From Scytonematopsis contorta HA4267-MV1 (GTDB lineage: Bacteria > Cyanobacteriota > Cyanobacteriia > Cyanobacteriales > Nostocaceae): DNA of 64,000 bases. Position numbers and translations under genes: made by a program. The notes under the pieces were generated by a model. It searched no databases. It was not told the DNA's origin and saw only the letters and a list, made by a program, of their open reading frames with translations. The DNA is taken from positions 1 to 64,000 of the forward strand of contig JAHHIC010000055.1 in NCBI GenBank assembly GCA_019359035.1, in the 5' to 3' direction. Positions 1-64,000 of this stretch are shown in pieces (within the stretch, counting starts at the first letter, position 1; every line of letters starts with the position of its first letter).

Positions 1-13
1 TCCTCTTTTTTAT

Positions 14-35
14 GGGCGGGCAAGGATGCCCACCC
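14..35. repeat. Dispersed hairpin repeat, GGGCGGGC family
   Basis: Arms GGGCGGGC (14-21) and GCCCACCC (28-35) pair with one G-U across a 6-base loop. Near-identical copies lie at 63039-63060 and, inverted, just after the macrodomain gene (about 59708-59730). A shorter relative is at about 14482-14498. All copies are intergenic. Confidence 0.75.
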
Positions 36-46
36 CACAAGATAGT

Positions 47-1348
47 TTAAAAGATAAAAATGACCTGTAAGCTCCACTCTTTACCCTGACGTATAACTTC
101 AATTTGACGGATAAATTCCCGGAAATAAAACCTCCGTTCTGCTTCCGATAAATCTAACCAAAATTGTGGTATTGAAACCGCTTGAGCAACTGATAGTAAA
201 TTTACTGGTGGAAGTGTCGCTAACTTTGCCAGCAAAGCAGAAATCTCTGTACGTAGTTTGTAGGCTCTTAACTTAGCTGTGTCCTTATCTAATACTCCCG
301 TTTCTTCCAACTTCGGTAATTGTTGTAAAAGTGATTCCTTAAGTACGATAGCCTCTGTCAAATTATTTTTCGCCACATCCAACTGAGGAAAATTTATCCC
401 AGCAACAGCCAAAGGTAAATCACGACAAATGATTGTAATTGTATGTTCTAATACCTCTTTATAAAGTATTGAGCGACATTTATGACTACGAGTACAGGTA
501 TTTGGACGTAAATAAAGATACTCTTTATCCTGTTTTCGTAACGTAACATGGGTTACTGTCATATGAGATTGGCACTCACCACAAACAACCAAACCTGCTA
601 AAGAACGAGGTGCGCTAGCAGTACGGGGAGCTAAACGGCTATTACGACGCAAAAGCCTATCTACTTGAGCTGCTTCTTCTCTATTAATTATAGGTACATG
701 GGTATTAGAAATGATTTGCCCATTTTGATAAGCAGTATCACCGCGATAAACTGGGTTTGTTAACCAACGGCGTCCAGTGGTGACAGAAATTTTCTTATTG
801 TATTTATTTCCAAGATGACGAACGGCTCCCCGCAGCGAACCATAAAGTAAAAACCGTTCAAAAAAATCTTTGACGACTGGGGAAGTACTACGGTCAATCT
901 GATATTTATCTTTACCACGACGATAACCGTAAGGAACTTTTCCAGGGGGAGGAATAGCTTCCAAACGATTGCGAGCATGTCCTTGACGAATACGACGACT
1001 GTGTTTTTGAGTTTTAATTTCGTGTAGTAACTTTAATAATTCAGCATGAGGATTGGAACTTGTACCAGAGGAATCATAATCTTGTTCAACAGCAACTAGC
1101 CTTATCCCCATTTTTTGGAGTCGAAAGAGACAATCACAAACCTGTTCAACAGTATCACCCAATTCTTCCAGACGACGGATAAGCAAATAAGCAGGAGAAT
1201 CAATTTGACAGTCTTTCCATAACTGCTCTAGCTCAGTCCGCTGACCAAAATCTTGATAGACCCTATCAATTTCCCATCCCCAAATATTCTCTTCAGGGAT
1301 GGGTTCTATCAAAGGGTCAGTGTAAGTGTAAGCGATTATGTTATTAAT
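47..1348 (-). CDS. Serine-recombinase family protein with degenerate catalytic strand; start uncertain
   Basis: This resembles a large serine recombinase (resolvase/recombinase domain plus zinc beta-ribbon). The conventional start is TTG at 1312, giving 421 aa. The frame stays open upstream, and the codons from 1348 to 1313 encode IIAYTYTDP, which matches the first beta strand of the resolvase fold (usually YARVST). The protein therefore probably began further upstream, yet no ATG, GTG or TTG occurs in frame between 1312 and the stop near 1439; that stretch is mostly heptamer repeat. The catalytic Ser and neighbouring Arg of this strand appear replaced. Later parts are intact: IRRLEELGDT matches the resolvase DRLxR region, PPPGKVPYGYRRG the recombinase domain, and CGEC with two later Cys a zinc ribbon at about residues 240-280. 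I infer a domesticated or inactive recombinase. The family is clear; activity and start are not. Confidence 0.7.
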   Translation of the reverse strand: MNNIIAYTYTDPLIEPIPEENIWGWEIDRVYQDFGQRTELEQLWKDCQIDSPAYLLIRRLEELGDTVEQVCDCLFRLQKMGIRLVAVEQDYDSSGTSSNPHAELLKLLHEIKTQKHSRRIRQGHARNRLEAIPPPGKVPYGYRRGKDKYQIDRSTSPVVKDFFERFLLYGSLRGAVRHLGNKYNKKISVTTGRRWLTNPVYRGDTAYQNGQIISNTHVPIINREEAAQVDRLLRRNSRLAPRTASAPRSLAGLVVCGECQSHMTVTHVTLRKQDKEYLYLRPNTCTRSHKCRSILYKEVLEHTITIICRDLPLAVAGINFPQLDVAKNNLTEAIVLKESLLQQLPKLEETGVLDKDTAKLRAYKLRTEISALLAKLATLPPVNLLSVAQAVSIPQFWLDLSEAERRFYFREFIRQIEVIRQGKEWSLQVIFIF

Positions 1349-1414
1349 GACGGTTGACTGTTGACGGTTGACGGTTGACGGTTGACGGTTGACGGTTGAC
1401 TGTTGACTGTTGAC
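1349..1414. repeat. Heptamer tandem repeat (TTGACGG/TTGACTG)
   Basis: About nine head-to-tail copies of TTGACGG or TTGACTG lie directly against the 5' end of the recombinase-like gene. This is the STRR type of filamentous cyanobacteria. Related arrays occur near 1871, 16326, 27411, 58187, 58268 and 58992. Confidence 0.9.
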
Positions 1415-1427
1415 TTTTAATTGCGAA

Positions 1428-1787
1428 TTAATTTTGGCTCAATTCAATAATATTCCCGTCTGGGTCTTGGGTGAAAATAGCAGGACGACCGGAAGCGCTA
1501 GGTTGTATGGGGCAATTATTCTGTAATAAATTTTGTTTGGCAACATCTAGGTCGGCAACACAAAAAGCAATGTGAGAATTGCGTCCCCATTTTTCGTGTA
1601 GTTCTTTATTTTGAGCAACAGGTGCGACTATTAAATGAACTTGGTATTCCCCAACTTGATACCACGTACCAGGAAACTTCATTGGCCGTTCTACTCTGGA
1701 TAAGCCCAAAACTTTCTCATAAAAGTTTTCGGCCCGTTCCAAGTCTGTAACCAAAATCGCAGTATGCAGACAATTAATAATTTGCAT
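1428..1787 (-). CDS. VOC (glyoxalase/bleomycin-resistance) family protein
   Basis: A single-domain vicinal-oxygen-chelate protein of 119 aa. The N-terminal CLHTAILVTDLERAENFY begins the first beta-alpha-beta-beta-beta module, and the C-terminal PAIFTQDPDGNIIELSQ is the classic second metal-binding strand with its terminal Glu. His in LHTAIL, His in NSHIAF and Glu in NIIEL are likely metal ligands. The frame extends to a GTG at 1808, but ATG at 1787 places the conserved strand at the usual distance from the N terminus. The substrate cannot be told; such proteins include glyoxalases, dioxygenases and drug-binding proteins. It lies between the recombinase-like gene and a small HTH gene on the same strand, separated from both by repeat arrays. 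Confidence 0.85.
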   Translation of the reverse strand: MQIINCLHTAILVTDLERAENFYEKVLGLSRVERPMKFPGTWYQVGEYQVHLIVAPVAQNKELHEKWGRNSHIAFCVADLDVAKQNLLQNNCPIQPSASGRPAIFTQDPDGNIIELSQN

Positions 1788-1870
1788 TGCTTTTGATAGG
1801 CTCGCCACTCTATTTTTACCAAAAATCCACGACGAGCTTTACAAAAATTTGTAATAAAATATTTAAACTA

Positions 1871-1932
1871 ATCACCAGTCACCAGTCAACAGTCACCAGT
1901 CAACAGTCACCAGTCAACCATTACCAGTCACC
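1871..1932. repeat. Heptamer tandem repeat (CAGTCAC/CAGTCAA)
   Basis: Tandem CAGTCAC, CAGTCAA and related units. The array runs into the 3' end of the next gene, whose last codons and TAA stop (1921-1923) are repeat sequence. Confidence 0.9.
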
Positions 1933-2166
1933 AAAATAAGAGTGACATTTTCTGGCTTTAAGTTCCATTAATGCTCCTCTACTAATGACCCTAACACCGT
2001 TTACTCGACTAGAACGGATTTGCCCTCGCTGCATTAAAAGATACAAATCACTTTGACTAATATTGAGAGTTCTTGCTGCTTCCATCGGTGACATTCCACT
2101 TCTGGACATAGCCTGCTTATTTCTAATTTTGTTGTTACCCCAAAGCTGTGACATATTAAAATCCAC
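1921..2166 (-). CDS. Small excisionase/MerR-like helix-turn-helix protein
   Basis: An 81-aa protein with one DNA-binding domain. SPMEAARTLNISQSDLYLLM forms the helix-turn-helix, and GQIRSSRVNGVRVISRGAL is the wing that follows in HTH_17/excisionase-type proteins (residues about 26-70). The start is GTG at 2166 or ATG at 2154; neither has a clear ribosome site. The final residues GDW and the stop are encoded by the adjacent repeat array, so the native C terminus may have been replaced. Excisionase-like proteins commonly partner recombinases, and a recombinase homologue lies about 600 bp away on the same strand, but a functional link is only inference. It could equally be a small transcription regulator. 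Confidence 0.7.
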   Translation of the reverse strand: MDFNMSQLWGNNKIRNKQAMSRSGMSPMEAARTLNISQSDLYLLMQRGQIRSSRVNGVRVISRGALMELKARKCHSYFGDW

Positions 2167-2502
2167 TAAATAATTTCAAGAACTTCAACGATTCATAATC
2201 TTCCAAAAAAGGATAAACAAAACTCCCAAGCGGTAATCAGGCAATATATTTACCCGCTTCAACTATAAAACTCAGATGTGATTAGATATCAATCTAATCT
2301 GATTCTAACAAAATCTGTAAAAATTGTAAAAATATTCTAAATAAAAGCCTAAACTCTTACCCAATATGCATTCACGAGTTGACTAATGCGAAAACCAGTA
2401 TAAATGTACACTTATACTGGCTCTCGTTTCGGAAATTGATTTTCAGTTGATGGTTGTAAATTGTACTTCAATGGCGAATACGCTCCATATCATAGTAACT
2501 TT
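2167..2502. other. Intergenic region with two perfect inverted repeats
   Basis: No gene is evident. GATTAGAT (2280-2287) and ATCTAATC (2292-2299) form an 8-bp dyad with a 4-base centre, about 115 bp upstream of the HTH gene: a possible operator. A longer dyad at 2395-2420 is listed separately. Confidence 0.6.
2395..2420 (-). terminator. Putative terminator hairpin after the 87-aa gene
   Basis: On the minus strand CCAGTATAA pairs perfectly with TTATACTGG across eight bases, followed by TTTT. It lies about 80 bases past the stop of the gene ending at 2503. The T-run is short and the stem A+T-rich, so an operator is an alternative. Confidence 0.45.
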
Positions 2503-2766
2503 TTACATAGCTATACGTGCTCTAGCCAAATCGCGAATCAGAGGGACTCGCGAACCAAGGTAGGAACTTATAGTACTGACTTCCTCATGGCTAATCAGCC
2601 CTCTACTTTCTAACTGTCTTAATAATTGTTGTATTAATTCTGTATCGCTAAAACCCAGCAAAATATTTGTATGTGTTTCGTCAATCACCGTCCATAGTTG
2701 ATGCAGCTTGGAAGAATTGATGGGAGAGACTCTTGTTGTAGGCATTTGTTCTTTAGTATTTAGCAT
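2503..2766 (-). CDS. Small hypothetical protein, 87 aa
   Basis: I do not recognise a family. The protein is soluble and mostly helical. Residues about 20-60 carry LWTVIDETHTNILLGFSDTE, and the segment SDTELIQQLLRQLESRGLIS is a likely amphipathic helix. It ends in a basic helix, VPLIRDLARARIAM. ATG at 2766 is the only good start; no Shine-Dalgarno sequence is visible. A putative terminator follows at 2395-2420. Its neighbours on the same strand are an HTH gene and hemH, both more than 300 bp away, so it is probably its own transcription unit. The length and clean start favour a real gene. Confidence 0.6.
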   Translation of the reverse strand: MLNTKEQMPTTRVSPINSSKLHQLWTVIDETHTNILLGFSDTELIQQLLRQLESRGLISHEEVSTISSYLGSRVPLIRDLARARIAM

Positions 2767-3068
2767 AGGAGTACTTTAGTAATTCTAAAGAAAATCTTAA
2801 ATCCTAAATCCTAAAGAAAACATTAAAAGTCACATAAGTTAACTATTTTGATGCGTGTCTAATATTCGTTACATGAAGCAACAATAAAGTAATATAAGTT
2901 CACAAAAGTATGTAATTTAAACGCTCACCCAAAACAACAGGGATTATCAGCAGGTGAGATATCATCACACCGCTACCAGCCCCGAAAATAATTGAAAATT
3001 TTTCTTATTTCCAACTCCCCACTCCCAACTCCCCACTCACCACTCCCCACTCCCAACTTCCCACTCCC
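2767..3068. other. Intergenic region ending in CCCCACTCCC repeats
   Basis: Up to about 3010 nothing is recognised. From about 3014 to 3070 tandem CCCCACT/CCCAACT heptamer-like units run up to the hemH stop codon (3069-3071). Confidence 0.7.
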
Positions 3069-4235
3069 CTAATGCAAAAGCCCAATCATATGCAACAAGC
3101 CTTGTCCAGTGATTAATTCAATTATTAAGGCAATAAAACCGAGCATAGCAATACGTCCATTCCAGACTTCTGCGCTAGTGGTCATACCCCATTCCCATCG
3201 CTCTGGAGGGTATATTTTTACCTTCTTCCGCATTTGATTTATTTGTGAAAGAGTAAGGCTAGGAGACTTTAATGCATCAAGAACCAAATCAGCTAATGCT
3301 TGAATAAATACAGGATGGGTATTGAGTGCAGGAACCCGACGGAAGTTATGAATCCCAGCTTCTTCTGCTAACTCACGGTATTCAATATCAATTTCTTGTA
3401 GAGTTTCAATGTGTTCGGAAACAAAACTAATAGGTACTACCACTAAATCTCTAACACCTTTTTTCCCAAGTTCTTCAATCGCATCCTCCGTGTAAGGCTG
3501 TAACCATTCAACTGGGCCAACACGACTTTGGTATGCTAATGTGTGAGAATTAGGGCGATTGAGGGCATTCATAATTAAACAAGTACATTCCTCAATCTCT
3601 TGTTGATAGGGGTCGCCAGCTTCTATCACATAACTTTTTGGTACTCCATGAGCGCTGAAAAATATATGTGCTTGCTCTGGGTTGGGTAATTGCTCTAACT
3701 CTTGCTCGATAAGTTGAGCCATTGCTTGTAAATAGCCCTGTTGCTTATACCAAGAGGGTATAACTGTATATTCAATATTTTGTAGCTGTGGATTTTCTCG
3801 CCAAATTGTTTCCAACAAACGGAAACTGGAACCACTGGTACTGATGGAAAATTGCGGATAAAGTGGTAAAATAACTACTCGTTCTATACCATCATGAGTG
3901 AGACGAGCTATGGCTTCTTCCGTAAAAGGATGCCAGTAACGCATTCCCACATATATTTTGACATCTTCTCCCATATCCTTTAACTGTTGTCGCAAAGCAT
4001 CACCTTGTTCTTCAGTGATGCGTCGCAGTGGAGAAGAACCACCTATTTGCTTATAGTTATTTTGCGATTTCTTAGTACGACGTGACGCAATAAACCATGC
4101 TAGGGGTTTTTGCAACCAGGGAATGGGTAGGCGAATAATCTCTGGATCGGAAAAAAGATTGTACAAAAACGGCCCAACATCTTCTAATTTATCTGGACCA
4201 CCGAGATTAAGTAGCAAAACGCCTGTACGACCCAT
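3069..4235 (-). CDS. hemH: Ferrochelatase with C-terminal CAB/HLIP helix
   Basis: Inserts ferrous iron into protoporphyrin IX, the last step of haem synthesis. The N-terminal [16 protein letters not shown], the [10 protein letters not shown] segment with the catalytic His, and [16 protein letters not shown] are ferrochelatase hallmarks. The last ~60 residues add what plants and cyanobacteria have: a linker, then [13 protein letters not shown], a chlorophyll a/b-binding motif, and one membrane helix ([18 protein letters not shown]). It is therefore probably thylakoid-anchored. The frame reaches a TTG at 4283, but ATG at 4235 puts [13 protein letters not shown] at the start as in the family; the protein is then 388 aa. 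The stop touches a CCCCACT repeat array. argJ lies upstream on the same strand, about 330 bp away. Confidence 0.96.
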
Positions 4236-4570
4236 AATACTTTCTTTACCCCAAATTTTCAGCTTTTTTACTAATGTTAACAATAATATCTTTAATTAAA
4301 TATAGTTAACTAAGAGGAAAGAAATTCTAGCTACAATTATTCAATTCTATAATTATCATTATCAATGTTTGTACTGTGGAGTATAGCTTGTAGCCTTTGT
4401 GAGTTTTACTAGAAAGAGATGACTCCCACAAATTTATTTACAATCTTTAACAATTCCCTCATATAAAATCCCCGTAGGTTGGGTTGAGGGACGAAACCCA
4501 ACATACCCAACAGACCCAACGAACCAACGACCCAACAGACCCAACAGACCCAACAGACCCAAAAATTAAT
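4236..4570. other. Intergenic region with CCCAACAGA tandem repeat
   Basis: Between hemH and argJ. From about 4495 to 4562 a nonamer-like unit, CCCAACAGA, is repeated with slight variation, ending just before the argJ stop codon. The rest (hemH upstream region) is A+T-rich with no recognised element. Confidence 0.65.
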
Positions 4571-5884
4571 TTAAGTTGTATACTCAGCGTTAATTTTCAC
4601 GTAGTCGTAACTTAAATCGCAACCCCAAGCTTTACCTGAAGCATGACCGTTACCAATATTGACTGCAATTATCAGCGGATTATCTACACGTTGAGTCATG
4701 GTTGTGTTTCTATCTATTGACAAATCATTACTCATATTGGTTGCGACAGCGTTGGTAGGCAAAGAAGACCCTTGTGCTATATTTTTCAGATACGTACTTG
4801 CCGCAGCCCTGTCAAAAACTTGGGGTTGACCATTCTCCATCAGCAAGAAATCCCCTAGTTGAATGCGTAAATTCTCTTGCTCAAAATGTACTCCTGCTCG
4901 TCCTGCTGCTGCTGCTATTCTTCCCCAGTTAGGGTCACGTCCAAATATTGCCGATTTAACTAACGATGAACCTGCAATAGTTTTTGCTATTTGACGCGCT
5001 CCTTGTTCATTCGCTGCACCAGTTACTTGCACTTCTATCAAGCAAGTTGCACCTTCTCCGTCACGAGCAATCGCTTTCGCTAAATGTTGACAGACTTCAG
5101 TCAACATTGCTTCTAATTTATCAGCTTCATACCCACTTTCTGTAATTGCTGGGGTGCGTGATTGTCCATTTGCTAAAGCGATTAAACTATCATTAGTACT
5201 GGTGTCTCCATCTACTGTAATCGAATTAAAACTTCTGTCCCCAGCTCTACTTAACATTTGTTGCCACAATGAAGGAGACACTGCTGCATCGCAAGTCACA
5301 AAGGCTAGCATCGTTGCCATATTTGGATGAATCATTCCCGAACCTTTACCTATTCCCCCTATCCGTACAGGACGGTCACCAAAAGTTGTCTCTAAGGCTA
5401 TCGATTTTTTAACTAAATCTGTGGTGATAATTGCTCCTGCTGCTTCATCCGACCCATTTTGTGATAGAGCGGCTACTAATTTGGGTATCCCATTGGACAT
5501 AGCATCCATTTTTATTCGTTGTCCAATAACACCCGTGGAAGCTAAAAGTATTGATTCAGCTGGAATATTTAATTCCTTAGCTAATAATTCAGCACTTTTG
5601 AGAGCATCACGCATACCTTGCTCTCCCGTGGCTGCGTTCGCTTGTCCTGCGTTACAAAGAATTGCACGAGCGCTGTTTTTCGCTTGCAACCTTTGACGAC
5701 AATAGTCCACACATGCTGCTCTCACTTGGCTAATCGTAAATACACCTGCAGCAATCGCTTCCACATCCGACACAATCAAAGCTAAATCTTTAGAACCAGA
5801 AGGCTTCAAACCCGCTGCAATACCTGCTGCTTGATATCCTCTAGGTGCTGTAATGCCACCTGCTACTACTTGCCAGTCTGCCAT
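4571..5884 (-). CDS. argJ: Bifunctional ornithine acetyltransferase/N-acetylglutamate synthase
   Basis: Transfers the acetyl group from N-acetylornithine to glutamate in the cyclic arginine pathway, and may also acetylate glutamate from acetyl-CoA. The family's self-cleavage site is intact: KGSGMIHPNMATML, where the chain is cut before Thr to give alpha and beta subunits with Thr as nucleophile. GVFTISQVRAACVDYC near the N terminus, DPNWGRIAAAAGRAG and the C-terminal GCDLSYDYVKINAEYTT are typical. ATG at 5884 (MADWQVVAGGITAPRGYQ) fits the family better than the GTG at 5899, giving 437 aa. It stands alone between hemH and the small-RNA array, which is transcribed toward it. Confidence 0.96.
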   Translation of the reverse strand: MADWQVVAGGITAPRGYQAAGIAAGLKPSGSKDLALIVSDVEAIAAGVFTISQVRAACVDYCRQRLQAKNSARAILCNAGQANAATGEQGMRDALKSAELLAKELNIPAESILLASTGVIGQRIKMDAMSNGIPKLVAALSQNGSDEAAGAIITTDLVKKSIALETTFGDRPVRIGGIGKGSGMIHPNMATMLAFVTCDAAVSPSLWQQMLSRAGDRSFNSITVDGDTSTNDSLIALANGQSRTPAITESGYEADKLEAMLTEVCQHLAKAIARDGEGATCLIEVQVTGAANEQGARQIAKTIAGSSLVKSAIFGRDPNWGRIAAAAGRAGVHFEQENLRIQLGDFLLMENGQPQVFDRAAASTYLKNIAQGSSLPTNAVATNMSNDLSIDRNTTMTQRVDNPLIIAVNIGNGHASGKAWGCDLSYDYVKINAEYTT

Positions 5885-6037
5885 TTTGATTTTTCCCACA
5901 AAATTTTGGCTCGACTGGCGATTATATCAATTCATTGTCACCACAAGCGTGGTAATTTGTTATTGGTAACTTTATAAAAGATACTTTATCACTATAGTAA
6001 ATATGCTCTAGTAAATATTGCTTAGAGAATAATTGCT

Positions 6038-6092
6038 AAAAAAAATAGAGAGCCACTTGGGTAGCTCTCCGGATCATCAGGGTGCATCTACT
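6038..6092 (-). ncRNA. Small RNA copy 1 of the tandem array
   Basis: -10 TATACT at 6104-6099, -35 TTGCCC at 6126-6121 with a 16-base spacer and extended TG. Predicted start at A6092; the stem closes with a C-G pair, then TATTTTTTTT. Confidence 0.75.
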
Positions 6093-6179
6093 GAAATTAG
6101 TATAGCATTTTTAGACTGAGGGGCAATACCCCCTGCTATATTTTTTAAAAGTTTTTTCACCAGCCAAGAGAAAATACCC

Positions 6180-6233
6180 AAAAAAATAGAGAGTCACTTG
6201 GGTAACTCTCCGGATCATCAGGGTGCATCTACT
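6180..6233 (-). ncRNA. Small RNA copy 2 of the tandem array
   Basis: -10 TATACT at 6245-6240 and predicted start at 6233. The variable stem pair is U-A instead of the C-G of copy 1. Confidence 0.75.
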
Positions 6234-6320
6234 GAAATTAGTATAGCATTTTTAGGCTGAGGGGCAATACCCCCTGCTATATTTTTTAAAAGTTTTTTCA
6301 CCAGCCAAGAGAAAATACCC

Positions 6321-6374
6321 AAAAAAATAGAGAGTCACTTGGGTAACTCTCCGAATCATCAGGGTGCATCTACT
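6321..6374 (-). ncRNA. Small RNA copy 3 of the tandem array
   Basis: -10 TATACT at 6386-6381 and predicted start at 6374. Variable stem pair U-A; the base before the stem differs (TTCGGA instead of TCCGGA). Confidence 0.75.
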
Positions 6375-6461
6375 GAAATTAGTATAGCATTTTTAGACTG
6401 AGGGGCAATACCCCCTGCTATATTTTTTAAAAGTTTTTTCACCAGCCAAGAGAAAATACCC

Positions 6462-6515
6462 AAAAAAATAGAGAGCCACTTGGGTAGCTCTCCGAATCAT
6501 CAGGGTGCATCTACT
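6462..6515 (-). ncRNA. Small RNA copy 4 of the tandem array
   Basis: -10 TATACT at 6527-6522, -35 TTGCCC at 6549-6544, predicted start at 6515. Variable stem pair C-G. Confidence 0.75.
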
Positions 6516-6597
6516 GAAATTAGTATAGCATTTTTAGACTGAGGGGCAATACCCCCCACTAAGTTTTTTTTTAAATCTGAATGTGGGAAAAATACCC

Positions 6598-6651
6598 AAA
6601 AAAAAGGAGAGTCACTTGGGTAACTCTCCGGATCATCAGGGTGCATCTACT
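6598..6651 (-). ncRNA. Small RNA copy 5 of the tandem array
   Basis: -10 TATACT at 6663-6658, predicted start at 6651. Stem GGAGAGT/ACTCTCC is one pair longer at its base than in copies 1-4, followed by TTTTTTTT. Confidence 0.75.
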
Positions 6652-6768
6652 GAAATTAGTATATCATTTTTAGCTTGAGGGGCAATACCCCCTACTAAGT
6701 TTTTTTTTAAGTTATTGTTTCTTAAGTTATTTCTGAAAATTTTTGTGACTGGAGTAGAGGAAATACCC

Positions 6769-6823
6769 AAAAAAAATGGAGAGCCACTTGGGTAACTCTC
6801 CGGATCATCAGGGTGCATCTACT
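6769..6823 (-). ncRNA. Small RNA copy 6 of the tandem array
   Basis: -10 TATACT at 6835-6830, predicted start at 6823. The variable stem pair is U-G, an intermediate between the C-G and U-A forms. Confidence 0.75.
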
Positions 6824-6994
6824 GGAATTAGTATATCATTTTTAGTTTGAGGGGCAATACCCCTCACCTATATTTTGAAAAATGTTTTAGCAAAATCTTT
6901 TTGTTTGTTTCAAAAAAAATAAGAATACATTTGCTCGCTCTTGTCATATAGGGTTTTGAAGCCTATTCCCAGTAAGTAATTGGTCAATATAAAC

Positions 6995-7045
6995 AAAAAG
7001 GAGAGCCACTTACGTCGCTCTCCAGGTTATCAGGGTGCATCTACT
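6995..7045 (-). ncRNA. Small RNA copy 7 of the tandem array (diverged)
   Basis: -10 TATAAT at 7057-7052, predicted start at 7045. The loop differs (GACGTAAGTG), but the GGAGAGC/GCTCTCC stem, the 5' core GTAGATGCACCCTGAT and the -35 dyad are kept. The T-run is TTTTT. Confidence 0.7.
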
Positions 7046-7099
7046 AACCACATTATAACTGAATTTTTGTCTTGTGGGGTCATACCCCCTAAAGACATT

Positions 7100-7215
7100 T
7101 GAAATATGTAGCGACTTGGATATTCGTAGGTTGGGTTGTTCGCGCAGCGTGCCCATAAAGGCATGGCTTTAGGAAACCCAACCGAAACGTTGTATTTGTT
7201 GGGTTATTTTTTATC
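7100..7215. repeat. Dispersed GTAGGTTGGGTT / GCGCAGCGTGCC palindromic repeat
   Basis: Inserted between small-RNA copies 7 and 8: GTAGGTTGGGTT, CGCGCAGCGTGCC and AAACCCAACC pieces. Related mosaics are at about 10935-11045, 16460-16560 and 46130-46165. They look like common cyanobacterial dispersed repeats and may explain the 242-bp spacing here. Confidence 0.6.
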
Positions 7216-7233
7216 GGATGCTACGCGAAGCAC

Positions 7234-7287
7234 AAAAAAAAGGAGAGCCACTTGGGCAGCTCTCCAGATCATCAGGGTGCATCTACT
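7234..7287 (-). ncRNA. Small RNA copy 8 of the tandem array (gatB-proximal)
   Basis: -10 TATAAT at 7299-7294, predicted start at 7287. Stem GGAGAGC/GCTCTCC with eight T after it. First unit after gatB; its terminator may also serve gatB read-through. Confidence 0.7.
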
Positions 7288-7458
7288 TAGCAGATTATAA
7301 CATCTTTGTGATGGGGGTTCACACCCCTTTTTTTGTAACTTTTTATGAAATTTTTGTAAAGAAATTATAAGTTAAATATAAGGTATATATTTACTTTTTA
7401 ATATCTTTACATGTTGGTCGCGTTTGTAGATTGACTCTGTGCAACTTCTCTACAAAAC

Positions 7459-8934
7459 TTAACCATTGAGCTTCTTCTCGATTAATTGGTTAGTGAGTTT
7501 AGGCTCGGCACGTTTATTGGTCTTTTTCAGAACTTGTCCTACAAAGAAGCCTTTGAGATTAGTGTTACCTTTGCGAAATTTTTCTAGTTCTTTAGGGTTA
7601 GCAGCGATAACTTCGTCGATGATAGATTCCAATATTGCTGGGTCACTAATTAGCTCAGAACCAGCAAAGGCTTCTTCAGGGCTAACACCTTTAAGCAAAT
7701 CGGGTAACTTTTCCTTTGCGATCGCGTTGCCAATTTTTCCGCTTTCGATGCGAGTAATAAGGTCAGCGAGATTGGTAGGGGTAAGACCGATATCAGTGAT
7801 GCTAACCTTATTTTTGTTAAGATATGCGGCAATATCTTGAGTAATCCAGTTAGCAGCAGCTTTAGCAGAAGCACCCCTCTCAATTACAGTTTCAAAATAT
7901 TTTGCCACCGAAGTTTCTTCAGTTAAAACTCGTGCATCGTAAGCAGAAAGTCCCAATTCATTTTCATAACGATAGCGTTTTTGTGCAGGAAGTTCAGGGA
8001 TTTGAGAAAGCCAATTTTCCAGTTGTTTTTCAGAAACTTCAATAGGACTCAAATCGGGTTCAGGGAAGTAGCGATAATCGCTAGAGCCTTCCTTTTTCCG
8101 CATACTGACAGTACGTTGCGAACCTTCTTCCCAGAGACGAGTTTCTTGTACAATTTTCTCACCAGCTTCGATGGCTGCTATTTGACGTTCAATCTCGTGT
8201 TCAATCGCTCTTTGAATAGCGTTGAAAGAGTTCATATTTTTAATTTCAACTTTAACGCCAAATTCCTTTTGCCCAACCGGACGTACAGAAATATTGACAT
8301 CACAACGAAGCGAACCTTCTTGCATATTTCCGTCGCTTACACCTAAATAGCGTACAATACGACGTAATTCTTCTGCATATTCAGCAGCTTCTTGGCCAGA
8401 ACGTAAATCTGGTTCCGAAACAATTTCCACCAAAGGTATACCAGCACGATTGTAATCTACCAAAGAATAAGTAGACCCAGAAAGACGCTCGCTACCAGCG
8501 TGAACTAACTTACCTGCATCCTCTTCCATATGCAAACGAGTGATACCAATGCGTTTGCGCTTCGGATTACCATCTTTATCAATCAACTCTATTTCTAACC
8601 AGCCATGTTCAGCAATGGGCAAGTCGTACTGAGAAATTTGATAATTTTTAGGTAAGTCAGGATAAAAATATTGTTTGCGGTCAAATTTGCTATATTTTGC
8701 GATTTCGCAATTTAGTGCTAAACCAGCTTTAACTGCATATTCTAGGACTTTTTCGTTGAGTACAGGTAACACCCCAGGTAAACCCATACAAACAGGGTCA
8801 ATATTAGTGTTAGGGTCAGCACCAAACTCAGTGGAGCTATTAGAGAAAATTTTGGTATTTGTACTTAGCTGACAGTGGGTCTCTAAACCGATAATAGCTT
8901 CGTACTCAGTTTTCACTCTCAGTGCGGAAGTCAT
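7459..8934 (-). CDS. gatB: Asp-tRNA(Asn)/Glu-tRNA(Gln) amidotransferase subunit B
   Basis: With GatA and GatC, converts misacylated Glu-tRNA(Gln), and Asp-tRNA(Asn) where needed, to Gln-tRNA and Asn-tRNA; cyanobacteria lack glutaminyl-tRNA synthetase and depend on it. The protein is 491 aa, the usual length. The N-terminal YEAIIGLETHCQLSTNTKIF, VCMGLPGVLPVLN, RKQYFYPDLPKNYQISQYD and RLHMEEDAGKLVH are GatB signatures and form the cradle domain with the kinase-like active site. The C-terminal ~150 residues (from about 340) are the helical YqeY-like tail that grips the tRNA elbow, ending NLKGFFVGQVLKKTNKRAEPKL. ATG at 8934 is clear. gatA and gatC are not adjacent, so the gene is monocistronic here. 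Confidence 0.97.
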   Translation of the reverse strand: MTSALRVKTEYEAIIGLETHCQLSTNTKIFSNSSTEFGADPNTNIDPVCMGLPGVLPVLNEKVLEYAVKAGLALNCEIAKYSKFDRKQYFYPDLPKNYQISQYDLPIAEHGWLEIELIDKDGNPKRKRIGITRLHMEEDAGKLVHAGSERLSGSTYSLVDYNRAGIPLVEIVSEPDLRSGQEAAEYAEELRRIVRYLGVSDGNMQEGSLRCDVNISVRPVGQKEFGVKVEIKNMNSFNAIQRAIEHEIERQIAAIEAGEKIVQETRLWEEGSQRTVSMRKKEGSSDYRYFPEPDLSPIEVSEKQLENWLSQIPELPAQKRYRYENELGLSAYDARVLTEETSVAKYFETVIERGASAKAAANWITQDIAAYLNKNKVSITDIGLTPTNLADLITRIESGKIGNAIAKEKLPDLLKGVSPEEAFAGSELISDPAILESIIDEVIAANPKELEKFRKGNTNLKGFFVGQVLKKTNKRAEPKLTNQLIEKKLNG

Positions 8935-9178
8935 AAATCAGAAAATTATAAATATATTCTTTCCCAAACTACCATTGTAAACCATCCATATTGCTGAACT
9001 GGCACAAAAAATGAGAAATTACTTAATTACTTCTTCCTTTGCGACTTTGCGGCTTTGGGTGAGTTAATAAAATTTTTAATATATTTAAAATTTAGCTGCC
9101 CAACTGACAAATCACAACAAAATAGCTGATTTTTGTCAACCGAACAGCCCAAATTTATATTGCAAAAGTCGCTATCTA
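8935..9178. other. Intergenic region between frp and gatB
   Basis: A+T-rich; carries the gatB upstream region and the frp 3' flank. CTTTGCGACTTTGCGGCTTTG at about 9038-9057 is a short direct repeat of low interest. No element recognised. Confidence 0.5.
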
Positions 9179-9508
9179 TTACATACGTGAGAGAGCAGCT
9201 ACTTTACTAAGCTTACTGGTCTCCAATCCTTTTAATTCATCGAGCTTTAGCCAACCTTCTTGAACTAACCTTGCGAGAACAAAGATAAGCACAGAATATC
9301 TATAATCATACTTACCATCTATCTCGTGTCTCCTTGCACTTAAGAAATCGTGTAAACTCCACATATCCTCAAGCTTTACGATAGAAGTTGCGCTATCACG
9401 AACTTGGGTTATTAAGGCGTTTATTTCTCTTTCATAAGCTTTTTTGAAGGCTTCTTTTGCTACCAATTGTTCCGTTTCAGTCCACTCTGCTTCACTCACT
9501 TGCATCAT
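9179..9508 (-). CDS. frp: Fluorescence recovery protein
   Basis: Binds the photoactivated red form of orange carotenoid protein, speeds its return to the orange form and detaches it from the phycobilisome, so that full antenna capacity is restored after strong light. The 109-aa protein is the family's size. Residues reported as important in FRP are in register: Trp50, His53, Asp54 and Arg60 in the segment DMWSLHDFLSARRHEIDGKY. The rest is helical with a compact C-terminal head (LVQEGWLKLDELKGL). The start ATG at 9508 is followed by a second ATG. It follows ocp on the same strand after about 120 bp, the usual ocp-frp order, so it may be partly co-transcribed with it. Confidence 0.95.
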   Translation of the reverse strand: MMQVSEAEWTETEQLVAKEAFKKAYEREINALITQVRDSATSIVKLEDMWSLHDFLSARRHEIDGKYDYRYSVLIFVLARLVQEGWLKLDELKGLETSKLSKVAALSRM

Positions 9509-9628
9509 TAAAACCTGAATTTTTAATGGTAATTTATTTTACCCAATTTTGCCACTGGTTCTAGGATAATTGAGCGCTCTGCACTTGCATAGCGCTCTAG
9601 TAATTTTTTACATTTTACTAAATTGAAT

Positions 9629-10582
9629 CTAGCGAGCTAGGTTCAAAAGTTCTTTGGGAGATGCTAACAAGTCAATTGCCACAAAGAAAATTTTGTTATC
9701 AGGACCAATCAGGAATCTCCAAGCCATATTCATACCAACACTGGCACCGAACCAAGGAGTTTGTACTTTACCAGTAACTTTTATTTGGGTATAGCCATCA
9801 TCAGCAGGTTCTTCGACACCTCGTTCTGGTATTAGCTTCAGATTTTGACAATCTTCTCTGAAGAATTTCAATACAGCTTCCTTACCAACAATAGGTCTTT
9901 GGAAAGGAGGTTGCAGAGCTCCATCAGGTGCGAATAGCTCAATTAGCGCATCAAAGTCATTCGCGTTCAAGTTATTCATATAACTTGTAACTGTCGCGTT
10001 TTGAAGTCCTTCGATGGTGACATTAGTACGTTTTGATACTTCTTGAGGAGGAACAAAAGGTTCAGCAATAGTCTTGGAACCACCTTTAGTATCAAATCCC
10101 ATATCAACCACGGCATTGCGTAATACCGTAATTTGTTGACCTTGGTCTAAAGTTGTTATCGCGTTCAATACTGCTGTGGCATTTGCGGAAAGCTGGTATC
10201 CTTCTGGAATAGGAGCAACAGTTCCATCTTCCATCCATTCGCCTAACTGATACCAGAAACCTAACTTAATATTCGCAGACCAGGAACCATAGGTTCTGCA
10301 AATAGGTGTGTCAGCACGATTGGCTAAATCACACATAACTTGCATTTGTTCCTTAAAGTCCATCTTCTTAATCTGGTCCATTGTCGATTGGGCAAATTGC
10401 ATACTAGCCGCTCCAGGAGCTGCAACTGTAATTGTTTTACCCATTTCCAGATAAGCAAACCAAATCAATGCAAGTTGGTCTTCCGCACTCAGTTGATTAA
10501 ATCTCGCAATTGTAGCAGGTACGACATCAGCTGCTAGAGTGTTAGGGAAAATATTACGGGCTGAATCGATGGTAAACGGCAT
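9629..10582 (-). CDS. ocp: Orange carotenoid protein (OCP1 type)
   Basis: Water-soluble, ketocarotenoid-binding blue-light sensor that quenches phycobilisome excitation. At 317 aa it matches the classic OCP length. The N-terminal helical domain (about 1-165) and C-terminal NTF2-like domain (about 195-317) are complete. Carotenoid-contacting residues are present: Trp41, Trp110, Tyr201 and Trp288; the interface residues Asn104 and Trp277 are also kept. Arg155 is present, but its salt-bridge partner Glu244 of the well-studied Synechocystis protein is Asp here, a conservative change. With frp just downstream, I assign the OCP1 class. A dyad-bearing promoter lies upstream (10672-10703). Confidence 0.97.
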   Translation of the reverse strand: MPFTIDSARNIFPNTLAADVVPATIARFNQLSAEDQLALIWFAYLEMGKTITVAAPGAASMQFAQSTMDQIKKMDFKEQMQVMCDLANRADTPICRTYGSWSANIKLGFWYQLGEWMEDGTVAPIPEGYQLSANATAVLNAITTLDQGQQITVLRNAVVDMGFDTKGGSKTIAEPFVPPQEVSKRTNVTIEGLQNATVTSYMNNLNANDFDALIELFAPDGALQPPFQRPIVGKEAVLKFFREDCQNLKLIPERGVEEPADDGYTQIKVTGKVQTPWFGASVGMNMAWRFLIGPDNKIFFVAIDLLASPKELLNLAR

Positions 10583-10671
10583 GGTAGATACCTACTTTAG
10601 ATAGATTTGCAACAAAGTAAAATTTTAATCAAAAGCTTTTGGAGGCAGTGTTTTATCCTCTCTGTGATTAA

Positions 10672-10703
10672 AGTATCACAAAAGTTTACAATTTGTAAAC
10701 TTT
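10672..10703 (-). promoter_or_regulatory. Candidate ocp promoter with perfect 11-bp dyad
   Basis: On the minus strand, -35 TTTACA (10699-10694), 16-base spacer, -10 GATACT (10677-10672). The -35 lies inside the perfect dyad AAAGTTTACAA-N-TTGTAAACTTT (10681-10703). Predicted start near 10665 gives a leader of about 83 bases. Confidence 0.5.
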
Positions 10704-11108
10704 TTTTGCGCTACTCTCATTAATTTTTTGGCATTAACTCCCGTAATTACCGAAAAAGACTTCCCTGGGAAAATGCTTGTAAATCTCTCAAAATCTAGTG
10801 TTGAGCATTCAACTACCTATAATATGCTTTTATTTTCTATTTTTTATAGAATCTGCTTATGTTAAGCATAAAATACACTTCTTAACAAGGAAACCCTACC
10901 CCAACCCAATACTTGTCGCTTAAGCTCGACAGTACGAAAACTCGTAGGTTGGCTCGTTCCACGTTCACCGAAGGTGGAGCGGAGCGCTTAACCCAACAAG
11001 CAACCGAAAAGTTGGGTTTCCGTTATTCCTCAACCCAACCTACAAAATCTCTTAATCAAGCAGTATTGACAGTTAACTAGACTTGTGTATATAGGGTTTC
11101 TTATGGTG
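10704..11108. other. Intergenic region with dispersed repeat
   Basis: Upstream of ocp and downstream of the kinase gene. From about 10935 to 11045 it holds a mosaic of GTAGGTTGG, GCGGAGCGCTTAACCCAAC and CAACCCAACCTAC, the same dispersed family as at 7100. The remaining sequence shows no gene. Confidence 0.55.
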
Positions 11109-13943
11109 CTATTTAGAAAACCCTCTCAAAACCCCATTTAGTTTTTCTAATAACTGAATAGCAGTGTAAGGCTTAGGTAAAAAATAATTTAAACTAGATT
11201 TGGATTCTTGATAAAAAGGCACTTGCTCACTTGTAGTTAATCCGCTGACAGCAATTATTTTTAACAAAGGATTCATTTTTTGCAAAGTAGTAATAGTCAC
11301 AGCGCCATCCATGTCAGGCATCATCATATCAATAATTGCGGCATGAATTTTATCTTTATTTTGAGCATATAGTGCTATTGCTTCAATACCATCACTAGCA
11401 GTTATGACTTGATAGTTGTAGCTTTCTAGAGTAGTTTTGCTAATTTCTAAAATAGAAGCTTCATCATCTACAACTAAAATACATTCCCCATTTCCGGGAA
11501 AAATTTCTTCGTTTTTAACTGCAAAAGTTACCGAGGTCTCTACCGTTGGTAAATATACTTTAAATGTTGTACCTTTCCCAATGCAACTAGAGACAGTAAT
11601 AAAACCACCATGACCTTTAATAATGCCCATCACCGTAGATAAACCCAGTCCAGTACCTTTTCCAAATTCTTTAGTAGTAAAAAATGGCTCAAAAATTCTA
11701 TCCACTATTTCTTGAGGAATTCCATTACCAGTATCTGAAACTGCCAAAACAATATAAGAACCAGCTTTTGCATCTAAATTCATGCGAGCATAGTTTTCAT
11801 CAATCAAACAATTCTCAGCAGATATTGTTAAATTTCCTGACATTGACATCGCATCACGCGCATTTAAACACAAATTCATCAGCACCTGATGTATTTGAGT
11901 GCCATCACCACAAATAGGTAGTAAATCTGGCTGAATTACCGTATCAACTGTAATTGATTTAGGAAAAGTTTGTTCGACAATTTGCTTCATTTCGGCAATT
12001 AATTGTTTCACATTTAATACCGAACGTTCCCCTTCAATTCCCCTTACGTAGGACAGCACTTGCTTTACCAAATTTGCACCGCGTTTGGCATTATTTTCTA
12101 CTATTGATAACATTTGCTGACTGCGCTCATCAGTGGTTTTAGCCTGCAACACTTGTACTGACATTAAAATTGGTGAAAGTACATTATTTAAATCATGGGC
12201 TATACCACTAGCAAGAGTACCTATACTCTCTGTACGTTGGGTGCGTAAAACTTGTTGCTCTAGACGTTTTTTCTCACTTATATCACTATCCACAACTAAA
12301 ATGGATTTGGGATGTTTGTATTCGTCCCTGACTAAAGTCCAACAGCTTTCAACAATAATTTCTTTACCTAATTTATTAACTTTTTGTAATTCTCCTTGCC
12401 AATAGCCATGTTTCAAAACATGTCTATAAATCTCTAAATTTTTGGGAATAAATTTCTTATACAAAAGCTTATTAGCATTATTGCCAATAGCCTCTTCCGA
12501 TTTCCAACCATAAAGTTTTTCTGCACTTTTATTCCACAAAACAATATTATTATGTAAATCGCGAACAATAATAGCGTCCGTTGTCACATCCAGTAATGCC
12601 GCTTGTTCTCTTAATTGATGCTCTGATTTTTTGCGAACTGTAATATCTTCAAAAATATACAAACGTCCAAAATATTTATCATTTTCGTCACGCACTTGTG
12701 TGGAAAATCTTCTAATAATTCTACCATCATTAAATATTACTTCGTCTTCAATAACCGCACGATTTTCCGGATGATGTAAAGGTTGAGACGATTCTAAAAA
12801 AGTTGGTATATCTTCTACTTCTAGGAGGCATTCAGAAAGAACATCTTGATGTTTTAATTCTCCATTTTCCATACCTTCTTTTAGGTGTTCGATACCCCAA
12901 ATTTTACAAAAACTCTCATTAAAATATAAAATATCATTAGTACAGTTATCTACTACATAAAATGCCAGGGGTGACACACTGGTCATCGAACGTAACAGTG
13001 CTTCTTTCCAATGTAATTGCTTTTCTGCTTCCTTCCGTTCAGTAATATCTTCTACCACATAAGCAAATCGTCCAGCACCTTCAAAGCAGCATGTGCTGAT
13101 TGAGGAAACTGTAGCCCTCAACCATCGCTTATCTTCTAAAGTTTCGTGGAGATATTCAAAACTTACGGGTAATTTAGTTCGTTGCGCTTGATGATAGTAA
13201 GGCATCCAATCGCGTACATATGTTTGTGGTAAAAAGGTACTATATCCAAAACGATTTTGTCCTATTTCTGGAATATTGCTTAAAAATTTCCCTTTAGCTG
13301 CATTGTCTGATATGTGAGAGATGCCTTCAGAATGTAATTCCACAACACCCATCATCATCGGCACGTTATCAAAAAAGCTGCGAAGAGTACATTCGCTCTC
13401 CTGTAAGGCTTGTTGTGACTGCTTATATTCATTCTGAATAATTGCCAGTTCAGCTAAATTCCTTCTAATTTCCAACTGTCTAGTTACCTGACGACTTATG
13501 CTTTGTAAGGCTTCTACTTGCTGCGGAGTAATTTGACGCGGTACTTTATCCACAACGCATATAGTTCCCACAATCTGTCCCGATGGCACTTTTAATGGTA
13601 CACCTGCATAAAAACGAACATACGGTTCAGATGTAACTATAGGAGAAAGTGCGTAGCGTTCATCAGCCAAAGTATCTGGAATAATCAAAACTTCCCCACT
13701 TTCCATACAAATAGGGCAAAATCCAATACTTGTGGATGCTTCTTCTAAATTTAAGCCAACCTTTGCCTTAAACCACTGACGATTAGCAGTAATAAAATTA
13801 ATTAGAGCGATGGGGGTGTTACAAACTTGTGCCGCTAAACTTGCTAAATCGTCAAATGCTTCTTCTGGTGAAGTGTCCAGAATTTGATACTGTTGCAATG
13901 CTTCAAGCCTTGCTGCTTCATCATAAAAAAATAAAGATTTCAT
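11109..13943 (-). CDS. Hybrid sensor histidine kinase: GAF, three PAS, HisKA, HATPase, receiver
   Basis: A 944-aa cytoplasmic signalling protein without membrane segments. An N-terminal GAF domain (about 20-165) is followed by three PAS/PAC modules (about 185-305, 310-440, 445-560; TERKEAEKQL, TVRKKSEHQL and SEKKRLEQQ mark their ends). The dimerisation helix carries His583 in GIAHDLNN, then the ATPase lobe with NLCLNARDA (N694), SDTGNGIP and GKGTGLGLS. A C-terminal receiver domain (about 820-940) has the phosphoacceptor Asp872 in IDMMMPDMDG and Lys in LPKPY. The GAF lacks an obvious bilin-binding Cys motif, so light sensing is not supported. No response regulator is adjacent; output may go through a separate Hpt or regulator. 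The signal is unknown. Confidence 0.9.
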   Translation of the reverse strand: MKSLFFYDEAARLEALQQYQILDTSPEEAFDDLASLAAQVCNTPIALINFITANRQWFKAKVGLNLEEASTSIGFCPICMESGEVLIIPDTLADERYALSPIVTSEPYVRFYAGVPLKVPSGQIVGTICVVDKVPRQITPQQVEALQSISRQVTRQLEIRRNLAELAIIQNEYKQSQQALQESECTLRSFFDNVPMMMGVVELHSEGISHISDNAAKGKFLSNIPEIGQNRFGYSTFLPQTYVRDWMPYYHQAQRTKLPVSFEYLHETLEDKRWLRATVSSISTCCFEGAGRFAYVVEDITERKEAEKQLHWKEALLRSMTSVSPLAFYVVDNCTNDILYFNESFCKIWGIEHLKEGMENGELKHQDVLSECLLEVEDIPTFLESSQPLHHPENRAVIEDEVIFNDGRIIRRFSTQVRDENDKYFGRLYIFEDITVRKKSEHQLREQAALLDVTTDAIIVRDLHNNIVLWNKSAEKLYGWKSEEAIGNNANKLLYKKFIPKNLEIYRHVLKHGYWQGELQKVNKLGKEIIVESCWTLVRDEYKHPKSILVVDSDISEKKRLEQQVLRTQRTESIGTLASGIAHDLNNVLSPILMSVQVLQAKTTDERSQQMLSIVENNAKRGANLVKQVLSYVRGIEGERSVLNVKQLIAEMKQIVEQTFPKSITVDTVIQPDLLPICGDGTQIHQVLMNLCLNARDAMSMSGNLTISAENCLIDENYARMNLDAKAGSYIVLAVSDTGNGIPQEIVDRIFEPFFTTKEFGKGTGLGLSTVMGIIKGHGGFITVSSCIGKGTTFKVYLPTVETSVTFAVKNEEIFPGNGECILVVDDEASILEISKTTLESYNYQVITASDGIEAIALYAQNKDKIHAAIIDMMMPDMDGAVTITTLQKMNPLLKIIAVSGLTTSEQVPFYQESKSSLNYFLPKPYTAIQLLEKLNGVLRGFSK

Positions 13944-14549
13944 TAAGTTTTTCCTAATATTACTTAACTAGTAATTTTTGTGCTACGCCACAATCCCAAT
14001 TTATTTGTGTGAAGCAAATCTGTAATCCTAGGTAAGAAGCTTTTCATAATTTGTAAGGCATACCCGACAAGGCTTTTACGGAACTTTATCAGGTATTAAG
14101 GTATGCTTGGTTTTCTTTCGATAATTCCCAAAAAAAAATTTTAGCTAGCAACATACTGAATTTCCCTGCGTGGTAGACAAGAGGGTCTTTAAATTTAATT
14201 AAGCCGTCACTTCACTTCAGCCGTTAAATAGTTACTTGGAGCCACAAGCAAGGAGAGTAGATACTTTTACTACTTTAAATATAGTAATATGTCTTAGGAT
14301 GGATGACAAAGTAGATTTATACATTACGTAATTGTACGCAAATTATATCAGATTTGCGTAATTCTTGGTAAAGGCTATCAAATTATTTTAATTATCATTT
14401 CCATAGATGGAATATAGGGCAATAGTCCCTAGGTTCTGGATAAAAGTAGTGCGATGTATTCGCGAACTGCTGACTGATAGCGGGCAAGATGCCCACACTA
14501 CAGTAAATCATTTAAGATTGCTGTAGGTATTTATATTTAAACTAAACAG
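13944..14549. other. Gene-free region between the kinase and moaE
   Basis: About 600 bp. GCATACC (14058-14064) can pair with GGTATGC (14100-14106) across a 35-base loop; significance unknown. A short GGGCAAGATGCCCAC hairpin of the dispersed family is near 14483. No riboswitch was recognised upstream of moaE. Confidence 0.5.
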
Positions 14550-14999
14550 ATGGATTCGCTTATTTCGGACATTAAGCCAAAGCTTGAAGATAGTTTTACT
14601 ATTACTTTTGTACCGCTATCAGTTGAAGATGTTTACGCAAAAGCTGATGACTCTGCTAATGGTGCTGTGGTTATTATGAGTGGTATGGTTCGTAATAAAA
14701 CTGATGGTAAGGCTGTGGAGTTTTTAGAGTATCAAGCTTACGAACCAATGGCTTTACAAGTGTTTTATCAAATTGCTGCTTTTATTCGTCAACAATGGAC
14801 TGATGTGACTCGTGTTGTTATTCATCATCGTATTGGAAATTTACGAGTCGGTGAAATTAGTGTTTTAATCGCTGTGGGTTGTCCCCATCGCTCTGAAGCG
14901 TTTGAAGCTTGTCGTTATGCTATTGACACTCTTAAAAAAAACGCTCCTATTTGGAAAAAAGAAATTTGGCAAGATGGTTCTAAGACTTGGGTTTGCTAA
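14550..14999 (+). CDS. moaE: Molybdopterin synthase catalytic subunit
   Basis: Large subunit of molybdopterin synthase; with the sulphur carrier MoaD it puts the dithiolene into cyclic pyranopterin monophosphate during molybdenum-cofactor synthesis. GAVVIMSGMVRNKTDGKAVEFLEYQAYEPMA and VVIHHRIGNLRVGEISVLIAVG are the family's core, followed by HRSEAFEACRYAIDTLKKNAPIWKKE with the conserved Arg and the two active-site lysines. At 149 aa it has the normal length. ATG at 14550 is the only sensible start. No moaD or other moa gene is within the window. Nitrate reductase is one likely cofactor user, which is inference. Confidence 0.95.
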   Translation: MDSLISDIKPKLEDSFTITFVPLSVEDVYAKADDSANGAVVIMSGMVRNKTDGKAVEFLEYQAYEPMALQVFYQIAAFIRQQWTDVTRVVIHHRIGNLRVGEISVLIAVGCPHRSEAFEACRYAIDTLKKNAPIWKKEIWQDGSKTWVC

Positions 15000-15177
15000 A
15001 TATTTCTCAACAATCAATCTTATGAAACCCGCTTAAAACACAAATAATTTATCAATAAGTTATATATGTTTACAAAATTCACATAAATCTATTTCAGTTT
15101 GTAACTATTTAACTATTACTCGCGACTATTCCTTTAGACTGAGATGCAATAGAAAAAGGTCTAGGATAAATAAACAA

Positions 15178-15498
15178 ATGGAAACAACAGATTCTCTTTG
15201 TCACGAGTTTTTCGTGCTTATTTCCTTCATCGCTTCAATTGCAGGATTGGTTCTACTCTGGGAGAAAAAACCAAAGGAAGATGATGCCGAAGAAACTGAA
15301 CGAATTTTATTTAGAATGAGCTTTTCTTACTGGCTTGTTTACTGTTTCGCTTTTACAACTCAGAAGGTGATTATACCGGATTGGGAAACTGTACTGTTGA
15401 GTTTGAAAATCACAGCAGCCCTTTCATACCTTTTAACTTTTTCTTGTATCCTCAGCTTGCCTCTACATAAGTTTGCTGTACATAGTGTCGAAGAGTAA
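15178..15498 (+). CDS. Small membrane protein of unknown function, 106 aa
   Basis: Not recognised. Three hydrophobic segments are visible: about 9-26 (FFVLISFIASIAGLVLLW), about 43-58 (MSFSYWLVYCFAFT) and about 70-92 (VLLSLKITAALSYLLTFSCILSL). A short charged loop, KKPKEDDAEETER, separates the first two. The start ATG at 15178 follows an A-rich stretch with no strong ribosome site. Its neighbour moaE on the same strand is about 180 bp upstream, so co-transcription is possible but there is no functional link. The composition and length make a real membrane protein likely. Confidence 0.6.
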   Translation: METTDSLCHEFFVLISFIASIAGLVLLWEKKPKEDDAEETERILFRMSFSYWLVYCFAFTTQKVIIPDWETVLLSLKITAALSYLLTFSCILSLPLHKFAVHSVEE

Positions 15499-15623
15499 TT
15501 TGTGATTTGTAATTTGTGATTCGTAATTTGTAATTCGTAATTCGTTCTGGGTTCAAACTTTTTCCCGAACTATTACGAATTATTTATTTTTGGAGTAATA
15601 ATGACCAATTACCAAATTACGAA

Positions 15624-15917
15624 TTATTTTTGCATAACGACTGCAATGGCTGTTTCAAGTTTATCCTGACTTAAAGTAGTCAAAATAAATACTTCTTGCA
15701 CCGTTTTTCCATGCCTTGCTATTACCTTAAATCCTCCACGAATGGGGACAGAAATACGCAATTGCATTTTGGGGCTATGACCTTTAACACGACCAATAAC
15801 CCCTGGTGTAATTGTTTGAACGCCGTCGAGTTGACATAGACGCTCTAAAATTGGTATCAAACCTGGAATATGAGTAGAGTGATTCCACACCAACCTGCCA
15901 TCGCCCTTATTGCTCAT
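15624..15917 (-). CDS. DUF2103-family protein
   Basis: A 97-aa protein resembling the DUF2103 family of predicted metal-binding proteins: KGDGRLVWNHSTHIPGLIPILERL at the N terminus, then QTITPGVIGRVKGHSPKMQLRISVPIRGGFKVIARHGKTVQEVFIL. His residues in NHSTH and in KGHS are candidate ligands. The frame reaches much further upstream (to 16010), but that part overlaps clpS in another frame; ATG at 15917 gives the family-like N terminus and starts only 5 bases after the clpS stop, so the two genes form an operon. A function alongside ClpS in protein quality control can be guessed but is not shown. Confidence 0.75.
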   Translation of the reverse strand: MSNKGDGRLVWNHSTHIPGLIPILERLCQLDGVQTITPGVIGRVKGHSPKMQLRISVPIRGGFKVIARHGKTVQEVFILTTLSQDKLETAIAVVMQK

Positions 15918-15922
15918 TATAT

Positions 15923-16249
15923 TTAAGCCGCTTCCAGGGGAGCCATTGTTAAACCAGCACGACGCAATTGCTGGTGATACAGTTCCGCTGGCTCTTGTGG
16001 GCCTGTCCAAACAATGGCTTGACCTTCGTCATGTACTTGGTTGGTAAGTTCCCAAGCACGGTCGCTACTCATTCCTGGAATGTATTTCATCAAACACTGG
16101 GCTACGTGTTGAAACGTATTAAAATCGTCATTCAAAACAATCACTTTGTAATTAGGATAGAGCTTGCGGGTAACTTGACTTTTACCTTCAGGCGTAACAG
16201 TTGGTGCTGTTGCCATCCCGTAAACAGCTGCTGAAAGTCGTGTAGTCAT
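15923..16249 (-). CDS. clpS: ATP-dependent Clp protease adaptor ClpS
   Basis: Adaptor that binds N-degron substrates and hands them to ClpC/ClpP; it also blocks other substrates. The conserved core is present: YPNYKVIVLNDDFNTFQHV with the Asn-Asp pair that reads the substrate's N-terminal amino group, then the Met-rich wall CLMKYIPGMSSDRAWELTNQVHDEGQAIVWTG and the C-terminal EPAELYHQQLRRAGLTMAPLEAA typical of the main cyanobacterial ClpS. Start is ATG at 16249 (108 aa) or ATG at 16219 (98 aa, MATAPTVTP), with ACGGG just upstream of the latter. The DUF2103 gene follows after 5 bases on the same strand. Confidence 0.93.
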   Translation of the reverse strand: MTTRLSAAVYGMATAPTVTPEGKSQVTRKLYPNYKVIVLNDDFNTFQHVAQCLMKYIPGMSSDRAWELTNQVHDEGQAIVWTGPQEPAELYHQQLRRAGLTMAPLEAA

Positions 16250-16564
16250 AAGACACTTGGCTAACGGTTAAATAACAACTCAACTACAAATAACTAGTTT
16301 AATCCATTAGAAAGAACACGGGAGGATGAGAACTGTTGACTGCTGACTGTTGACTGTTGACTGATAATTTCTTAAAAAGAACACGAGAGGATGAAAACCC
16401 CTTATTTTACATATAATAAGGCTATTAAATCCTGTGCTACACTCCCTAGCGAATTACGAATTGCGTTCGCGAAGCGTGCCGCCTCGGCTTATTGCGAATT
16501 GCGTAAGCGCTCCGCTCCACTGCGTGAACGCGCAGCGTGCCCATAAAGGCATATTGCGAATTGT
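16250..16564. other. Repeat-filled intergenic region
   Basis: About 16326-16362: TTGACTG heptamers. About 16450-16560: GCGTTCGCGAAGCGTGCCG, GCGTAAGCGCTCCGCTCC and CGCGCAGCGTGCCCATAAAGGCAT, pieces of the dispersed palindromic family. ACACGRGAGGATGARAAC occurs twice (about 16316 and 16381). The clpS upstream region is included. Confidence 0.6.
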
Positions 16565-18577
16565 TTATCGCCAATCATCCCAGTTTTCGTTAAAAATCGA
16601 TGTATCCGGAAATGCAGTGGGATTACCGTTTTTTTCTAGGATGTTTTTCAAAATCTCCAACTGTGGTTCCTGTTTTGGTAAGTCGTCCACTAGTTCATAA
16701 GGTGCGATATCGTTTTTTAGGGAAAATGCCGCTACTGTTCCTACTGCTGCACCTGCAGACCACTCAAAGGAGTGTACTCTATAGGCTGCTGCTGCTATAT
16801 GACTGGTCGCAATATTTTTACCCCCTACTATTAAATTATCTATTTTTTGTGGAATTAAAGCCCGCAAAGCAATTTGAAAGGGATAAGCTTGTCCAGCACC
16901 CTGTCTTTCTCCTGGACGTTCTCGGTTCCCAGGTGCTTCTGGTGGACTTTTTTCCATGCAGGGATGAAAATCTATAGCGTAGTGACCGATACCTATGGAA
17001 TCAGGGAAAATAGTGGAACGAGTTCGCCGCAGTGGGTTTGTTGGAGGATTTATACCAGAAATTACTGATGTACCTCTGATTTTTGCCAGTGTCGCTTTTA
17101 ACCTAGTGTACATGTCTGGTGGTAATGTGTTGCGGTAAAAAGGGTCACTAAAATCACGTCTGGAAATATCTGTTTCCCAAATCCCAAAGCCTTCAGCTTG
17201 TCCCCAACTGGGACGACCGATAACACGTCTTCCTTCGCGCATGTAAGGATATTTCGATAAGCCGTTTGCTGTTCCCATTGGTGAATCAAGTCCTTTGAGA
17301 TAGCGGTTATTTGGTTGTGGCTTTTTCACTCCTTCTCCTAGTTGGGAATCAGTAGTTCCCGCTACTAGCCAATGGAAGTATGCTAGTGCTTTTTCTTCCC
17401 CTTTACGCAAGCTTTCTGTTCGCAATCCTCCCTTCCAACCACCTGTTTGTAGTTGTCCAGTCGCGTTTAATTGTTCGCGGGTATAAACTAAATTATCTTG
17501 GGAAGTGCCTGGACGATAGTCGTTTCCCCAAGTCCAGTTTTGCATGGAAATATCTCCTGGTGTTGGGGCTGTAAATTTCACACCCCCAAAGGTCATTGGC
17601 TTCCCAGGTTGCGGACTCCATATTCTACGGTAGGTAAAAACTAATTCAAAGCTAGCTAAGCGTTGCAATTCATAACTAAAATACGGGGAGTATTGTTGGT
17701 AAAATGCTGGTTCCGGATGAGCCTGCGGTTCTTTGGTAGCTTCCATCGCAAACGTATAAGTAAAACCTTGAGTACAGTAAGGGTCGTTTGTTGCGCTAGA
17801 AGAAGATGGTTCTAAGTGGCTACGAGCATCGATACCAAGACGGTAGGGAACGTCAGCTAAGGCAATAATTTCTCCTGTTTCACTCGCGTCTACTACATAC
17901 CATTGAGGGGACTTACTTTGCTGATTAGTTTTTTTGGGGATAAAGCTGATAATACTTTTATTAAAGCGTGGAGAGTTTTCGTAACTGTAAGCATCTTCAA
18001 TCACAGACGACAAACTAAAGCTATTTAACGGTGGTGCATCCTTTAAGGGTTGATGCTGAATTGCGATCGCACTATTAATAAGTTTCCCGTCAGCGCTTTT
18101 TTGTAAATCTTTGATAACCGTGTTCGGGAACGAGTATAACTTCCCTCCCCCCTTCTTCTCGGCATCTTTGAGCATGTCTGTCAGAATAACATGCCCATCT
18201 TTCGGAAGAAAACAGGAATCACTAACCCAACACTTACCTGGGTTGATATCCCCTTTGTAATAACGCTGAATCCGGTTTCGTAATTCTAAATAACCGCGAG
18301 AATAGAACATCTGCTTACGCTGAGTAGGACGCTCATCTAAAGCAGAAGTCCCCTGAGAAGAAATTTGTCCCCCCAACCAATCAGTAATTTCCGTTAAACA
18401 AACTGTTCTTCCTGCTAGTAACCCTTCGTAAGCACTAGCAACCCCAGAAAGTCCACCACCCACAACTAAAACATCACAATTTACAGTTGTGTCTGGACTT
18501 CTTGAGGGTGCAGCATAAGCTAAGTAGGGAGCAAAAAAGGTAAAAATCAAGCTAAAACCAACAAACGAACGCTTCAT
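16565..18577 (-). CDS. Exported FAD-dependent oxidoreductase
   Basis: A large flavoprotein of the FAD-dependent oxidoreductase type (PF12831-like). After a signal peptide (MKRSFVGFSLIFTFFAPYLAYA, cleaved near APSRS) comes the dinucleotide-binding motif CDVLVVGGGLSGVASAYEGLLAGRTVCLTE. The C terminus has KIDNLIVGGKNIATSHIAAAAYRVHSFEWSAGAAVGTVAAF, which closes the FAD site. The middle is rich in aromatic residues and unassigned. The reading frame reaches a TTG at 18598, but ATG at 18577 starts the signal peptide correctly; the protein is then 670 aa. An exported FAD protein normally needs folding before transport or secretion-coupled cofactor loading; no twin-arginine motif is seen. Substrate unknown. 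Confidence 0.82.
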   Translation of the reverse strand: MKRSFVGFSLIFTFFAPYLAYAAPSRSPDTTVNCDVLVVGGGLSGVASAYEGLLAGRTVCLTEITDWLGGQISSQGTSALDERPTQRKQMFYSRGYLELRNRIQRYYKGDINPGKCWVSDSCFLPKDGHVILTDMLKDAEKKGGGKLYSFPNTVIKDLQKSADGKLINSAIAIQHQPLKDAPPLNSFSLSSVIEDAYSYENSPRFNKSIISFIPKKTNQQSKSPQWYVVDASETGEIIALADVPYRLGIDARSHLEPSSSSATNDPYCTQGFTYTFAMEATKEPQAHPEPAFYQQYSPYFSYELQRLASFELVFTYRRIWSPQPGKPMTFGGVKFTAPTPGDISMQNWTWGNDYRPGTSQDNLVYTREQLNATGQLQTGGWKGGLRTESLRKGEEKALAYFHWLVAGTTDSQLGEGVKKPQPNNRYLKGLDSPMGTANGLSKYPYMREGRRVIGRPSWGQAEGFGIWETDISRRDFSDPFYRNTLPPDMYTRLKATLAKIRGTSVISGINPPTNPLRRTRSTIFPDSIGIGHYAIDFHPCMEKSPPEAPGNRERPGERQGAGQAYPFQIALRALIPQKIDNLIVGGKNIATSHIAAAAYRVHSFEWSAGAAVGTVAAFSLKNDIAPYELVDDLPKQEPQLEILKNILEKNGNPTAFPDTSIFNENWDDWR

Positions 18578-19400
18578 AATTTCAAAAAAACCTTGCAACT
18601 CCTTTATTTACATGATTAAGCGGCCATTATGCAAATACTTTATTTTTCTCTGTATAAAGCAAAAATAGCTATTTGTATCAATTTTTTATTTGCCTAAAAA
18701 ATAAACGGCTTTGAAGTTGTTGGTGATGTATCAACTATATATAAGGCTATATTCGGAGTGGGTAGTCTACCCATTGTTTCTAAACTATTGAAAAGTACTA
18801 TAGAACTCTTGCTAACCCAAGATTTCACTATTGGCATCAATAAAATTACTGGTTTTATTTTTCCATAAGAATTGGAAGCAAGCTAAGGCTAAGGTATATT
18901 TCTTAAATTTAATTACATCCTGGTTTATGTTAGAAAAATACTCTTTGGGTATAATTACCATTGGCAACTTTTGTGGGTGCAGTTATCTTATTAGTAAATA
19001 TATTCTATTCTTAAATATAGCTAATTATTAAAAGTGGCTATATATGATGGATTGCATTTGAGTAAAATATAAAAACATAGACATACTGATTCTACTGTAA
19101 ATGTAGTTTTTAAAACAGTTACCTTTTGTTAAAGTTATATAGTGAATAAATATAACGCTTTAAATCAAAAGGTTTTGTAGTCGTAACGAGGGATATAAAG
19201 CAAAAATCTTAGTATAAAATTTATCACTTAAATCATAAAAATTCATGAACACGTAAAAAACAACAAGTATAATGTAATAGTTAGTTGGGATTGCAAGTAA
19301 AATTATAATAATTAGTTGTTTAAAAAACTTATTAAAAAAGTAAAGCATAATATTTCTCATATTTTTCATAGGTGAAGATAAAATACTTGGACAAACATTT
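18578..19400. other. Long A+T-rich gene-poor region
   Basis: About 820 bp. Short open frames of 66 codons (18831-19031, plus) and 69 codons (19160-19369, minus) occur, but composition and starts do not support them. No RNA gene recognised. Confidence 0.5.
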
Positions 19401-19658
19401 ATGATTTTTTTAGCAGTTACAGTTTATGCTATTATGGGTTCTATCTTTTTCATCGAGTGGCTAGATTATTTTTTAGCTGACGAAGATATGAGCCAAGAAA
19501 TGCGACGATTTTCAAGTTTTGTTTTGATAATAGCTACTGCTTTATGGCCAATCGTAGTACCATTGGCTTATTTGGAAGTATTAAGATTCCAAAAGAAGCA
19601 TAAAACAGTAATTGAATTACTTAGAAAAACCAAAAAAACAATTTATAATAATGATTGA
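19401..19658 (+). CDS. Small two-helix membrane protein, 85 aa
   Basis: Family not recognised. Two hydrophobic helices, about 1-19 (MIFLAVTVYAIMGSIFFIE) and about 38-62 (FSSFVLIIATALWPIVVPLAYLEVL), flank an acidic loop (ADEDMSQEMRR); a basic tail follows (RFQKKHKTVIELLRKTKKT). Such a layout fits a small inner or thylakoid membrane protein. The ATG at 19401 is the natural start. It converges with the minus-strand exporter operon. The charge pattern (acidic loop, basic tail) argues for a translated protein over a chance frame. Confidence 0.6.
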   Translation: MIFLAVTVYAIMGSIFFIEWLDYFLADEDMSQEMRRFSSFVLIIATALWPIVVPLAYLEVLRFQKKHKTVIELLRKTKKTIYNND

Positions 19659-19714
19659 TGGTAATGCTTAATAATTATTGGTTCAAACTTTTATGAGTAC
19701 AAGTGCGTAAGATA

Positions 19715-20455
19715 TTAATTGCTTTGAGTCGGTGAAGGCAAAACGCTTGGCTCTAACTTTGGTAAAGGAGTTGATTTTGGCAAATCTTTACCAGGTTGAC
19801 CTTCTTGATTTTGGGGTACGGGTAAAGTTGTAGGCAAAGGAGTTGATTGAGGAGAATTCGTGCTAGGTTTGACATTATTATTTTCCGGAAGTTGTTTCCA
19901 TTCAGAAATTTGTCTATTTACTGCATTTCCAAAATCTGTTGAGACCAACAGCACATCAACACTACCATCGGGTTTAGTAGCTGGGTCAATTTGAGCATAC
20001 AAAAAGCGACGATTAAAATCGGGTTTACCTAAAATTAGTTTATGAGATTTTTGGTTTTTTAATTTAATTTCAATAGTCGCTTGTGGTTGATTTAAACCGT
20101 ATTCAGGAATTTGATTGCGAGGAACAGATAAAGTCCGGTTAGCTTTACCATCGACCAGCAAATCCATCAAATAAGAGACACTAGCATTGTTTGCGGGAGA
20201 TTCTTCTGGAGACTTTAACAACCAACGGATGGGGTCAGAACTATTGCTATTATTATTGCGTTCTAAAATTATTGTTGTATTTTGACTATTAACAGTTAAA
20301 GCTTGTACCTCATCCGCAGTAAAAGAGAAAATTTGTTGTTCTTTCTCCTTCATTTCTTTTCGCACAGTCGCACCACGAATTTCGTAGAAGTAAACGAAGC
20401 CACCTAAACCCAATGCGAGCAATAACAAAATTAAAGTTGTTCGTTGTAATTTCAT
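19715..20455 (-). CDS. DUF4340 domain protein, exporter operon
   Basis: Last gene of the Gld-type ABC operon. One N-terminal membrane anchor (TLILLLLALGLGGFVYFYEI), then a DUF4340 module: FSFTADEVQALTVNSQNTTIILER, RTLSVPRNQIPEYGLNQPQATIEIKLKN and LILGKPDFNRRFLYAQIDP. The C-terminal ~60 residues are Pro/Ser/Thr-rich and disordered. ATG at 20455 (MKLQRTTLILL) is preferred over the TTG at 20464. DUF4340 genes commonly follow GldG-like genes, and the protein probably acts on the extracytoplasmic side of the complex. Its exact role is unknown. CCCCACT repeats fill the ~80-bp gap to the upstream gene. Confidence 0.85.
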   Translation of the reverse strand: MKLQRTTLILLLLALGLGGFVYFYEIRGATVRKEMKEKEQQIFSFTADEVQALTVNSQNTTIILERNNNSNSSDPIRWLLKSPEESPANNASVSYLMDLLVDGKANRTLSVPRNQIPEYGLNQPQATIEIKLKNQKSHKLILGKPDFNRRFLYAQIDPATKPDGSVDVLLVSTDFGNAVNRQISEWKQLPENNNVKPSTNSPQSTPLPTTLPVPQNQEGQPGKDLPKSTPLPKLEPSVLPSPTQSN

Positions 20456-20496
20456 ATTGACCAAAGTAGACTGTCATTGCGTTCAAAGAGTGATAA

Positions 20497-20533
20497 ATGT
20501 GTCCCCACTCCCCACTCCCCACTCCCCACTCCC
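20497..20533. repeat. CCCCACTCCCCACT tandem repeat
   Basis: About four to five copies of CCCCACT between the DUF4340 and GldG-like genes. The same unit is found near 3014, 37134, 43945 (inside pyrB), 44320 and 44700. Confidence 0.9.
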
Positions 20534-20536
20534 TTT

Positions 20537-22291
20537 TTAACGTCTTTGCCACCAAATAAGACCAGCTCCAGAAAAACCAAGTAAAGGTAAAATTAACATT
20601 GAAGATAATATCAAAATATTTGCTTGGGCTGCAGAGAGATTAATGCGGCGATTTTGGGGTTCTTTGGGACGAACCGAAAGAATTTGTGCATCCTGTTTAC
20701 CTAACCAAGAAACGGAGTTCAGAAATACATCTCCATTTAACATCTGTTCAAACGCACCATCAGTTACGAAATCAGAATTTCCTAAAACTACTAAACGAGA
20801 TTCTTTCGTTGGTTGACTGGCTACTACTGGGGGTTTAGGACTAGGAGAAGGAGTAGCTAAAACTTTAGGACTAGGACTGCTTTTAGCTTGAGGTGTTGGT
20901 GAAGCTTTGGTTTTAGGAGCGGCTTTAGTCTGAGGTGCGGGTGACGCAGTAGTTGTAGGTGTTGGTTTGGGACTAGTTGCTCCTTGGGGTGTTGCTTGTG
21001 GTGTGCTTGCTGGGGTCACACTTGGAGTTGGGTTAGCAGATGGTTGTCTGGTTAAAGCAACACCTAAAGTTAAAGGGCCTTTTAAATCTTGACCTTCATT
21101 AAACTTTAAATCTTCGCTCGATAGGTCGCTCTCTGCCCAACTTTCGGGATAAGGTTTGGTTTTTAATAAAGGAGTCGCTGTAATCCCATTTACAGCAACA
21201 GTTTGTATCGGTCGTGCTAAACGATAAAAAGAAATACCTTGACCAAAATCTTTTGTAATTGGATGCTGACCGTAATCTCTAACTATAGGAACTGCTGGAC
21301 CTAGTGCAACATTACCTTTTAAATCAACTGCTAAACGATTATCTAATTTCACACCCCATTCTGACAATAAACTGTCAAGCTTCGGGTCTGTATTGGGGTC
21401 AATCATCAACAGTAAATTACCACCTCGGTTGAGGTAATCTCGCAAAGCTTGGACTTCAGTGTCAAATAAAGCTCGCTTTGGTCCAGCAGCTATTACTACT
21501 GCAGCATCTTCCGACACCTGAGATTTTTCTGCTAGATTTAAAGGTTCAATGCTAAAACTTTTATTTTCTAATGCTGTTACAGCTTGAGACATAGCACCTT
21601 CTCCTTGTTTCAAAGGTCGCTCACCATGACCTTGGAGAAAGTAAGCTTTTGCTACAACACCAGTCGTAATTTGCTGAATCCGGTTAGTTAATTTTGATTC
21701 GTTTAAACGTTCATTATCACTTACCACCTGTACAAGTTGGCGTTTATCTCCAGACTCTATATAAACTTCCCCAACATCTTTGACTCCAAATTTTTGCGCT
21801 AGTCCAGGTTGTGTTTGTGGGTCTACATACTCATAACTAAAATTAAGACCTTTACGTCGGTAATTGTCTAACAATTCCCGGTCTAAGGGATTTTGGTTAA
21901 CGGCAAACAACCAAACTTTAACAGGTTGTGTCAAACTTCTTACCACTTGTTGTGATTGGGGTGCAAGGGTAAAAAACTGAGCTTCTGTCAAATCTGTTCT
22001 CAGGTAGTAACGAGAACTCAAGAAGTTAATTAACCCTAAAATAGCTAAAACAGCAATAGTAGCAACAAGTGCATTAGTACCTGCTTGAGTGGAACGTCTT
22101 CCCCACCAATTATTTTTCTGGGTTTGCCAAATTAGCCACCCGACAATAACAATAGCCCCTAAAACCAGGAAAGTTAAAGGAATTACTCCCCAACTACCAG
22201 ACACTAAACCATTGGTTAAACCAGCAACAATTAGAAACGGGCCAAACCATATTAGATAATTCCAAATTTTCTTTTTGGCGATAATTTTCAT
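20537..22291 (-). CDS. GldG-like ABC exporter auxiliary protein
   Basis: A 584-aa membrane protein related to GldG of the gliding-type ABC transporter. Three N-terminal hydrophobic segments (about 10-30, 35-52 and 73-92) precede a large extracytoplasmic domain. FLSSRYYLRTDLTEAQFFTLAPQSQQVVRSL and ALRDYLNRGGNLLLMIDP are typical of the GldG/IFT52-like fold (ABC_transp_aux). A long Pro/Thr/Ser/Lys-rich linker (about residues 415-490) is probably flexible. One last membrane helix (ILILSSMLILPLLGFSGAGLIWW) ends the chain. It lies between the permease and the DUF4340 gene. In other bacteria the set is linked to gliding or envelope functions; in cyanobacteria the substrate is not known to me. Confidence 0.87.
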   Translation of the reverse strand: MKIIAKKKIWNYLIWFGPFLIVAGLTNGLVSGSWGVIPLTFLVLGAIVIVGWLIWQTQKNNWWGRRSTQAGTNALVATIAVLAILGLINFLSSRYYLRTDLTEAQFFTLAPQSQQVVRSLTQPVKVWLFAVNQNPLDRELLDNYRRKGLNFSYEYVDPQTQPGLAQKFGVKDVGEVYIESGDKRQLVQVVSDNERLNESKLTNRIQQITTGVVAKAYFLQGHGERPLKQGEGAMSQAVTALENKSFSIEPLNLAEKSQVSEDAAVVIAAGPKRALFDTEVQALRDYLNRGGNLLLMIDPNTDPKLDSLLSEWGVKLDNRLAVDLKGNVALGPAVPIVRDYGQHPITKDFGQGISFYRLARPIQTVAVNGITATPLLKTKPYPESWAESDLSSEDLKFNEGQDLKGPLTLGVALTRQPSANPTPSVTPASTPQATPQGATSPKPTPTTTASPAPQTKAAPKTKASPTPQAKSSPSPKVLATPSPSPKPPVVASQPTKESRLVVLGNSDFVTDGAFEQMLNGDVFLNSVSWLGKQDAQILSVRPKEPQNRRINLSAAQANILILSSMLILPLLGFSGAGLIWWQRR

Positions 22292-22363
22292 GCGCTATTT
22301 AGCCAATGATATACAGTAAACACTCAATACTGACCAATTACCAATTACCGATTACCAATTAAC

Positions 22364-23176
22364 CTATTGTCGTTGGAAACGCAGTGCATCAATTGATTGG
22401 GCTGTAAGAAAGATACCTAAAAAAATGTAACTAGCAAATAATATTAAACTACTACTATCTAAAACACCTTGTATTAAATTATTGTAATGCTTCAGTAGTG
22501 ATAAATGACCGATAGCTTCACCAACTCCACCACCAATATTTCTTGCAATTAAATCGACGAAAAGTAGTAACAAAATAACTGCAAAGGTAAGTACAGCAGA
22601 TAATATTGTACTATCTGTCAATGAGGAAATAAACATTCCTAAAGATAAAATAGACGCAGCAAGTAAAATCAATCCTAAAAAACCTAAAAGAGGTATCATA
22701 GGTGGCATCGGTGGACTTGAAGCACTTAAAATAATGCCGATAAATACCAGCATCGGTAGCATTAGTGTTGTAAAAAAAGTTAAAACTCCTAATAATTTTC
22801 CTACAGCAACAGCCCAATTTGTAATGGGTGAAGTAGCTAGAAGTTCTAAAGTACCGCGCTTACGTTCTTCTGCATACAAACCCATCGATAAAATTGGTAA
22901 GACAAATAATAATAACCACCCCATCCTATCCAAAAATGCTTGTACAAATTCATAGGCAACATCAACTGGTGGTACAGGTACTCCCATTTGTTGACCTTGT
23001 GCATCTAATTGGGCTATTGCTGATAAAATTCCTTGCGGTCCCATTAAAATTAAAATCAAAAATAATCCCGATAACAGCCAAAAAACTCCCGCAACTACAT
23101 AAGCTAAAGGCGATATAAAATAACTTTGTAATTCTCGGCGATAAATAGCCATAATATTTGCTAGCATTACACCCAT
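22364..23176 (-). CDS. ABC exporter permease (GldF-like, ABC-2 type)
   Basis: A 270-aa integral membrane permease with six hydrophobic segments. The N-terminal NIMAIYRRELQSYFISPLAYVVAGVFWLLSGLF is typical of ABC-2 permeases (the amphipathic first helix and SPLAY turn), and YAEERKRGTLELLATSPITNWAVAVGKLLG is the conserved cytoplasmic loop that couples to the ATPase. The start is ATG at 23176 or one of two in-frame ATGs just after. It is between the ATPase gene and the GldG-like gene on the same strand, with small gaps containing repeats (ACCCATT array at 23238-23282 before it). Forms the channel with GldG partner. Confidence 0.9.
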   Translation of the reverse strand: MGVMLANIMAIYRRELQSYFISPLAYVVAGVFWLLSGLFLILILMGPQGILSAIAQLDAQGQQMGVPVPPVDVAYEFVQAFLDRMGWLLLFVLPILSMGLYAEERKRGTLELLATSPITNWAVAVGKLLGVLTFFTTLMLPMLVFIGIILSASSPPMPPMIPLLGFLGLILLAASILSLGMFISSLTDSTILSAVLTFAVILLLLFVDLIARNIGGGVGEAIGHLSLLKHYNNLIQGVLDSSSLILFASYIFLGIFLTAQSIDALRFQRQ

Positions 23177-23237
23177 TTATCTTTTATCCCCCTTATTTGG
23201 CAAAACTAATTTTAAATAAAAACTAATAATTTTTTCA

Positions 23238-23282
23238 CCCATTACCCATTACCCATTACCCATTACCCATTACCCATTACCG
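23238..23282. repeat. ACCCATT heptamer tandem repeat
   Basis: About six copies of ACCCATT between the permease and ATPase genes; the array ends at the ATPase gene's 3' end, whose stop is TTA-complement within ACCGATTAACT. Confidence 0.9.
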
Positions 23283-24268
23283 ATTAACTGTTGCGAAAAT
23301 TCCACATTTTTTTCTTCGGTAGTTAATTCTAAAAATACATCTTCCAAAGTAGCGTTAACACGACGCATTTCACATAAACCAAATCCGGAACGTACTAGCG
23401 CGGTTGCTATATCTTTTCCTGGTTCAATACCCGGTTGCGATATTACCCGTAGACTAGACCTGCTCTCTGAGCGATTGCTATCAATTTGTCCCCCCGGTGT
23501 AATCGATTCAACCAAACTGACTCCTGCGACATTTTGTAAGACTTGTTTGGCTAAAGAAAGTTCTCCTTCAATTTCTAGCTCATACCCTGCGCCACTTGTC
23601 AATTGAGTCATCAGGCTCTCCGGAGTATTTGTGGCAACAACTTTTCCTTTGTTGATAATTGCCACCCGGTTACAAGTCATGCTTACTTCAGGTAAAATAT
23701 GCGTGGAAAGAATAATTGTATGGGAACCCGCTAAACTTTTGATTAAGTTTCTCACATCAATAATTTGACGAGGGTCTAGTCCAACAGTAGGTTCATCCAG
23801 AATAATTGCTGGTGGGTCATGGACTATTGCCTGAGCAATACCGACTCTCTGTTTGTATCCTTTTGAAAGCTTACGAATAATTACATGACGTCTATCGGTT
23901 AAATTGCAGCGATTCATTGCTGCTTTCACCTTATTTTCTATTTCTCCCGCAGGAACTCCCTTAATTCGTGCGACAAAATACAAATATCCCTCAATCGTCA
24001 TTTCCGGGTATAACGGTGGTGTTTCTGGTAAATAACCTATTCTTTGCCTTACAGAGAGGGAATTTTCGTGAACATCAAAGCCTGCTACTTTTGCATTACC
24101 ACTTGTAGCTGGTAAATAACCCGCTAGAATTCTCATGGTGGTGGTTTTACCCGCACCATTTGGACCTAAAAAACCTAATATTTCCCCCGGCTCGACGTTA
24201 AAAGTAACATCGCTAATAGCTGGGGTGGAGCCATATATTTTACTTAGGTGTTCAACTTCTATCATCAA
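23270..24268 (-). CDS. ABC exporter ATP-binding protein (GldA/CcmA-like)
   Basis: First gene of the four-gene exporter operon; energises export by the GldF/GldG-type membrane partners. All ATPase motifs are present: Walker A GPNGAGKTTT, Q-loop in RIGYLPETPPLYPEM, signature LSKGYKQRVGIAQA, Walker B AIILDEPTVGLDP and switch His in ILSTHILPE. An extra C-terminal ~100 residues follow the ATPase core, as in the DUF4162-containing exporters. The 332-aa length fits. Start at ATG 24268 or the adjacent ATG at 24265. The operon likely begins here, since the upstream gene is divergent, with a ~150-bp shared intergenic region. Confidence 0.93.
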   Translation of the reverse strand: MMIEVEHLSKIYGSTPAISDVTFNVEPGEILGFLGPNGAGKTTTMRILAGYLPATSGNAKVAGFDVHENSLSVRQRIGYLPETPPLYPEMTIEGYLYFVARIKGVPAGEIENKVKAAMNRCNLTDRRHVIIRKLSKGYKQRVGIAQAIVHDPPAIILDEPTVGLDPRQIIDVRNLIKSLAGSHTIILSTHILPEVSMTCNRVAIINKGKVVATNTPESLMTQLTSGAGYELEIEGELSLAKQVLQNVAGVSLVESITPGGQIDSNRSESRSSLRVISQPGIEPGKDIATALVRSGFGLCEMRRVNATLEDVFLELTTEEKNVEFSQQLIGNG

Positions 24269-24419
24269 AAAGTCTATTCTTAAAGGTTATTATACCAACA
24301 GTACAGCATAGCATAGGAGTACCAGTAATGAGTGAATGCGATGCTATTCTTTACTACGTTTAACTTCACCTTTTATTCTTAAATATTGTCATAATTGAAA
24401 CATTTCCATATCAACACCA

Positions 24420-26522
24420 ATGGTGAATTCCAGCCCTGTTGTTACACTTTATGTCAACCCAGCGACAGGAAATGATACTGCAACTGGGAGTCGCTTAGCA
24501 CCTTTGAAAACCCTAAAGCGTGCATTAAAGCTAATTAAAGCTCCGAAAACGATTATCCAGCTAGCACCTGGTTATTATAATGCTGCAAGTGGTGAGTCAT
24601 TTCCGCTATTAATTCCTAATGGAGTTATGGTTTTGGGAAACGAGGCTACCAAAGGTCAAGGAGTTGTGATTTCCGGTAATGGGGAGTATCGCAGCGAAAG
24701 TTTTGGCGTGCAAAATATTACGATTTTACTGCTTGGCGATGCTCAAATAATGGGGGTAAGCGTCAGCAATAATTCCACTGCTAAAGGTACAGGTGTTTGG
24801 GTTGAATCAGGTGCTTCAACTTTAGCAAACAACACTTTTATTAGTTGTAGTCGTGAAGGGCTATTTATTAGTGGTAACGCGAAACCAGCAATAACCGATA
24901 ATTTATTTATCCAAAATGCTGCTGGTGGATTAGTTATGGCACGCAACAGCAAAGGTGAAGTATTGCGAAATATATTTCAAAAAAATTCTATTGGTATTGC
25001 TATCAGCGATTTTTCTGCTCCATTAGTAGTGAGTAATCAAATCAAGCAAAATACTATAGGTATTGCTTTATCGCGAGAAACACGTCCTGTGTTGCGAAAT
25101 AATTTGCTAGAGAAAAATTCTCAAGGTGGCTTACTAGTGAATGGTAAGGCAATGCCAGACTTAGGCAGCAGTCAAGACCCCGCTGGTAATATTTTCCGCG
25201 AGAATGAGGACTACGACGTACAAAATTTAACGCAAGAAAAGCTAGTTGCTGTTGGGAACCAGTTGAATCCTGCTTCTTCTGTGGGGTTAATAGATTTTAT
25301 TGCTGCGACCGAAGACCTACAAAGACAAGTAGCTAATAATAGTAATATGTTTCCCGACCTTGGGGGACATTGGGCAATTACATTTGTGGAAGCTTTGGTA
25401 AGCAAAGGTTTAATCAGTGGTTTTCCTGATGGTACTTTTAAACCCGATGCTCCAATGACTCGCGCTCAGTATGCAGCAGTGATTGCTAAAACTTTCCAAT
25501 TAAGTGAGACAAATAATCGTAATTTTACAGACGTAAAATCAGACTTCTGGGCTGCTCCTGCAATCAATCGAGCTGCAACTGCTGGCTTTATTAGTGGCTT
25601 CCCCGATGGTTCTTTCCGACCTTCACAAAATTTAACTAAAATTCAAGCAATTGTATCAATCGTTAACGGTTTAAAACTAGCTGGTGCTAATCCTAATGTT
25701 TTGTCCGTATATATTGACCGCGCTCAAATTCCTAGTTTTGCCACTGACGCTGTAGCTGTAGCAACACAAAAATTATTGGTATTAAATTACCCCCAAGTTG
25801 AGCTACTGGAACCATTAAAAGATATTACCCGTGCTGAAGTAGCTACTTTGCTTTACCAAGCATTAGTCAACAATGGAAAAGAAAAAGCAATTGCTTCTCC
25901 GTATATTGTGAATCCGGATGCTGATATACCTTCCTATCTTGACCTCACAGGACATTGGGCTGAACCTTTCATTCGAGCCTTAGTCAGCATGAATCTAAGC
26001 AAGGGATTTGAAGATGGCACTTATCAACCAGACAAACCTATGACACGCGCCCAATATGCTGTGTTAGTCACTAATGCCTTTAATCCTACCCCAAAACGTC
26101 CAAGTCCCAAATTTAGTGATGTCAAAAGTGATTTTTGGGCTTATAGTTCCATTCAACAAGCTGCGAGTGCTGGATTTGTTGGCGGGTTTAACGATGGTAC
26201 TTTTCGACCCCAACAAAACGTACAGCGCTTACAAGTAATCGTTTCTCTTGTCAATGGGCTAGCACTACCAACTGCTCACAACAGTGCCATAAACTGTTAC
26301 AGTGACCGTAATACTATTCCCGATTATGCTCGGACAGCAGTTGCCACAGCAACGAACCAAAGCATAATTGTAAACTATCCAGACCCCAAGCAAATTCAGC
26401 CTTCTCGCTCAGCTACGCGGGGAGAAGTTGCCGCAATGGTTTACCAAGCGTTAGTGGCAACAAAACGAACATCAGCGATTAATTCGCCATATGTTGTTTC
26501 CTTACCGATAACTTACCAGTAG
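24420..26522 (+). CDS. DUF1565/right-handed beta-helix protein with six SLH repeats
   Basis: A 700-aa protein of two parts. Residues about 8-270 form a DUF1565/parallel beta-helix (pectin-lyase-like) with NPATGNDTATGSRLAPLKTLKRAL at the front and repeated NNxFxxN turns. The rest carries six S-layer homology modules in two sets of three: each set runs FPDLGGHWA..FPDGTFKPDAPMTRAQYA, then FxDVKSDFWA..FRPxQN, then a degenerate third ending RxEVAxLxYQALV. SLH modules bind cell-wall polymers. No signal peptide is visible after ATG 24420, and a stop lies in frame just upstream (24396-24398), which is odd for a cell-surface protein. The carbohydrate-related role is inferred. Confidence 0.88.
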   Translation: MVNSSPVVTLYVNPATGNDTATGSRLAPLKTLKRALKLIKAPKTIIQLAPGYYNAASGESFPLLIPNGVMVLGNEATKGQGVVISGNGEYRSESFGVQNITILLLGDAQIMGVSVSNNSTAKGTGVWVESGASTLANNTFISCSREGLFISGNAKPAITDNLFIQNAAGGLVMARNSKGEVLRNIFQKNSIGIAISDFSAPLVVSNQIKQNTIGIALSRETRPVLRNNLLEKNSQGGLLVNGKAMPDLGSSQDPAGNIFRENEDYDVQNLTQEKLVAVGNQLNPASSVGLIDFIAATEDLQRQVANNSNMFPDLGGHWAITFVEALVSKGLISGFPDGTFKPDAPMTRAQYAAVIAKTFQLSETNNRNFTDVKSDFWAAPAINRAATAGFISGFPDGSFRPSQNLTKIQAIVSIVNGLKLAGANPNVLSVYIDRAQIPSFATDAVAVATQKLLVLNYPQVELLEPLKDITRAEVATLLYQALVNNGKEKAIASPYIVNPDADIPSYLDLTGHWAEPFIRALVSMNLSKGFEDGTYQPDKPMTRAQYAVLVTNAFNPTPKRPSPKFSDVKSDFWAYSSIQQAASAGFVGGFNDGTFRPQQNVQRLQVIVSLVNGLALPTAHNSAINCYSDRNTIPDYARTAVATATNQSIIVNYPDPKQIQPSRSATRGEVAAMVYQALVATKRTSAINSPYVVSLPITYQ

Positions 26523-26559
26523 AATAAAGAACAAACTCTATAATAGTAAATTCAATTGC

Positions 26560-27417
26560 TTGGTACAACAAACTGTAGTTAAAAGTACAATAGGTGACCC
26601 AACATGGGTACAAACTGCCAGCCTATTGCAAGAGGCCGATAGCCCCATGTATACAACATCTCTGGAAAACACTGCCGATTTAGCAGTTGCTTTATTAACT
26701 CATTACAGTTTTGACCTCAGTGGGTATACTGCCAGTGAGTTAGTAGACCATTGGAAAAAAATATACCCAAATCATTGGTTACACCTGGCAGTCATAGAAG
26801 CGCTATACCAAGGTCGTTATAAAGCTGTTTCGGCACAGCAAATTTTAACCCTGTGGCAGCGACGAGGGCATACGACTTATCATTTCAATATGGAATTTGA
26901 ACGTCTAATTTGCAGCAAATTTCCCCAAAGTTTAACTGCAATGCCCAAACCAGCTTTACCTTCTGCACCACAGCAAATTCAGCCGCAAGAATCAAAAAAT
27001 TTTAAGTCCATAGAGAAGGTCAATAACGCTTCTACCACAGCCAAGCCTGAAGTCAGTAATAATAGTCAATACAAAGATACTACAGCGTTATCGAAAAATA
27101 ATCAAGTCTCTTTTGTCAAGACGGAGACCTATGAGCAAAAACAAGCTTTAGTTCCCGTAGCGAAACAAACCGAAGAAGAAGAGGAAGAGAGTTTGTATTT
27201 TGGTGCATCACAATCTCTACCAATTTCTCCATCTTCTACACTAACTTTAGAGCGTTTAGAGAGGTTAGAATCTTTTTCGTCGTCATCGCTTTCCGATAAA
27301 CAGGCTAAATTACTCTCAGCATCTGTCAATCGTCCCCCTATTGGCCAATTTTCTCCTGATAAAAGCGAACGCTCTGAAAGTTTTACAAACAAACTCAAGG
27401 TATTGGTTAACGGTTGA
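26560..27417 (+). CDS. Hypothetical protein with conserved N-terminal domain, 285 aa
   Basis: No named family recognised. The first ~125 residues look globular and conserved in style (LVDHWKKIYPNHWLHLAVIEALYQGRYKAVSAQQILTLWQRRG), helical with several Trp. The next ~130 are low-complexity, rich in Ser, Lys and Glu, with an EEEEES run, and are probably disordered. The start appears to be TTG at 26560, right after the SLH gene; an in-frame ATG at 26647 would remove 29 residues of which many look structured. The stop TGA (27415-27417) lies inside the first unit of a heptamer array, so the C terminus may be set by the repeat. Follows the SLH gene by about 40 bp, probably co-transcribed. Confidence 0.72.
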   Translation: MVQQTVVKSTIGDPTWVQTASLLQEADSPMYTTSLENTADLAVALLTHYSFDLSGYTASELVDHWKKIYPNHWLHLAVIEALYQGRYKAVSAQQILTLWQRRGHTTYHFNMEFERLICSKFPQSLTAMPKPALPSAPQQIQPQESKNFKSIEKVNNASTTAKPEVSNNSQYKDTTALSKNNQVSFVKTETYEQKQALVPVAKQTEEEEEESLYFGASQSLPISPSSTLTLERLERLESFSSSSLSDKQAKLLSASVNRPPIGQFSPDKSERSESFTNKLKVLVNG

Positions 27418-27546
27418 CAGTTGACGGTTGACGGTTGACGGTTGACACTCAGGAATTAACAGTTATTAGTTATACAGTCATCAGTTAACAGTCATCAGTC
27501 ATCAGTTAACAGTCATCAGTTAACAGTTAACAGTCATCAGTTAACA
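27411..27546. repeat. Heptamer arrays (TTGACGG; CAGTCATCAGTTAA)
   Basis: TTGACRG units from 27411 to about 27445 begin inside the stop codon of the upstream gene. From about 27474 a second array of CAGTCATCAGTTAACAG runs to the stop of the convergent SRPBCC gene. Confidence 0.9.
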
Positions 27547-28062
27547 ATCAAAACAACTATCATTTAAAGGTTTAGTTTTTGGTGACACATTTAATGTGGT
27601 TCCTTCAACTGCTTCTACTAAAGCCTTAGCTACACGGTCTGTGTATGGACGAGAAAACGACCATACTAAAGGTGATAGCCAACCCCGTAGAGTTACAGAG
27701 TAAGATAAGCAAGTTCCGCAAACGGTTGACTCAACTTTGTAAATAACTCGTTCCTCAACCCCAGGAATTGCTAATATTCTGATGCTCAAAAGTTCTTGAG
27801 GATTAACGCGCTCAACGAAAATTCTGATAGGGATGGGTGATAAGCGTGTCACTGCTTGATAAATTAATCCTGGTTTAAGTACTAATCCATAGGGCACATT
27901 AGTACTTTTAAGCATTGGATGCCAAGAAACATCCGTTAAATCTACTAGCTTTTGCCAAAGTTCATCTGGTGTCGCCGAGCTAATTTCTCTGTAAGTACGT
28001 ACTAAAGATACGCAAACCTTACGACGCTTACGCTGAATAAATTTGGATGACCAAGCTCGCAT
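27541..28062 (-). CDS. SRPBCC-family (START/polyketide-cyclase-like) protein
   Basis: A 173-aa protein with the pattern of the SRPBCC fold: an opening strand VRTYREISSATPDELWQKLVDLTDVSWHPML, then alternating strands (YGLVLKPGLIYQAVTRL, PIRIFVERVNPQELLSIRILA, VIYKVESTVCGTCLSYSVTLRGW) and a long C-terminal helix (YTDRVAKALVEAVEGTTL). Such proteins bind hydrophobic ligands; the ligand is unknown. The N terminus is very basic (KFIQRKRRK). Start ATG at 28062. Its last residues, DSCFDC, with two Cys, lie at the border of a repeat array. Convergent with the upstream hypothetical gene. Confidence 0.72.
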   Translation of the reverse strand: MRAWSSKFIQRKRRKVCVSLVRTYREISSATPDELWQKLVDLTDVSWHPMLKSTNVPYGLVLKPGLIYQAVTRLSPIPIRIFVERVNPQELLSIRILAIPGVEERVIYKVESTVCGTCLSYSVTLRGWLSPLVWSFSRPYTDRVAKALVEAVEGTTLNVSPKTKPLNDSCFDC

Positions 28063-28532
28063 TTTTTATCTTCCTCCTAGCTCGTCTCTTTTAAGTGACT
28101 TTAGTATAGCTGGCTACTATCATTACTATCACGATAGTAGGGCATCCAACTTATCCTTCAGATTGCCTTGAATTCCCCGTTATTGGCGACCAGTACAGAT
28201 ACCTATTGTTAACTTTTTTTAACGCTTGGTTCAGTTGTCGCACCCAGTGGGCGACAATTATCATTCCCAGTTTAGCCATTGTCAACGGTGTTTGTACTTT
28301 GTTTTTCTCAAAATAATGCTTAAGTGTTTCATAAAATAGAAAAAATATACATTCTTAATACGCATTTAAGGGAAAATAACTTAAGTCATGTCTAATGAAA
28401 TCCAAAGTGCTTGACTACTAGCAAAAAGAAAGCAAATAAGGCATTATAGCCTTGATTTCCCTGCGTATTCCACACTACTTTCTGCGTAAACTTTTGTTGC
28501 TTTCTGTAATTTAAATTTAGGTTTGTAAAATT
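28063..28532. other. Intergenic region between SRPBCC gene and hemF, with hairpin
   Basis: About 470 bp shared upstream region of two divergent genes. TTGTCGC (28235-28241) pairs perfectly with GCGACAA (28251-28257), with two more inner C-G pairs. It could be an operator or RNA element. A poly-T stretch is near 28214. No other feature seen. Confidence 0.5.
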
Positions 28533-29576
28533 ATGTTGACAAATTCCCAAACGACAACTTTACCAACGCAATCCCAGCCTCTACCACCTGTGGATGCTAA
28601 AGCAAGAGTTAGCGAGTTCATGAAAGGACTACAGGATAATATTTCCCAAAGATTGGAAAAGTTGGATGGTGTTGGGAAGTTTCAAGAAGATAGTTGGGAA
28701 CGTCCTGAAGGTGGTGGTGGACGCTCACGGGTTCTGCGGGATGGCGAAATTTTTGAGCAAGCTGGTGTGGGTTTTTCTGAAGTGTGGGGTTCTCACTTGC
28801 CGCCTTCAATTTTAGCTCAACGTCCTGAAGCTGAAGGGCATCGTTGGTATGCTACAGGTACTTCAATGGTACTACACCCACGTAATCCTTATGTGCCCAC
28901 AGTTCATTTGAATTATCGCTACTTTGAAGCAGGTCCAGTATGGTGGTTTGGTGGTGGTGCTGATTTAACACCTTTTTACCCCTTTGCGGAAGATGCTGCA
29001 CATTTTCACAAAACTTTAAAACAGGCTTGTGATAAGCACCATAGTGAGTATTACCAAGTATTTAAACGCTGGTGTGATGAGTATTTTTACCTAAAACATC
29101 GTGGAGAAACGCGGGGTGTAGGTGGAATATTCTTTGATTATCAAGATGGCCAGGGTCATTTGTATCGAGGCCCGCATACCGATACTGCGGCAGTAGATTA
29201 CAGCAACAAGCTGGGAGCAATAGAACCACGAAACTGGGAGCAGTTATTTGCACTTTCCCAAGAATGTGGAAATGCTTTTCTACCATCTTATGTTCCGATT
29301 GTTGAGCGACGACATAAAACAGAGTATGGTGAACGTCAACGGAACTTCCAGTTATATCGTCGGGGAAGGTATGTAGAATTTAACTTGGTTTACGACCGAG
29401 GAACGATTTTTGGGCTACAAACAAACGGACGCACAGAATCAATTTTGATGTCGCTACCACCATTGGTACGCTGGGAATACGCCTACAAGCCAGAAGCGAA
29501 TACTCCGGAAGCTGAGTTATACGAAACTTTCCTTAAGCCTCAAGACTGGGTAAACTGGACTCCGACCCACTCCTAA
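28533..29576 (+). CDS. hemF: Oxygen-dependent coproporphyrinogen III oxidase
   Basis: Oxidatively decarboxylates coproporphyrinogen III to protoporphyrinogen IX in the haem/chlorophyll pathway, using O2. Family signatures are intact: [71 protein letters not shown], and the signature [23 protein letters not shown]. The C terminus [34 protein letters not shown] is also typical. At 347 aa it has the normal cyanobacterial length. ATG at 28533 follows a TAAAATT stretch without clear ribosome site. It is apparently monocistronic; an alternative O2-independent enzyme (hemN) is not in the window. Confidence 0.97.
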
Positions 29577-29978
29577 AACGTGTCAAGCTCAACTATAAAG
29601 GAAAGTACTTAGCAAAAAAAGGTGACATTTTTGCTTGTGGCTTGTTAACCTCAAGCAAGAGCATCTACTCTTTTTGACTGGTGAGTCGAAATCTAAGCAT
29701 TTTGGTTTGTGGATTTTGGATTTTGGATTTGACAAATCCAAAAAATTTGTGATTAATATTTTGGATTTGTCCCGTAGTTATAACTAGGAGCTTGTACAAA
29801 GTAGAGAAATCTAAAGTCTAAAATCCAAATTTAAAGTACCTTAGTAATTTACTGAGTTATTAGGTTATACCAGTAGAGTTGTGATGGTTTCTACTATCAT
29901 GATTAATATTTTTGACTTACCATTCTTGTGCTTAAAAACTCACAGTAAATTGTGAAAGGATTTTCCAGGGGAGGCTCA
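29577..29978. other. Intergenic region with weak hairpin and GGATTTTGG repeats
   Basis: TTGCTTG (29631-29637) pairs with CAAGCAA (29652-29658), with CTCTTTTTG ten bases later: a weak terminator candidate for hemF. TTTTGGATTT is repeated several times at about 29700-29770. Confidence 0.4.
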
Positions 29979-30347
29979 GTGATACAGATAGAGCAAAAAA
30001 CTTATACAACACAAGACGGCAGTACTGTTATTGTTTTAACACCTTCTGGCCGTCTGGATATTACCACAGCTTGGCAATTTCGCCTGAAATTACAAGAGTG
30101 TATTTCCAAACTTAGCCGCCATGTAGTGGTGAACCTAGGCCAGGTCAATTTTATAGATAGTTCTGGCTTGACTTCGTTAGTAGCTGGTATGCGAGATGCT
30201 GATAAAGTCGAAGGTAGTTTCCGGATTTGTAATGTTCACCCAGAGGCTAAATTGGTGTTTGAAGTTACAATGATGGATACCGTATTTGAGATTTTTGATA
30301 CTGAGGAGGATGCTTTAGAAGGTGTACCCCGCAGTATGGCAAGTTGA
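29979..30347 (+). CDS. STAS-domain anti-sigma-factor antagonist-like protein
   Basis: A single STAS domain of the SpoIIAA kind: TPSGRLDITTAWQFRLKLQECI, then HVVVNLGQVNFIDSSGLTSLVAGMRDA, where Ser in IDSSGL is the usual phosphorylation site. These switch proteins act by binding an anti-sigma or kinase partner and are controlled by Ser phosphorylation. The start is most likely GTG at 29979: AGGGGAGG (29967-29974) sits four bases before it, a strong ribosome site. A GTG at 29952 would add nine residues that include this site. The protein is then 122 aa. No partner kinase or phosphatase is adjacent. Confidence 0.88.
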   Translation: MIQIEQKTYTTQDGSTVIVLTPSGRLDITTAWQFRLKLQECISKLSRHVVVNLGQVNFIDSSGLTSLVAGMRDADKVEGSFRICNVHPEAKLVFEVTMMDTVFEIFDTEEDALEGVPRSMAS

Positions 30348-30423
30348 ACAAGCCAGGAGTTATTATCTAATTCAAAATTGAAAACTCAAAAAAACTTGCG
30401 GTAATCGTAAGAGCATACAAAAC

Positions 30424-31035
30424 TCAAAACTGAAAATCTTGGTACTGTTGTCGCTTGGTGTAGCAATACGGTCCCATCATTGCTCCCCAAATCGCATTCC
30501 CTGTCGTGGGGTCTATTCCTTTGTCGAAGCTCTTAAATTCATTGGGAGCGGCTTCAAAGCCCAAGGAAACTTGTATAGTGTTCCCGCGATAGCTAAAGCA
30601 ACACTTTTGCTCAGGAAGGGGGGTGGCTGTAAACAGATAGCTATTAAAAGCTGTCTGTTGGTTAGTCACGTTGAGGACGCAACCCGGTAGTAACTCTAAT
30701 TGGTCAGTTTTTAGAGCATTGAGTAAATCTGGGTTGCTACCAGCACCACCAAAGGCACTAGGGTCTTTAAACATATAATATTGGACTTGCAGCGTTGCCT
30801 GTTTGTCCTGCGTCTGCATTACCCGCATAATTCGCTGACGGTAAGGTTTATCTAAATCGAGAATATTTGATTGCTCAGCAAATAAAGTTAAGCTGTCAGA
30901 CCATAGAAGAGATACAGGTCTTTGCCATAAACGTAGATGAACATACCAAACTGGCTCCTTATAAGCTTGCTCTCGGTTATCAAATTCACCCGCTAGGTAA
31001 TTGGCAAGAGCAACTAACTCTTTAGAAAAGTTCAT
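30424..31035 (-). CDS. cpcT: Phycobilin (chromophore) lyase, CpcT/CpeT family
   Basis: Attaches a phycobilin to a cysteine of a phycobiliprotein beta subunit, in CpcT to Cys-153/155 of phycocyanin beta. The 203-aa protein has the family's pattern: LANYLAGEFDNREQAYKEPVWYVHLRLWQRPV at the N terminus, LFAEQSNILDLDKPYRQRIMRV, YYMFKDPSAFGGAGSNPDLL, and C-terminal YCYTKRQQY. ATG at 31035. The window has no phycobiliprotein structural genes next to it. The exact specificity (CpcT or CpeT) cannot be settled from sequence alone; with no sign of phycoerythrin genes I prefer CpcT. Near psb29, both photosynthesis-related, but divergently oriented. Confidence 0.88.
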   Translation of the reverse strand: MNFSKELVALANYLAGEFDNREQAYKEPVWYVHLRLWQRPVSLLWSDSLTLFAEQSNILDLDKPYRQRIMRVMQTQDKQATLQVQYYMFKDPSAFGGAGSNPDLLNALKTDQLELLPGCVLNVTNQQTAFNSYLFTATPLPEQKCCFSYRGNTIQVSLGFEAAPNEFKSFDKGIDPTTGNAIWGAMMGPYCYTKRQQYQDFQF

Positions 31036-31363
31036 CTACAAAGCCTCCTGAAGACCAATATTTTTCCCTCTTCCCTGTTCCCATGTTGCTTTGTGGTTTA
31101 GAAGTAGGTTGTTCACAAAATTTTTGTATAATTAACACATATTCTAATTTTTGACAGTCATTTTAGGAAAGGGGTATAAAATACTTTATTTCCTCGGTAA
31201 CGAACAGGATTTTTTAATGTATCAGCAAAATTTGCTGTAAAACCTGTAACCATAATGTGTTACTCGTAGATATTAAGTTACCTGAGTAATACTGAAGTCA
31301 GAACTTGGCAAAGTGTCATCAATTCATAGAAAATAAGCAAACGTCGCCCAGAATAATTAATTT
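31036..31363. other. Divergent intergenic region cpcT / psb29
   Basis: About 330 bp with the promoters of both divergent genes. No strong sigma-70 match or repeat stands out by eye. Confidence 0.4.
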
Positions 31364-32065
31364 GTGAATAACCTCCGTACTGTTTCTGATACCAAGCAAA
31401 CTTTCTACACACTCCACACCCGTCCAATTAATACAATTTATCGTCGGGTAGTGGAAGAGTTAATGGTGGAAATGCACCTGCTGACAGTGAATGTGGATTT
31501 TAGCTACAACCCAGTTTACGCTTTAGGTGTCGTAACTGCTTTCGACCGATTTATGGATGGTTACCAGCCAGAACGGGACAAAGAGTCAATTTATAATGCT
31601 TTGATGAGGTCTGTTGAGTCAGACCCAGCGCGTTACAGACAAGATGCAGAACGCTTGCGAGCTTTGGCTTCAGATTTAAAACCAAAAGAATTAGTCGCTT
31701 GGTTAAGTCAAACAATTCCTTTAGACAGGGATGCTCAGTTGCAACTAGCCCTGCAAGAAATTGCCAACAATTCTAAATTTAAATATAGTCGTCTGTTCGC
31801 GATAGGTATTTATTCTTTATTAGAACAGGCTGATTCCGAATTTGTCAGAGATGAGAAGCAACGTAATGAAGGATTAAAGAGCATTGCTGCTGGGCTGAAA
31901 TTGTCCGAAGATAAACTTGTCAAAGATTTAGAATTGTACCGTTCTAACCTTGACAAAATGGCTCAAGCAATAGTCGTAATGGCTGATATGCTTCTGGCGG
32001 AACGTAAAAGAAGGGAACAGCGAGCCAAACAATCGAGTGCAACAACAGCTCCCCCAAACGAATAA
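31364..32065 (+). CDS. psb29: Photosystem II biogenesis protein Psb29/Thf1
   Basis: Thf1/Psb29 is needed for PSII assembly and repair and interacts with FtsH proteases and, in plants, with thylakoid formation. The 233-aa helical protein begins VSDTKQTFYTLHTRPINTIYRRVVEELMVEMHLL and continues NVDFSYNPVYALGVVTAFDRFMDGYQPERDKESIYNAL, both signature parts. A C-terminal coiled coil (YRSNLDKMAQAIVVMADMLLAERKRREQRAK) completes it. The start is GTG at 31364; no ATG is near. It is single in this region. A perfect GAGACG palindrome follows 13 bases after the stop. Confidence 0.95.
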   Translation: MNNLRTVSDTKQTFYTLHTRPINTIYRRVVEELMVEMHLLTVNVDFSYNPVYALGVVTAFDRFMDGYQPERDKESIYNALMRSVESDPARYRQDAERLRALASDLKPKELVAWLSQTIPLDRDAQLQLALQEIANNSKFKYSRLFAIGIYSLLEQADSEFVRDEKQRNEGLKSIAAGLKLSEDKLVKDLELYRSNLDKMAQAIVVMADMLLAERKRREQRAKQSSATTAPPNE

Positions 32066-32078
32066 CTAAATTAATGTA

Positions 32079-32122
32079 GAGACGTTATATATAACGTCTC
32101 CATATATATAACGTCTCCATAT
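32079..32122. repeat. GAGACGTTATA palindrome with extra half copies
   Basis: A perfect 22-bp palindrome (32079-32100) built of GAGACGTTATA and its complement, followed by another ATAACGTCTC half near 32109-32118. Member of the dispersed GAGACG family; it could act as a bidirectional terminator between psb29 and the convergent holin-like gene. Confidence 0.7.
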
Positions 32123-32139
32123 ACAACATCTTTACGTAA

Positions 32140-32505
32140 TTAAGCTCCCATTAATTTGTAAATAATGTTGTTAATGAACGTCAGAGCCAGCGCACCAAGA
32201 GCCGCACTAGCAAAACCGTTACGAAGACGAAATCCTTGAACTAACCAGGCTGCAAGAGAAAAACAAATTACGCCAACAATAAAAGTAAACACCCACGATA
32301 ATAGGTTAAAAGTCAATACATTCGGAACAAAAAATACCGCTCTTAAAATTGGTCTGACAACTGCGGTGACAATTCCAAGAATTGCTGCGGAAAATACAGC
32401 TTTTTCTGGAGAATCGATATCTACTCCTAAAAAAGGTATTTTGCTAATGATAAACAAACTGATAGCTGTTACTGCCCAAGCAATCACAATATGCCAAATA
32501 TTCAC
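32140..32505 (-). CDS. Phage holin family (PF04020-like) membrane protein
   Basis: A 121-aa protein with four hydrophobic helices (about 3-20, 35-50, 58-75 and 85-115), resembling the phage-holin family found widely in bacterial chromosomes. Hallmarks are the N-terminal WHIVIAWAVTAISLFIISKI, VRPILRAVFFVPNVLTFNLLSW and a Gly/Ala-rich end FASAALGALALTFINNIIYKL. These proteins are not lysis proteins in most genomes; their role is unknown. The start is GTG at 32505 with TAGGGGG 10 bases upstream on the minus strand. It converges with psb29. Confidence 0.8.
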   Translation of the reverse strand: MNIWHIVIAWAVTAISLFIISKIPFLGVDIDSPEKAVFSAAILGIVTAVVRPILRAVFFVPNVLTFNLLSWVFTFIVGVICFSLAAWLVQGFRLRNGFASAALGALALTFINNIIYKLMGA

Positions 32506-32741
32506 TGCAATAACCCCCTAAATTCCAATCACGATTATCGATGAATCTGGAAGAATCTATTTGTCTTCTTATAGACAATTTGAGACTTAAAACTCTAAAT
32601 TTCAAAGGAAATATCAATAAACTACCAGAAATTAGAGAAGGATTAGGATTTAGCTTCAAATATCTTCATGATTGGGAATTGGGCATTAATGTGTAAATTT
32701 ATATTTAAATGATGCCCAATCTACGTATTATTTACTGGTAC

Positions 32742-33524
32742 TTAACGATTCCCAGAAGCAGGTGCTTTAGGAGCTACAGGTGGAGCTACAGGTGTTGTAT
32801 TTGAACTATTAGGATTTACATTAACCCCGCTTGGATTGCCAGGAATTATACCACCACCTGTTGTAGGCTGTCCGGGAATTGGGGTTGTTGGTGCTGGGAT
32901 AAGAAGATTCGGATTATTAATTTGAGGACTGGAAGCACCTGGTACAACTGGTACAGTATTTGGGACAGGTGCTACTGGAGGAAGCATTTCCGGATTAACT
33001 GGCTCACTTGTATTCATCGGTAAGTTGGGAACAGATTGTGCTGGTGCGTTTGTACCTGCCGATGATTCCCCTGGTTGAGTTACAAATGCTACGCTCTTCC
33101 CACCTAATTGCCGCCACAAATCCATAATTTGTATGATTTCATTGTAAGTAGCTTTATTGTTGGCTTTTAATGCCAAAACAGCATTGGGATTTTTTTCGAT
33201 ATAGCTCTTAAAAGCTTCTGGAATTTGTTCACGTTGAATAGGACGTGCTTCTTCTTCACCTATGTAAGTTTGACCGATAGCATCAATTACAAAGGTTAAG
33301 ATTTTTCGGTCAGAGGAAGCATTTACGCCAACTGGATTATTATTTTTTTTAGTATTGTCCGTTGTACCTGTTTCTGCCTTTGGTAAATCAACATTAATTG
33401 CTTCTTGACGTGTAAATTGTAAAGAAGCAAGCAAAAAGAACGTCAGGATACAAAAAATAACATCAATTAGGGGAATGATGTTGATTTGAACATCGTCTGA
33501 GGAAGATGGTAAATTAATTTTCAT
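32742..33524 (-). CDS. exbD: ExbD/TolR biopolymer transport protein with proline-rich tail
   Basis: Energy-transducing partner of ExbB; the pair uses the proton gradient to drive TonB- or Tol-type processes at the outer membrane. The single membrane helix (IIPLIDVIFCILTFFLLASL, about residues 17-36) contains the essential Asp (PLIDVIF). The periplasmic domain follows to about residue 150 (KNPNAVLALKANNKATYNEIIQIMDLWRQLGGKSVAFVT). Beyond it is a ~105-residue Pro/Asn/Val-rich tail, long for ExbD. It could cross or bind peptidoglycan, as TonB's Pro-rich segment does; this is inference. ATG at 33524. exbB is 65 bp upstream on the same strand: an operon. Confidence 0.93.
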   Translation of the reverse strand: MKINLPSSSDDVQINIIPLIDVIFCILTFFLLASLQFTRQEAINVDLPKAETGTTDNTKKNNNPVGVNASSDRKILTFVIDAIGQTYIGEEEARPIQREQIPEAFKSYIEKNPNAVLALKANNKATYNEIIQIMDLWRQLGGKSVAFVTQPGESSAGTNAPAQSVPNLPMNTSEPVNPEMLPPVAPVPNTVPVVPGASSPQINNPNLLIPAPTTPIPGQPTTGGGIIPGNPSGVNVNPNSSNTTPVAPPVAPKAPASGNR

Positions 33525-33589
33525 TTATGTCTAAAGAGGGTTGAATTTTCCACCATTATTACTACTTGGCTTCTATGAGTCAGCTTCTA

Positions 33590-34369
33590 TTACTCAGCTT
33601 CTTTAGGAGGAACTGAGGAATCATTGTCTGGTGGTATTACAGGTTCGGAAAACCTGTTTTTATTTCTTTTACGAGGAGGAGCCGAATTGTCTTGGCTAGA
33701 TTCTCGACTTGCAGGAAGTAGCGCTCTTTCTCGGAGAATATTCCTTGCTTCTGGGGGAGACTGACGGAACAAAAGCTCTAAATCGTTACCTGCTTTTCTA
33801 AAGATTTTTACTTGGCTGAATAAAAAAGCTTGAAACAGACGATAAAATGCCAAACTAGTAATAGCAACAACTAACCCTGCTGCCGTAGTAATTAGAGACT
33901 CCGCAATCCCCAGATTGACGCTCGCGGTGGCTGCTGTGCCTAAATCACCAATCTTTAATCCTCCGAGAGAGGTTATCAAGCCTAAAACTGTACCCAACAA
34001 TCCTAAGAGTGGTGCAAGAGCAATAACAGATTCCAAAACTTTATCGCCTCGTCGCATTCCGGATAATTCGTCTTCGGCAGATGCTTCTAATGCTAGCTTA
34101 AAGGTTTCTGCATCTGGGGAAGCTACTCTCAGTGGGGCATAAAGGAACCTTCCGATAGGTTGGTCTGTCGCTTGACGAGCAATTTCCATCGCATTTCCCC
34201 AATTATCTTGGGCTGCATCCAAAACACGGTCTACAATTTGCCTCTCTTGACTTAAAATTCTTAACCAGAACCACAAGCGCTCAAAAATTACACTCAAAGA
34301 CAAAACCGACAAAACAGCTAGCGGATACATTGCTGGTCCGCCTTTAGTAAATAAATTTAGGATATCCAT
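33590..34369 (-). CDS. exbB: ExbB/TolQ/MotA-type proton channel
   Basis: Forms the proton channel with ExbD. Three membrane helices are visible: about 12-32 (GPAMYPLAVLSVLSLSVIF), about 110-135 (VIALAPLLGLLGTVLGLITSL) and about 150-180 (GIAESLITTAAGLVVAITSLAFY), with the conserved LLGLLGTVxG and the E in IAESL. The C-terminal ~60 residues are charged and Pro-rich and not part of the core (RKRNKNRFSEPVIPPDN). At 259 aa this is a normal length. The ATG at 34369 starts MDILNLFTKGGPAMYPL, as typical. exbD follows. The TonB and receptor partners are not in the window. Confidence 0.95.
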   Translation of the reverse strand: MDILNLFTKGGPAMYPLAVLSVLSLSVIFERLWFWLRILSQERQIVDRVLDAAQDNWGNAMEIARQATDQPIGRFLYAPLRVASPDAETFKLALEASAEDELSGMRRGDKVLESVIALAPLLGLLGTVLGLITSLGGLKIGDLGTAATASVNLGIAESLITTAAGLVVAITSLAFYRLFQAFLFSQVKIFRKAGNDLELLFRQSPPEARNILRERALLPASRESSQDNSAPPRKRNKNRFSEPVIPPDNDSSVPPKEAE

Positions 34370-34586
34370 TGCTTTAGTTTTCCTCCCTCAATTCCTTTCA
34401 CAACAAACCTTATTGATTTTCAGTCTAGAGTATGGACACACAACTTCAGACTTTGTGCTGATTACCAGTTGGTAAACATCGACGACAATTTGGAAGTAGT
34501 AGATTCCAAACTCGTGAGGGCGGTTATTCCCACAGGAAGTTTAGGGCATATTCTGACAAAATTAAAGGTAATTGGAGGTTAAACAT

Positions 34587-34928
34587 ATGAAATTCTCGAT
34601 TCAAGCAATTTACAACTGGTATCGTGGTCTACTACGTAATCCTAAATACCGTTGGTGGGTAATTTTAGGAACAATGTTATATTTCATCAGTCCATTTGAT
34701 ATTGCCCCTGACTTTCTGCCCATTGTAGGGGAAATTGACGACGTTTTTCTGTTAACGTTGCTAGTTACAGAAGTGTCTGGTTTAGTTATTGAAGGTTTTA
34801 AAGCACGTAGTAATAGTAGTAATATTAACGATGAGAGCGTAAATGTGGATGCCAGCAATCCTAGTTCCCCAGAAAACGCGAACCCATCTTCTACCACCGT
34901 TGACGTTGATGCCGTTCCTATTAAGTAA
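34587..34928 (+). CDS. YkvA family (DUF1232) membrane protein
   Basis: A small protein with the DUF1232 core: NPKYRWWVILGTMLYFISPFDIAPDFLPIVGEIDDVFLL, in which the motif SPFDxxPDFLPxxGxxDD is the family signature; one or two membrane helices flank it. Residues after about 78 are Asn/Ser-rich and disordered. The function of the family is unknown. ATG at 34587 is chosen: GGAGG (34574-34578) lies eight bases before it, whereas the in-frame TTG at 34572 overlaps that site. The protein is then 113 aa. The upstream ExbB/ExbD pair is divergent. Confidence 0.85.
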   Translation: MKFSIQAIYNWYRGLLRNPKYRWWVILGTMLYFISPFDIAPDFLPIVGEIDDVFLLTLLVTEVSGLVIEGFKARSNSSNINDESVNVDASNPSSPENANPSSTTVDVDAVPIK

Positions 34929-35385
34929 TTTTTAATAAAATTTCTAGCTATCTTAAATATTAAGAACCCTCGTGATTCTCGTCTGTTTCCAACACCAGTG
35001 ATTTGCGAGGGATATTTTTTGGTGATATATTTTACACTAACGGTTATGTAGAGACGCGATTTATCGCGTCTTTCTATATATCGCGTCTTTCTATTATATA
35101 TCGCGTCTTTCTATATATCGCGTCTCTATTGCCAAGGATATTTTTCAGTTTTACACACATGTAATAATGATATATTTTACACTGACGGTTATGTAGAGAC
35201 GCGATTAATCGCGTCTCTACTATATATCGCGTCTTTACTATATATCGCGTCTCTATTGCCAGGGATATTTTTCAGTTTTACACATATGTAATAATGATAT
35301 ATTTTACACTGGCGGTTATGTAGAGACGCGATTAATCGCGTCTCTACGTATGTTGTTATGCGGTTCAATATATTTTAATTTTTAT
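34929..35385. repeat. Three direct repeats carrying GAGACGCGAT palindromes
   Basis: Between YkvA and the nucleotidyltransferase. The block TGATATATTTTACACT-N-ACGGTTATGTAGAGACGCGAT...ATCGCGTCTC recurs at about 35021, 35166 and 35295. The second and third end in perfect palindromes; the first is followed by extra TCGCGTCTTTCTATATA half units. CCCTCG (34967-34972) and CGAGGG (35006-35011) before ATATTTTTT may terminate the YkvA gene. Confidence 0.75.
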
Positions 35386-36186
35386 ATGATTAATAATCTA
35401 GAAAAAAATAAGCGTCCAATTATAGGACTGCTTCCAGCAGGTGGACGAGCAACAAGAATTTCTCCTTTACCTTTAAGTAAAGAATTGTATCCTATCGGAC
35501 TTGATGTATGGGGTAATGAATCTAACTTGCGACCAAAGGTAGTTTCCCACTATTTACTAGAAAAAATGCAGTTAGTGGGGATTGAAACAGCTTATTTTAT
35601 ACTTCGTCCTGGTAAATGGGATATTCCAGCATATTTTGGTGATGGCACAATGCTATCTATGAATTTAGGGTATTTGATAATGGGTTTACCCTATGGTGTT
35701 CCTTTTACTTTAGACCAAGCTTATCCTTTTGTTCGGGATGCGATTATTGCATTGGGTTTTCCAGATATTTTGTTTCAACCTGAAGATGCTTTTGGTCGAA
35801 TATTGACAAGACTTGATAGTAGTAACGCTGATGTAGTTTTAGGATTATTTCCTTGTGACCATCCTGAAAAAGCGGGAATGGTGGATTTTGATACTACGGG
35901 ACGAGTCCACACAATTATTGAAAAAGTGAAAGAATGTAATTTAAGTTACATGTGGGGTATGGCAGTTTGGACACCTGCTTTTACAGAGTTTTTGCACAAA
36001 AAAATTGAATGCTTCAAAACTAAAGATAATTTGCCAGAATTGCCAGAGTTGAAATTAAGTGATGTTTTTCAAGATGGGATTGATAACGGTTTACATATAG
36101 AAGCCGAAATACTTCCTGATGCTAGCTATATTGATATTGGGACTCCAGAAGATTTAGTACATGCGGTGCGAAAGTTTTTTATTTAG
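35386..36186 (+). CDS. Sugar nucleotidyltransferase (NTP_transferase family)
   Basis: A nucleotidyltransferase of the glucose-1-phosphate thymidylyl/uridylyltransferase type, which activates a sugar phosphate with an NTP. The nucleotide-binding start PIIGLLPAGGRATRISPLPLSKELYPIG is close to the family's GxGxRxxPxTxxxxKxLxPI. LGLFPCDHPEKAGMVDFD and YIDIGTPEDLVHAVR are the metal and end motifs. It lacks the left-handed beta-helix of bifunctional GlmU-type enzymes. ATG at 35386 is preferred; an ATG at 35350 lies at the repeat's edge and adds 12 residues. The next gene, a hexapeptide acyltransferase, may act in the same sugar or polysaccharide pathway. Substrate unassigned. Confidence 0.82.
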   Translation: MINNLEKNKRPIIGLLPAGGRATRISPLPLSKELYPIGLDVWGNESNLRPKVVSHYLLEKMQLVGIETAYFILRPGKWDIPAYFGDGTMLSMNLGYLIMGLPYGVPFTLDQAYPFVRDAIIALGFPDILFQPEDAFGRILTRLDSSNADVVLGLFPCDHPEKAGMVDFDTTGRVHTIIEKVKECNLSYMWGMAVWTPAFTEFLHKKIECFKTKDNLPELPELKLSDVFQDGIDNGLHIEAEILPDASYIDIGTPEDLVHAVRKFFI

Positions 36187-36388
36187 GGAGTGGGGAGTAA
36201 ACAATTCAAAATTTACAATTCAAAATTCAAAATTGCGAATTTCTAATAGGGAGTGGGAAACTATAAGCTTTAAACAGAGAAAATTATTAAGAAAGTATAA
36301 TTAATTTCATATTTGGCAATCATTGTTGAACTTTTTACTCTAACTTCATGCATATTTGATATTAGTGAAGTCTCAGTGATTTATTATC

Positions 36389-37105
36389 ATGGGTATCGAA
36401 CAATCTACTTTTCAATTAATGCGAGATTACGGTAAGGAGTACCTTTTAACAGGAATTTTGGCAGGAATTCCTACTCCTATCGGGAAGATGATAAGAAACT
36501 TTTTATACCGCTTTATTTTTGCGCGTGTTGGAAAATCTGTTTATATTCAACCGAATGTCAGGTTTATTGGTACATCCAAAATCGAAATTGGTAACTATGT
36601 GCGCGTTTACAGCGGTAGTTATATTAGTAATCGAGGTGATGAAATTCGCTTTGCTGATAATGTATCAATTGACCACGGTGTAGATATCAGAGCTTGTGGA
36701 AATAACGGGGGTGATATAACTATTGGCGAACACAGTTATATAGGCCCTTATGTATGTATGGCTGGCCCTGGTTTTATTAGAATTGGTCGAGATTGTATGA
36801 TTGCCTCCCACTCTTCACTCTACGCGAACAATCATATTTTTACAGACCCACATCGACCCTTTAGAGAACAAGGTGTTACTACTAAAGGAATAGTTGTAGA
36901 AGACGATTGTTGGTTAGGAAGTGGAGTCAGAGTATTAGACGGAGTGACGATTGGACGCGGTAGTATTATTGGTGCGGGAGCAGTTGTAACTCGTAATATT
37001 CCACCTTACTCAGTTGCTGTTGGGGTTCCAGCAAAAGTAATTGGTGCGCGAGGATTAACAAACGAATCAAAACTTGATGCATTAACCATCGCACAATCAA
37101 ATTAA
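36389..37105 (+). CDS. Hexapeptide-repeat acyltransferase (LbH family)
   Basis: A left-handed beta-helix acetyl/acyltransferase of the WcaF/Maa type, 238 aa. Repeating hexapeptides are clear: VYIQPNVRFIGTSKIEIGNYVRVYSGSYIS, ITIGEHSYIGPYVCMAG, IRIGRDCMIASHSSLYANNH, IVVEDDCWLGSGVRVLDGVTIGRGSIIGAGAVVTRNIPPYSVAVGVPAKVIG. His in NHIF is the likely active base. Such enzymes modify sugars of exopolysaccharide or lipopolysaccharide with acetyl-CoA. It lies about 200 bp after the nucleotidyltransferase on the same strand, probably one cell-surface sugar locus. ATG at 36389 is clear. Confidence 0.88.
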   Translation: MGIEQSTFQLMRDYGKEYLLTGILAGIPTPIGKMIRNFLYRFIFARVGKSVYIQPNVRFIGTSKIEIGNYVRVYSGSYISNRGDEIRFADNVSIDHGVDIRACGNNGGDITIGEHSYIGPYVCMAGPGFIRIGRDCMIASHSSLYANNHIFTDPHRPFREQGVTTKGIVVEDDCWLGSGVRVLDGVTIGRGSIIGAGAVVTRNIPPYSVAVGVPAKVIGARGLTNESKLDALTIAQSN

Positions 37106-37155
37106 ATTAACTTAACTCTTGTGGGGTTTGGAACTCCCCACTCCCCACTCCCTAA

Positions 37156-40100
37156 TTAGCTGATAGCAGTAGCAAATTCTGTTAAGTAGCGGAAGGCTTT
37201 AACTACATAGCCAGCACAATCTTTAGGTGAAGTATTGTAAAATGCTCGCCAAGCTAAAGCTTTTTGTTCATCATAGTAATCCCCCGTTTGAGGGTGTTGT
37301 TCTAACCATGCTAACCTCACGGCATGACCAATTAATACATCTAAGACGATATATTCTTCAACTTGTAATTCCGGATTACTAGAAACTATTGTTCCTAATT
37401 CCATTAAGGTTTCAATATTTACTTGCCGATATTCTGGAGCCTCAATTTTATTTAATAAGTGTTCGATTCTTAAGGCAAAATTTCTTTCACCTGCAGTCAT
37501 TTCTGATATCATCAATTCGCTATCTAAACGATTACGACGTTCGAGTTTATCGCCAATAACTAAGCCTTTACAATGGTGCATTAACAGCCAAACTTGCTTG
37601 AAAAAGTCTTTCGGTACTCTTCCTGTAGCACCTTCAGCTTTGCGGAAACGTCGCCATCCTCCTGTTGGTACTTCTATATCCTCAATAATTTTAGGATTAA
37701 CAACCCAGAATATTTTGCTGTCTCTTTGTTTAATATGAAGTGACTCTTGTTGTTTTAATAAACTACTCATACCAGAATATTCAACCAATACCTGACGTAA
37801 GCGTGTTTTGACTTCAAATGGTGAAATTTGCATCAAATGTTCGTAAGCTTCGTCTTGAGTGGCATGAAGTTCCCGCGCTATTTCGCTAGTAATTAACAAA
37901 ATCAAATAACCGACTCGTAATGTTAGGAGTCCTTTAAACAACTCACGTTCCGATTTAATTAATATACTTAAATAAATCAGAATTTCTTGAGTTAAAACTC
38001 TGTCGCGTATATCCTCGCGACAAAATTGGTTAATTTTATCAATGATTTCCGTGTGTGAGAGAGGTACTGTAATAAGTGATGCTTCTGTATAAGCTTTCCC
38101 TACAGAAATTTGCTTACCTCTGACCAAAATACTCGTAACTACATCTGACATACTAATGTCTGCCATTTGTAGTAATCCTGCCGCACGACGTACCACTCCC
38201 CAAATAGCCGAATCCCCTGCTTTGGTATATACTTCGTCGAGTAAATCTGCTACTGTGACTGGACATCCTGGCCCACCAAAGCCTGTATCAAATTCTAGCC
38301 CTTGCAAGCGAGTTAAAGTTTGCAGCAGCTCAATTTGTTCGTAAAGATTTTCTGAGGCTTGTAGGTAAGATAATAATGCTCCCAGGTTGGTTTCGCATTC
38401 CATTTGAAACTCTTGGGTGTGTTCCAACGGCCAGCTTTTACCTGGATGATATCCTAGGTAACAGCAATGCAGTGTCGCATTTTTCACCGACATCTCAAAA
38501 AATTCTTCTTTGGCAACAGTGTCAACTCGCTCAATAGCCGCAGTCAACATTAACTGATTAATTTTTCCTAATTTTACCCGCACACCATTACAGATACCAT
38601 CTTTGAGTTCTTGCATTAAGTCTAGTAATGCCGAGCTACCCGTCTCTAACATTGTGTGGGTCAACATTAAAGTTAATGTGGGTCGTCCTAGTTCGCTCCA
38701 GTATTTATGAATATAAGCAAGTTCGCTTCTAACTTGGTCTACCAAAAAATGGTAGTCAAGGGTTAAGTAAAATTGCTGTGAATCTAGAAATGCAGGTAAA
38801 AATACTACAGTTTCATCCCCAACGCGATAAACTCTGGATGTGGTTAAACTACGAGGACGCCGTGATGGACGACCAGTTAAACCCAATTTATCATTACGTC
38901 CAATTTCTGAATAAAGCGTGATTAAATCATCTGCTTGACGAATTTTTATTGGCTCAATTTGCTGAGGTGTTTGAGTCGCAATACCGTAAACATCTAGTTT
39001 TGCTTGTAAATTTTCGTCTTCAGCCAGCAATGCTATTTGTACCAAGTTTTCTCGCTGTCGGCACATACTTAGGTGTCTTCCTAGAGGGTCTATATCTCCT
39101 ACAGCTAATAACCCCTCACTGAGCATTTCTCCCAAAAAATACAGGCTTTGTGCCCATACCAAAGGTATATTTTCGTTCGGTAAGCGTTTTTGGGTATGGG
39201 GTGCTAATTTCTCAGCTTCGATGCTTTCTTCTGGTACATAATAAACTTCAGGTAATAAGAGTATTCCATCTTGTTCTATTAACAAGGACTCTAAAAGCTC
39301 TTTGTATTCCTTTGTTTGTTGGGAATCGCCACGAAATAAGCCATCCAGCAGTAAATAAGTGAAAAATAATGGCCATTCACACTCAATATTTTCAAATTGT
39401 TTCAGTTCCCAAGGTTCGTAGTGCAATCGCTTGGTGTCTTCTAGAACTGTTTGATGTCCGTCGCGCAAAAAGCGCTTACAACCGTATTTTCCTTGCAACT
39501 TGTTAATAATGTCGTTGCGAGTACGGTCGCGTAATTTTTGGTCTTCGACAGCGAAAGCTGGATAGCTAATTACACTTAGTAATGCAGCATCAATTTCTTT
39601 TGAGCCAGACTCTCTGGGTAGCAAAGACTCTAAGGTTATGCGAGTACGAGCAATTTCATCTGGTAGAGCGTGAATTACCGAAGCCTGACTTCCACCACGT
39701 ACCCCAAATAAATCAAGTCCGTTAACCGCTTCCAACGCGGCTTTTGCCATACCAACGGAACTGGCGTTTAATTCTGGGTTTCCGTGATTAATTTTATTAC
39801 CCCGCTCCCAAATCCCGTAATCGGGGGTACGGTAAGCGCGTCCAATATAGTAAACTAAGTTCTGGACGAAATTAACCTCGTCCAATGTAAAAATAATTTG
39901 TAATCCACTGGCGGTCATTTGCGCCAACATTAGTATATATATGGATGTGGCATCAAGTTGTAAATGCCCCCATTCATCGTCACCAACAACTACATCACCA
40001 GTTGTTGTGTTGTATTTTGCGTGTAAAGCATCTAATGGTGCTTGTGTTTCTTTAAAAGATTCAACTTTCGCAGCTTGTCGCATCATCGAGAACAATAATC

Positions 40101-40368
40101 CTCGCATCAACTTGACAACACTGTGTTCTAGTTCATAGGTGCGTCCGTTATCATCATCCAGCTTACGATAAGCTAACCCTAAGCCCCAAACAGCCAAAAT
40201 ACTATAAACGTTGTCCCGTACCCAAGCATCTGTATAATCACCGTGAGCATTTACTGCTGTACTAGCAGGGAGTAAACCAGTAATTGGATTTTGGCGTGTT
40301 AAAATAATTGTTTTTATTTGCTGGTAGTAATAATCAAGGCGATTTCGCATTTGGCTAGCCGTTTTCAT
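37156..40368 (-). CDS. GH15-like / phosphorylase kinase regulatory subunit-like protein, 1070 aa
   Basis: A large soluble protein. The N-terminal half resembles GH15 glucoamylases and, more closely in style, the alpha/beta regulatory subunits of phosphorylase kinase: RQNPITGLLPASTAVNAHGDYTDAWVRDNVYSILAVWGL, DEWGHLQLDATSIYILMLAQM, YGIWERGNKINHGNPELNASSVGMAKAALEAVNGLDLFG, then PLVWAQSLYFLGEMLSEGLL. The C-terminal half is helical with WRRFRKAEGATGRVPKDFFKQVWLLMHHCKGLVIGDK. The pattern matches long cyanobacterial proteins annotated as glycoside hydrolase family 15. Whether it hydrolyses glucans or regulates glycogen phosphorylase is unknown; the cyanobacterium needs neither by default. ATG at 40368. 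Stops just before a CCCCACT repeat at 37131-37153. Confidence 0.85.
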   Translation of the reverse strand: MKTASQMRNRLDYYYQQIKTIILTRQNPITGLLPASTAVNAHGDYTDAWVRDNVYSILAVWGLGLAYRKLDDDNGRTYELEHSVVKLMRGLLFSMMRQAAKVESFKETQAPLDALHAKYNTTTGDVVVGDDEWGHLQLDATSIYILMLAQMTASGLQIIFTLDEVNFVQNLVYYIGRAYRTPDYGIWERGNKINHGNPELNASSVGMAKAALEAVNGLDLFGVRGGSQASVIHALPDEIARTRITLESLLPRESGSKEIDAALLSVISYPAFAVEDQKLRDRTRNDIINKLQGKYGCKRFLRDGHQTVLEDTKRLHYEPWELKQFENIECEWPLFFTYLLLDGLFRGDSQQTKEYKELLESLLIEQDGILLLPEVYYVPEESIEAEKLAPHTQKRLPNENIPLVWAQSLYFLGEMLSEGLLAVGDIDPLGRHLSMCRQRENLVQIALLAEDENLQAKLDVYGIATQTPQQIEPIKIRQADDLITLYSEIGRNDKLGLTGRPSRRPRSLTTSRVYRVGDETVVFLPAFLDSQQFYLTLDYHFLVDQVRSELAYIHKYWSELGRPTLTLMLTHTMLETGSSALLDLMQELKDGICNGVRVKLGKINQLMLTAAIERVDTVAKEEFFEMSVKNATLHCCYLGYHPGKSWPLEHTQEFQMECETNLGALLSYLQASENLYEQIELLQTLTRLQGLEFDTGFGGPGCPVTVADLLDEVYTKAGDSAIWGVVRRAAGLLQMADISMSDVVTSILVRGKQISVGKAYTEASLITVPLSHTEIIDKINQFCREDIRDRVLTQEILIYLSILIKSERELFKGLLTLRVGYLILLITSEIARELHATQDEAYEHLMQISPFEVKTRLRQVLVEYSGMSSLLKQQESLHIKQRDSKIFWVVNPKIIEDIEVPTGGWRRFRKAEGATGRVPKDFFKQVWLLMHHCKGLVIGDKLERRNRLDSELMISEMTAGERNFALRIEHLLNKIEAPEYRQVNIETLMELGTIVSSNPELQVEEYIVLDVLIGHAVRLAWLEQHPQTGDYYDEQKALAWRAFYNTSPKDCAGYVVKAFRYLTEFATAIS

Positions 40369-41489
40369 GATATTATTTATAGTCTATTACTGGGTTTGTA
40401 CTTAATAATCCTGTAACGCTGAAATTTAATTGTATTGACAGTAAATGCGCTGGCAATAATGTCAATTGTTATCTAGTTTTAATAATTCCGCGTTATTACG
40501 GATTAAAAAAAAGTCACTTGACATTTTAACTTATCTTCAACTACCAATTATAAAGTATGTTGGACTCATAATTTATTTTTAAGTATTTTCTCATACTTGT
40601 TATTTCTAAGTAAAATTCTGGATAATCAACACTAGGCTGATTAGTATTAATTACATTACAGGGTGTCAAAAATTAAAGCTTAGGAAAAATTAGATGCAAT
40701 ACTGAGGTTTACTTATGTCTATACAACTTAATAAGAATCATTCTCTATTGATTAACTATCCTATATCCTGGATACCAAAGCGAGTAATCCATACCCGGTA
40801 GTTTTTCCAAAAAAATATTCACATATTTGGATAAAGCTGCTATCCTTTTTATTTGAAGAGTCATTCACATGATTTTTCGTTGAACTTTAGTAAGTAACCC
40901 TTTGTCGCTTCGCCATTTGAAATTAAAGACGGTACAGAATCTATCTAGCTTCGTCCTTGGTTTATTCCTCAATGTAGAATCTTTTTCCAAAGGACATATC
41001 CATTCGATAAAACCCTTGCCGAATTTTTTAAGATTATAGTGAAGTGCTACCCTTAACAGCTTTGCAAAATGCTGGCTGAATCAATAGCTTGTGAATGCTA
41101 ATCGTGAAAATAGCCTTAAAATTCCATTTTGTTTATCAATGTCCGGTTGAAATTCAAATAAATTGCTCAACCTTGGTGTAACTTGGAGCGTAAACTTCTT
41201 GCTTCAAATTTAAATCGCTTTATACCTAGGTAGTAGTTTTTTGATGTTATCAGCATGACAAGCTACTTGTGGAGCCAATTTACTGTGATAAAAGGTGTGA
41301 ATAAGTTAGTTCTAGAAAGACAGGTGAGATTTATATTAAGCACAATATTGGGCACAAACAGTCCAAGTTAATTACATCTAGCTTAAGTATCATCACTTAT
41401 GTATCCCTTTCATCAGATGTAAAAAGGTTATTTTGTAGCTAATAAACATATTGGGTGTGTAAATTTCACAAATGACTTTGGCAATTCGC
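40369..41489. other. Long gene-poor region upstream of mgtE
   Basis: More than 1.1 kb with no convincing coding frame on either strand. Nothing resembling tRNA, RNase P RNA, tmRNA or 6S RNA was recognised, and no repeat family occurs. It could hide an unannotated RNA or decayed gene. Confidence 0.5.
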
Positions 41490-41517
41490 TTGACATTCGT
41501 GATGTGAGTAGTAAAAT
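41490..41517 (+). promoter_or_regulatory. Candidate mgtE promoter
   Basis: TTGACA (41490-41495), a 16-base spacer and TAAAAT (41512-41517): a near-consensus sigma-70 promoter. Start near 41524 gives a 5' leader of about 250 bases before the mgtE ATG at 41774. Confidence 0.55.
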
Positions 41518-41713
41518 CTACTCAAATACAAGTAATATCAGGAGCCTAAGTTAATCAGTAGTACGAAGTTTTCAGCAATTTCTCTACTGAGATAATACAT
41601 CTGCCGGATAAGACAATTTCAGGTTAGTATTATGACTTAGCGATGCCTTGATTGGTAATCGATGTTCAATTTGTAAATTTTTTATGGACAAAAGTCCACA
41701 AGATGGCAGTACC

Positions 41714-41769
41714 AACCTCCTCTGAACTGGCGAGCTAGTCTCCCAGCGCGGGGGAGACAATAGGAGGTT
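41714..41769 (+). promoter_or_regulatory. Structured leader hiding the mgtE ribosome site
   Basis: AACCTCCT (41714-41721) is perfectly complementary to AGGAGGTT (41762-41769), which contains the Shine-Dalgarno AGGAGG four bases before the ATG. Inside lies a second perfect stem, GTCTCCC (41738-41744) with GGGAGAC (41752-41758). Folding would block translation. The M-box consensus was looked for and not found. Candidate cis-regulatory RNA, possibly sensing magnesium. Confidence 0.55.
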
Positions 41770-41773
41770 TATT

Positions 41774-43141
41774 ATGCTCATTCAGGATGTTCGCAATTCT
41801 GTTATCAACATTGCTGACTTTAATCAGTTCAAACTGAACCAACTCAAATTAGATTTGAGTCATGAATTACCAGTTGACGTTAGCGAATTTATAGAAGATT
41901 TGCCCCAGCAGCAACGGGCAATTGTCTTCCGTTTACTCAATAAAAGTCAGGCAATTGAGGTATTTGAATATCTACCCCCAGAAGTTCAAGAAGAATTAAT
42001 AAATTCACTGCATGATGTGCAAATCGCACAAATTGTAGAAGCCATGAGTCCGGATGACCGGGCTGAATTGTTTGATGAATTGCCTCCTAAAGTTGTTAAA
42101 CGGTTATTACAAGAACTAAGCCCCGAACAGCGACAAGCGACTTCAACTATTCTTGGTTATCCAGAAGGTACTGCTGGAAGGGTAATGACTACCGAGTATG
42201 TTCGTTTGCAGCAGGGTTTAACTGTCGAACAAGCTTTAGACAAAATTCGCCGTCAAGACAAAGATAAAGAGACTATTTATTACGCTTATATTACCGATGA
42301 CAATCGCAAGCTATTGCGTGTCGTTTCACTACGGCAACTGATTTGTTCTCTCCCCGATGTTTTAGTCCGCGATATTGCTAGCGAAGTCGTCATTAAAGTA
42401 AATACTGAAACTCCTCAAGAAAGCGTTGCTCAAGCGATGAAACGCTATGACTTAATTGCTATTCCGGTTGTTGACCGAGAAGACCGATTAGTGGGGATTG
42501 TCACCATTGATGACGTTGTGGATATCTTAGAAGAAGAAGCCACAGAAGAAATCCAAAAGCTGGCTGGTGTTAGTGGTGATGAGGAAGCTTTATCTCCTCC
42601 AATGGTGACTCTCAGAAAGCGCTTACCTTGGTTACTAGCGATTATGGGGCTGTATATCGGAGCATCCAGTTCAATTGCCCCTTTTCAGTCTGTTATTTCA
42701 CAGGTTCCTGTACTCGCGGTAATTATGCCTTTGTTTTCTAATACAGGGGGTACTGTGGGTGTTCAAGCTTTAACTGTTACAATTCGCGGACTTGGTGTGG
42801 GTGAGGTTACGCCAAAAGATACTCTGAAAATTTTGCGTAAGGAATTGACCGCAGGTGCTGGTACAGCTACAGCTTTATGTATAGCTATGATATGTCTTTC
42901 CATGATTTGGGCTGCTCCTCAAGAACGCTGGGTTGCTTTTGTTGCTGGAGCTGTTATGGCTATTAATACTATTGTCGCTGTTACTTTGGGAACGTTTCTG
43001 CCAATGGTTTTGAAACGGTTAAGACTTGACCCGGCACTTGTTTGTGGACCTTTGGTGACGACTACTTTGGATGCTGTTGGTTTTGTGATTTTCTTGACGA
43101 TGGTTTCTACTGCTTTAAATGTTTTTCATTTGCCACATTAA
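41774..43141 (+). CDS. mgtE: Magnesium transporter MgtE
   Basis: A Mg2+ channel with cytoplasmic gate. The N-terminal domain (about 1-130; [58 protein letters not shown]) and a CBS pair (about 135-255; [46 protein letters not shown]) sense internal Mg2+. Then five membrane helices (about 280-455) with [19 protein letters not shown], the family's pore motif. At 455 aa it is complete. ATG at 41774 follows the strong AGGAGG. A terminator follows at 43153-43194. Upstream regulation by a folded leader is likely. Confidence 0.96.
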
Positions 43142-43152
43142 GCGAAAATTAA

Positions 43153-43194
43153 GAAATCTGGTATTGTTGGAATTGCCAGATTTCTCAATTTTTT
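43153..43194 (+). terminator. Intrinsic terminator of mgtE
   Basis: GAAATCTGG (43153-43161) pairs perfectly with CCAGATTTC (43176-43184) across a 14-base loop, followed by TTTTTT at 43189-43194. Confidence 0.8.
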
Positions 43195-43235
43195 ACGAAC
43201 CGCCAAGATGCCAAGAGCGCCAAGAAAGGAAATTT

Positions 43236-44321
43236 ATGCCTACCACCACTACTACTTGGAATCGGCACCACGTTCTTTCCCTTGCGGATTTTACTGCTAC
43301 GGAATACGATACTGTTTTGCAAACGGCTGCTAGTTTTCGGGAAGTACTTTCACGTCGAACTAAGAAAGTGCCGACTTTACAAGGACAAGTGGTGGCAAAT
43401 TTATTTTTTGAATCATCTACCCGTACCCGCAGTAGTTTTGAACTGGCAGCTAAACGCCTTTCTGCTGATACCCTTAATTTTACCTCTTCTACATCTTCTA
43501 TTACTAAGGGTGAAACTATTCTCGATACAGCTAAAACCTATTTGGCTATGGGTACTGATATTATGGTGATTCGCCATAAGGAAGCTGGTGTTCCCAATGC
43601 GATCGCCCAAGAGATGGACCGCTTGGGAGTGCGTGTGAGCGTGCTAAATGCTGGTGATGGTCAACACGAGCATCCTTCCCAAGGTTTGTTAGATTTATTT
43701 ACAATTTGTACGCTGATTGACCCAGAAAATCCGCGACTAGAACTTTTGAAGGATAAAAAAATAGCTATTGTCGGGGATATTCTCCATTCTCGTGTTGCAA
43801 GGTCGAATATATGGAGTTTAACTGCTAGCGGAGCGTCTGTTCATCTTGCTGCTCCTCCGACTTTGTTACCCAAGCTATTTGCCGAATACATCAGCGAAAA
43901 CGAAGAAAGTTTATTTCCCCCTTCTCCTTCTTCCTCAACTCCCACCTCACCACTCCCCACTCCCCACTCCCCACTCCCCACCCCAATCAAACGCAATTTG
44001 TTTATCCACTGGGAACTGGAACCTGCTTTACGAGATGCCGATTTCGTTATGACTTTGCGTTTGCAAAAAGAACGCATGACCGCGCATTTATTACCTAGTT
44101 TGCGCGAATACCATCAAATGTTTGGAATTACTCGTGAACGCTTGGAAGTCTGTAAACCAGATGTTAAAGTTTTGCACCCTGGACCAGTTAATCGTGGTGT
44201 CGAAATCAGCTCGGATTTAATGGATGACCTTGAATTAAGCCTGATTCAAACTCAGGTAACTAGCGGTGTGGCTGTTCGTATGGCTTTACTTTATTTAATT
44301 GGTAGCGGAAAAGCTTCTTAG
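43236..44321 (+). CDS. pyrB: Aspartate carbamoyltransferase catalytic subunit, with in-frame repeat insertion
   Basis: Second step of pyrimidine synthesis: carbamoyl phosphate plus aspartate to carbamoyl-aspartate. Signatures are [19 protein letters not shown] (carbamoyl-phosphate site), [30 protein letters not shown] and [10 protein letters not shown]. Start ATG 43236 with AAAGGA five bases upstream; the frame extends to 43119 without support. The protein is 361 aa. Residues about 227-253 (nt about 43914-43994) are a Pro/Ser/Thr-rich insert absent from the usual sequence between FAEYI... and [17 protein letters not shown]. It is encoded partly by CCCCACTCC repeats identical to those between genes (43945-43984). 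The rest reads normally, so the enzyme is probably still made; effect on activity unknown. Confidence 0.95.
43936..43984. repeat. CCCCACTCCCC repeat inside pyrB
   Basis: Tandem CCCCACT units in frame within the pyrB coding region. The same unit is otherwise intergenic in this window. Confidence 0.9.
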
Positions 44322-44744
44322 GGAGTGGGGAGTGGGGAATGGGGAATGGGTAGTGTGAGCATCTTGCTCACTAAATTAATTAGAAAAGCGAGCAAGATGC
44401 TCGCACTACGGTAAATACAATTAATTGTAAAAGCGAGCAAGATGCTCGCACTACGGTAAATATAATTAATTGTAAAAGCGAGCAAGATGCTCGCACTACG
44501 GTAAATACAATTAATTGTAAAAGCGAGCAAGATGCTCGCACTACGGTAAATACAATTAATTGTAAAAGCGAGCAAGATGCTCGCACTACGGTAAATACAA
44601 TTAATTGTAAAAGCGAGCAAGATGCTCGCACTACGGTAAATACAATTAATTGTAAAAGCGAGCAAGATGCTCGCACTACATCATCTATTAAATTTTATTC
44701 TCCCACTCCCCACTCCCTATTCCCCATTCCCTACTCCCCACTCC
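44322..44744. repeat. Seven-copy 45-bp tandem repeat with GCGAGCA hairpin, flanked by CCCCACT arrays
   Basis: Seven copies spaced exactly 45 bp from 44388 to about 44680. Each contains GCGAGCA-AGA-TGCTCGC, a perfect 7-bp hairpin, and the palindrome ACAATTAATTGT (copy 2 has ATAATTAATTGT). CCCCACT-type arrays bracket the block (about 44319-44350 and 44699-44755). Because 45 is a multiple of 3, long frames open on the minus strand; they are not genes. Confidence 0.9.
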
Positions 44745-46085
44745 CTACTCCCCAGTAATAGAAAGCTCGTCAACCCAAATTCGGGGACAAACACCGCTAG
44801 GAGTTAACTCTGGTTCTTTTTCTACGTAAGCAATTGACTTGAGAAGTTCTAGAAAATCTCCAGCAACGGTTGCTGATTCAATACTGGTTTTAACCCCTTT
44901 ATTGACTAACCAACCATCAAATGGTAAAGAGAAAGAACCTTGTAAAGATTTAACTCCTGCATGGAGAGCTTGTAGGTCATCAATTAAAATGACATTTTCT
45001 GCGGTTTCCAAACTCAATTCTTGCTCAGCTTGTTTAGCTGCTGCAACGTGAAAAAAGTTGGGGCTAACGCTAACTTTTGCACCAATATTAGCATTGCCAG
45101 TAGGCTTGGCATTCATTCTTTTGGCTGTACCAGCACTATGAAGAAAGCCTTGTAACACACCATTTTCAATTAATGATATTTTACGGGTAGGAGTACCTTC
45201 ACCATCAAAATGTCCCGCACTTACATTCGCAGGATGGAGTGCATCATCCCATAAAGAAAGTAAAGGTGAAGCAATTTCCTTACCGATATCATCCTGTTTA
45301 GACAAGCTTTGATTATCCAATATGCTTTGAGCATTGAATAAATTTGAGAAAGCACCCAACAGACTTAAAAAAGCATCAGGGGAAAAAACAACTTTATATT
45401 TGCCAGTTTTGATTTTTTCGTAATTCAAATGGCTAATAGTTTTATCAGCGGTTTCTTTGATACAACCACTAACATCTAAAGCGTCTAACTTTGTGCTAAT
45501 TCTAAATGCACCAGCACTACGAGGCTTTCTATTTTCTTCTTCGGTCTTGCTGTAAAGGTAAACTGTAGCATAAGAACTAGACTCAGTTCTCATTGCGCCA
45601 TCACTGTTAAGGTAAAATACATCAATGTCGCGTTGCGCCAAGTTATTGTAAGGTACTCCTTTAATAGCGGGATGCGCTGCTAATAATTCTTTTTCTGCAC
45701 CAACCAAAGTTTCTATAAGTGTTGGTACAGGTACTTGAGGCTCTTTGGTAGTTGAGATATCACCAATAGGAACTGTAGCTTCTGGGCTAAAATCAGGAAC
45801 ATTTTCTTTTACACCAAAAAAGCTTGCTTCGTAAGCAGTTTTTAAAGCTAATTCCAAACCTTTAGCGTCAACATCTGTTGTGCTAGTAACACCCAATGTA
45901 TTGCTTTCATTCCAGACACGTACAGTAACACCAGAAAAATTGGAAGCTTTGACTTGTTTTGGTTTTCCTTCATCTACTTGTACGCTGGTAGAATCTACAA
46001 TTGAACCGTAGATGTCAAATTTTTTGATGCCTAGTTTGTTCGCACTTTCGCTTGCGTAATTTGAAATTTCTTTGATATTCGGCAT
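44745..46085 (-). CDS. tldE: TldE/PmbA, non-catalytic partner of TldD protease
   Basis: TldD-TldE is a heterodimeric metalloprotease that degrades unfolded or leader peptides and matures some ribosomal peptides (microcin B17 in E. coli); TldE lacks the metal site. This 446-aa protein has the PmbA pattern: VDEGKPKQVKASNFSGVTVRVWNESNTLGVTSTTDVD, ASPLLSLWDDALHPANVSAGHFDGEGTPTRKISLIENGVLQGFLHSAGTAKRMN, LSLETAENVILIDDLQALHAGVKSLQGSFSLPFDGWLVNKGVK. It follows tldD on the same strand after about 115 bp and is co-transcribed. ATG at 46085. The stop abuts CCCCACT repeats. No lanthipeptide-like or other RiPP gene was recognised nearby. Confidence 0.92.
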   Translation of the reverse strand: MPNIKEISNYASESANKLGIKKFDIYGSIVDSTSVQVDEGKPKQVKASNFSGVTVRVWNESNTLGVTSTTDVDAKGLELALKTAYEASFFGVKENVPDFSPEATVPIGDISTTKEPQVPVPTLIETLVGAEKELLAAHPAIKGVPYNNLAQRDIDVFYLNSDGAMRTESSSYATVYLYSKTEEENRKPRSAGAFRISTKLDALDVSGCIKETADKTISHLNYEKIKTGKYKVVFSPDAFLSLLGAFSNLFNAQSILDNQSLSKQDDIGKEIASPLLSLWDDALHPANVSAGHFDGEGTPTRKISLIENGVLQGFLHSAGTAKRMNAKPTGNANIGAKVSVSPNFFHVAAAKQAEQELSLETAENVILIDDLQALHAGVKSLQGSFSLPFDGWLVNKGVKTSIESATVAGDFLELLKSIAYVEKEPELTPSGVCPRIWVDELSITGE

Positions 46086-46129
46086 AGCTTAACTTAACTT
46101 AACTCTAAGTTTTGACTAATTTTCTTGTA

Positions 46130-46165
46130 ATGCGTTCGCGCAGCGTGCCGTTTCGGCTTGCATCT
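46130..46165. repeat. Dispersed GCGTTCGCGCAGCGTGCCG repeat
   Basis: In the tldE-tldD gap: GCGTTCGCGCAGCGTGCCG and GCATCTTGCTCGC, mosaics of two dispersed families (the latter also forms the 45-bp repeat). Confidence 0.7.
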
Positions 46166-46199
46166 TGCTCGCTTATTGTCGTAGTGCGAGCAGTATTAC

Positions 46200-47672
46200 T
46201 TAGCGTCCACCAACAGTAATAGAGTCAACTTTAATATGTGGTTGTCCAACAGTTGTGTAAATGCTTCCACTAACAGAGCCACAAAAACCAGGAGCCAAAG
46301 ATAAATCTTGAGAACACATGGAAATTTTGTTCATAATTTCCTTAGCTTCTCCAATTAGGATTGCTCCTTTTAATGGCTTAGTAATTTTGCCATTTTCAAT
46401 TAAATAAGCTTCGTCAACACTAAAGTTAAATTGTCCAGTGGCACCGACACTACCACCACCCATTTTCTTGCAGTAAATGCCTTTATCAATCGAAGCAAAT
46501 ACTTCATCGGTAGTGAAATCACCTGTGGCAATATAGGTATTTCGCATCCGACTAGCAGCAGCAAAGGAGTAGTTTTGACGACGTCCGCTTCCCGTTCTAG
46601 GGTGTCCAGTTCTCATGGAACCAGCTCTATCAGCTAAAAAGTTTTTAAGAACGCCTTTTTCTATCAATAATGTTCTTTGTGCTGGCATCCCTTCGTCGTC
46701 CATATCAATAGTACCGAAGGCATTTTCTGAGCGTCCTTCATCCCAAGCGGTTAAATTTTCGTGGGCAATTTTTTCACCTTTTTTGTCAATAAAAGGCGTG
46801 GTTTTTCTTTCTATTTGCGTAGTTTCCAGCAAGTGTCCGCAGGCTTCGTGAAAAATTACACCACCAAAGTGATTTGCCATAACAATGGGGTATGTGCCCG
46901 ATTCTACATAGTCCGCATATAGCATTTTTCCAGCAGATTCAGAAATTTGCTCGGCAGAATCTGGAGCATCCCAAGTTCTGAGGAAGTTAGGGTCACTTGT
47001 ATTACCAGCACGTTCAGCAATTGAAGTACGGTTTGTACCATCAGCGCACAATAAATTCAATCCAACTGACTGAGTGAGGCGAATATCACGAGCAAAAGTA
47101 CCATCGCTAGCAGCGACTAAAACTTCTTGCCAATCGCGAAAATAGGAACCACGACGGGATTGTACGTATTTTGCTTTATGCCGTAATTGGTTAGTACCAT
47201 TTAGTAGGACTTCTCCCATCTCTTGCATCGAACTACACAGAGCTAGCCAACCATCCTTACCACGTTTTGTAGCATAGTCTCTGAGGAGTTCCAGGTTAAT
47301 TTCTGGAATAAAAGCGGTAGGTGCGGGTAAGTGTAAACCCATAATGCCAAGTGCTTTTTCTAAAGCTGCTTTCAAACCAGAGAATGAAATATCATTAGTG
47401 CTAACGTAACAGTCAGCATCACCACGAAATACTCTTACCCCCGCACCAGTAGTAAGCTTGGGGGTAATGCTGGTGATAGCGTCTTCTTCTGCAAGACAGG
47501 AAATATAATTACAACGTTCTAGAAAAAATTCAACAAAATCAGCACCAGCAGCGCGTCCTAGTCCTAAAAGAGTAGACAGGGGAGCTTCCCAGGTTTCATC
47601 AAACCTTTCTGCTGTGGAAGAATATTCTAAATTCGGAAGTTGTTTTGAAACGAGTAGGGTACTTGTTAACAT
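46200..47672 (-). CDS. tldD: TldD metalloprotease
   Basis: Catalytic half of the TldD-TldE protease. The zinc motif HExxxH is intact in [21 protein letters not shown] (residues about 275-295), and the remaining signatures are [65 protein letters not shown] and [42 protein letters not shown]. 490 aa, close to the usual 480. ATG at 47672. tldE follows. The upstream gap (47673-47950) holds a CCAAAATTTAAAATCC-type repeat and a GAGACG palindrome. Confidence 0.94.
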
Positions 47673-47916
47673 TAGTAGTTTCGTCCGCTGGCTGGTTTGG
47701 ATGTTTGACTGAAATAATTTAGATTTTAGATTTCAGATTTTATATTGTGCAGATAGCCCTTGCTGGGGTTTTAGATTTCACATTAATCGGTTAAATCCAA
47801 AATTTAAAATCCAAAATCCTCTATATCGCAATGTCATCAGTCTAACAAATCCCTAAAATTCCAGGGTAAACCCTTGTTGTACGGAAAACACCCTATAGTT
47901 CCCGCGTATCCCCAGT

Positions 47917-47944
47917 GTAGAGACGCGATTAATCGCGTCTCTAC
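47917..47944. repeat. Perfect 28-bp GTAGAGACGCGATT palindrome
   Basis: Perfect palindrome built from GTAGAGACGCGATT and its complement, followed by TTTTTTT on the plus strand, just after the COQ4-like stop (minus). It belongs to the same dispersed family as 32079, 35191, 35320 and 59683. Confidence 0.8.
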
Positions 47945-47950
47945 TTTTTT

Positions 47951-48661
47951 TTACCAATCGAGGTCAAGACCAGGAAGTCGGTTCTTCAGACTGTATGGTT
48001 CATCAATCACTGGGTCGGTAATATTTAATTCCTCGCGCCATTCCCGTACTGACTTGTCCCAACCTTTTTCCCAATTTTGGGCAATAAGTACTTTAGCCTG
48101 CGCTGCCATCCCCATACCTCTGGCTAGTTGCTGAGTGATAGGCTCTAGCTTTTCTGGTTGTTTCTTTAAAACCAGCCCCATACTGGCAGTTTGTAGAACC
48201 ACACTCATGGGATAGCCAATTTGAACTGTTTGAAACGCTAATACTCCAAGTTCTCCACCCGTAGGACCAAAACCAGTAATCATATGTACCAGGTCATGGG
48301 TTTTACGTAAGCGCATTGTCACCCAATCATCGTCGGTTTTTATCTCACGACGACGATAGAAGTTAGGGTCATAACCTAAGGTTTTCATTACAGTAGCGTA
48401 AGTGTGACCCAAAGTTCCACGAGGAAGTTTAGAAAGAGCTTCCAGATTTATTTCTGGGCCTATATAGCGAGCTTCCATCATGGCACGAGCTTCTGGGATG
48501 GCTTTGACTCGCTCAACACAAACTTTCATCTGCTGGGTGCCTATAAAGTTATCTTCTATGTCAAAAATATTATCTGTATTTTCGCCCATTGATTTGAGCA
48601 AATCCTTGACAGAATTAATATTTTGAAAAGTCCGATTGATTTCTTCAAGTTGTTTTAACAT
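47951..48661 (-). CDS. COQ4-family protein
   Basis: A 236-aa protein of the COQ4 family, which in mitochondria is needed for coenzyme Q synthesis. The conserved HDLVHMITGFGPTGGELG contains the HDxxH then Glu pattern that binds metal in COQ4. The N-terminal part is helical. Cyanobacteria make plastoquinone, not ubiquinone, and COQ4-like proteins there have no established role that I know of. ATG at 48661 is preferred over a TTG at 48679. It is alone on its strand between tldD and a BASS transporter. A link to plastoquinone or other isoprenoid quinones is speculation. Confidence 0.8.
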   Translation of the reverse strand: MLKQLEEINRTFQNINSVKDLLKSMGENTDNIFDIEDNFIGTQQMKVCVERVKAIPEARAMMEARYIGPEINLEALSKLPRGTLGHTYATVMKTLGYDPNFYRRREIKTDDDWVTMRLRKTHDLVHMITGFGPTGGELGVLAFQTVQIGYPMSVVLQTASMGLVLKKQPEKLEPITQQLARGMGMAAQAKVLIAQNWEKGWDKSVREWREELNITDPVIDEPYSLKNRLPGLDLDW

Positions 48662-48747
48662 GATTTGATTTATTCCCAAATTTTTAGGTTGAAAAAGTAA
48701 GTTCTTAAAACAAGAACAAATGAGAAATTCCTAATGTAAGTAACTAA

Positions 48748-49635
48748 TTACTCATTTGATGGCTGTCTATTTAAACGAGGCAACTGACCATAAGACATTC
48801 GACTTATGACAATTGCAAAAAGTAAATTCATGGGAGCCAAAAGTTGACTAAATCCTGCGATTGCTAGCTCTGTGTCTTTACCAAATGATTCACCACTCGT
48901 AATTGCTTGGCAGATAGCCACGTTTCGCATACTGGTGCTGATTGCCAATACCTTACGATTCGAGGGTTCCGGTCCACCCAATTGCCAGCCAATACCCCAC
49001 GAAATAGCAATGAAGCTTGCGATTGCTGCAAGTCCATTCCATCCCAGCGCTTGAATATTGGATGATTTGAGCGTTGATGTAAGAATTGTTAGCGCGATAA
49101 ACAGGAGTATCGACAAAACATTTGTTGGCTTCCTGAGTTTTTGTGCGACCGGCTCCAGCCAATGTTGAATTGCCTGTCCAACCAACAGAGGAAAAGTAAT
49201 AAGGAGTAAAAGTAAGAGAATGATTGGTAGGACAGGTAGATTTATACTGGCTATGTTAGGAGATATGAGATGAATGAGAATAGGTGTAAATACAACTGAC
49301 AGGAGCGACAGCAGAAACACCAATCCTATGGCATAAGCAAGATTTCCCTTAGAAACACGAGTGAAATGTAATGCTAAAAGACTACCAGGAGCAGCTGCAA
49401 CAAACAGAAATCCCAATGCTATTTCTGGTGGCAGTTTAAACAACCAAGGAAGAAGGATACCTACTAGCGGAACCAACACAAAATTTGCTAGCAATGAACG
49501 TCTTATAAGACCATAGTCGCTCATCGTAACTAAAATTTGCTTTCTTGGTTGCTCTAACGCAACCGAAAATAAAAACGTGAAGATAAACAGGAAGGAAATT
49601 ATTTTTACGGAAGTTGGCAGAATATTCAGCATCAT
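48748..49635 (-). CDS. Bile acid:sodium symporter family (BASS) protein
   Basis: A 295-aa membrane protein with about nine hydrophobic helices. APGSLLALHFTRVSKGNLAYAIGL resembles the crossover segment with the helix break of the BASS/SBF fold, and STSMRNVAICQAI is the second crossover. Members take up bile acids in animals and pyruvate, pantothenate or other organic anions in plants and bacteria. Cyanobacterial SbtA bicarbonate transporters belong to a different family. Substrate unassigned here. ATG at 49635 is preferred, followed by a second ATG. It lies after the COQ4-like gene on the same strand but about 85 bp upstream; co-transcription is possible. Confidence 0.83.
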   Translation of the reverse strand: MMLNILPTSVKIISFLFIFTFLFSVALEQPRKQILVTMSDYGLIRRSLLANFVLVPLVGILLPWLFKLPPEIALGFLFVAAAPGSLLALHFTRVSKGNLAYAIGLVFLLSLLSVVFTPILIHLISPNIASINLPVLPIILLLLLLITFPLLVGQAIQHWLEPVAQKLRKPTNVLSILLFIALTILTSTLKSSNIQALGWNGLAAIASFIAISWGIGWQLGGPEPSNRKVLAISTSMRNVAICQAITSGESFGKDTELAIAGFSQLLAPMNLLFAIVISRMSYGQLPRLNRQPSNE

Positions 49636-49924
49636 TAAATTGCCTTCTCTGTAGTTTTTCCACCCAAGTAGTTGAGAAAATTAATCACATACAAATCATT
49701 TACTAGGCAATAATTTATCCTAGTTTTCATATAATTAAATACTTGCTCACTACTGATGTGGACATTTGCTACTACTTAAACAAAGTAGTTTAAACTAGCT
49801 CTTCAATAAGCCAGTTTAAATCTACCCACTTACAAGGTGGTTCAGTATTTATACTACAAGTCTGTTAAATACCTTACTGTTTCATCTGTCCTATTCATCA
49901 CCACAGTCATCAATAATGGCAAAA

Positions 49925-50284
49925 TTACCGCCAGTTGTTATTGGCTTGTTCCAGAACGTAAGCAGCGACTTCTTGAATTTGCTCTTCGCTGAGACGGTCT
50001 TTGTAGGCTGACATATTATTTTTGCCATTAGTAACTATTTCCGCGATTGCTTCGGTAGAGTCGTAGCCATATTTTTTCAAGGCTTTGATTTTCAGGTTTT
50101 TACCACGCCTGATAATATTACTACCATTGATGTGACAACCAGCACAGTTAGACTCAAAGATTTTCGCACCATTATTCGCACCGTTATTCGCACCATTAAC
50201 GCTTTCTATCGCATGTGCAGGTTGCATAAAATTGATTGTAAATATGGTCAAGATTAATACCAGTAAAGTTATTAGCTTTTTCAA
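49925..50284 (-). CDS. petJ: Cytochrome c6-like protein
   Basis: A soluble lumenal c-type cytochrome that may carry electrons to photosystem I or oxidase. A signal peptide (KKLITLLVLILTIFTINFMQPAHA) precedes a mature protein with the haem site CAGCH and a Met ligand in NNMSAYKDRLS, as in c6. The mature N terminus has NGA NNGA NNGAK, an unusual small tandem expansion (nt about 50175-50210). The start is TTG at 50284, supported by AAGGAG seven bases upstream. The closing segment SEEQIQEVAAYVLEQANNNW is c6-like. It may be a divergent c6 (c6B/C-like) instead of the main petJ; symbol tentative. Confidence 0.8.
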   Translation of the reverse strand: MKKLITLLVLILTIFTINFMQPAHAIESVNGANNGANNGAKIFESNCAGCHINGSNIIRRGKNLKIKALKKYGYDSTEAIAEIVTNGKNNMSAYKDRLSEEQIQEVAAYVLEQANNNWR

Positions 50285-50442
50285 CGAGTTTCTCCTTGGT
50301 TGGTATGCCTTTAGATAGTTTATAACTCAGCCTAAAGGATGTATTTTATTATATTTTTTTGCATCACAATAGAAATTGTAAGAGCAGTTGTAAATAGATT
50401 CTCAATAATTTTTATCCAACTAGTTAAGGTTATATATCTAAA

Positions 50443-51243
50443 ATGTCTAATAATATTAAAGAGCAAATTAAAGCTGATATAGCTCAAGTCAAAGAAACTG
50501 GGCAATTACGTACAGAACGAATTAGAGAAATTGTCAAAGCTGCTGTTTCTCAAGTTGTCGCTGAGTTTAAGGAAGGTTCTACTGAATTACGGTCGATAGT
50601 AAAAGAGGCTGTCTCCGCAGTAGTTGAAACTGTACAAGATAAAGGGGGAGAAGTTAAAGAAGAAGTAACTGCCTCGATTGAAGGAGCATTAGAAGCTGTA
50701 AATCGTAAAAGGCACGAAACGATTATCCAAACTCAAACCGAAGTGCAACAATTGCAAAACAGACTTGAGGAAGAAGAAGATAAAATTCAACAAGAAGTTG
50801 ATATTATCTTAGCAGAAATTCAAGATACAGGTCGAGAAAAATCTACACAAGCTAAATATTTAATAGATGCTGCAGTTAATACTATTAAAGATAGCGAAGA
50901 AGTGGGATTATTGAAAAAACGCTACGCACAATTGCAAGCCCAAGTTGCTATTGTTCGTGCCAATCTAGCAGCACGTTATGGTGGACGTACAGAAGAAGTT
51001 CAAGGTTATTTAGAACAAGCTCAAACTTGGGTTAACCAAACTCGTCCTAAAGCAGAAGAAGTTGCTACACAAGTTAAAGAGAAAAATACTCAAGTTGAAC
51101 TAAAACTTGGTGAAGCTGGTACGGCTGTTGCGAGAAAAGAGCGTCAAATACGTCAAGTTTTACGAGAACTATTGTTAGCTACTGCTGAGAGATTCAAAGA
51201 AAGAGATGCGGTAACTAGAGATAGAGAAACCATCAACAAATAA
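50443..51243 (+). CDS. Helical coiled-coil protein, 266 aa, function unknown
   Basis: A protein almost wholly helical and highly charged. Heptad-like segments rich in Glu, Lys and Gln (VQQLQNRLEEEEDKIQQEVDIILAEI, ATQVKEKNTQVELKLGE) suggest coiled coils; no membrane helix or signal peptide is present. Repeats of the form V(K)xxVxxVVxxV (VKAAVSQVVAEF, VKEAVSAVVETV) give amphipathic helices, somewhat like LEA or apolipoprotein-like stress proteins. ATG at 50443. It lies alone between petJ-like and fasciclin genes. I do not recognise the family and assign no function. Confidence 0.72.
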   Translation: MSNNIKEQIKADIAQVKETGQLRTERIREIVKAAVSQVVAEFKEGSTELRSIVKEAVSAVVETVQDKGGEVKEEVTASIEGALEAVNRKRHETIIQTQTEVQQLQNRLEEEEDKIQQEVDIILAEIQDTGREKSTQAKYLIDAAVNTIKDSEEVGLLKKRYAQLQAQVAIVRANLAARYGGRTEEVQGYLEQAQTWVNQTRPKAEEVATQVKEKNTQVELKLGEAGTAVARKERQIRQVLRELLLATAERFKERDAVTRDRETINK

Positions 51244-51404
51244 GAAAAATAAGAACCTAACCCCTAACCCCTTCCCTGCGCTAGGGTTGGGGAATAAGAA
51301 AATAAATACTTCAATATTTCAAAACTTTTCACCGAAACGGTGAAAAGTTTTAATTTCCCCCCTTCCCTACAAGGGAAGGGGGGTAGGGGGGTTAGGTCTG
51401 CAAC

Positions 51405-52292
51405 TTACAAATCGGGAGGTAAAATCACCTTATCAATTGCGTGGATAACACCATTGCTACCTTTGATGTCAGGTTTTATTACTCTTGCATCGTTTACCAT
51501 GACACCTTTTTTGCCATCAATTTTGACGTTGATTGGACCACCTTCAATGCTTTTTACTTCCCCAGCTTTTAAATCACTGGAAAGTACAGAACCATCTACT
51601 ACGTGGTAGCGCAAAATCTTCAGCAGCACTTCTTTATTTTCTTTTTTGAACAAATCTCGTACTGCGTCTTGTGGTAATTCGGAGAATGCTTTATCAGTAG
51701 GAGCAAATACAGTAAAAGGTCCTTTGCCTTGTAAAATCTCCGTTAAACCTGCTGCTTTTAATGCTTTTGTCAGCACTGTAAAAGACCTGTTGGACTCTGC
51801 AATAGCCACCAAATTCTGCCCTTCAGTACCAGCCTCTGGTTTTTGACCTGGGGTCGGAGCTGGTGGTGTGCTTGGTGTTTCTGCTGGAGGTTGAGTTGGT
51901 GTAGGTTCCGGAGCATCAGGTCGAGGAACTGGTCTTGTTCTGGGGGTAGAAGGAGTGCCGCTACCACAAGCTGCTCGGTTATAAGGACACTCGTCAAGAA
52001 TTCTAGGTCTTGGGTTTAACGAGCCTCCACCTTGCTTTTGAGAAAGATTATTATTTCTTGGTTTATCGCTCTTGGAAGCCGCTTCTGGTGCTGCGGGTGT
52101 ATACTGGGCGTTTGTCAAAACTCTTTGGCTGCTGCTGTAAGGAGCCTCAGAGAAAATACTAGGGTTAGGATTTATTACTTCTTTGTTCGTGGCTCCCGAA
52201 GCTTGGGTTGGAAGACCGATAAGAAAACTAACACCTGTCACTCCTACTATGCCAGCCAACTTGGTCAGCCAATTGCTGTTATTCACCTTCAT
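51405..52292 (-). CDS. Exported fasciclin-domain protein
   Basis: A 295-aa secreted or envelope protein: signal-anchor-like N terminus (LTKLAGIVGVTGVSFLIGLPTQASG), a Pro/Thr-rich linker (residues about 90-160), and one C-terminal FAS1 domain: NLVAIAESNRSFTVLTKALKAAGLTEILQGKGPFTVFAPTDKAFSELP, then LLKILRYHVVDGSVLSSDL and IKGSNGVIHAIDKVILPPDL, the two FAS1 signature segments. FAS1 domains mediate adhesion. Two Cys (CPYNRAACG) in the linker could form a disulphide. ATG at 52292. It is alone, with a long A+T-rich upstream region. Confidence 0.9.
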   Translation of the reverse strand: MKVNNSNWLTKLAGIVGVTGVSFLIGLPTQASGATNKEVINPNPSIFSEAPYSSSQRVLTNAQYTPAAPEAASKSDKPRNNNLSQKQGGGSLNPRPRILDECPYNRAACGSGTPSTPRTRPVPRPDAPEPTPTQPPAETPSTPPAPTPGQKPEAGTEGQNLVAIAESNRSFTVLTKALKAAGLTEILQGKGPFTVFAPTDKAFSELPQDAVRDLFKKENKEVLLKILRYHVVDGSVLSSDLKAGEVKSIEGGPINVKIDGKKGVMVNDARVIKPDIKGSNGVIHAIDKVILPPDL

Positions 52293-52847
52293 AAAATCTG
52301 TTTGGCTTTTTCCACACTCTACATAAAGACTTATAACATTTTGCTACGCACAAAATCTAACCTAATAAGTAATATCTCGTTTTGTGAACTTATGTAGTCT
52401 TATCATGTTTAATTTTTCCTTAGTGATGATACTGATAATTATATAGTGTCATCTAAAACATGATTAAACTTTACATTACTTATAAAAATTAAATTGCATC
52501 CTTCCTTGGATATAAATTGCAGCGATTTTAAGTTAATCCTAAAGACTAATTGCCTAATTTAAGGTTACTCGGCAAGATTAACTGCTATAACTGAAAAATC
52601 TATTTACGCTTATATAATTTAAATATAATTCAATAATCTAACCACATCAAAATCAATTATATGTGTTAATTATTTTTATTTTTGACTAAAATATAAATTT
52701 TCATAAGTGTTAGATTAAAACTTAACTATAATTTAACTTTTCAAGTTCATAGTTTTACAATTAAATATTTTTACTATAATTTGATGTGACTTTTTTTGAA
52801 AATAAGCTTGTAAAATCTATAAGCGAACTCTTAACTAGGAAAGTAAA
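52293..52847. other. A+T-rich intergenic region between divergent genes
   Basis: About 550 bp with no convincing gene. Serves as promoter region for the fasciclin and GST genes. No repeat or dyad recognised. Confidence 0.5.
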
Positions 52848-53642
52848 ATGCTAGAATTATACCAATTTGAACTATCCCAATACTCAGAAAAAGTTCGTTT
52901 TATCCTAGATTATAAAGGATTAGAATACCGTAAGATTGAAGTCACACCTGGAGTTGGGCAAATGGAACTTTTCCGTTTGACTGGTCAACGCCAAGTGCCT
53001 GTTTTGAGAGATGGAAATAGGTACATAGCGGATTCTACTGAGATAGCTAAGTATATAGAAGAACAATATCCAGAACGTCCACTGATTCCGAAGGATTCTA
53101 AACTTCGGGGTGTGTGCTTAATGATTGAAGAATGGGCTGATGAGTCTATAGGAGCTAAAAGTCGTAAAGCGTTTTTCTCTGCTGTCAGCCAAGACCAAAA
53201 TTTTCGTAAATCCTTGCTACCAACATCAACACCGGATGTATTCAAAACTTTAGTAGAAGGTGTACCTAACGACATATTTAAAGTTTTAGGGTTTGGGGTA
53301 GGTTATAGCCCCGATGTGGTATCTTCAGCAATGCGAGATTTGCACCAGGATTTGGAAGCACTGACGCTTATATTGGCAGATAGTCGTTACTTATTAGGAA
53401 ATGAGCCAAGTTTAGCTGATTTTGCTGTCGCAGGTTTGTCTATTTTGTTAAAATTTCCTGAGGGTCCATATTTGGAATTACCGGAAAGTGCTAAAGGCAA
53501 GGGTGTACCTGGTTTAGCTGATAACCCTATTTATGACACATTCTTCACTTGGCGCGACCGACTCTATCAAGATTTTCGTAAACCTCTTGTTGGCTCTACT
53601 ATAAATACAGGAAGTGCGCCAACTTCTATTCAGATTGATTAG
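52848..53642 (+). CDS. Glutathione S-transferase family protein
   Basis: A 264-aa GST-fold protein. The N-terminal thioredoxin-like domain begins LELYQFELSQYSEKVRFILDYKGLEYRKIEV, where Ser or Tyr of the SQYSEK segment is near the catalytic position. RQVPVLRDGNRYIADSTEIAKYIEE gives the cis-Pro and the DSTEI glutathione-binding site. A C-terminal helical domain follows (ADSRYLLGNEPSLADFAVAGLSILLKF). CTAGGAAAG lies a few bases before ATG 52848. The substrate is unknown; likely conjugation or peroxide defence. Monocistronic. Confidence 0.9.
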   Translation: MLELYQFELSQYSEKVRFILDYKGLEYRKIEVTPGVGQMELFRLTGQRQVPVLRDGNRYIADSTEIAKYIEEQYPERPLIPKDSKLRGVCLMIEEWADESIGAKSRKAFFSAVSQDQNFRKSLLPTSTPDVFKTLVEGVPNDIFKVLGFGVGYSPDVVSSAMRDLHQDLEALTLILADSRYLLGNEPSLADFAVAGLSILLKFPEGPYLELPESAKGKGVPGLADNPIYDTFFTWRDRLYQDFRKPLVGSTINTGSAPTSIQID

Positions 53643-53813
53643 TTGAAAAATAAGTCCATCAGAAGCAAGGAAGAAGGAAATTATTAGAAATTCGTAAGTA
53701 AAAAAACATCTCTTCTTCCTTTTTTCCTATTGCTCTATCATAAAATTTGACTCTACAACGAAAATTTGGCGTAGGATAATTCTGTACTAAGTTGTAAGTC
53801 GTATATTTATCTA

Positions 53814-55544
53814 ATGAATTTAGGACAACCGTTAGGTTCAATAATTCAAGGTTCTCTGACTGGTGGACTGGAAGTACGATTACACCCCTATGTTTCTGTG
53901 GAAGATATGCGGGTGGGTAAGTTTCTTGTGGTTCAAGGTTTGCGGTCGCGTTTCTTCTGTATGCTAACAGACGTAATGTTAGGTATTACGAACCAAAGAA
54001 TTATTGCTAATCCTCCTGAGTGGGAAGATGATTTTTTACGCGAAGTTTTAGCGGGTGGGGGTACTTATGGTACTGTTACTCTTGCTCCAATGTTGATGTT
54101 TACGCCTGAGTCTGATGAATCTTACTCACCAACTAATGGAAAATCTGTAAATCCTTTTGTACCTTCGACTACTGGTTTGGCATCTTTTCAACCACAAACA
54201 AGCTCAACAATGGAATTGATGCCTGTTAAAACCATACCTTCTCATTTTAGTCAAGTTTACGATGCTTCGGAAGATGATTTTCGTCGCGTCTTTGGTTGGG
54301 AAGATGACCCGCAACGAAAGAATTTTTCCATTGGTAAGCCTTTGGATATGGATGTTCCTGTATGTCTTGATTTAAACCGATTTGTGGAACGTAGTAATGG
54401 GGTTTTTGGTAAGTCTGGGACGGGTAAATCTTTTTTAACCCGTTTACTTTTAGCTGGAACGATTAGAAAAAAGGCTGCTGTCAACTTAATTTTTGATATG
54501 CACTCCGAATACGGTTGGGAAGCTGTATCGGAAGGTAAGCAATTTAGTACTGTTAAGGGCTTAAAGCAATTATTCCCTTCTCAAGTTGAAGTTTATACTC
54601 TAGACCCAGAATCTACTAGACGAAGGGGTGTTCCCCATGCACAAGATTTATACCTAAGTTATGAACAAATTGAAGTAGAAGATATTAAATTATGTTCTAG
54701 AGATTTAGGACTTTCTGACGCTAGTATCGATAATGCTAATATTCTCCATGCGGAGTTCGGCAAATCTTGGATTCTTCAGTTGTTAAATATGACAAATGAA
54801 GAAATTAAGCTTTTTTGCGAAGAAAAGCGTGGTCACCAAGGTTCGATTACTGCTTTGCAGCGTAAACTGCTGCGTCTCGATAACTTAAAGTATATGCGAG
54901 CTGTTTGTCCACATAACAACATTACTCAAATCTTAAAATCTATTGAAGCTGGTAGAAATGTTGTTGTTGAGTTTGGCTCTCAGTCGGATATGCTCTCTTA
55001 TATGTTGGTGACCAATATGATTACTCGTCGTATCCACCAGCATTATGTCTCCAAGGCTGAAAGATATTTACAATCCAAAAATCCTAATGAAAAACCTCTA
55101 CAGCTAATGATTACCATTGAGGAAGCACACCGTTTCCTTGACCCTGCTATCGTTCAAAGCACTATTTTTGGCACTATTGCCAGAGAAATGCGTAAATATT
55201 TTGTAACGCTTCTTGTAGTTGACCAACGCCCCTCTGGGATAGATAATGAGGTTATGTCCCAGATTGGAACTCGCGTCACAGCTTTATTAAACGACGAAAA
55301 AGACATTGACGCAATATTTACAGGTGTTTCTGGTGCTGGTGGTTTAAAATCGGTGTTAGCGAAATTAGACTCTAAACAACAAGCTCTTATTTTGGGTCAC
55401 GCTGTCCCTATGCCTGTTGTAGTCCGTACTCGTCCATATGATGCAGCTTTCTATAGCGAAATTGGTGATGTTGCTTGGGAAGAGGTTCCTGATGAACAGT
55501 TATTTACAGCAGCTGAACTCGCTAAGGCTGACCTTGGTTTTTAG
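53814..55544 (+). CDS. HerA-like (DUF87) ATPase
   Basis: A 576-aa P-loop ATPase of the HerA/FtsK superfamily. A HAS-barrel-like N terminus (about 1-150) precedes the motor: Walker A NGVFGKSGTGKSFLTRLL, then LNLIFDMHSEYGWEA, Walker B-like LMITIEEAHRFLDP (with the catalytic Glu), the sensor region VVDQRPSGIDNEVMSQIGTRVTALLND, and the arginine region ALILGHAVPMPVVVRTRPYD. Archaeal and bacterial HerA works with NurA nuclease in DNA end resection; no NurA-like gene is adjacent. Such proteins in cyanobacteria are poorly studied. ATG at 53814 with no clear ribosome site. The gap to the sigma factor gene holds 570 bp. Confidence 0.88.
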   Translation: MNLGQPLGSIIQGSLTGGLEVRLHPYVSVEDMRVGKFLVVQGLRSRFFCMLTDVMLGITNQRIIANPPEWEDDFLREVLAGGGTYGTVTLAPMLMFTPESDESYSPTNGKSVNPFVPSTTGLASFQPQTSSTMELMPVKTIPSHFSQVYDASEDDFRRVFGWEDDPQRKNFSIGKPLDMDVPVCLDLNRFVERSNGVFGKSGTGKSFLTRLLLAGTIRKKAAVNLIFDMHSEYGWEAVSEGKQFSTVKGLKQLFPSQVEVYTLDPESTRRRGVPHAQDLYLSYEQIEVEDIKLCSRDLGLSDASIDNANILHAEFGKSWILQLLNMTNEEIKLFCEEKRGHQGSITALQRKLLRLDNLKYMRAVCPHNNITQILKSIEAGRNVVVEFGSQSDMLSYMLVTNMITRRIHQHYVSKAERYLQSKNPNEKPLQLMITIEEAHRFLDPAIVQSTIFGTIAREMRKYFVTLLVVDQRPSGIDNEVMSQIGTRVTALLNDEKDIDAIFTGVSGAGGLKSVLAKLDSKQQALILGHAVPMPVVVRTRPYDAAFYSEIGDVAWEEVPDEQLFTAAELAKADLGF

Positions 55545-56115
55545 TTGGGTTGTTTTTACTGAAAAAAAAAACATATTAATACAAGCCGAAACTACCTAAT
55601 TCCAGATTTCTGCTCATTAGTAACATCCCCCCACAAATAGACCCTAGTCAGTTCGGTTTTCTGGCTACCGAAAGAGTTTATATATTGGGGATTTGGCTTC
55701 ACTATATATGTATAGCTAATTTGAAAGGAAATTTCTGGTAAAACTTTGGCAAAAAACTTCTTTTGTTTTATAATTGAAAGATTTAACTTAGATACTTTAC
55801 TCTAAGGCGAACTTGCTCTAAAATTGAATTAAGTAGAAATCATACTGACTTCACATTTTTACCTCGCTGCCAGCGACAGAGAACGAAAAGAATTCTCTAA
55901 TTAAAAAAAGCGTGAAAATCTAGTTGAATTTAAGGGATTAAAAAATATCAGGGATAGTAGGGGAACTTATAGGGGGGATTAACAGTCTTGACAACTTCGG
56001 TGTAAGTTGATTGTTTATAGTTGTTCCCAATTCTGCGTGATAGTACTACTTATCCCAGCCCGTCTTAGTATTAAATATTTCTGTAATTTTTTACGGAGTA
56101 GAGGACAACGCACCA
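55545..56115. other. Intergenic region upstream of the sigma factor gene
   Basis: About 570 bp. TTCGGT (55652-55657) and ACCGAA (55667-55672) form a small hairpin near GTTCGGTTTTCTGGCTACCGAA, possibly the terminator or a regulatory site after the HerA gene. A long leader for the sigma gene is likely. No other element recognised. Confidence 0.45.
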
Positions 56116-57099
56116 ATGCCTACTGTTAACACTCAAACCGAAAATGTCAACGCCAAATTCACGGCTGATATGGTGCGAACCTATCTGCGCGAGATTGGTC
56201 GTGTGCCACTGCTTTCCCGGGAACAAGAAATTATTTTTGGGAAGCAAGTGCAACAAATGATGTCACTGCTAGATGCTAAAGACGCTTTGGCTAAAAAACT
56301 GCGACGTGAACCAGAATTAGCTGAGTGGACAGAAAATGTTCGCTTGTCTGAAACTGAGTTAAAACAAGCTTTACATCATGGTAAGCGGGCTAAGCAAAAA
56401 ATGATTGAGGCTAATTTACGCCTCGTTGTTGCTATTGCCAAAAAGTACCAAAAACGGAACATGGAGTTTTTGGATTTAATTCAGGAAGGTACTTTAGGTT
56501 TAGAACGTGGCGTAGAGAAATTTGACCCCACCCGTGGTTACAAGTTCTCAACCTACGCTTACTGGTGGATTCGCCAAGCTATCACTCGTGCGATCGCCCA
56601 ACAAGGTCGTACAATTCGCTTACCGATTCACATTACCGAAAAACTGAATAAAATCAAGAAAGTGCAGCGGGAACTGGCTCAGCAATTTGGACGTTCACCA
56701 ACTCCTGCGGAAATTGCTAAAGAACTGGAATTAGAACCTGGTCAAATTCGCGAGTATTTAAACATGGCGCGTCAACCAGTATCTTTAGATGTGCGAGTGG
56801 GTGATAACCAAGATACTGAGTTGCAAGAAATGCTTGAAGATGATGGTCCATCTCCAGAGTATTACATGACCCAGGAATTCTTGCGTCAAGACTTAAATAA
56901 CTTGCTAGCAGAACTCACACCCCAACAACGACAAGTCTTAGCTTTACGCTTTGGGTTAGAGGATGGTAACGAAATGTCATTGGCGAAAGTTGGCGAACGC
57001 TTGAATTTAAGCCGCGAACGTGTTCGTCAGTTGGAGCATCAAGCTCTAGCTCACTTACGTCGTCGTCGTGCCAACGTCAAAGAATACATTGCTAGCTAG
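56116..57099 (+). CDS. Group 2 RNA polymerase sigma factor (RpoD/SigB-D type)
   Basis: A primary-like, non-essential sigma-70 factor of 327 aa. Region 1.2 (DMVRTYLREIGRVPLLSREQEIIF), 2.1-2.4 (MIEANLRLVVAIAKKYQKRNMEFLDLIQEGTLGLERGVEKFDPTRGYKFSTYAYWWIRQAITRAIAQQGRTIRLPIHITEKLNK), 3 and 4.2 (EMSLAKVGERLNLSRERVRQLEHQALAHLRRR) are all intact. Cyanobacterial group 2 factors (SigB-E) manage stress and nitrogen responses. The C-terminal RRRANVKEYIAS suggests the SigB/SigD type; the exact class is not settled by reading alone. ATG at 56116 is preceded by ACGGAGTAGAGG, a good ribosome site. An intrinsic terminator follows at 57123. Confidence 0.93.
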   Translation: MPTVNTQTENVNAKFTADMVRTYLREIGRVPLLSREQEIIFGKQVQQMMSLLDAKDALAKKLRREPELAEWTENVRLSETELKQALHHGKRAKQKMIEANLRLVVAIAKKYQKRNMEFLDLIQEGTLGLERGVEKFDPTRGYKFSTYAYWWIRQAITRAIAQQGRTIRLPIHITEKLNKIKKVQRELAQQFGRSPTPAEIAKELELEPGQIREYLNMARQPVSLDVRVGDNQDTELQEMLEDDGPSPEYYMTQEFLRQDLNNLLAELTPQQRQVLALRFGLEDGNEMSLAKVGERLNLSRERVRQLEHQALAHLRRRRANVKEYIAS

Positions 57100-57122
57100 A
57101 ATTAATTATTTTTTAATAATTT

Positions 57123-57151
57123 GCCCCCTTACTACAGGGGGCTATTTTTTT
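57123..57151 (+). terminator. Intrinsic terminator after the sigma factor gene
   Basis: GCCCCC (57123-57128) pairs with GGGGGC (57137-57142) across an 8-base loop, followed by TATTTTTTTG. Confidence 0.9.
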
Positions 57152-57499
57152 GTTTTATATAAAGCCATATCTTAGTAAACTTTATTACTTTTAAAAACTT
57201 GTTTTACGTATATCAAAATATTATTTAATTATTTCTTAATTGATTTAATTTTTTTATAAGACAATTTGCAATTTCAACCCAGGGGTCGAGGCGTTAACAA
57301 TCGTAAAAGTGATAATTTTAATTTACTATTACAAAAATAAATCAAAACTTCACCTTTTGTACAGTTTCTTTCCTAGACAATTGATATGGAAAATGCACCT
57401 GATAAAATTCATAGCCAATTCTTATCCAAAAATAATTAGCTTTGATTGCAATAGGTTGCTGTTGAACAAGTGAAGTTTTATTACGATAGGAGATAATGG
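57152..57499. other. A+T-rich intergenic region
   Basis: Between the sigma terminator and the next gene. No gene, repeat or RNA element recognised. TAGGAGA (57486-57492) is the ribosome site of the next gene. Confidence 0.5.
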
Positions 57500-58195
57500 G
57501 TGCCTAAACAACATAATCAAAATTCCTTCTCCCCACGTAAATTAAGAATTCCCTTATTTGGGCTATTTTTGGTACTTAGTTACGTCGGCTACTTAGCAGC
57601 AAAACCTGTCAAGAGTAGTCAGATAGATATTATGCCGAACTACAGTGAATTCACTTCAGAAAATCAAGAGACTGTTAGATTATCAGATAGACTACCAGAA
57701 CAAGAAACAGTCAAATTGCCAAAGGATTTTGATAAGCCTTTTGATAGAACTGACACGGCAACTACAGTATTAATTATTGAGCCAGAATTGTCGGGTAGGG
57801 TGGGGACAAAATTGAGGAAAAGAACAGTAATACCTCAATCTGACGGAGTTTATGTTTATGGACAATCACCACAACTGGACAAGATAGGTTATGGATATAT
57901 AGTCATGGAAAAGCGCGAAGGTAACACTATTGGTGCTTTGTATATGCCGCACTCTGATTTAAGTTGTTTTAAAGGTTCTTTAGAAAAATCAGGGGAGTTG
58001 GCAATGACAGTAAAAGGTTATCCAGGGGAAAGTAGTTCTCCTCAAGTGGCTTCGAGAGGTGGACTTCCGAATTTACGGGACGATGAACCAGTAAGTTATG
58101 CTTACTCAGTTTCGTTAAAAGATTATTACCGTCTAAAATCTGTCACTCCTATGGCTCGTAATGCTTTAAAGATGTGTAAGCAAGTTGGTGGTTGA
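57500..58195 (+). CDS. Membrane-anchored hypothetical protein, 231 aa
   Basis: No family recognised. A short N-terminal basic part and a hydrophobic helix (PLFGLFLVLSYVGYLAAKPV, about residues 18-37) anchor it; the rest is extracytoplasmic and rich in Ser, Asp and Pro, without Cys pairs except two near the C terminus. Segments FDRTDTATTVLIIEPELSGRVGTKLRKRTVIPQSDG and YGYIVMEKREGNTIGALYMPHSDLSCF look folded. The start is GTG at 57500; a TAGGAGA is eight bases upstream, while the ATG at 57496 leads to an immediate stop. The TGA stop (58193-58195) is the first part of a TTGACGG array, so the C terminus may be repeat-defined. Confidence 0.68.
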   Translation: MPKQHNQNSFSPRKLRIPLFGLFLVLSYVGYLAAKPVKSSQIDIMPNYSEFTSENQETVRLSDRLPEQETVKLPKDFDKPFDRTDTATTVLIIEPELSGRVGTKLRKRTVIPQSDGVYVYGQSPQLDKIGYGYIVMEKREGNTIGALYMPHSDLSCFKGSLEKSGELAMTVKGYPGESSSPQVASRGGLPNLRDDEPVSYAYSVSLKDYYRLKSVTPMARNALKMCKQVGG

Positions 58196-58336
58196 CAGTT
58201 GACGGTTGACGGTTGACGGTTGACGGTTGACGGATTTACTTTCTACAACAATAAGATATTTTTTATTTAAACAGTCATCAGTCAACAGTCATCAGTCATC
58301 AGTCAACACTCAACACTCAACAGTCAAGAGTCAACC
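58187..58336. repeat. Two heptamer arrays between genes
   Basis: TTGACRG units (58187-58234) start in the stop codon of the upstream gene, and CAGTCATCAGTCAA/CAACACTC units (58268-58336) run to within two bases of the convergent cobO stop. Confidence 0.9.
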
Positions 58337-58337
58337 A

Positions 58338-59039
58338 TTAAAATTCAATTCCTGCTTGTGCTTTAACGTTTTGGTCGCGGAATGGATGTTTAACCAATGT
58401 CATTTCTGTTACTAAATCTGCTCCTTCAATTAAGGCTGCTGGTGCTCCTCTACCTGTGAGGATAACGTGGTTAGTATCAGGCTTTTGCTCTAATCCGTCT
58501 AATATTTGCTCTACGTTTAAATAACCAAGCTTGAGTGCAACATTTATTTCATCCAACAGTACCAGTTTGTAATCTGGATTGCGAATATACTCTAAAGCTT
58601 TTTGCCAAGCTTCTTGAGCTTTTTCAATATCGCGGTCACGGTCTTGAGTTTCCCAAGTAAAGCCTTCACCCATTGCATAAAATTCTAATTGTTCTGGCCA
58701 AAGGCTAAAGACTTTTTTTTCTGCAGGTTCCCAGGAGCCTTTGATAAATTGAATTATTGCGACTTTATGTCCATGACCGAGTGAACGCAGCACCATTCCT
58801 AAAGCAGCAGTAGTTTTACCTTTACCATTGCCTGTGTGTACAATAATTAAACCTTTTTCTTGCACAGCCGAAGCCATGCGTTTGTCTTGAACCTCTTTGC
58901 GTCGCTCCATTTTCTTACGATATTGTTCGTCATTAAGAGAAGCAATCTCTTTCACTCCTGCATCGGTCGTTATTTCCCAAGATTCCTTTGTTGATGGTTG
59001 GTTGTTGACGGATGACTGTTGACTGTTGATGGTTGACAT
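58338..59039 (-). CDS. cobO: Cob(I)yrinic acid a,c-diamide adenosyltransferase
   Basis: Adenosylates corrinoids at a late step of vitamin B12 synthesis or salvage (BtuR/CobO family). P-loop LIIVHTGNGKGKTTAALGM, LRSLGHGHKVAIIQFIKG, YKLVLLDEINVALKLGYL and VILTGRGAPAALIEGADLVTEM are signature. 233 aa; the family is about 200. The extra N-terminal ~25 residues, STINSQQSSVNNQPSTKES, are encoded by TTGAC-type repeat (58980-59038), and ATG 59039 lies within it. A later start at about residue 45 (KMERRKEVQDKRMASA) would remove helices present in homologues. So the normal N terminus appears extended by a repeat. Cyanobacteria commonly make pseudo-B12. Confidence 0.94.
   Translation of the reverse strand: MSTINSQQSSVNNQPSTKESWEITTDAGVKEIASLNDEQYRKKMERRKEVQDKRMASAVQEKGLIIVHTGNGKGKTTAALGMVLRSLGHGHKVAIIQFIKGSWEPAEKKVFSLWPEQLEFYAMGEGFTWETQDRDRDIEKAQEAWQKALEYIRNPDYKLVLLDEINVALKLGYLNVEQILDGLEQKPDTNHVILTGRGAPAALIEGADLVTEMTLVKHPFRDQNVKAQAGIEF
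58980..59038. repeat. Heptamer repeat in the cobO start region
   Basis: TTGACTG, TTGACGG, TTGATGG and related units coding for the N terminus of CobO, including the start codon. Confidence 0.9.
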
Positions 59040-59167
59040 GGTGATTGCATCCTGTTGCTAATTATAATTTCTAGAATGTACTAAAATCGTTGATTTGCGA
59101 CATATTAAATTACATATTTAAAATCAATCACGTTTATCTTCTGTTTAGAATTTATTTGGTATTAATT

Positions 59168-59683
59168 ATGCTCAGTAAAATTGAGGCTATTAAAGGTGAT
59201 ATTACTACACTAAAAGTTGATGCAATCGTTAATGCTGCGAATAGTAGCCTTTTAGGTGGTGGTGGAGTTGATGGTGCTATTCATCGGGTAGCGGGTTCGG
59301 AACTTTTGGCTGAATGTCGTTTGTTAAATGGCTGTGAGACTGGGGATGCAAAAATCACCAAAGGTTATAAGTTACCAGCGAAGTGGGTTATTCATACTGT
59401 TGGTCCAGTTTGGTCTGGTGGTAGTAATAACGAAAATCAATTGTTAGCCAGTTGTTATCGTCGTTCTTTAGAAATTGCCGTAAAGAACCAAATCAGGAGT
59501 ATTGCGTTTCCAGCTATCAGTACCGGTGTATATAAATTTCCGAAAGAAGCTGCTACACAAATTGCTGTAGCGGAAGTCGTAAAATTTTTACAGCATAATG
59601 ATTCTATCGAAAAAGTAATTTTTGTTTGTTTTAGTCAAGATGTTCACGAGCTTTATTTACAGCAAATAAAAAATATCCTGTAG
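59168..59683 (+). CDS. Macrodomain protein (O-acetyl-ADP-ribose deacetylase type)
   Basis: A 171-aa single macrodomain of the YmdB/MacroD type, which removes acetyl from O-acetyl-ADP-ribose or ADP-ribose from proteins. [42 protein letters not shown] contains the conserved NAAN and [10 protein letters not shown] motifs, and [19 protein letters not shown] binds the phosphates. ATG at 59168 fits; the frame extends to 59090 without support. Its TAG stop (59681-59683) overlaps a TGTAGAGACG palindrome, so the repeat supplies the stop codon. Convergent with comEC. No Sir2 or DRAG partner is adjacent. Confidence 0.93.
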
Positions 59684-59735
59684 AGACGTTACATGTAACG
59701 TCTCTTGTGGGGTGGGCATCCTTGCCCGCCCTTGT
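59683..59735. repeat. GAGACGTTACA palindrome plus GGGCGGGC hairpin
   Basis: A perfect 22-bp palindrome (59683-59704) of GAGACGTTACA and complement begins in the macrodomain stop, followed at about 59708-59730 by the GGGTGGGC/GCCCGCCC hairpin, the inverse of the one at 14-35. Two repeat families back to back. Confidence 0.85.
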
Positions 59736-59770
59736 ATATTTAACCAAAATAGAAATCGCTATATTATTTC

Positions 59771-62128
59771 TTATAATACCGAATTCTTGTTCTCCCCTGC
59801 TTGGATAAATGTTTCAAACTGACCGTTAGGCGTCCATTGAATAGCACCATCTCTCCCTGTAAAGAATAATTTTGTTTGGCTTTTATTTAGCTCTGACAAA
59901 GTTTTTTCATCTAAGTTCGGATTATTTGTAATAGCGACCTGTGGTTGCAGATTACTCACTAATTCTTCTAATGATTCACTATCGCACCACAATACTTGAG
60001 GACGTAAAGATTTCGCAGTTTGACTAAATTTACGCAATTCTTCCGGGCTTCTATTACCGACAAGTACCCAATTCTGTCCTAATACTTGTAACTGTAATAC
60101 TGGTAATTTATCGTTTATTAATTGTGTCGCGATTGAACCAATAGTTACAGTTTGATTAAGTGGTGTAGGTTGATAAACACCCTGACGTGTTTCTAATTGT
60201 TTTTGTATTTTCTGAGTGATAAGAGCATTTTCTGGACTGGGTGAATAATCGTAAAAAGTTTTCACCGATAATCTTTGTAATATGTCTAACCAGCCGCTGC
60301 TACCATCTCCTTGAAAATCACTCCCTATTGCCCAATCGATTTGATTAACACCTTGCTGTTTCAAAAATGGTATAATTGTATGACCTCCCATACCTTCATC
60401 ACCACTATTAAGTAAAGTCACTTTTCCTTGCTCTTGAATTACTAAAATCGGTTCTTGGTTAGATGCTAATACTGTGATTCTAAATAAAGTATTTGCGGAA
60501 TGCCAAGCAGGAATTAACACTAAACCAGTACATATTAAACCTGCTAAGACCCAGCGTTTTTGCCACCAAGCTACCATCCAAGATAAAATAAATAGTGCAT
60601 AAATTATTATTAACTGTCCAGCAGAAATACTCCCAACAGCTACGGAATTTCCTGGTAGTTTATAGAAGTATTCAACAGACTGAACAAGCCAATCTGTAGG
60701 GTAATGCAACACACTCGCTATAGCACTACCCGCTTCTGGCAAAATTAATGCAGCTAATGCACTGATGAATCCTACCAGGCTGATGACTGATATTAGTGGT
60801 GTGCTAATAATGTTTAGTAGTACAGCGTAAGTAGGTACAGTTCCAAAAACATATAGCTGCAATGGTAATGTCCAAATTATTGCTGCAATAGGAACAGATA
60901 TTAAAGATGCAATCGCAACTGGCATCCATTGCATATATTGGGTTATGGGGGTTGCAGTAACAATTAACCCTAAGGTGGCTAAAAAACTCAACTGAAATCC
61001 TAAATCCCAAATCCACAGAGGATTAAACAGTAATAACAATGTTGCGGCAAGTAATAAGGAGCCTAATTGCTTGACTTTTCTTTCCAGGAGTAGTGCTATT
61101 AAAGCTGCAAATCCCATTATTGTTGCTCTCAGGACAGCAGGTTGAAAGCCAGCTAAACTCAGGAAACTAATTAAAGCTATACTACCAAGTATAAATTTTG
61201 TTCGCGTTCCAGAACGTCTTGCTAACCCCAGCACTACAGCCAAAATTAATGCTGTTTGAAATCCTGAAGCTGCTAAAGCATGAGCTAATCCTACTTGTAG
61301 AAAAGCATCACGAATGTCGTAGGGTAAATCAACTACCTTGCTTCCCAATACCATCGCACTTACAAGGGGACCATTGGGAACACCCAACCATCTAACTTGC
61401 GACTGCACTATTTGCTCTCGCAGTTTCCACCATCCCCAAGGACGTTGCTTGTCTTTGCTGAGGAGATTTACCAAACGTCCACTCATTCCTGCAAATGAAC
61501 CTTCTTTTTGGAGAAATTGTTGAAAATCAAATGCACCTGGGTTAGATGGGGGTTTTGGTTTATATAAAGTTCCGGTTACGTCAATTTGTTGACCGGGATA
61601 TAAACCAGTTGATTGCAGAAGCGGTACAGTAACGTATATCTTACCTGTTACTGCTTTGCTAGTGGTTGTTGCGTTGTCATTTTTTTTGACTTGGTTGACA
61701 TTTTTTACGTTTAGCCAAAATTGCCCTCGTAGATTGCGGTTTACACGAGGTATTTCTATCACTTCACCACGAACAATTACCAGTTGCTCTTGATTATTAC
61801 CTTCCGGAATGAACTTGCTGATGTCGTTTTCTCCTGGTTGGGGAAAGCGCAGTTGGAAATAAAAGCTGGCTAGTAAACCAATTAATCCAGCGGCTAACCA
61901 TATTTTGGGATGAGGGAAATTTTGCCGCAGTTGTGAAAGTGTTTTAGCTTTACCTGCAGATGTTTCCTGTTTTTGGAGCGATTTTCGTAAATTTTGTAAG
62001 CGTTTTTTGGCAAATACTGCTCCTACTATCCCTAAAATGAGCGCGACAAAGCCACCATAGGGAATTGCTGTCAGCAATAACCCTAAGATATACCCAAGAC
62101 AAATAATTACACCACTGAACTGAACCAT
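59771..62128 (-). CDS. comEC: ComEC/Rec2-type competence protein
   Basis: Inner-membrane channel for single-stranded DNA in natural transformation. The N-terminal DUF4131-like region and OB fold (about 80-230; QLVIVRGEVIEIPRVNRNLRGQFWLNV) precede the Competence domain, about 260-520, with ~10 membrane helices (QVGLAHALAASGFQTALILAVVLGLARR, WIWDLGFQLSFLATLGLIVTATP). The C-terminal metallo-beta-lactamase-like domain (about 555-780) is degenerate: at the place of HxHxDH it reads AIGSDFQGDGSSG, with no His. It is then not likely a working nuclease; ComEC from other bacteria may cut the non-transforming strand here. At 785 aa it has the family's length. ATG at 62128. Confidence 0.93.
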   Translation of the reverse strand: MVQFSGVIICLGYILGLLLTAIPYGGFVALILGIVGAVFAKKRLQNLRKSLQKQETSAGKAKTLSQLRQNFPHPKIWLAAGLIGLLASFYFQLRFPQPGENDISKFIPEGNNQEQLVIVRGEVIEIPRVNRNLRGQFWLNVKNVNQVKKNDNATTTSKAVTGKIYVTVPLLQSTGLYPGQQIDVTGTLYKPKPPSNPGAFDFQQFLQKEGSFAGMSGRLVNLLSKDKQRPWGWWKLREQIVQSQVRWLGVPNGPLVSAMVLGSKVVDLPYDIRDAFLQVGLAHALAASGFQTALILAVVLGLARRSGTRTKFILGSIALISFLSLAGFQPAVLRATIMGFAALIALLLERKVKQLGSLLLAATLLLLFNPLWIWDLGFQLSFLATLGLIVTATPITQYMQWMPVAIASLISVPIAAIIWTLPLQLYVFGTVPTYAVLLNIISTPLISVISLVGFISALAALILPEAGSAIASVLHYPTDWLVQSVEYFYKLPGNSVAVGSISAGQLIIIYALFILSWMVAWWQKRWVLAGLICTGLVLIPAWHSANTLFRITVLASNQEPILVIQEQGKVTLLNSGDEGMGGHTIIPFLKQQGVNQIDWAIGSDFQGDGSSGWLDILQRLSVKTFYDYSPSPENALITQKIQKQLETRQGVYQPTPLNQTVTIGSIATQLINDKLPVLQLQVLGQNWVLVGNRSPEELRKFSQTAKSLRPQVLWCDSESLEELVSNLQPQVAITNNPNLDEKTLSELNKSQTKLFFTGRDGAIQWTPNGQFETFIQAGENKNSVL

Positions 62129-62236
62129 TATTACCAGCTGAAATAGAATTCGCGGTTATTTAAAGTCAATATTAAGCCCTATGGTGCGTGGTTCGATAAC
62201 TTTAATTTGGGATGTTCATACTATATATATATGTCT

Positions 62237-62719
62237 TTAGAAACTTAAACCTAACTTTAGCCCCAGTGCTGCGTGTACAACCATTAATGCAAGTGCGACG
62301 CTTCCTAGATAAGCGTGGAAAGCTCTAAATCCAATTTTATTTCCGAAAAATCCTGAAAAAGAAATGGAAGCGTTTATTAGCAAGAATAAAAGTAATGTTG
62401 AGCCTGTCCAAAAGTGAGGGCTTTCTAATATTGGTTTATGTTGCATTACTAGCGATAGCACACCACCCGTATAGCCAAGTGCCATAAATATAAACATCCA
62501 GGGTGCAAGCTTTCTATGGTCGCTACGATTTTTCATTGCAACCTCTTTATCTTGTGCGAGTCTTCCTTGCCAACCAGCATATCCGACATAGCTTCCCAAA
62601 ACAAAAATAACAATGCCCATCATAGCCGGGTGTCCCCAATGGATAATTGGTTCGGGAAGTCCTAAAGTACGGAACCATGCTGCAATGGGTTCTAATGTTT
62701 GAGTCAAACTATCAGCCAT
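62237..62719 (-). CDS. DUF4079 membrane protein
   Basis: A 160-aa membrane protein with four predicted helices (about 28-45, 72-90, 100-122 and 135-155), of the DUF4079 family found mostly in cyanobacteria and chloroplasts. HWGHPAMMGIVIFVLGSYVGYAGW, LAPWMFIFMALGYTGGVLSLVMQ and FRAFHAYLGSVALALMVVHAALG contain conserved His residues in the membrane, reminiscent of b-type haem sites in DUF4079/cytochrome b561-like proteins. Function unknown; a redox role is inferred. ATG at 62719. Next to comEC on the same strand. Confidence 0.82.
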   Translation of the reverse strand: MADSLTQTLEPIAAWFRTLGLPEPIIHWGHPAMMGIVIFVLGSYVGYAGWQGRLAQDKEVAMKNRSDHRKLAPWMFIFMALGYTGGVLSLVMQHKPILESPHFWTGSTLLLFLLINASISFSGFFGNKIGFRAFHAYLGSVALALMVVHAALGLKLGLSF

Positions 62720-63106
62720 AAATTAAGTCCAGGTGAAAGCAATAATGTAACGATATGTAAATGTATCACAATATTAATCACACAAGCCCTGATAAGCTGG
62801 GTGAATAGGTTTTTAGTCTGCCATACAATCTTTGATAAATATATTTTCTTGTGGGATAGGCTTCCAGCCTGTCCTTTAATCTTGTGGGATAGGCTTCCAG
62901 CCTGTCCTTTAATCTTGTGGGATAGGCTTCCAGCCTGTCCTTTAATCTTGTGGGATAGGCTTCCAGCCTGTCCTTTAATCTTGTGGGATAGGCTTCCAGC
63001 CTGTCCTTTAATCTTGTGGGATGTCCTTTCATAACAATGGGCGGGCAGGGATGCCCACCCCACAAGAGGTTATTTATCTACCTATCAAAGATGGTGTGTA
63101 AAAGTA
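62720..63106. repeat. 33-bp tandem repeat GTGGGATAGGCTTCCAGCC, with dispersed hairpin
   Basis: Five full copies and one partial, spaced 33 bp from about 62848, containing GGATAGGCTTCCAGCCTGTCC, in which GGCT-TCC-AGCC is a small hairpin. The GGGCGGGC hairpin follows at 63039-63060. Because 33 is a multiple of 3, false frames open on both strands. Confidence 0.9.
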
Positions 63107-64000
63107 TTACGCCACAACTGCTTCTGTTTGGTTGGGTGTCTTTTTAAGCAAGGGAAAACCCAGCTTTTCGCGTTGCTCTACGTACATCTGTGCTACTTTT
63201 CTAGCTAAATTGCGTATTCTGGTTATATATCGTGTTCTTTCTGTTACAGAAATTACTCCTCTTGCGTCTAACAAGTTGAAAGTATGGGAACATTTGATGA
63301 CGTAATCTAAGGTTGGTACTACTAGTCCCCGTTCGGAAAGTTGCTGTGCTTCTTGTTCATACAAATTAAATAGTGTGAGCAGCATCTCTGGGTTGGATGC
63401 TTCAAAGTTATAAACGCACTGCTCAATTTCTCCTTGAAGGTGAACGTCTCCATATGTAATATCGTCAGTCCATTGGATTTTGGTGATTGCATCTACTTGT
63501 TGGAGATACATTACCAGTCGTTCTAGTCCATAGGTTATTTCTATCGAAACTGGACGGCAATCAATTCCTCCGCATTGTTGAAAGTAAGTAAATTGAGTTA
63601 TTTCCATCCCATCCAACCAAACTTCCCAACCTGTACCCCAAGCTCCAACCGTTGCGTCTTCCCAGTTATCTTCTACAAACCGAACATCATGGTCTTCTGG
63701 TTGAATCCCTAAAGCTCTTAGTGAATCCAAATATATTTCTTGAATATTATTTGGCGAAGGTTTAATTAGAACTTGGAACTGATAATAATGTTGAAATCGG
63801 TTGGGGTTTTCGCCATAGCGTCCATCTGTTGGACGACGACAAGGTTCAACGTAAGCTACAGACCAAGGTTCTGGGCCCAAGGCTCTTAAAAAAGTATGGG
63901 GGTTCTTGGTTCCCGCTCCCTTTTCCATATCGTATGGCTGAGTAATTAAACAACCGCGATCGCCCCAGAATTTGTGCAATACCTGAATAACTGATTGAAA
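63107..64000 (-). CDS. glyQ: Glycyl-tRNA synthetase alpha subunit, 5' end outside the window
   Basis: Alpha subunit of the bacterial heterotetrameric glycyl-tRNA synthetase, which holds the glycine and ATP sites. [74 protein letters not shown] and [29 protein letters not shown] are signature class II motifs. The TTG at 63979 is internal: the upstream codons to 64000 read [12 protein letters not shown], the usual continuation, so the start codon lies beyond the window edge. The C terminus ([14 protein letters not shown]) is complete. glyS is not in the window; in cyanobacteria glyQ and glyS are often apart. Confidence 0.97.

Follow-up and report, generated by a model that had tools for sequence, protein, structure and literature searches.

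The window analysed here, a stretch of 64,000 nucleotides of Scytonematopsis contorta HA4267-MV1, carries a tandem array of short units between argJ (4571..5899, minus strand) and gatB (7459..8934, minus strand), and the question that this locus raises is whether the array is a displaced copy of the small RNA NsiR1 or a different sRNA, and which regulator may act on its promoters. Eight minus-strand units at positions 6038-7330 had been described in an initial annotation, and they are confirmed by the sequence and by a repeat analysis, while the two genes, which are the usual downstream (argJ) and upstream (gatB) neighbours of such units, are identified by NCBIfam and Pfam. Units 1 to 8 lie at 6039..6092, 6180..6233, 6321..6374, 6462..6515, 6598..6651, 6770..6823, 6992..7045 and 7234..7287, all on the minus strand and each with its first base at the higher coordinate; 6092 is the putative +1 of the sRNA of unit 1, and unit 8 is nearest to gatB. 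All of them open with AGTAGATGCACCCTGAT without any mismatch and have a -10 box spanning -12 to -7, which reads TATACT in units 1-6 (6099..6104 on the minus strand in unit 1, at equal distance in the others) and TATAAT in units 7-8. Each unit also has a terminator hairpin, with GGAGAGYYACCC and a GRCTCTCC-like stem, followed by a T-run, so that the -10 boxes, the conserved 5' part and the terminators claimed before are indeed present in all eight. The six units that were folded (1, 2, 4, 6, 7 and 8) gave z-scores of -2.2 to -3.0, with 22 mostly unpaired nucleotides at the 5' end in front of a hairpin of 10 pairs (9 pairs in unit 7). The predicted product of each unit is an RNA of about 50 nt, in which some 22 unpaired nucleotides precede the terminator hairpin.

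Whereas no Rfam family reaches its gathering threshold anywhere in the window, the NsiR1 model RF02399 matches all eight units at 31.0-34.7 bits when the threshold is lax, the curated cut-off being 39. The 16-nt 5' core GTAGATGCACCCTGAT that NsiR1 and the array have in common is exact in every unit, including the divergent unit 7, in which it is followed by GATAACCTGG. The kinship to NsiR1 that had been proposed is thus borne out by the covariance model and the identical core, while the cut-off of the family is not reached. The array further resembles NsiR1 (RF02399, Nostoc PCC 7120) in its unit length of about 50-60 nt, in its tandem copies, each with its own promoter and terminator, and in its occurrence in hetR-bearing genomes. 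It differs from NsiR1 in that none of its eight units has a DIF1 (TCCGGA-type) -35 box, a palindrome resembling HetR sites being found instead, and in that it is neither adjacent nor antisense to hetF but placed between argJ and gatB. Expression of NsiR1 itself is characterised by its dependence on HetR and its restriction to heterocysts. NsiR1 of the usual kind does exist in the same genome: on contig C57, an array of 22 recognisable units, mostly GGTAGATGCACCCTGATAAC, adjoins hetF on the opposite strand (NCBIfam HetF and Pfam CHAT; the gene is truncated in the fetched stretch, hence the partial match). Most units of this array have TCCGGA/TCCTGA boxes, and the eight units scored, in locus L010, reach 45.7-69.6 bits with RF02399. 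In addition, three solo NsiR1 copies on contigs C29, C36 and C39 possess TCCGGA/TCCCGGA DIF-type boxes and score 40.0-49.6 bits. The units of the window begin with A and those on C57 with G, and the terminator stem GGAGAG..CUCUCC of the former contrasts with other stems in the latter. Since the NsiR1 array is present beside hetF in this genome, the array of the window is not a displaced NsiR1, and the suggestion that it "has moved" is not supported, also because most other genomes retain the place at gatB and/or argJ. The best reading of the array is that it represents, within the NsiR1 sRNA superfamily, a second lineage, here called class 2. The other option of the initial annotation, a different array-encoded family, is supported in so far as the lineage is separate and has a terminator, a promoter and a usual place of its own; arrays are exceptional in it: the eight units of the window's genome are the highest class-2 count per genome among 388 genomes. 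By analogy, class 2 probably works like NsiR1, yet it falls under the NsiR1 cut-off and differs in promoter and locus. Near-identical copies with a common seed are also known from other multicopy sibling sRNAs of bacteria, according to the discussion in PMC9045159 as far as available, whereas the two lineages found here have one seed but differ in the type of promoter.

As to the history of the array, a 68-nt block occurs in eight copies, which is beyond chance, and units 1-4 fall within a 262-nt repeat present in three overlapping copies (94-96% identity), which follow each other in 141-bp steps. Units 1-4 are thus recent duplicates, and the changes in their stems represent few events. On the best reading, part of the array is recent and class 2 has been amplified in the window's genome. 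Having several copies may, as the initial annotation proposed, allow a graded dose. One stem pair varies exactly as had been noted, with C-G in units 1, 4, 7 and 8, U-A in units 2, 3 and 5 and U-G in unit 6, and these compensatory changes had been taken to argue for selection on RNA structure. The changes are real, but the measures from 48 distinct units of many genomes are mixed and speak weakly for such selection. The fraction of paired cells (92.2%) was equalled in 3 of 500 shuffles, the covariation score (0.220) in 9 of 500 and the number of cells changed on both sides (11) in 19 of 500, whereas 278 of 500 shuffles had as many pairs changed on both sides (3) and 220 of 500 as many further pair types (11); according to a warning of the tool, related sequences can exceed such shuffles without any structure. 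A conserved terminator is the most fitting description of the class-2 hairpin.

The distribution of class 2 was followed with a pattern scan of named genomes and with a model built from class-2 units. The scan, which requires the core and GGAGAG, so that core conservation and helix-1 pairing result partly from selection by the pattern, gave at least 117 stretches. Among the matches listed, argJ, gatB or both are present in 101 of 117 stretches, with the nearest end of these genes at most 1.5 kb from the unit in all but one case, and the unit lies between the two genes in all 49 stretches that have both; the other 16 have neither gene within the tile of up to 8 kb. The matches listed include the filamentous genera Symplocastrum, Microcoleus, Microseira, Coleofasciculus, Limnofasciculus, Argonema and Phormidium (lineages were looked up for three of them), which form no heterocysts, and also Gloeocapsopsis (Chroococcidiopsidales) and a Chroococcidiopsidaceae MAG. 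Of the named non-heterocystous loci among these matches, 5 of 12 have argJ and/or gatB and 7 of 12 have neither in the tile. The model was built from 48 units (63 of 121 distinct sequences were chosen and 48 of these 63 used, two of them trimmed by the last base), and at E<=0.001 it finds class 2 in 195 of 388 genomes of the class and in 93 of 160 genera; nine of the 195 have matches between E 1e-5 and 1e-3 that may be NsiR1 cross-hits or chance. hetR (PF03574, E<=1e-20) is found in 194 of the 388 genomes, and 184 genomes have both, 11 only the sRNA, 10 only hetR and 183 neither (at E<=1e-5 for class 2: 177, 9, 17 and 185). The 11 genomes with only the sRNA include one with a hetR fragment at a contig end (G522), one with a chance match at the end of a gene read as EF-Tu (G263) and one with an NsiR1-type match (G447). 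For NsiR1, only matches over the Rfam cut-off were counted because the model matched Escherichia coli under it; they occur in 201 of 388 genomes, 192 together with hetR, 9 without it, with 2 genomes having only hetR and 185 neither. Every one of the 194 hetR genomes has at least one of the two, class 2 or NsiR1 over the cut-off. These co-occurrence tables are uncorrected for shared ancestry and thus reflect co-inheritance and not many independent events.

In the promoters, the initial annotation had placed a -35 box, TTGCCC, within a dyad; TTGCCC turned out to be restricted to units 1-6, while the surrounding palindrome is common to the units, and it is this dyad that appears to be the key. 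It reads GGGTATTGCCCCTCA in units 1-6 (6117..6131, 6258..6272, 6399..6413, 6540..6554, 6676..6690 and 6848..6862, all on the minus strand and found by sequence search), GGGTATGACCCCACA in unit 7 (7073..7087, minus strand), where it sits 3 bp further upstream, and GGGGTGTGAACCCC in unit 8 (7314..7327, minus strand). GGGN5CCC is exact in units 1-7, and in the variant box of unit 8 the spacer is longer by one base. The upstream logo derived from 177 distinct class-2 units shows GGGT nnn R CCC nn CA at -39..-25, followed by TGnTATACT; the palindrome is thus centred near -34, and the -35 assigned before falls within it. Published HetR sites are GAGGGGTCTAACCCCTC of hetP and GGGTCTAgCCCagCA of hetZ, and the GGGN5CCC core was reported, in the available parts of these papers, to be indispensable for HetR in EMSA (PMC4192349, PMC4649674). 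The likeness comprises GGGN5CCC, T after GGG, R before CCC and a one-sided CA two bases after CCC, and the difference is that the class-2 box drives a putative sRNA. The palindrome of the array hence matches the published recognition sequence and is regarded as a putative HetR box. Among the 199 units of the matches listed, 112 have an exact GGGN5CCC, which is centred at -34 in 103. If one base of register shift is allowed in these 199 units, the exact box is found in 15 of 15 units of the named filamentous non-heterocystous loci, in neither of the two named unicellular units (L132 and L144), in 6 of 8 units of the window (units 7 and 8 being the exceptions) and in 88 of 174 other units, mostly of Nostocales; 163 of these 174 have at most one mismatch, and in the 86 that are not exact one half-site is often decayed. 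Shuffled upstream regions contained no exact box and, in 0.4%, a box with at most one mismatch. The 15-mer of unit 7, GGGTATGACCCCACA, recurs once in the window's genome, at 4802-4816 of contig C59, between an ABC-exporter gene, which is HetC-like in our reading, and a HlyD-type/HetP-family pair. By position, this is equivalent to the place of the hetC-hetP HetR peak in PCC 7120, as listed in Table 1 of the available part of PMC4192349. Genome-wide, the box pattern is not enriched over a reversed control: GGGTNNNNCCCNNCA occurs at 38 places in the window's genome, seven of them in the array, against 30 for the control, and the stricter GGGGTGWCACCCC has 18 sites in 19 genomes against 20 (12 of these 20 in one genome). 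Twelve of the 18 sites immediately precede a class-2 unit, as judged from the sequence for 11 and from coordinates for the twelfth. Another shares the intergenic region with a unit, four are found elsewhere, and the last was not inspected.

A class-2 sRNA under HetR control, that is, units transcribed as described, HetR bound to the box and the seed acting on mRNAs, is the joint reading that is preferred here, with a probability of roughly 0.63. HetR binding at the class-2 box is suggested by the sequence of the box, and the window's genome has hetR (contig C49, E 3.4e-79 with PF03574). The DNA-contact residues R62, H69, E71, K73, R74 and K76, as given in the available part of PMC4649674, are kept in all 18 readable HetR proteins, one with K73R; the numbering was matched by ourselves, and two further loci were unreadable by the motif used. 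The palindrome might, on the other hand, be read in the same lineage by another regulator inherited with hetR in filamentous cyanobacteria, such as a HetZ-family protein or another factor, which is unlikely, though to be taken seriously. The joint occurrence does not distinguish hetR from other genes confined to the same lineages, and HetZ-family genes were present in all 14 sRNA-bearing genomes searched. Half of the boxes of the mostly Nostocales units are imperfect among the matches listed, and five genomes keep the exact GGGN5CCC box without a hetR match, namely G222 (99% complete), G509 (94%) and G579 (95%) and, at lower completeness, G563 (70%) and G308 (62%). Known HetR targets do not help either: the likely hetZ of the window's genome (L419) has no hetZ-type box within 795 bp, the published hetZ box occurs there at 11 places with at most two mismatches, none beside a recognised hetZ, and HetZ-family loci outside the window's family have no such box within about 900 bp, five of them showing a bare GGGN5CCC only. 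In those genomes, the box is thus not confirmed by a known target of HetR. Neither argJ nor gatB appears by gene name in the available part of the HetR ChIP-seq paper. HetR is nevertheless favoured by the agreement of the box, including the one-sided CA, with the HetR consensus, by its identity to the site upstream of a HetP-family gene in the same genome, and by the absence of the box from class-2 units of the hetR-less genomes G253, G468 and G473 (99-100% complete) as well as from the named unicellular L132 and L144.

The remaining explanations concern the units themselves. The array could be an ordinary one of NsiR1 that arose in this genome as a copy of the units at hetF and acquired another site and promoter, which would explain the same core, the tandem layout and the sub-threshold RF02399 matches. 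This is already contradicted and very improbable, as the units are under the family cut-off with another terminator and promoter, like units stand beside argJ and/or gatB in 101 of the 117 stretches listed from other genomes, and in a distant genome (L324) class 2 and an NsiR1-type unit are found near each other. It is equally improbable that the repeats are untranscribed remains of promoters and terminators that duplication has multiplied. In favour of this, the duplication of units 1-4 is recent, and for this strain the RNA is predicted from sequence alone; against it, the RNA part is matched in more than half of the genera, the distinct units retain the promoter logo along with it, and a 57-nt NsiR1-like RNA of Limnospira PCC 8005, counted as NsiR1-like only, is annotated as a radiation-responsive transcript in the available part of PMC8400943. 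It is still less credible that each unit is a tiny ORF (MHPDD...) with a nearly leaderless start in place of an sRNA. An ATG is indeed present at +6, and the frame is open through 75 nt in 131 of 199 units of the matches listed, but codon 6 may stand for L, S, P, R or W, the frame comes in many different lengths and is shifted by loop indels, the wobble positions of the core are invariant (partly fixed by the search pattern), and 5 nt leave no room for a Shine-Dalgarno sequence. A 51-nt RNA of PCC 7120, 4547237r (PMC4734099), was considered as class 2 and dropped, as nothing links the two.

If class 2 is under HetR control, each unit would start at an extended -10 promoter (TGnTATACT in the logo), in which the HetR recognition palindrome centred at -34 would replace the -35 region, and HetR bound there would control transcription. 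The mostly unpaired 22-nt 5' part would carry the antisense seed GUAGAUGCACCCUGAU, common to NsiR1, and the Rho-independent terminator hairpin would end the RNA at about 50 nt. NsiR1 acts on hetF and alr3234, as stated in the available part of PMC9045159, and by analogy the class-2 RNA may base-pair through its seed with mRNAs at the sites where translation begins and so block these sites. NsiR1 would be the same seed under DIF1 promoters, which have been published as HetZ-dependent for hetR, patS and patX, and with class 2 under a HetR box there would be a direct and an indirect line from HetR to one seed. As to the sign of the control, the distance from GGG to the -10 is 38 nt at hetZ of three relatives (L406, L407 and L410), where the -10 is our own assignment that fits the hetZ start at -425 given in the available part of PMC3610870, and 27 nt in class 2. 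Relative to hetZ, the class-2 box is thus shifted towards the -10 by about one helical turn, and it overlaps the -35, for which reason repression by HetR is slightly favoured over activation. No convincing target of class 2 was found among core matches, hetR loci and HetP-family 5' regions. Outside the sRNA copies, the core occurs with at most three mismatches at 19 places in the window's genome, of which 12 were inspected without any being a clear mRNA start region; for three HetP-family 5' regions, the duplexes did not exceed background. The duplex with the organism's own hetR 5' region has -22.4 kcal/mol (1.1% of background windows are as strong), the pairing site overlaps a TATACT box and the signal is slight across 18 hetR loci, so that hetR is a lead only.

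As to the origin of the two lineages, single NsiR1-type units beside a HetF gene also exist outside the window's family. Of the over-cut-off NsiR1 loci fetched there (L371, L375, L378, L379 and L381-L384), four of eight have a hetF match within the stretch (L371, L379, L381 and L382), and no such match was seen at any of the 19 loci of NsiR1 type or similar kind within L251-L270. The locus L324 holds gatB, then class 2, then an NsiR1-type unit on the other strand, and finally hetF (HetF by NCBIfam). The best reading is that the class-2 lineage is older than heterocysts. It is a tentative idea, somewhat short of an even chance, that class 2 is the ancestral direct output of HetR, in a hetR-sRNA module of filamentous cyanobacteria that predates heterocysts, and that NsiR1 is its sibling under DIF1/HetZ beside hetF. 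No description of class 2 was found in the open-access literature searched, a scope outside which the founding NsiR1 paper and supplementary tables lie; NsiR1 itself is known, and a second NsiR1-type lineage with a putative HetR-type box appears to be new. With it, a candidate target of HetR can be named, an sRNA with a HetR-type box that has one usual locus and nearly always occurs together with hetR. If this is true, NsiR1, which has been described as heterocyst-specific, would belong to an older family of two lineages with one seed, and it is suggested that this one seed has been placed under two types of developmental promoters.

Class-2 units, the ~50-nt sRNA copies that form the array between argJ and gatB, and their boxes, the HetR-type palindromes upstream of them, are also found in other settings. 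In genome G398 (L296), the intergenic region that holds the class-2 box carries a second perfect palindrome, GGGGTGWCACCCC, 63 bp away from that box and with no unit of its own. In G240 (L293), a class-2 unit adjoins a gene in place of gatB/argJ that, judged by its sequence, is FMN-reductase-like, and a gene resembling it in sequence is located in the window's own genome (L032) ~3 kb from a solo copy of the sibling NsiR1 type. Also in the own genome, ~75 nt upstream of hetR (L288, G000:C49), there is a complement to nt 1-18 of the sRNA (-22.4 kcal/mol), but this site overlaps a TATACT box.

In the window, the stretch between units 7 and 8 (7126-7232), which separates the two most divergent copies, contains a short inverted sequence, GTTGGGTT...AACCCAAC, and resembles a mobile repeat. 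Past gatB, positions 9179-10582 hold two genes, one for a fluorescence recovery protein (Pfam FRP), the other for an orange carotenoid protein (Pfam Carot_N, NTF2), and at the window edge (47-1312) lies a serine-recombinase gene whose closest NCBIfam model is XisF, with a score far under the XisF cut-off.

NsiR1-type units are present outside the window's family as well (L251-L270, L371, L379, L381, L382), most of them with DIF1-like TCCGGA/TCCTGA boxes, and in four of these loci they adjoin hetF. In G411, likewise a genome outside that family, gatB and a class-2 unit are followed by an NsiR1-type unit encoded on the other strand and then by hetF (L324 2569-6477, contig C407), and it is possible that this order represents the ancestral arrangement.
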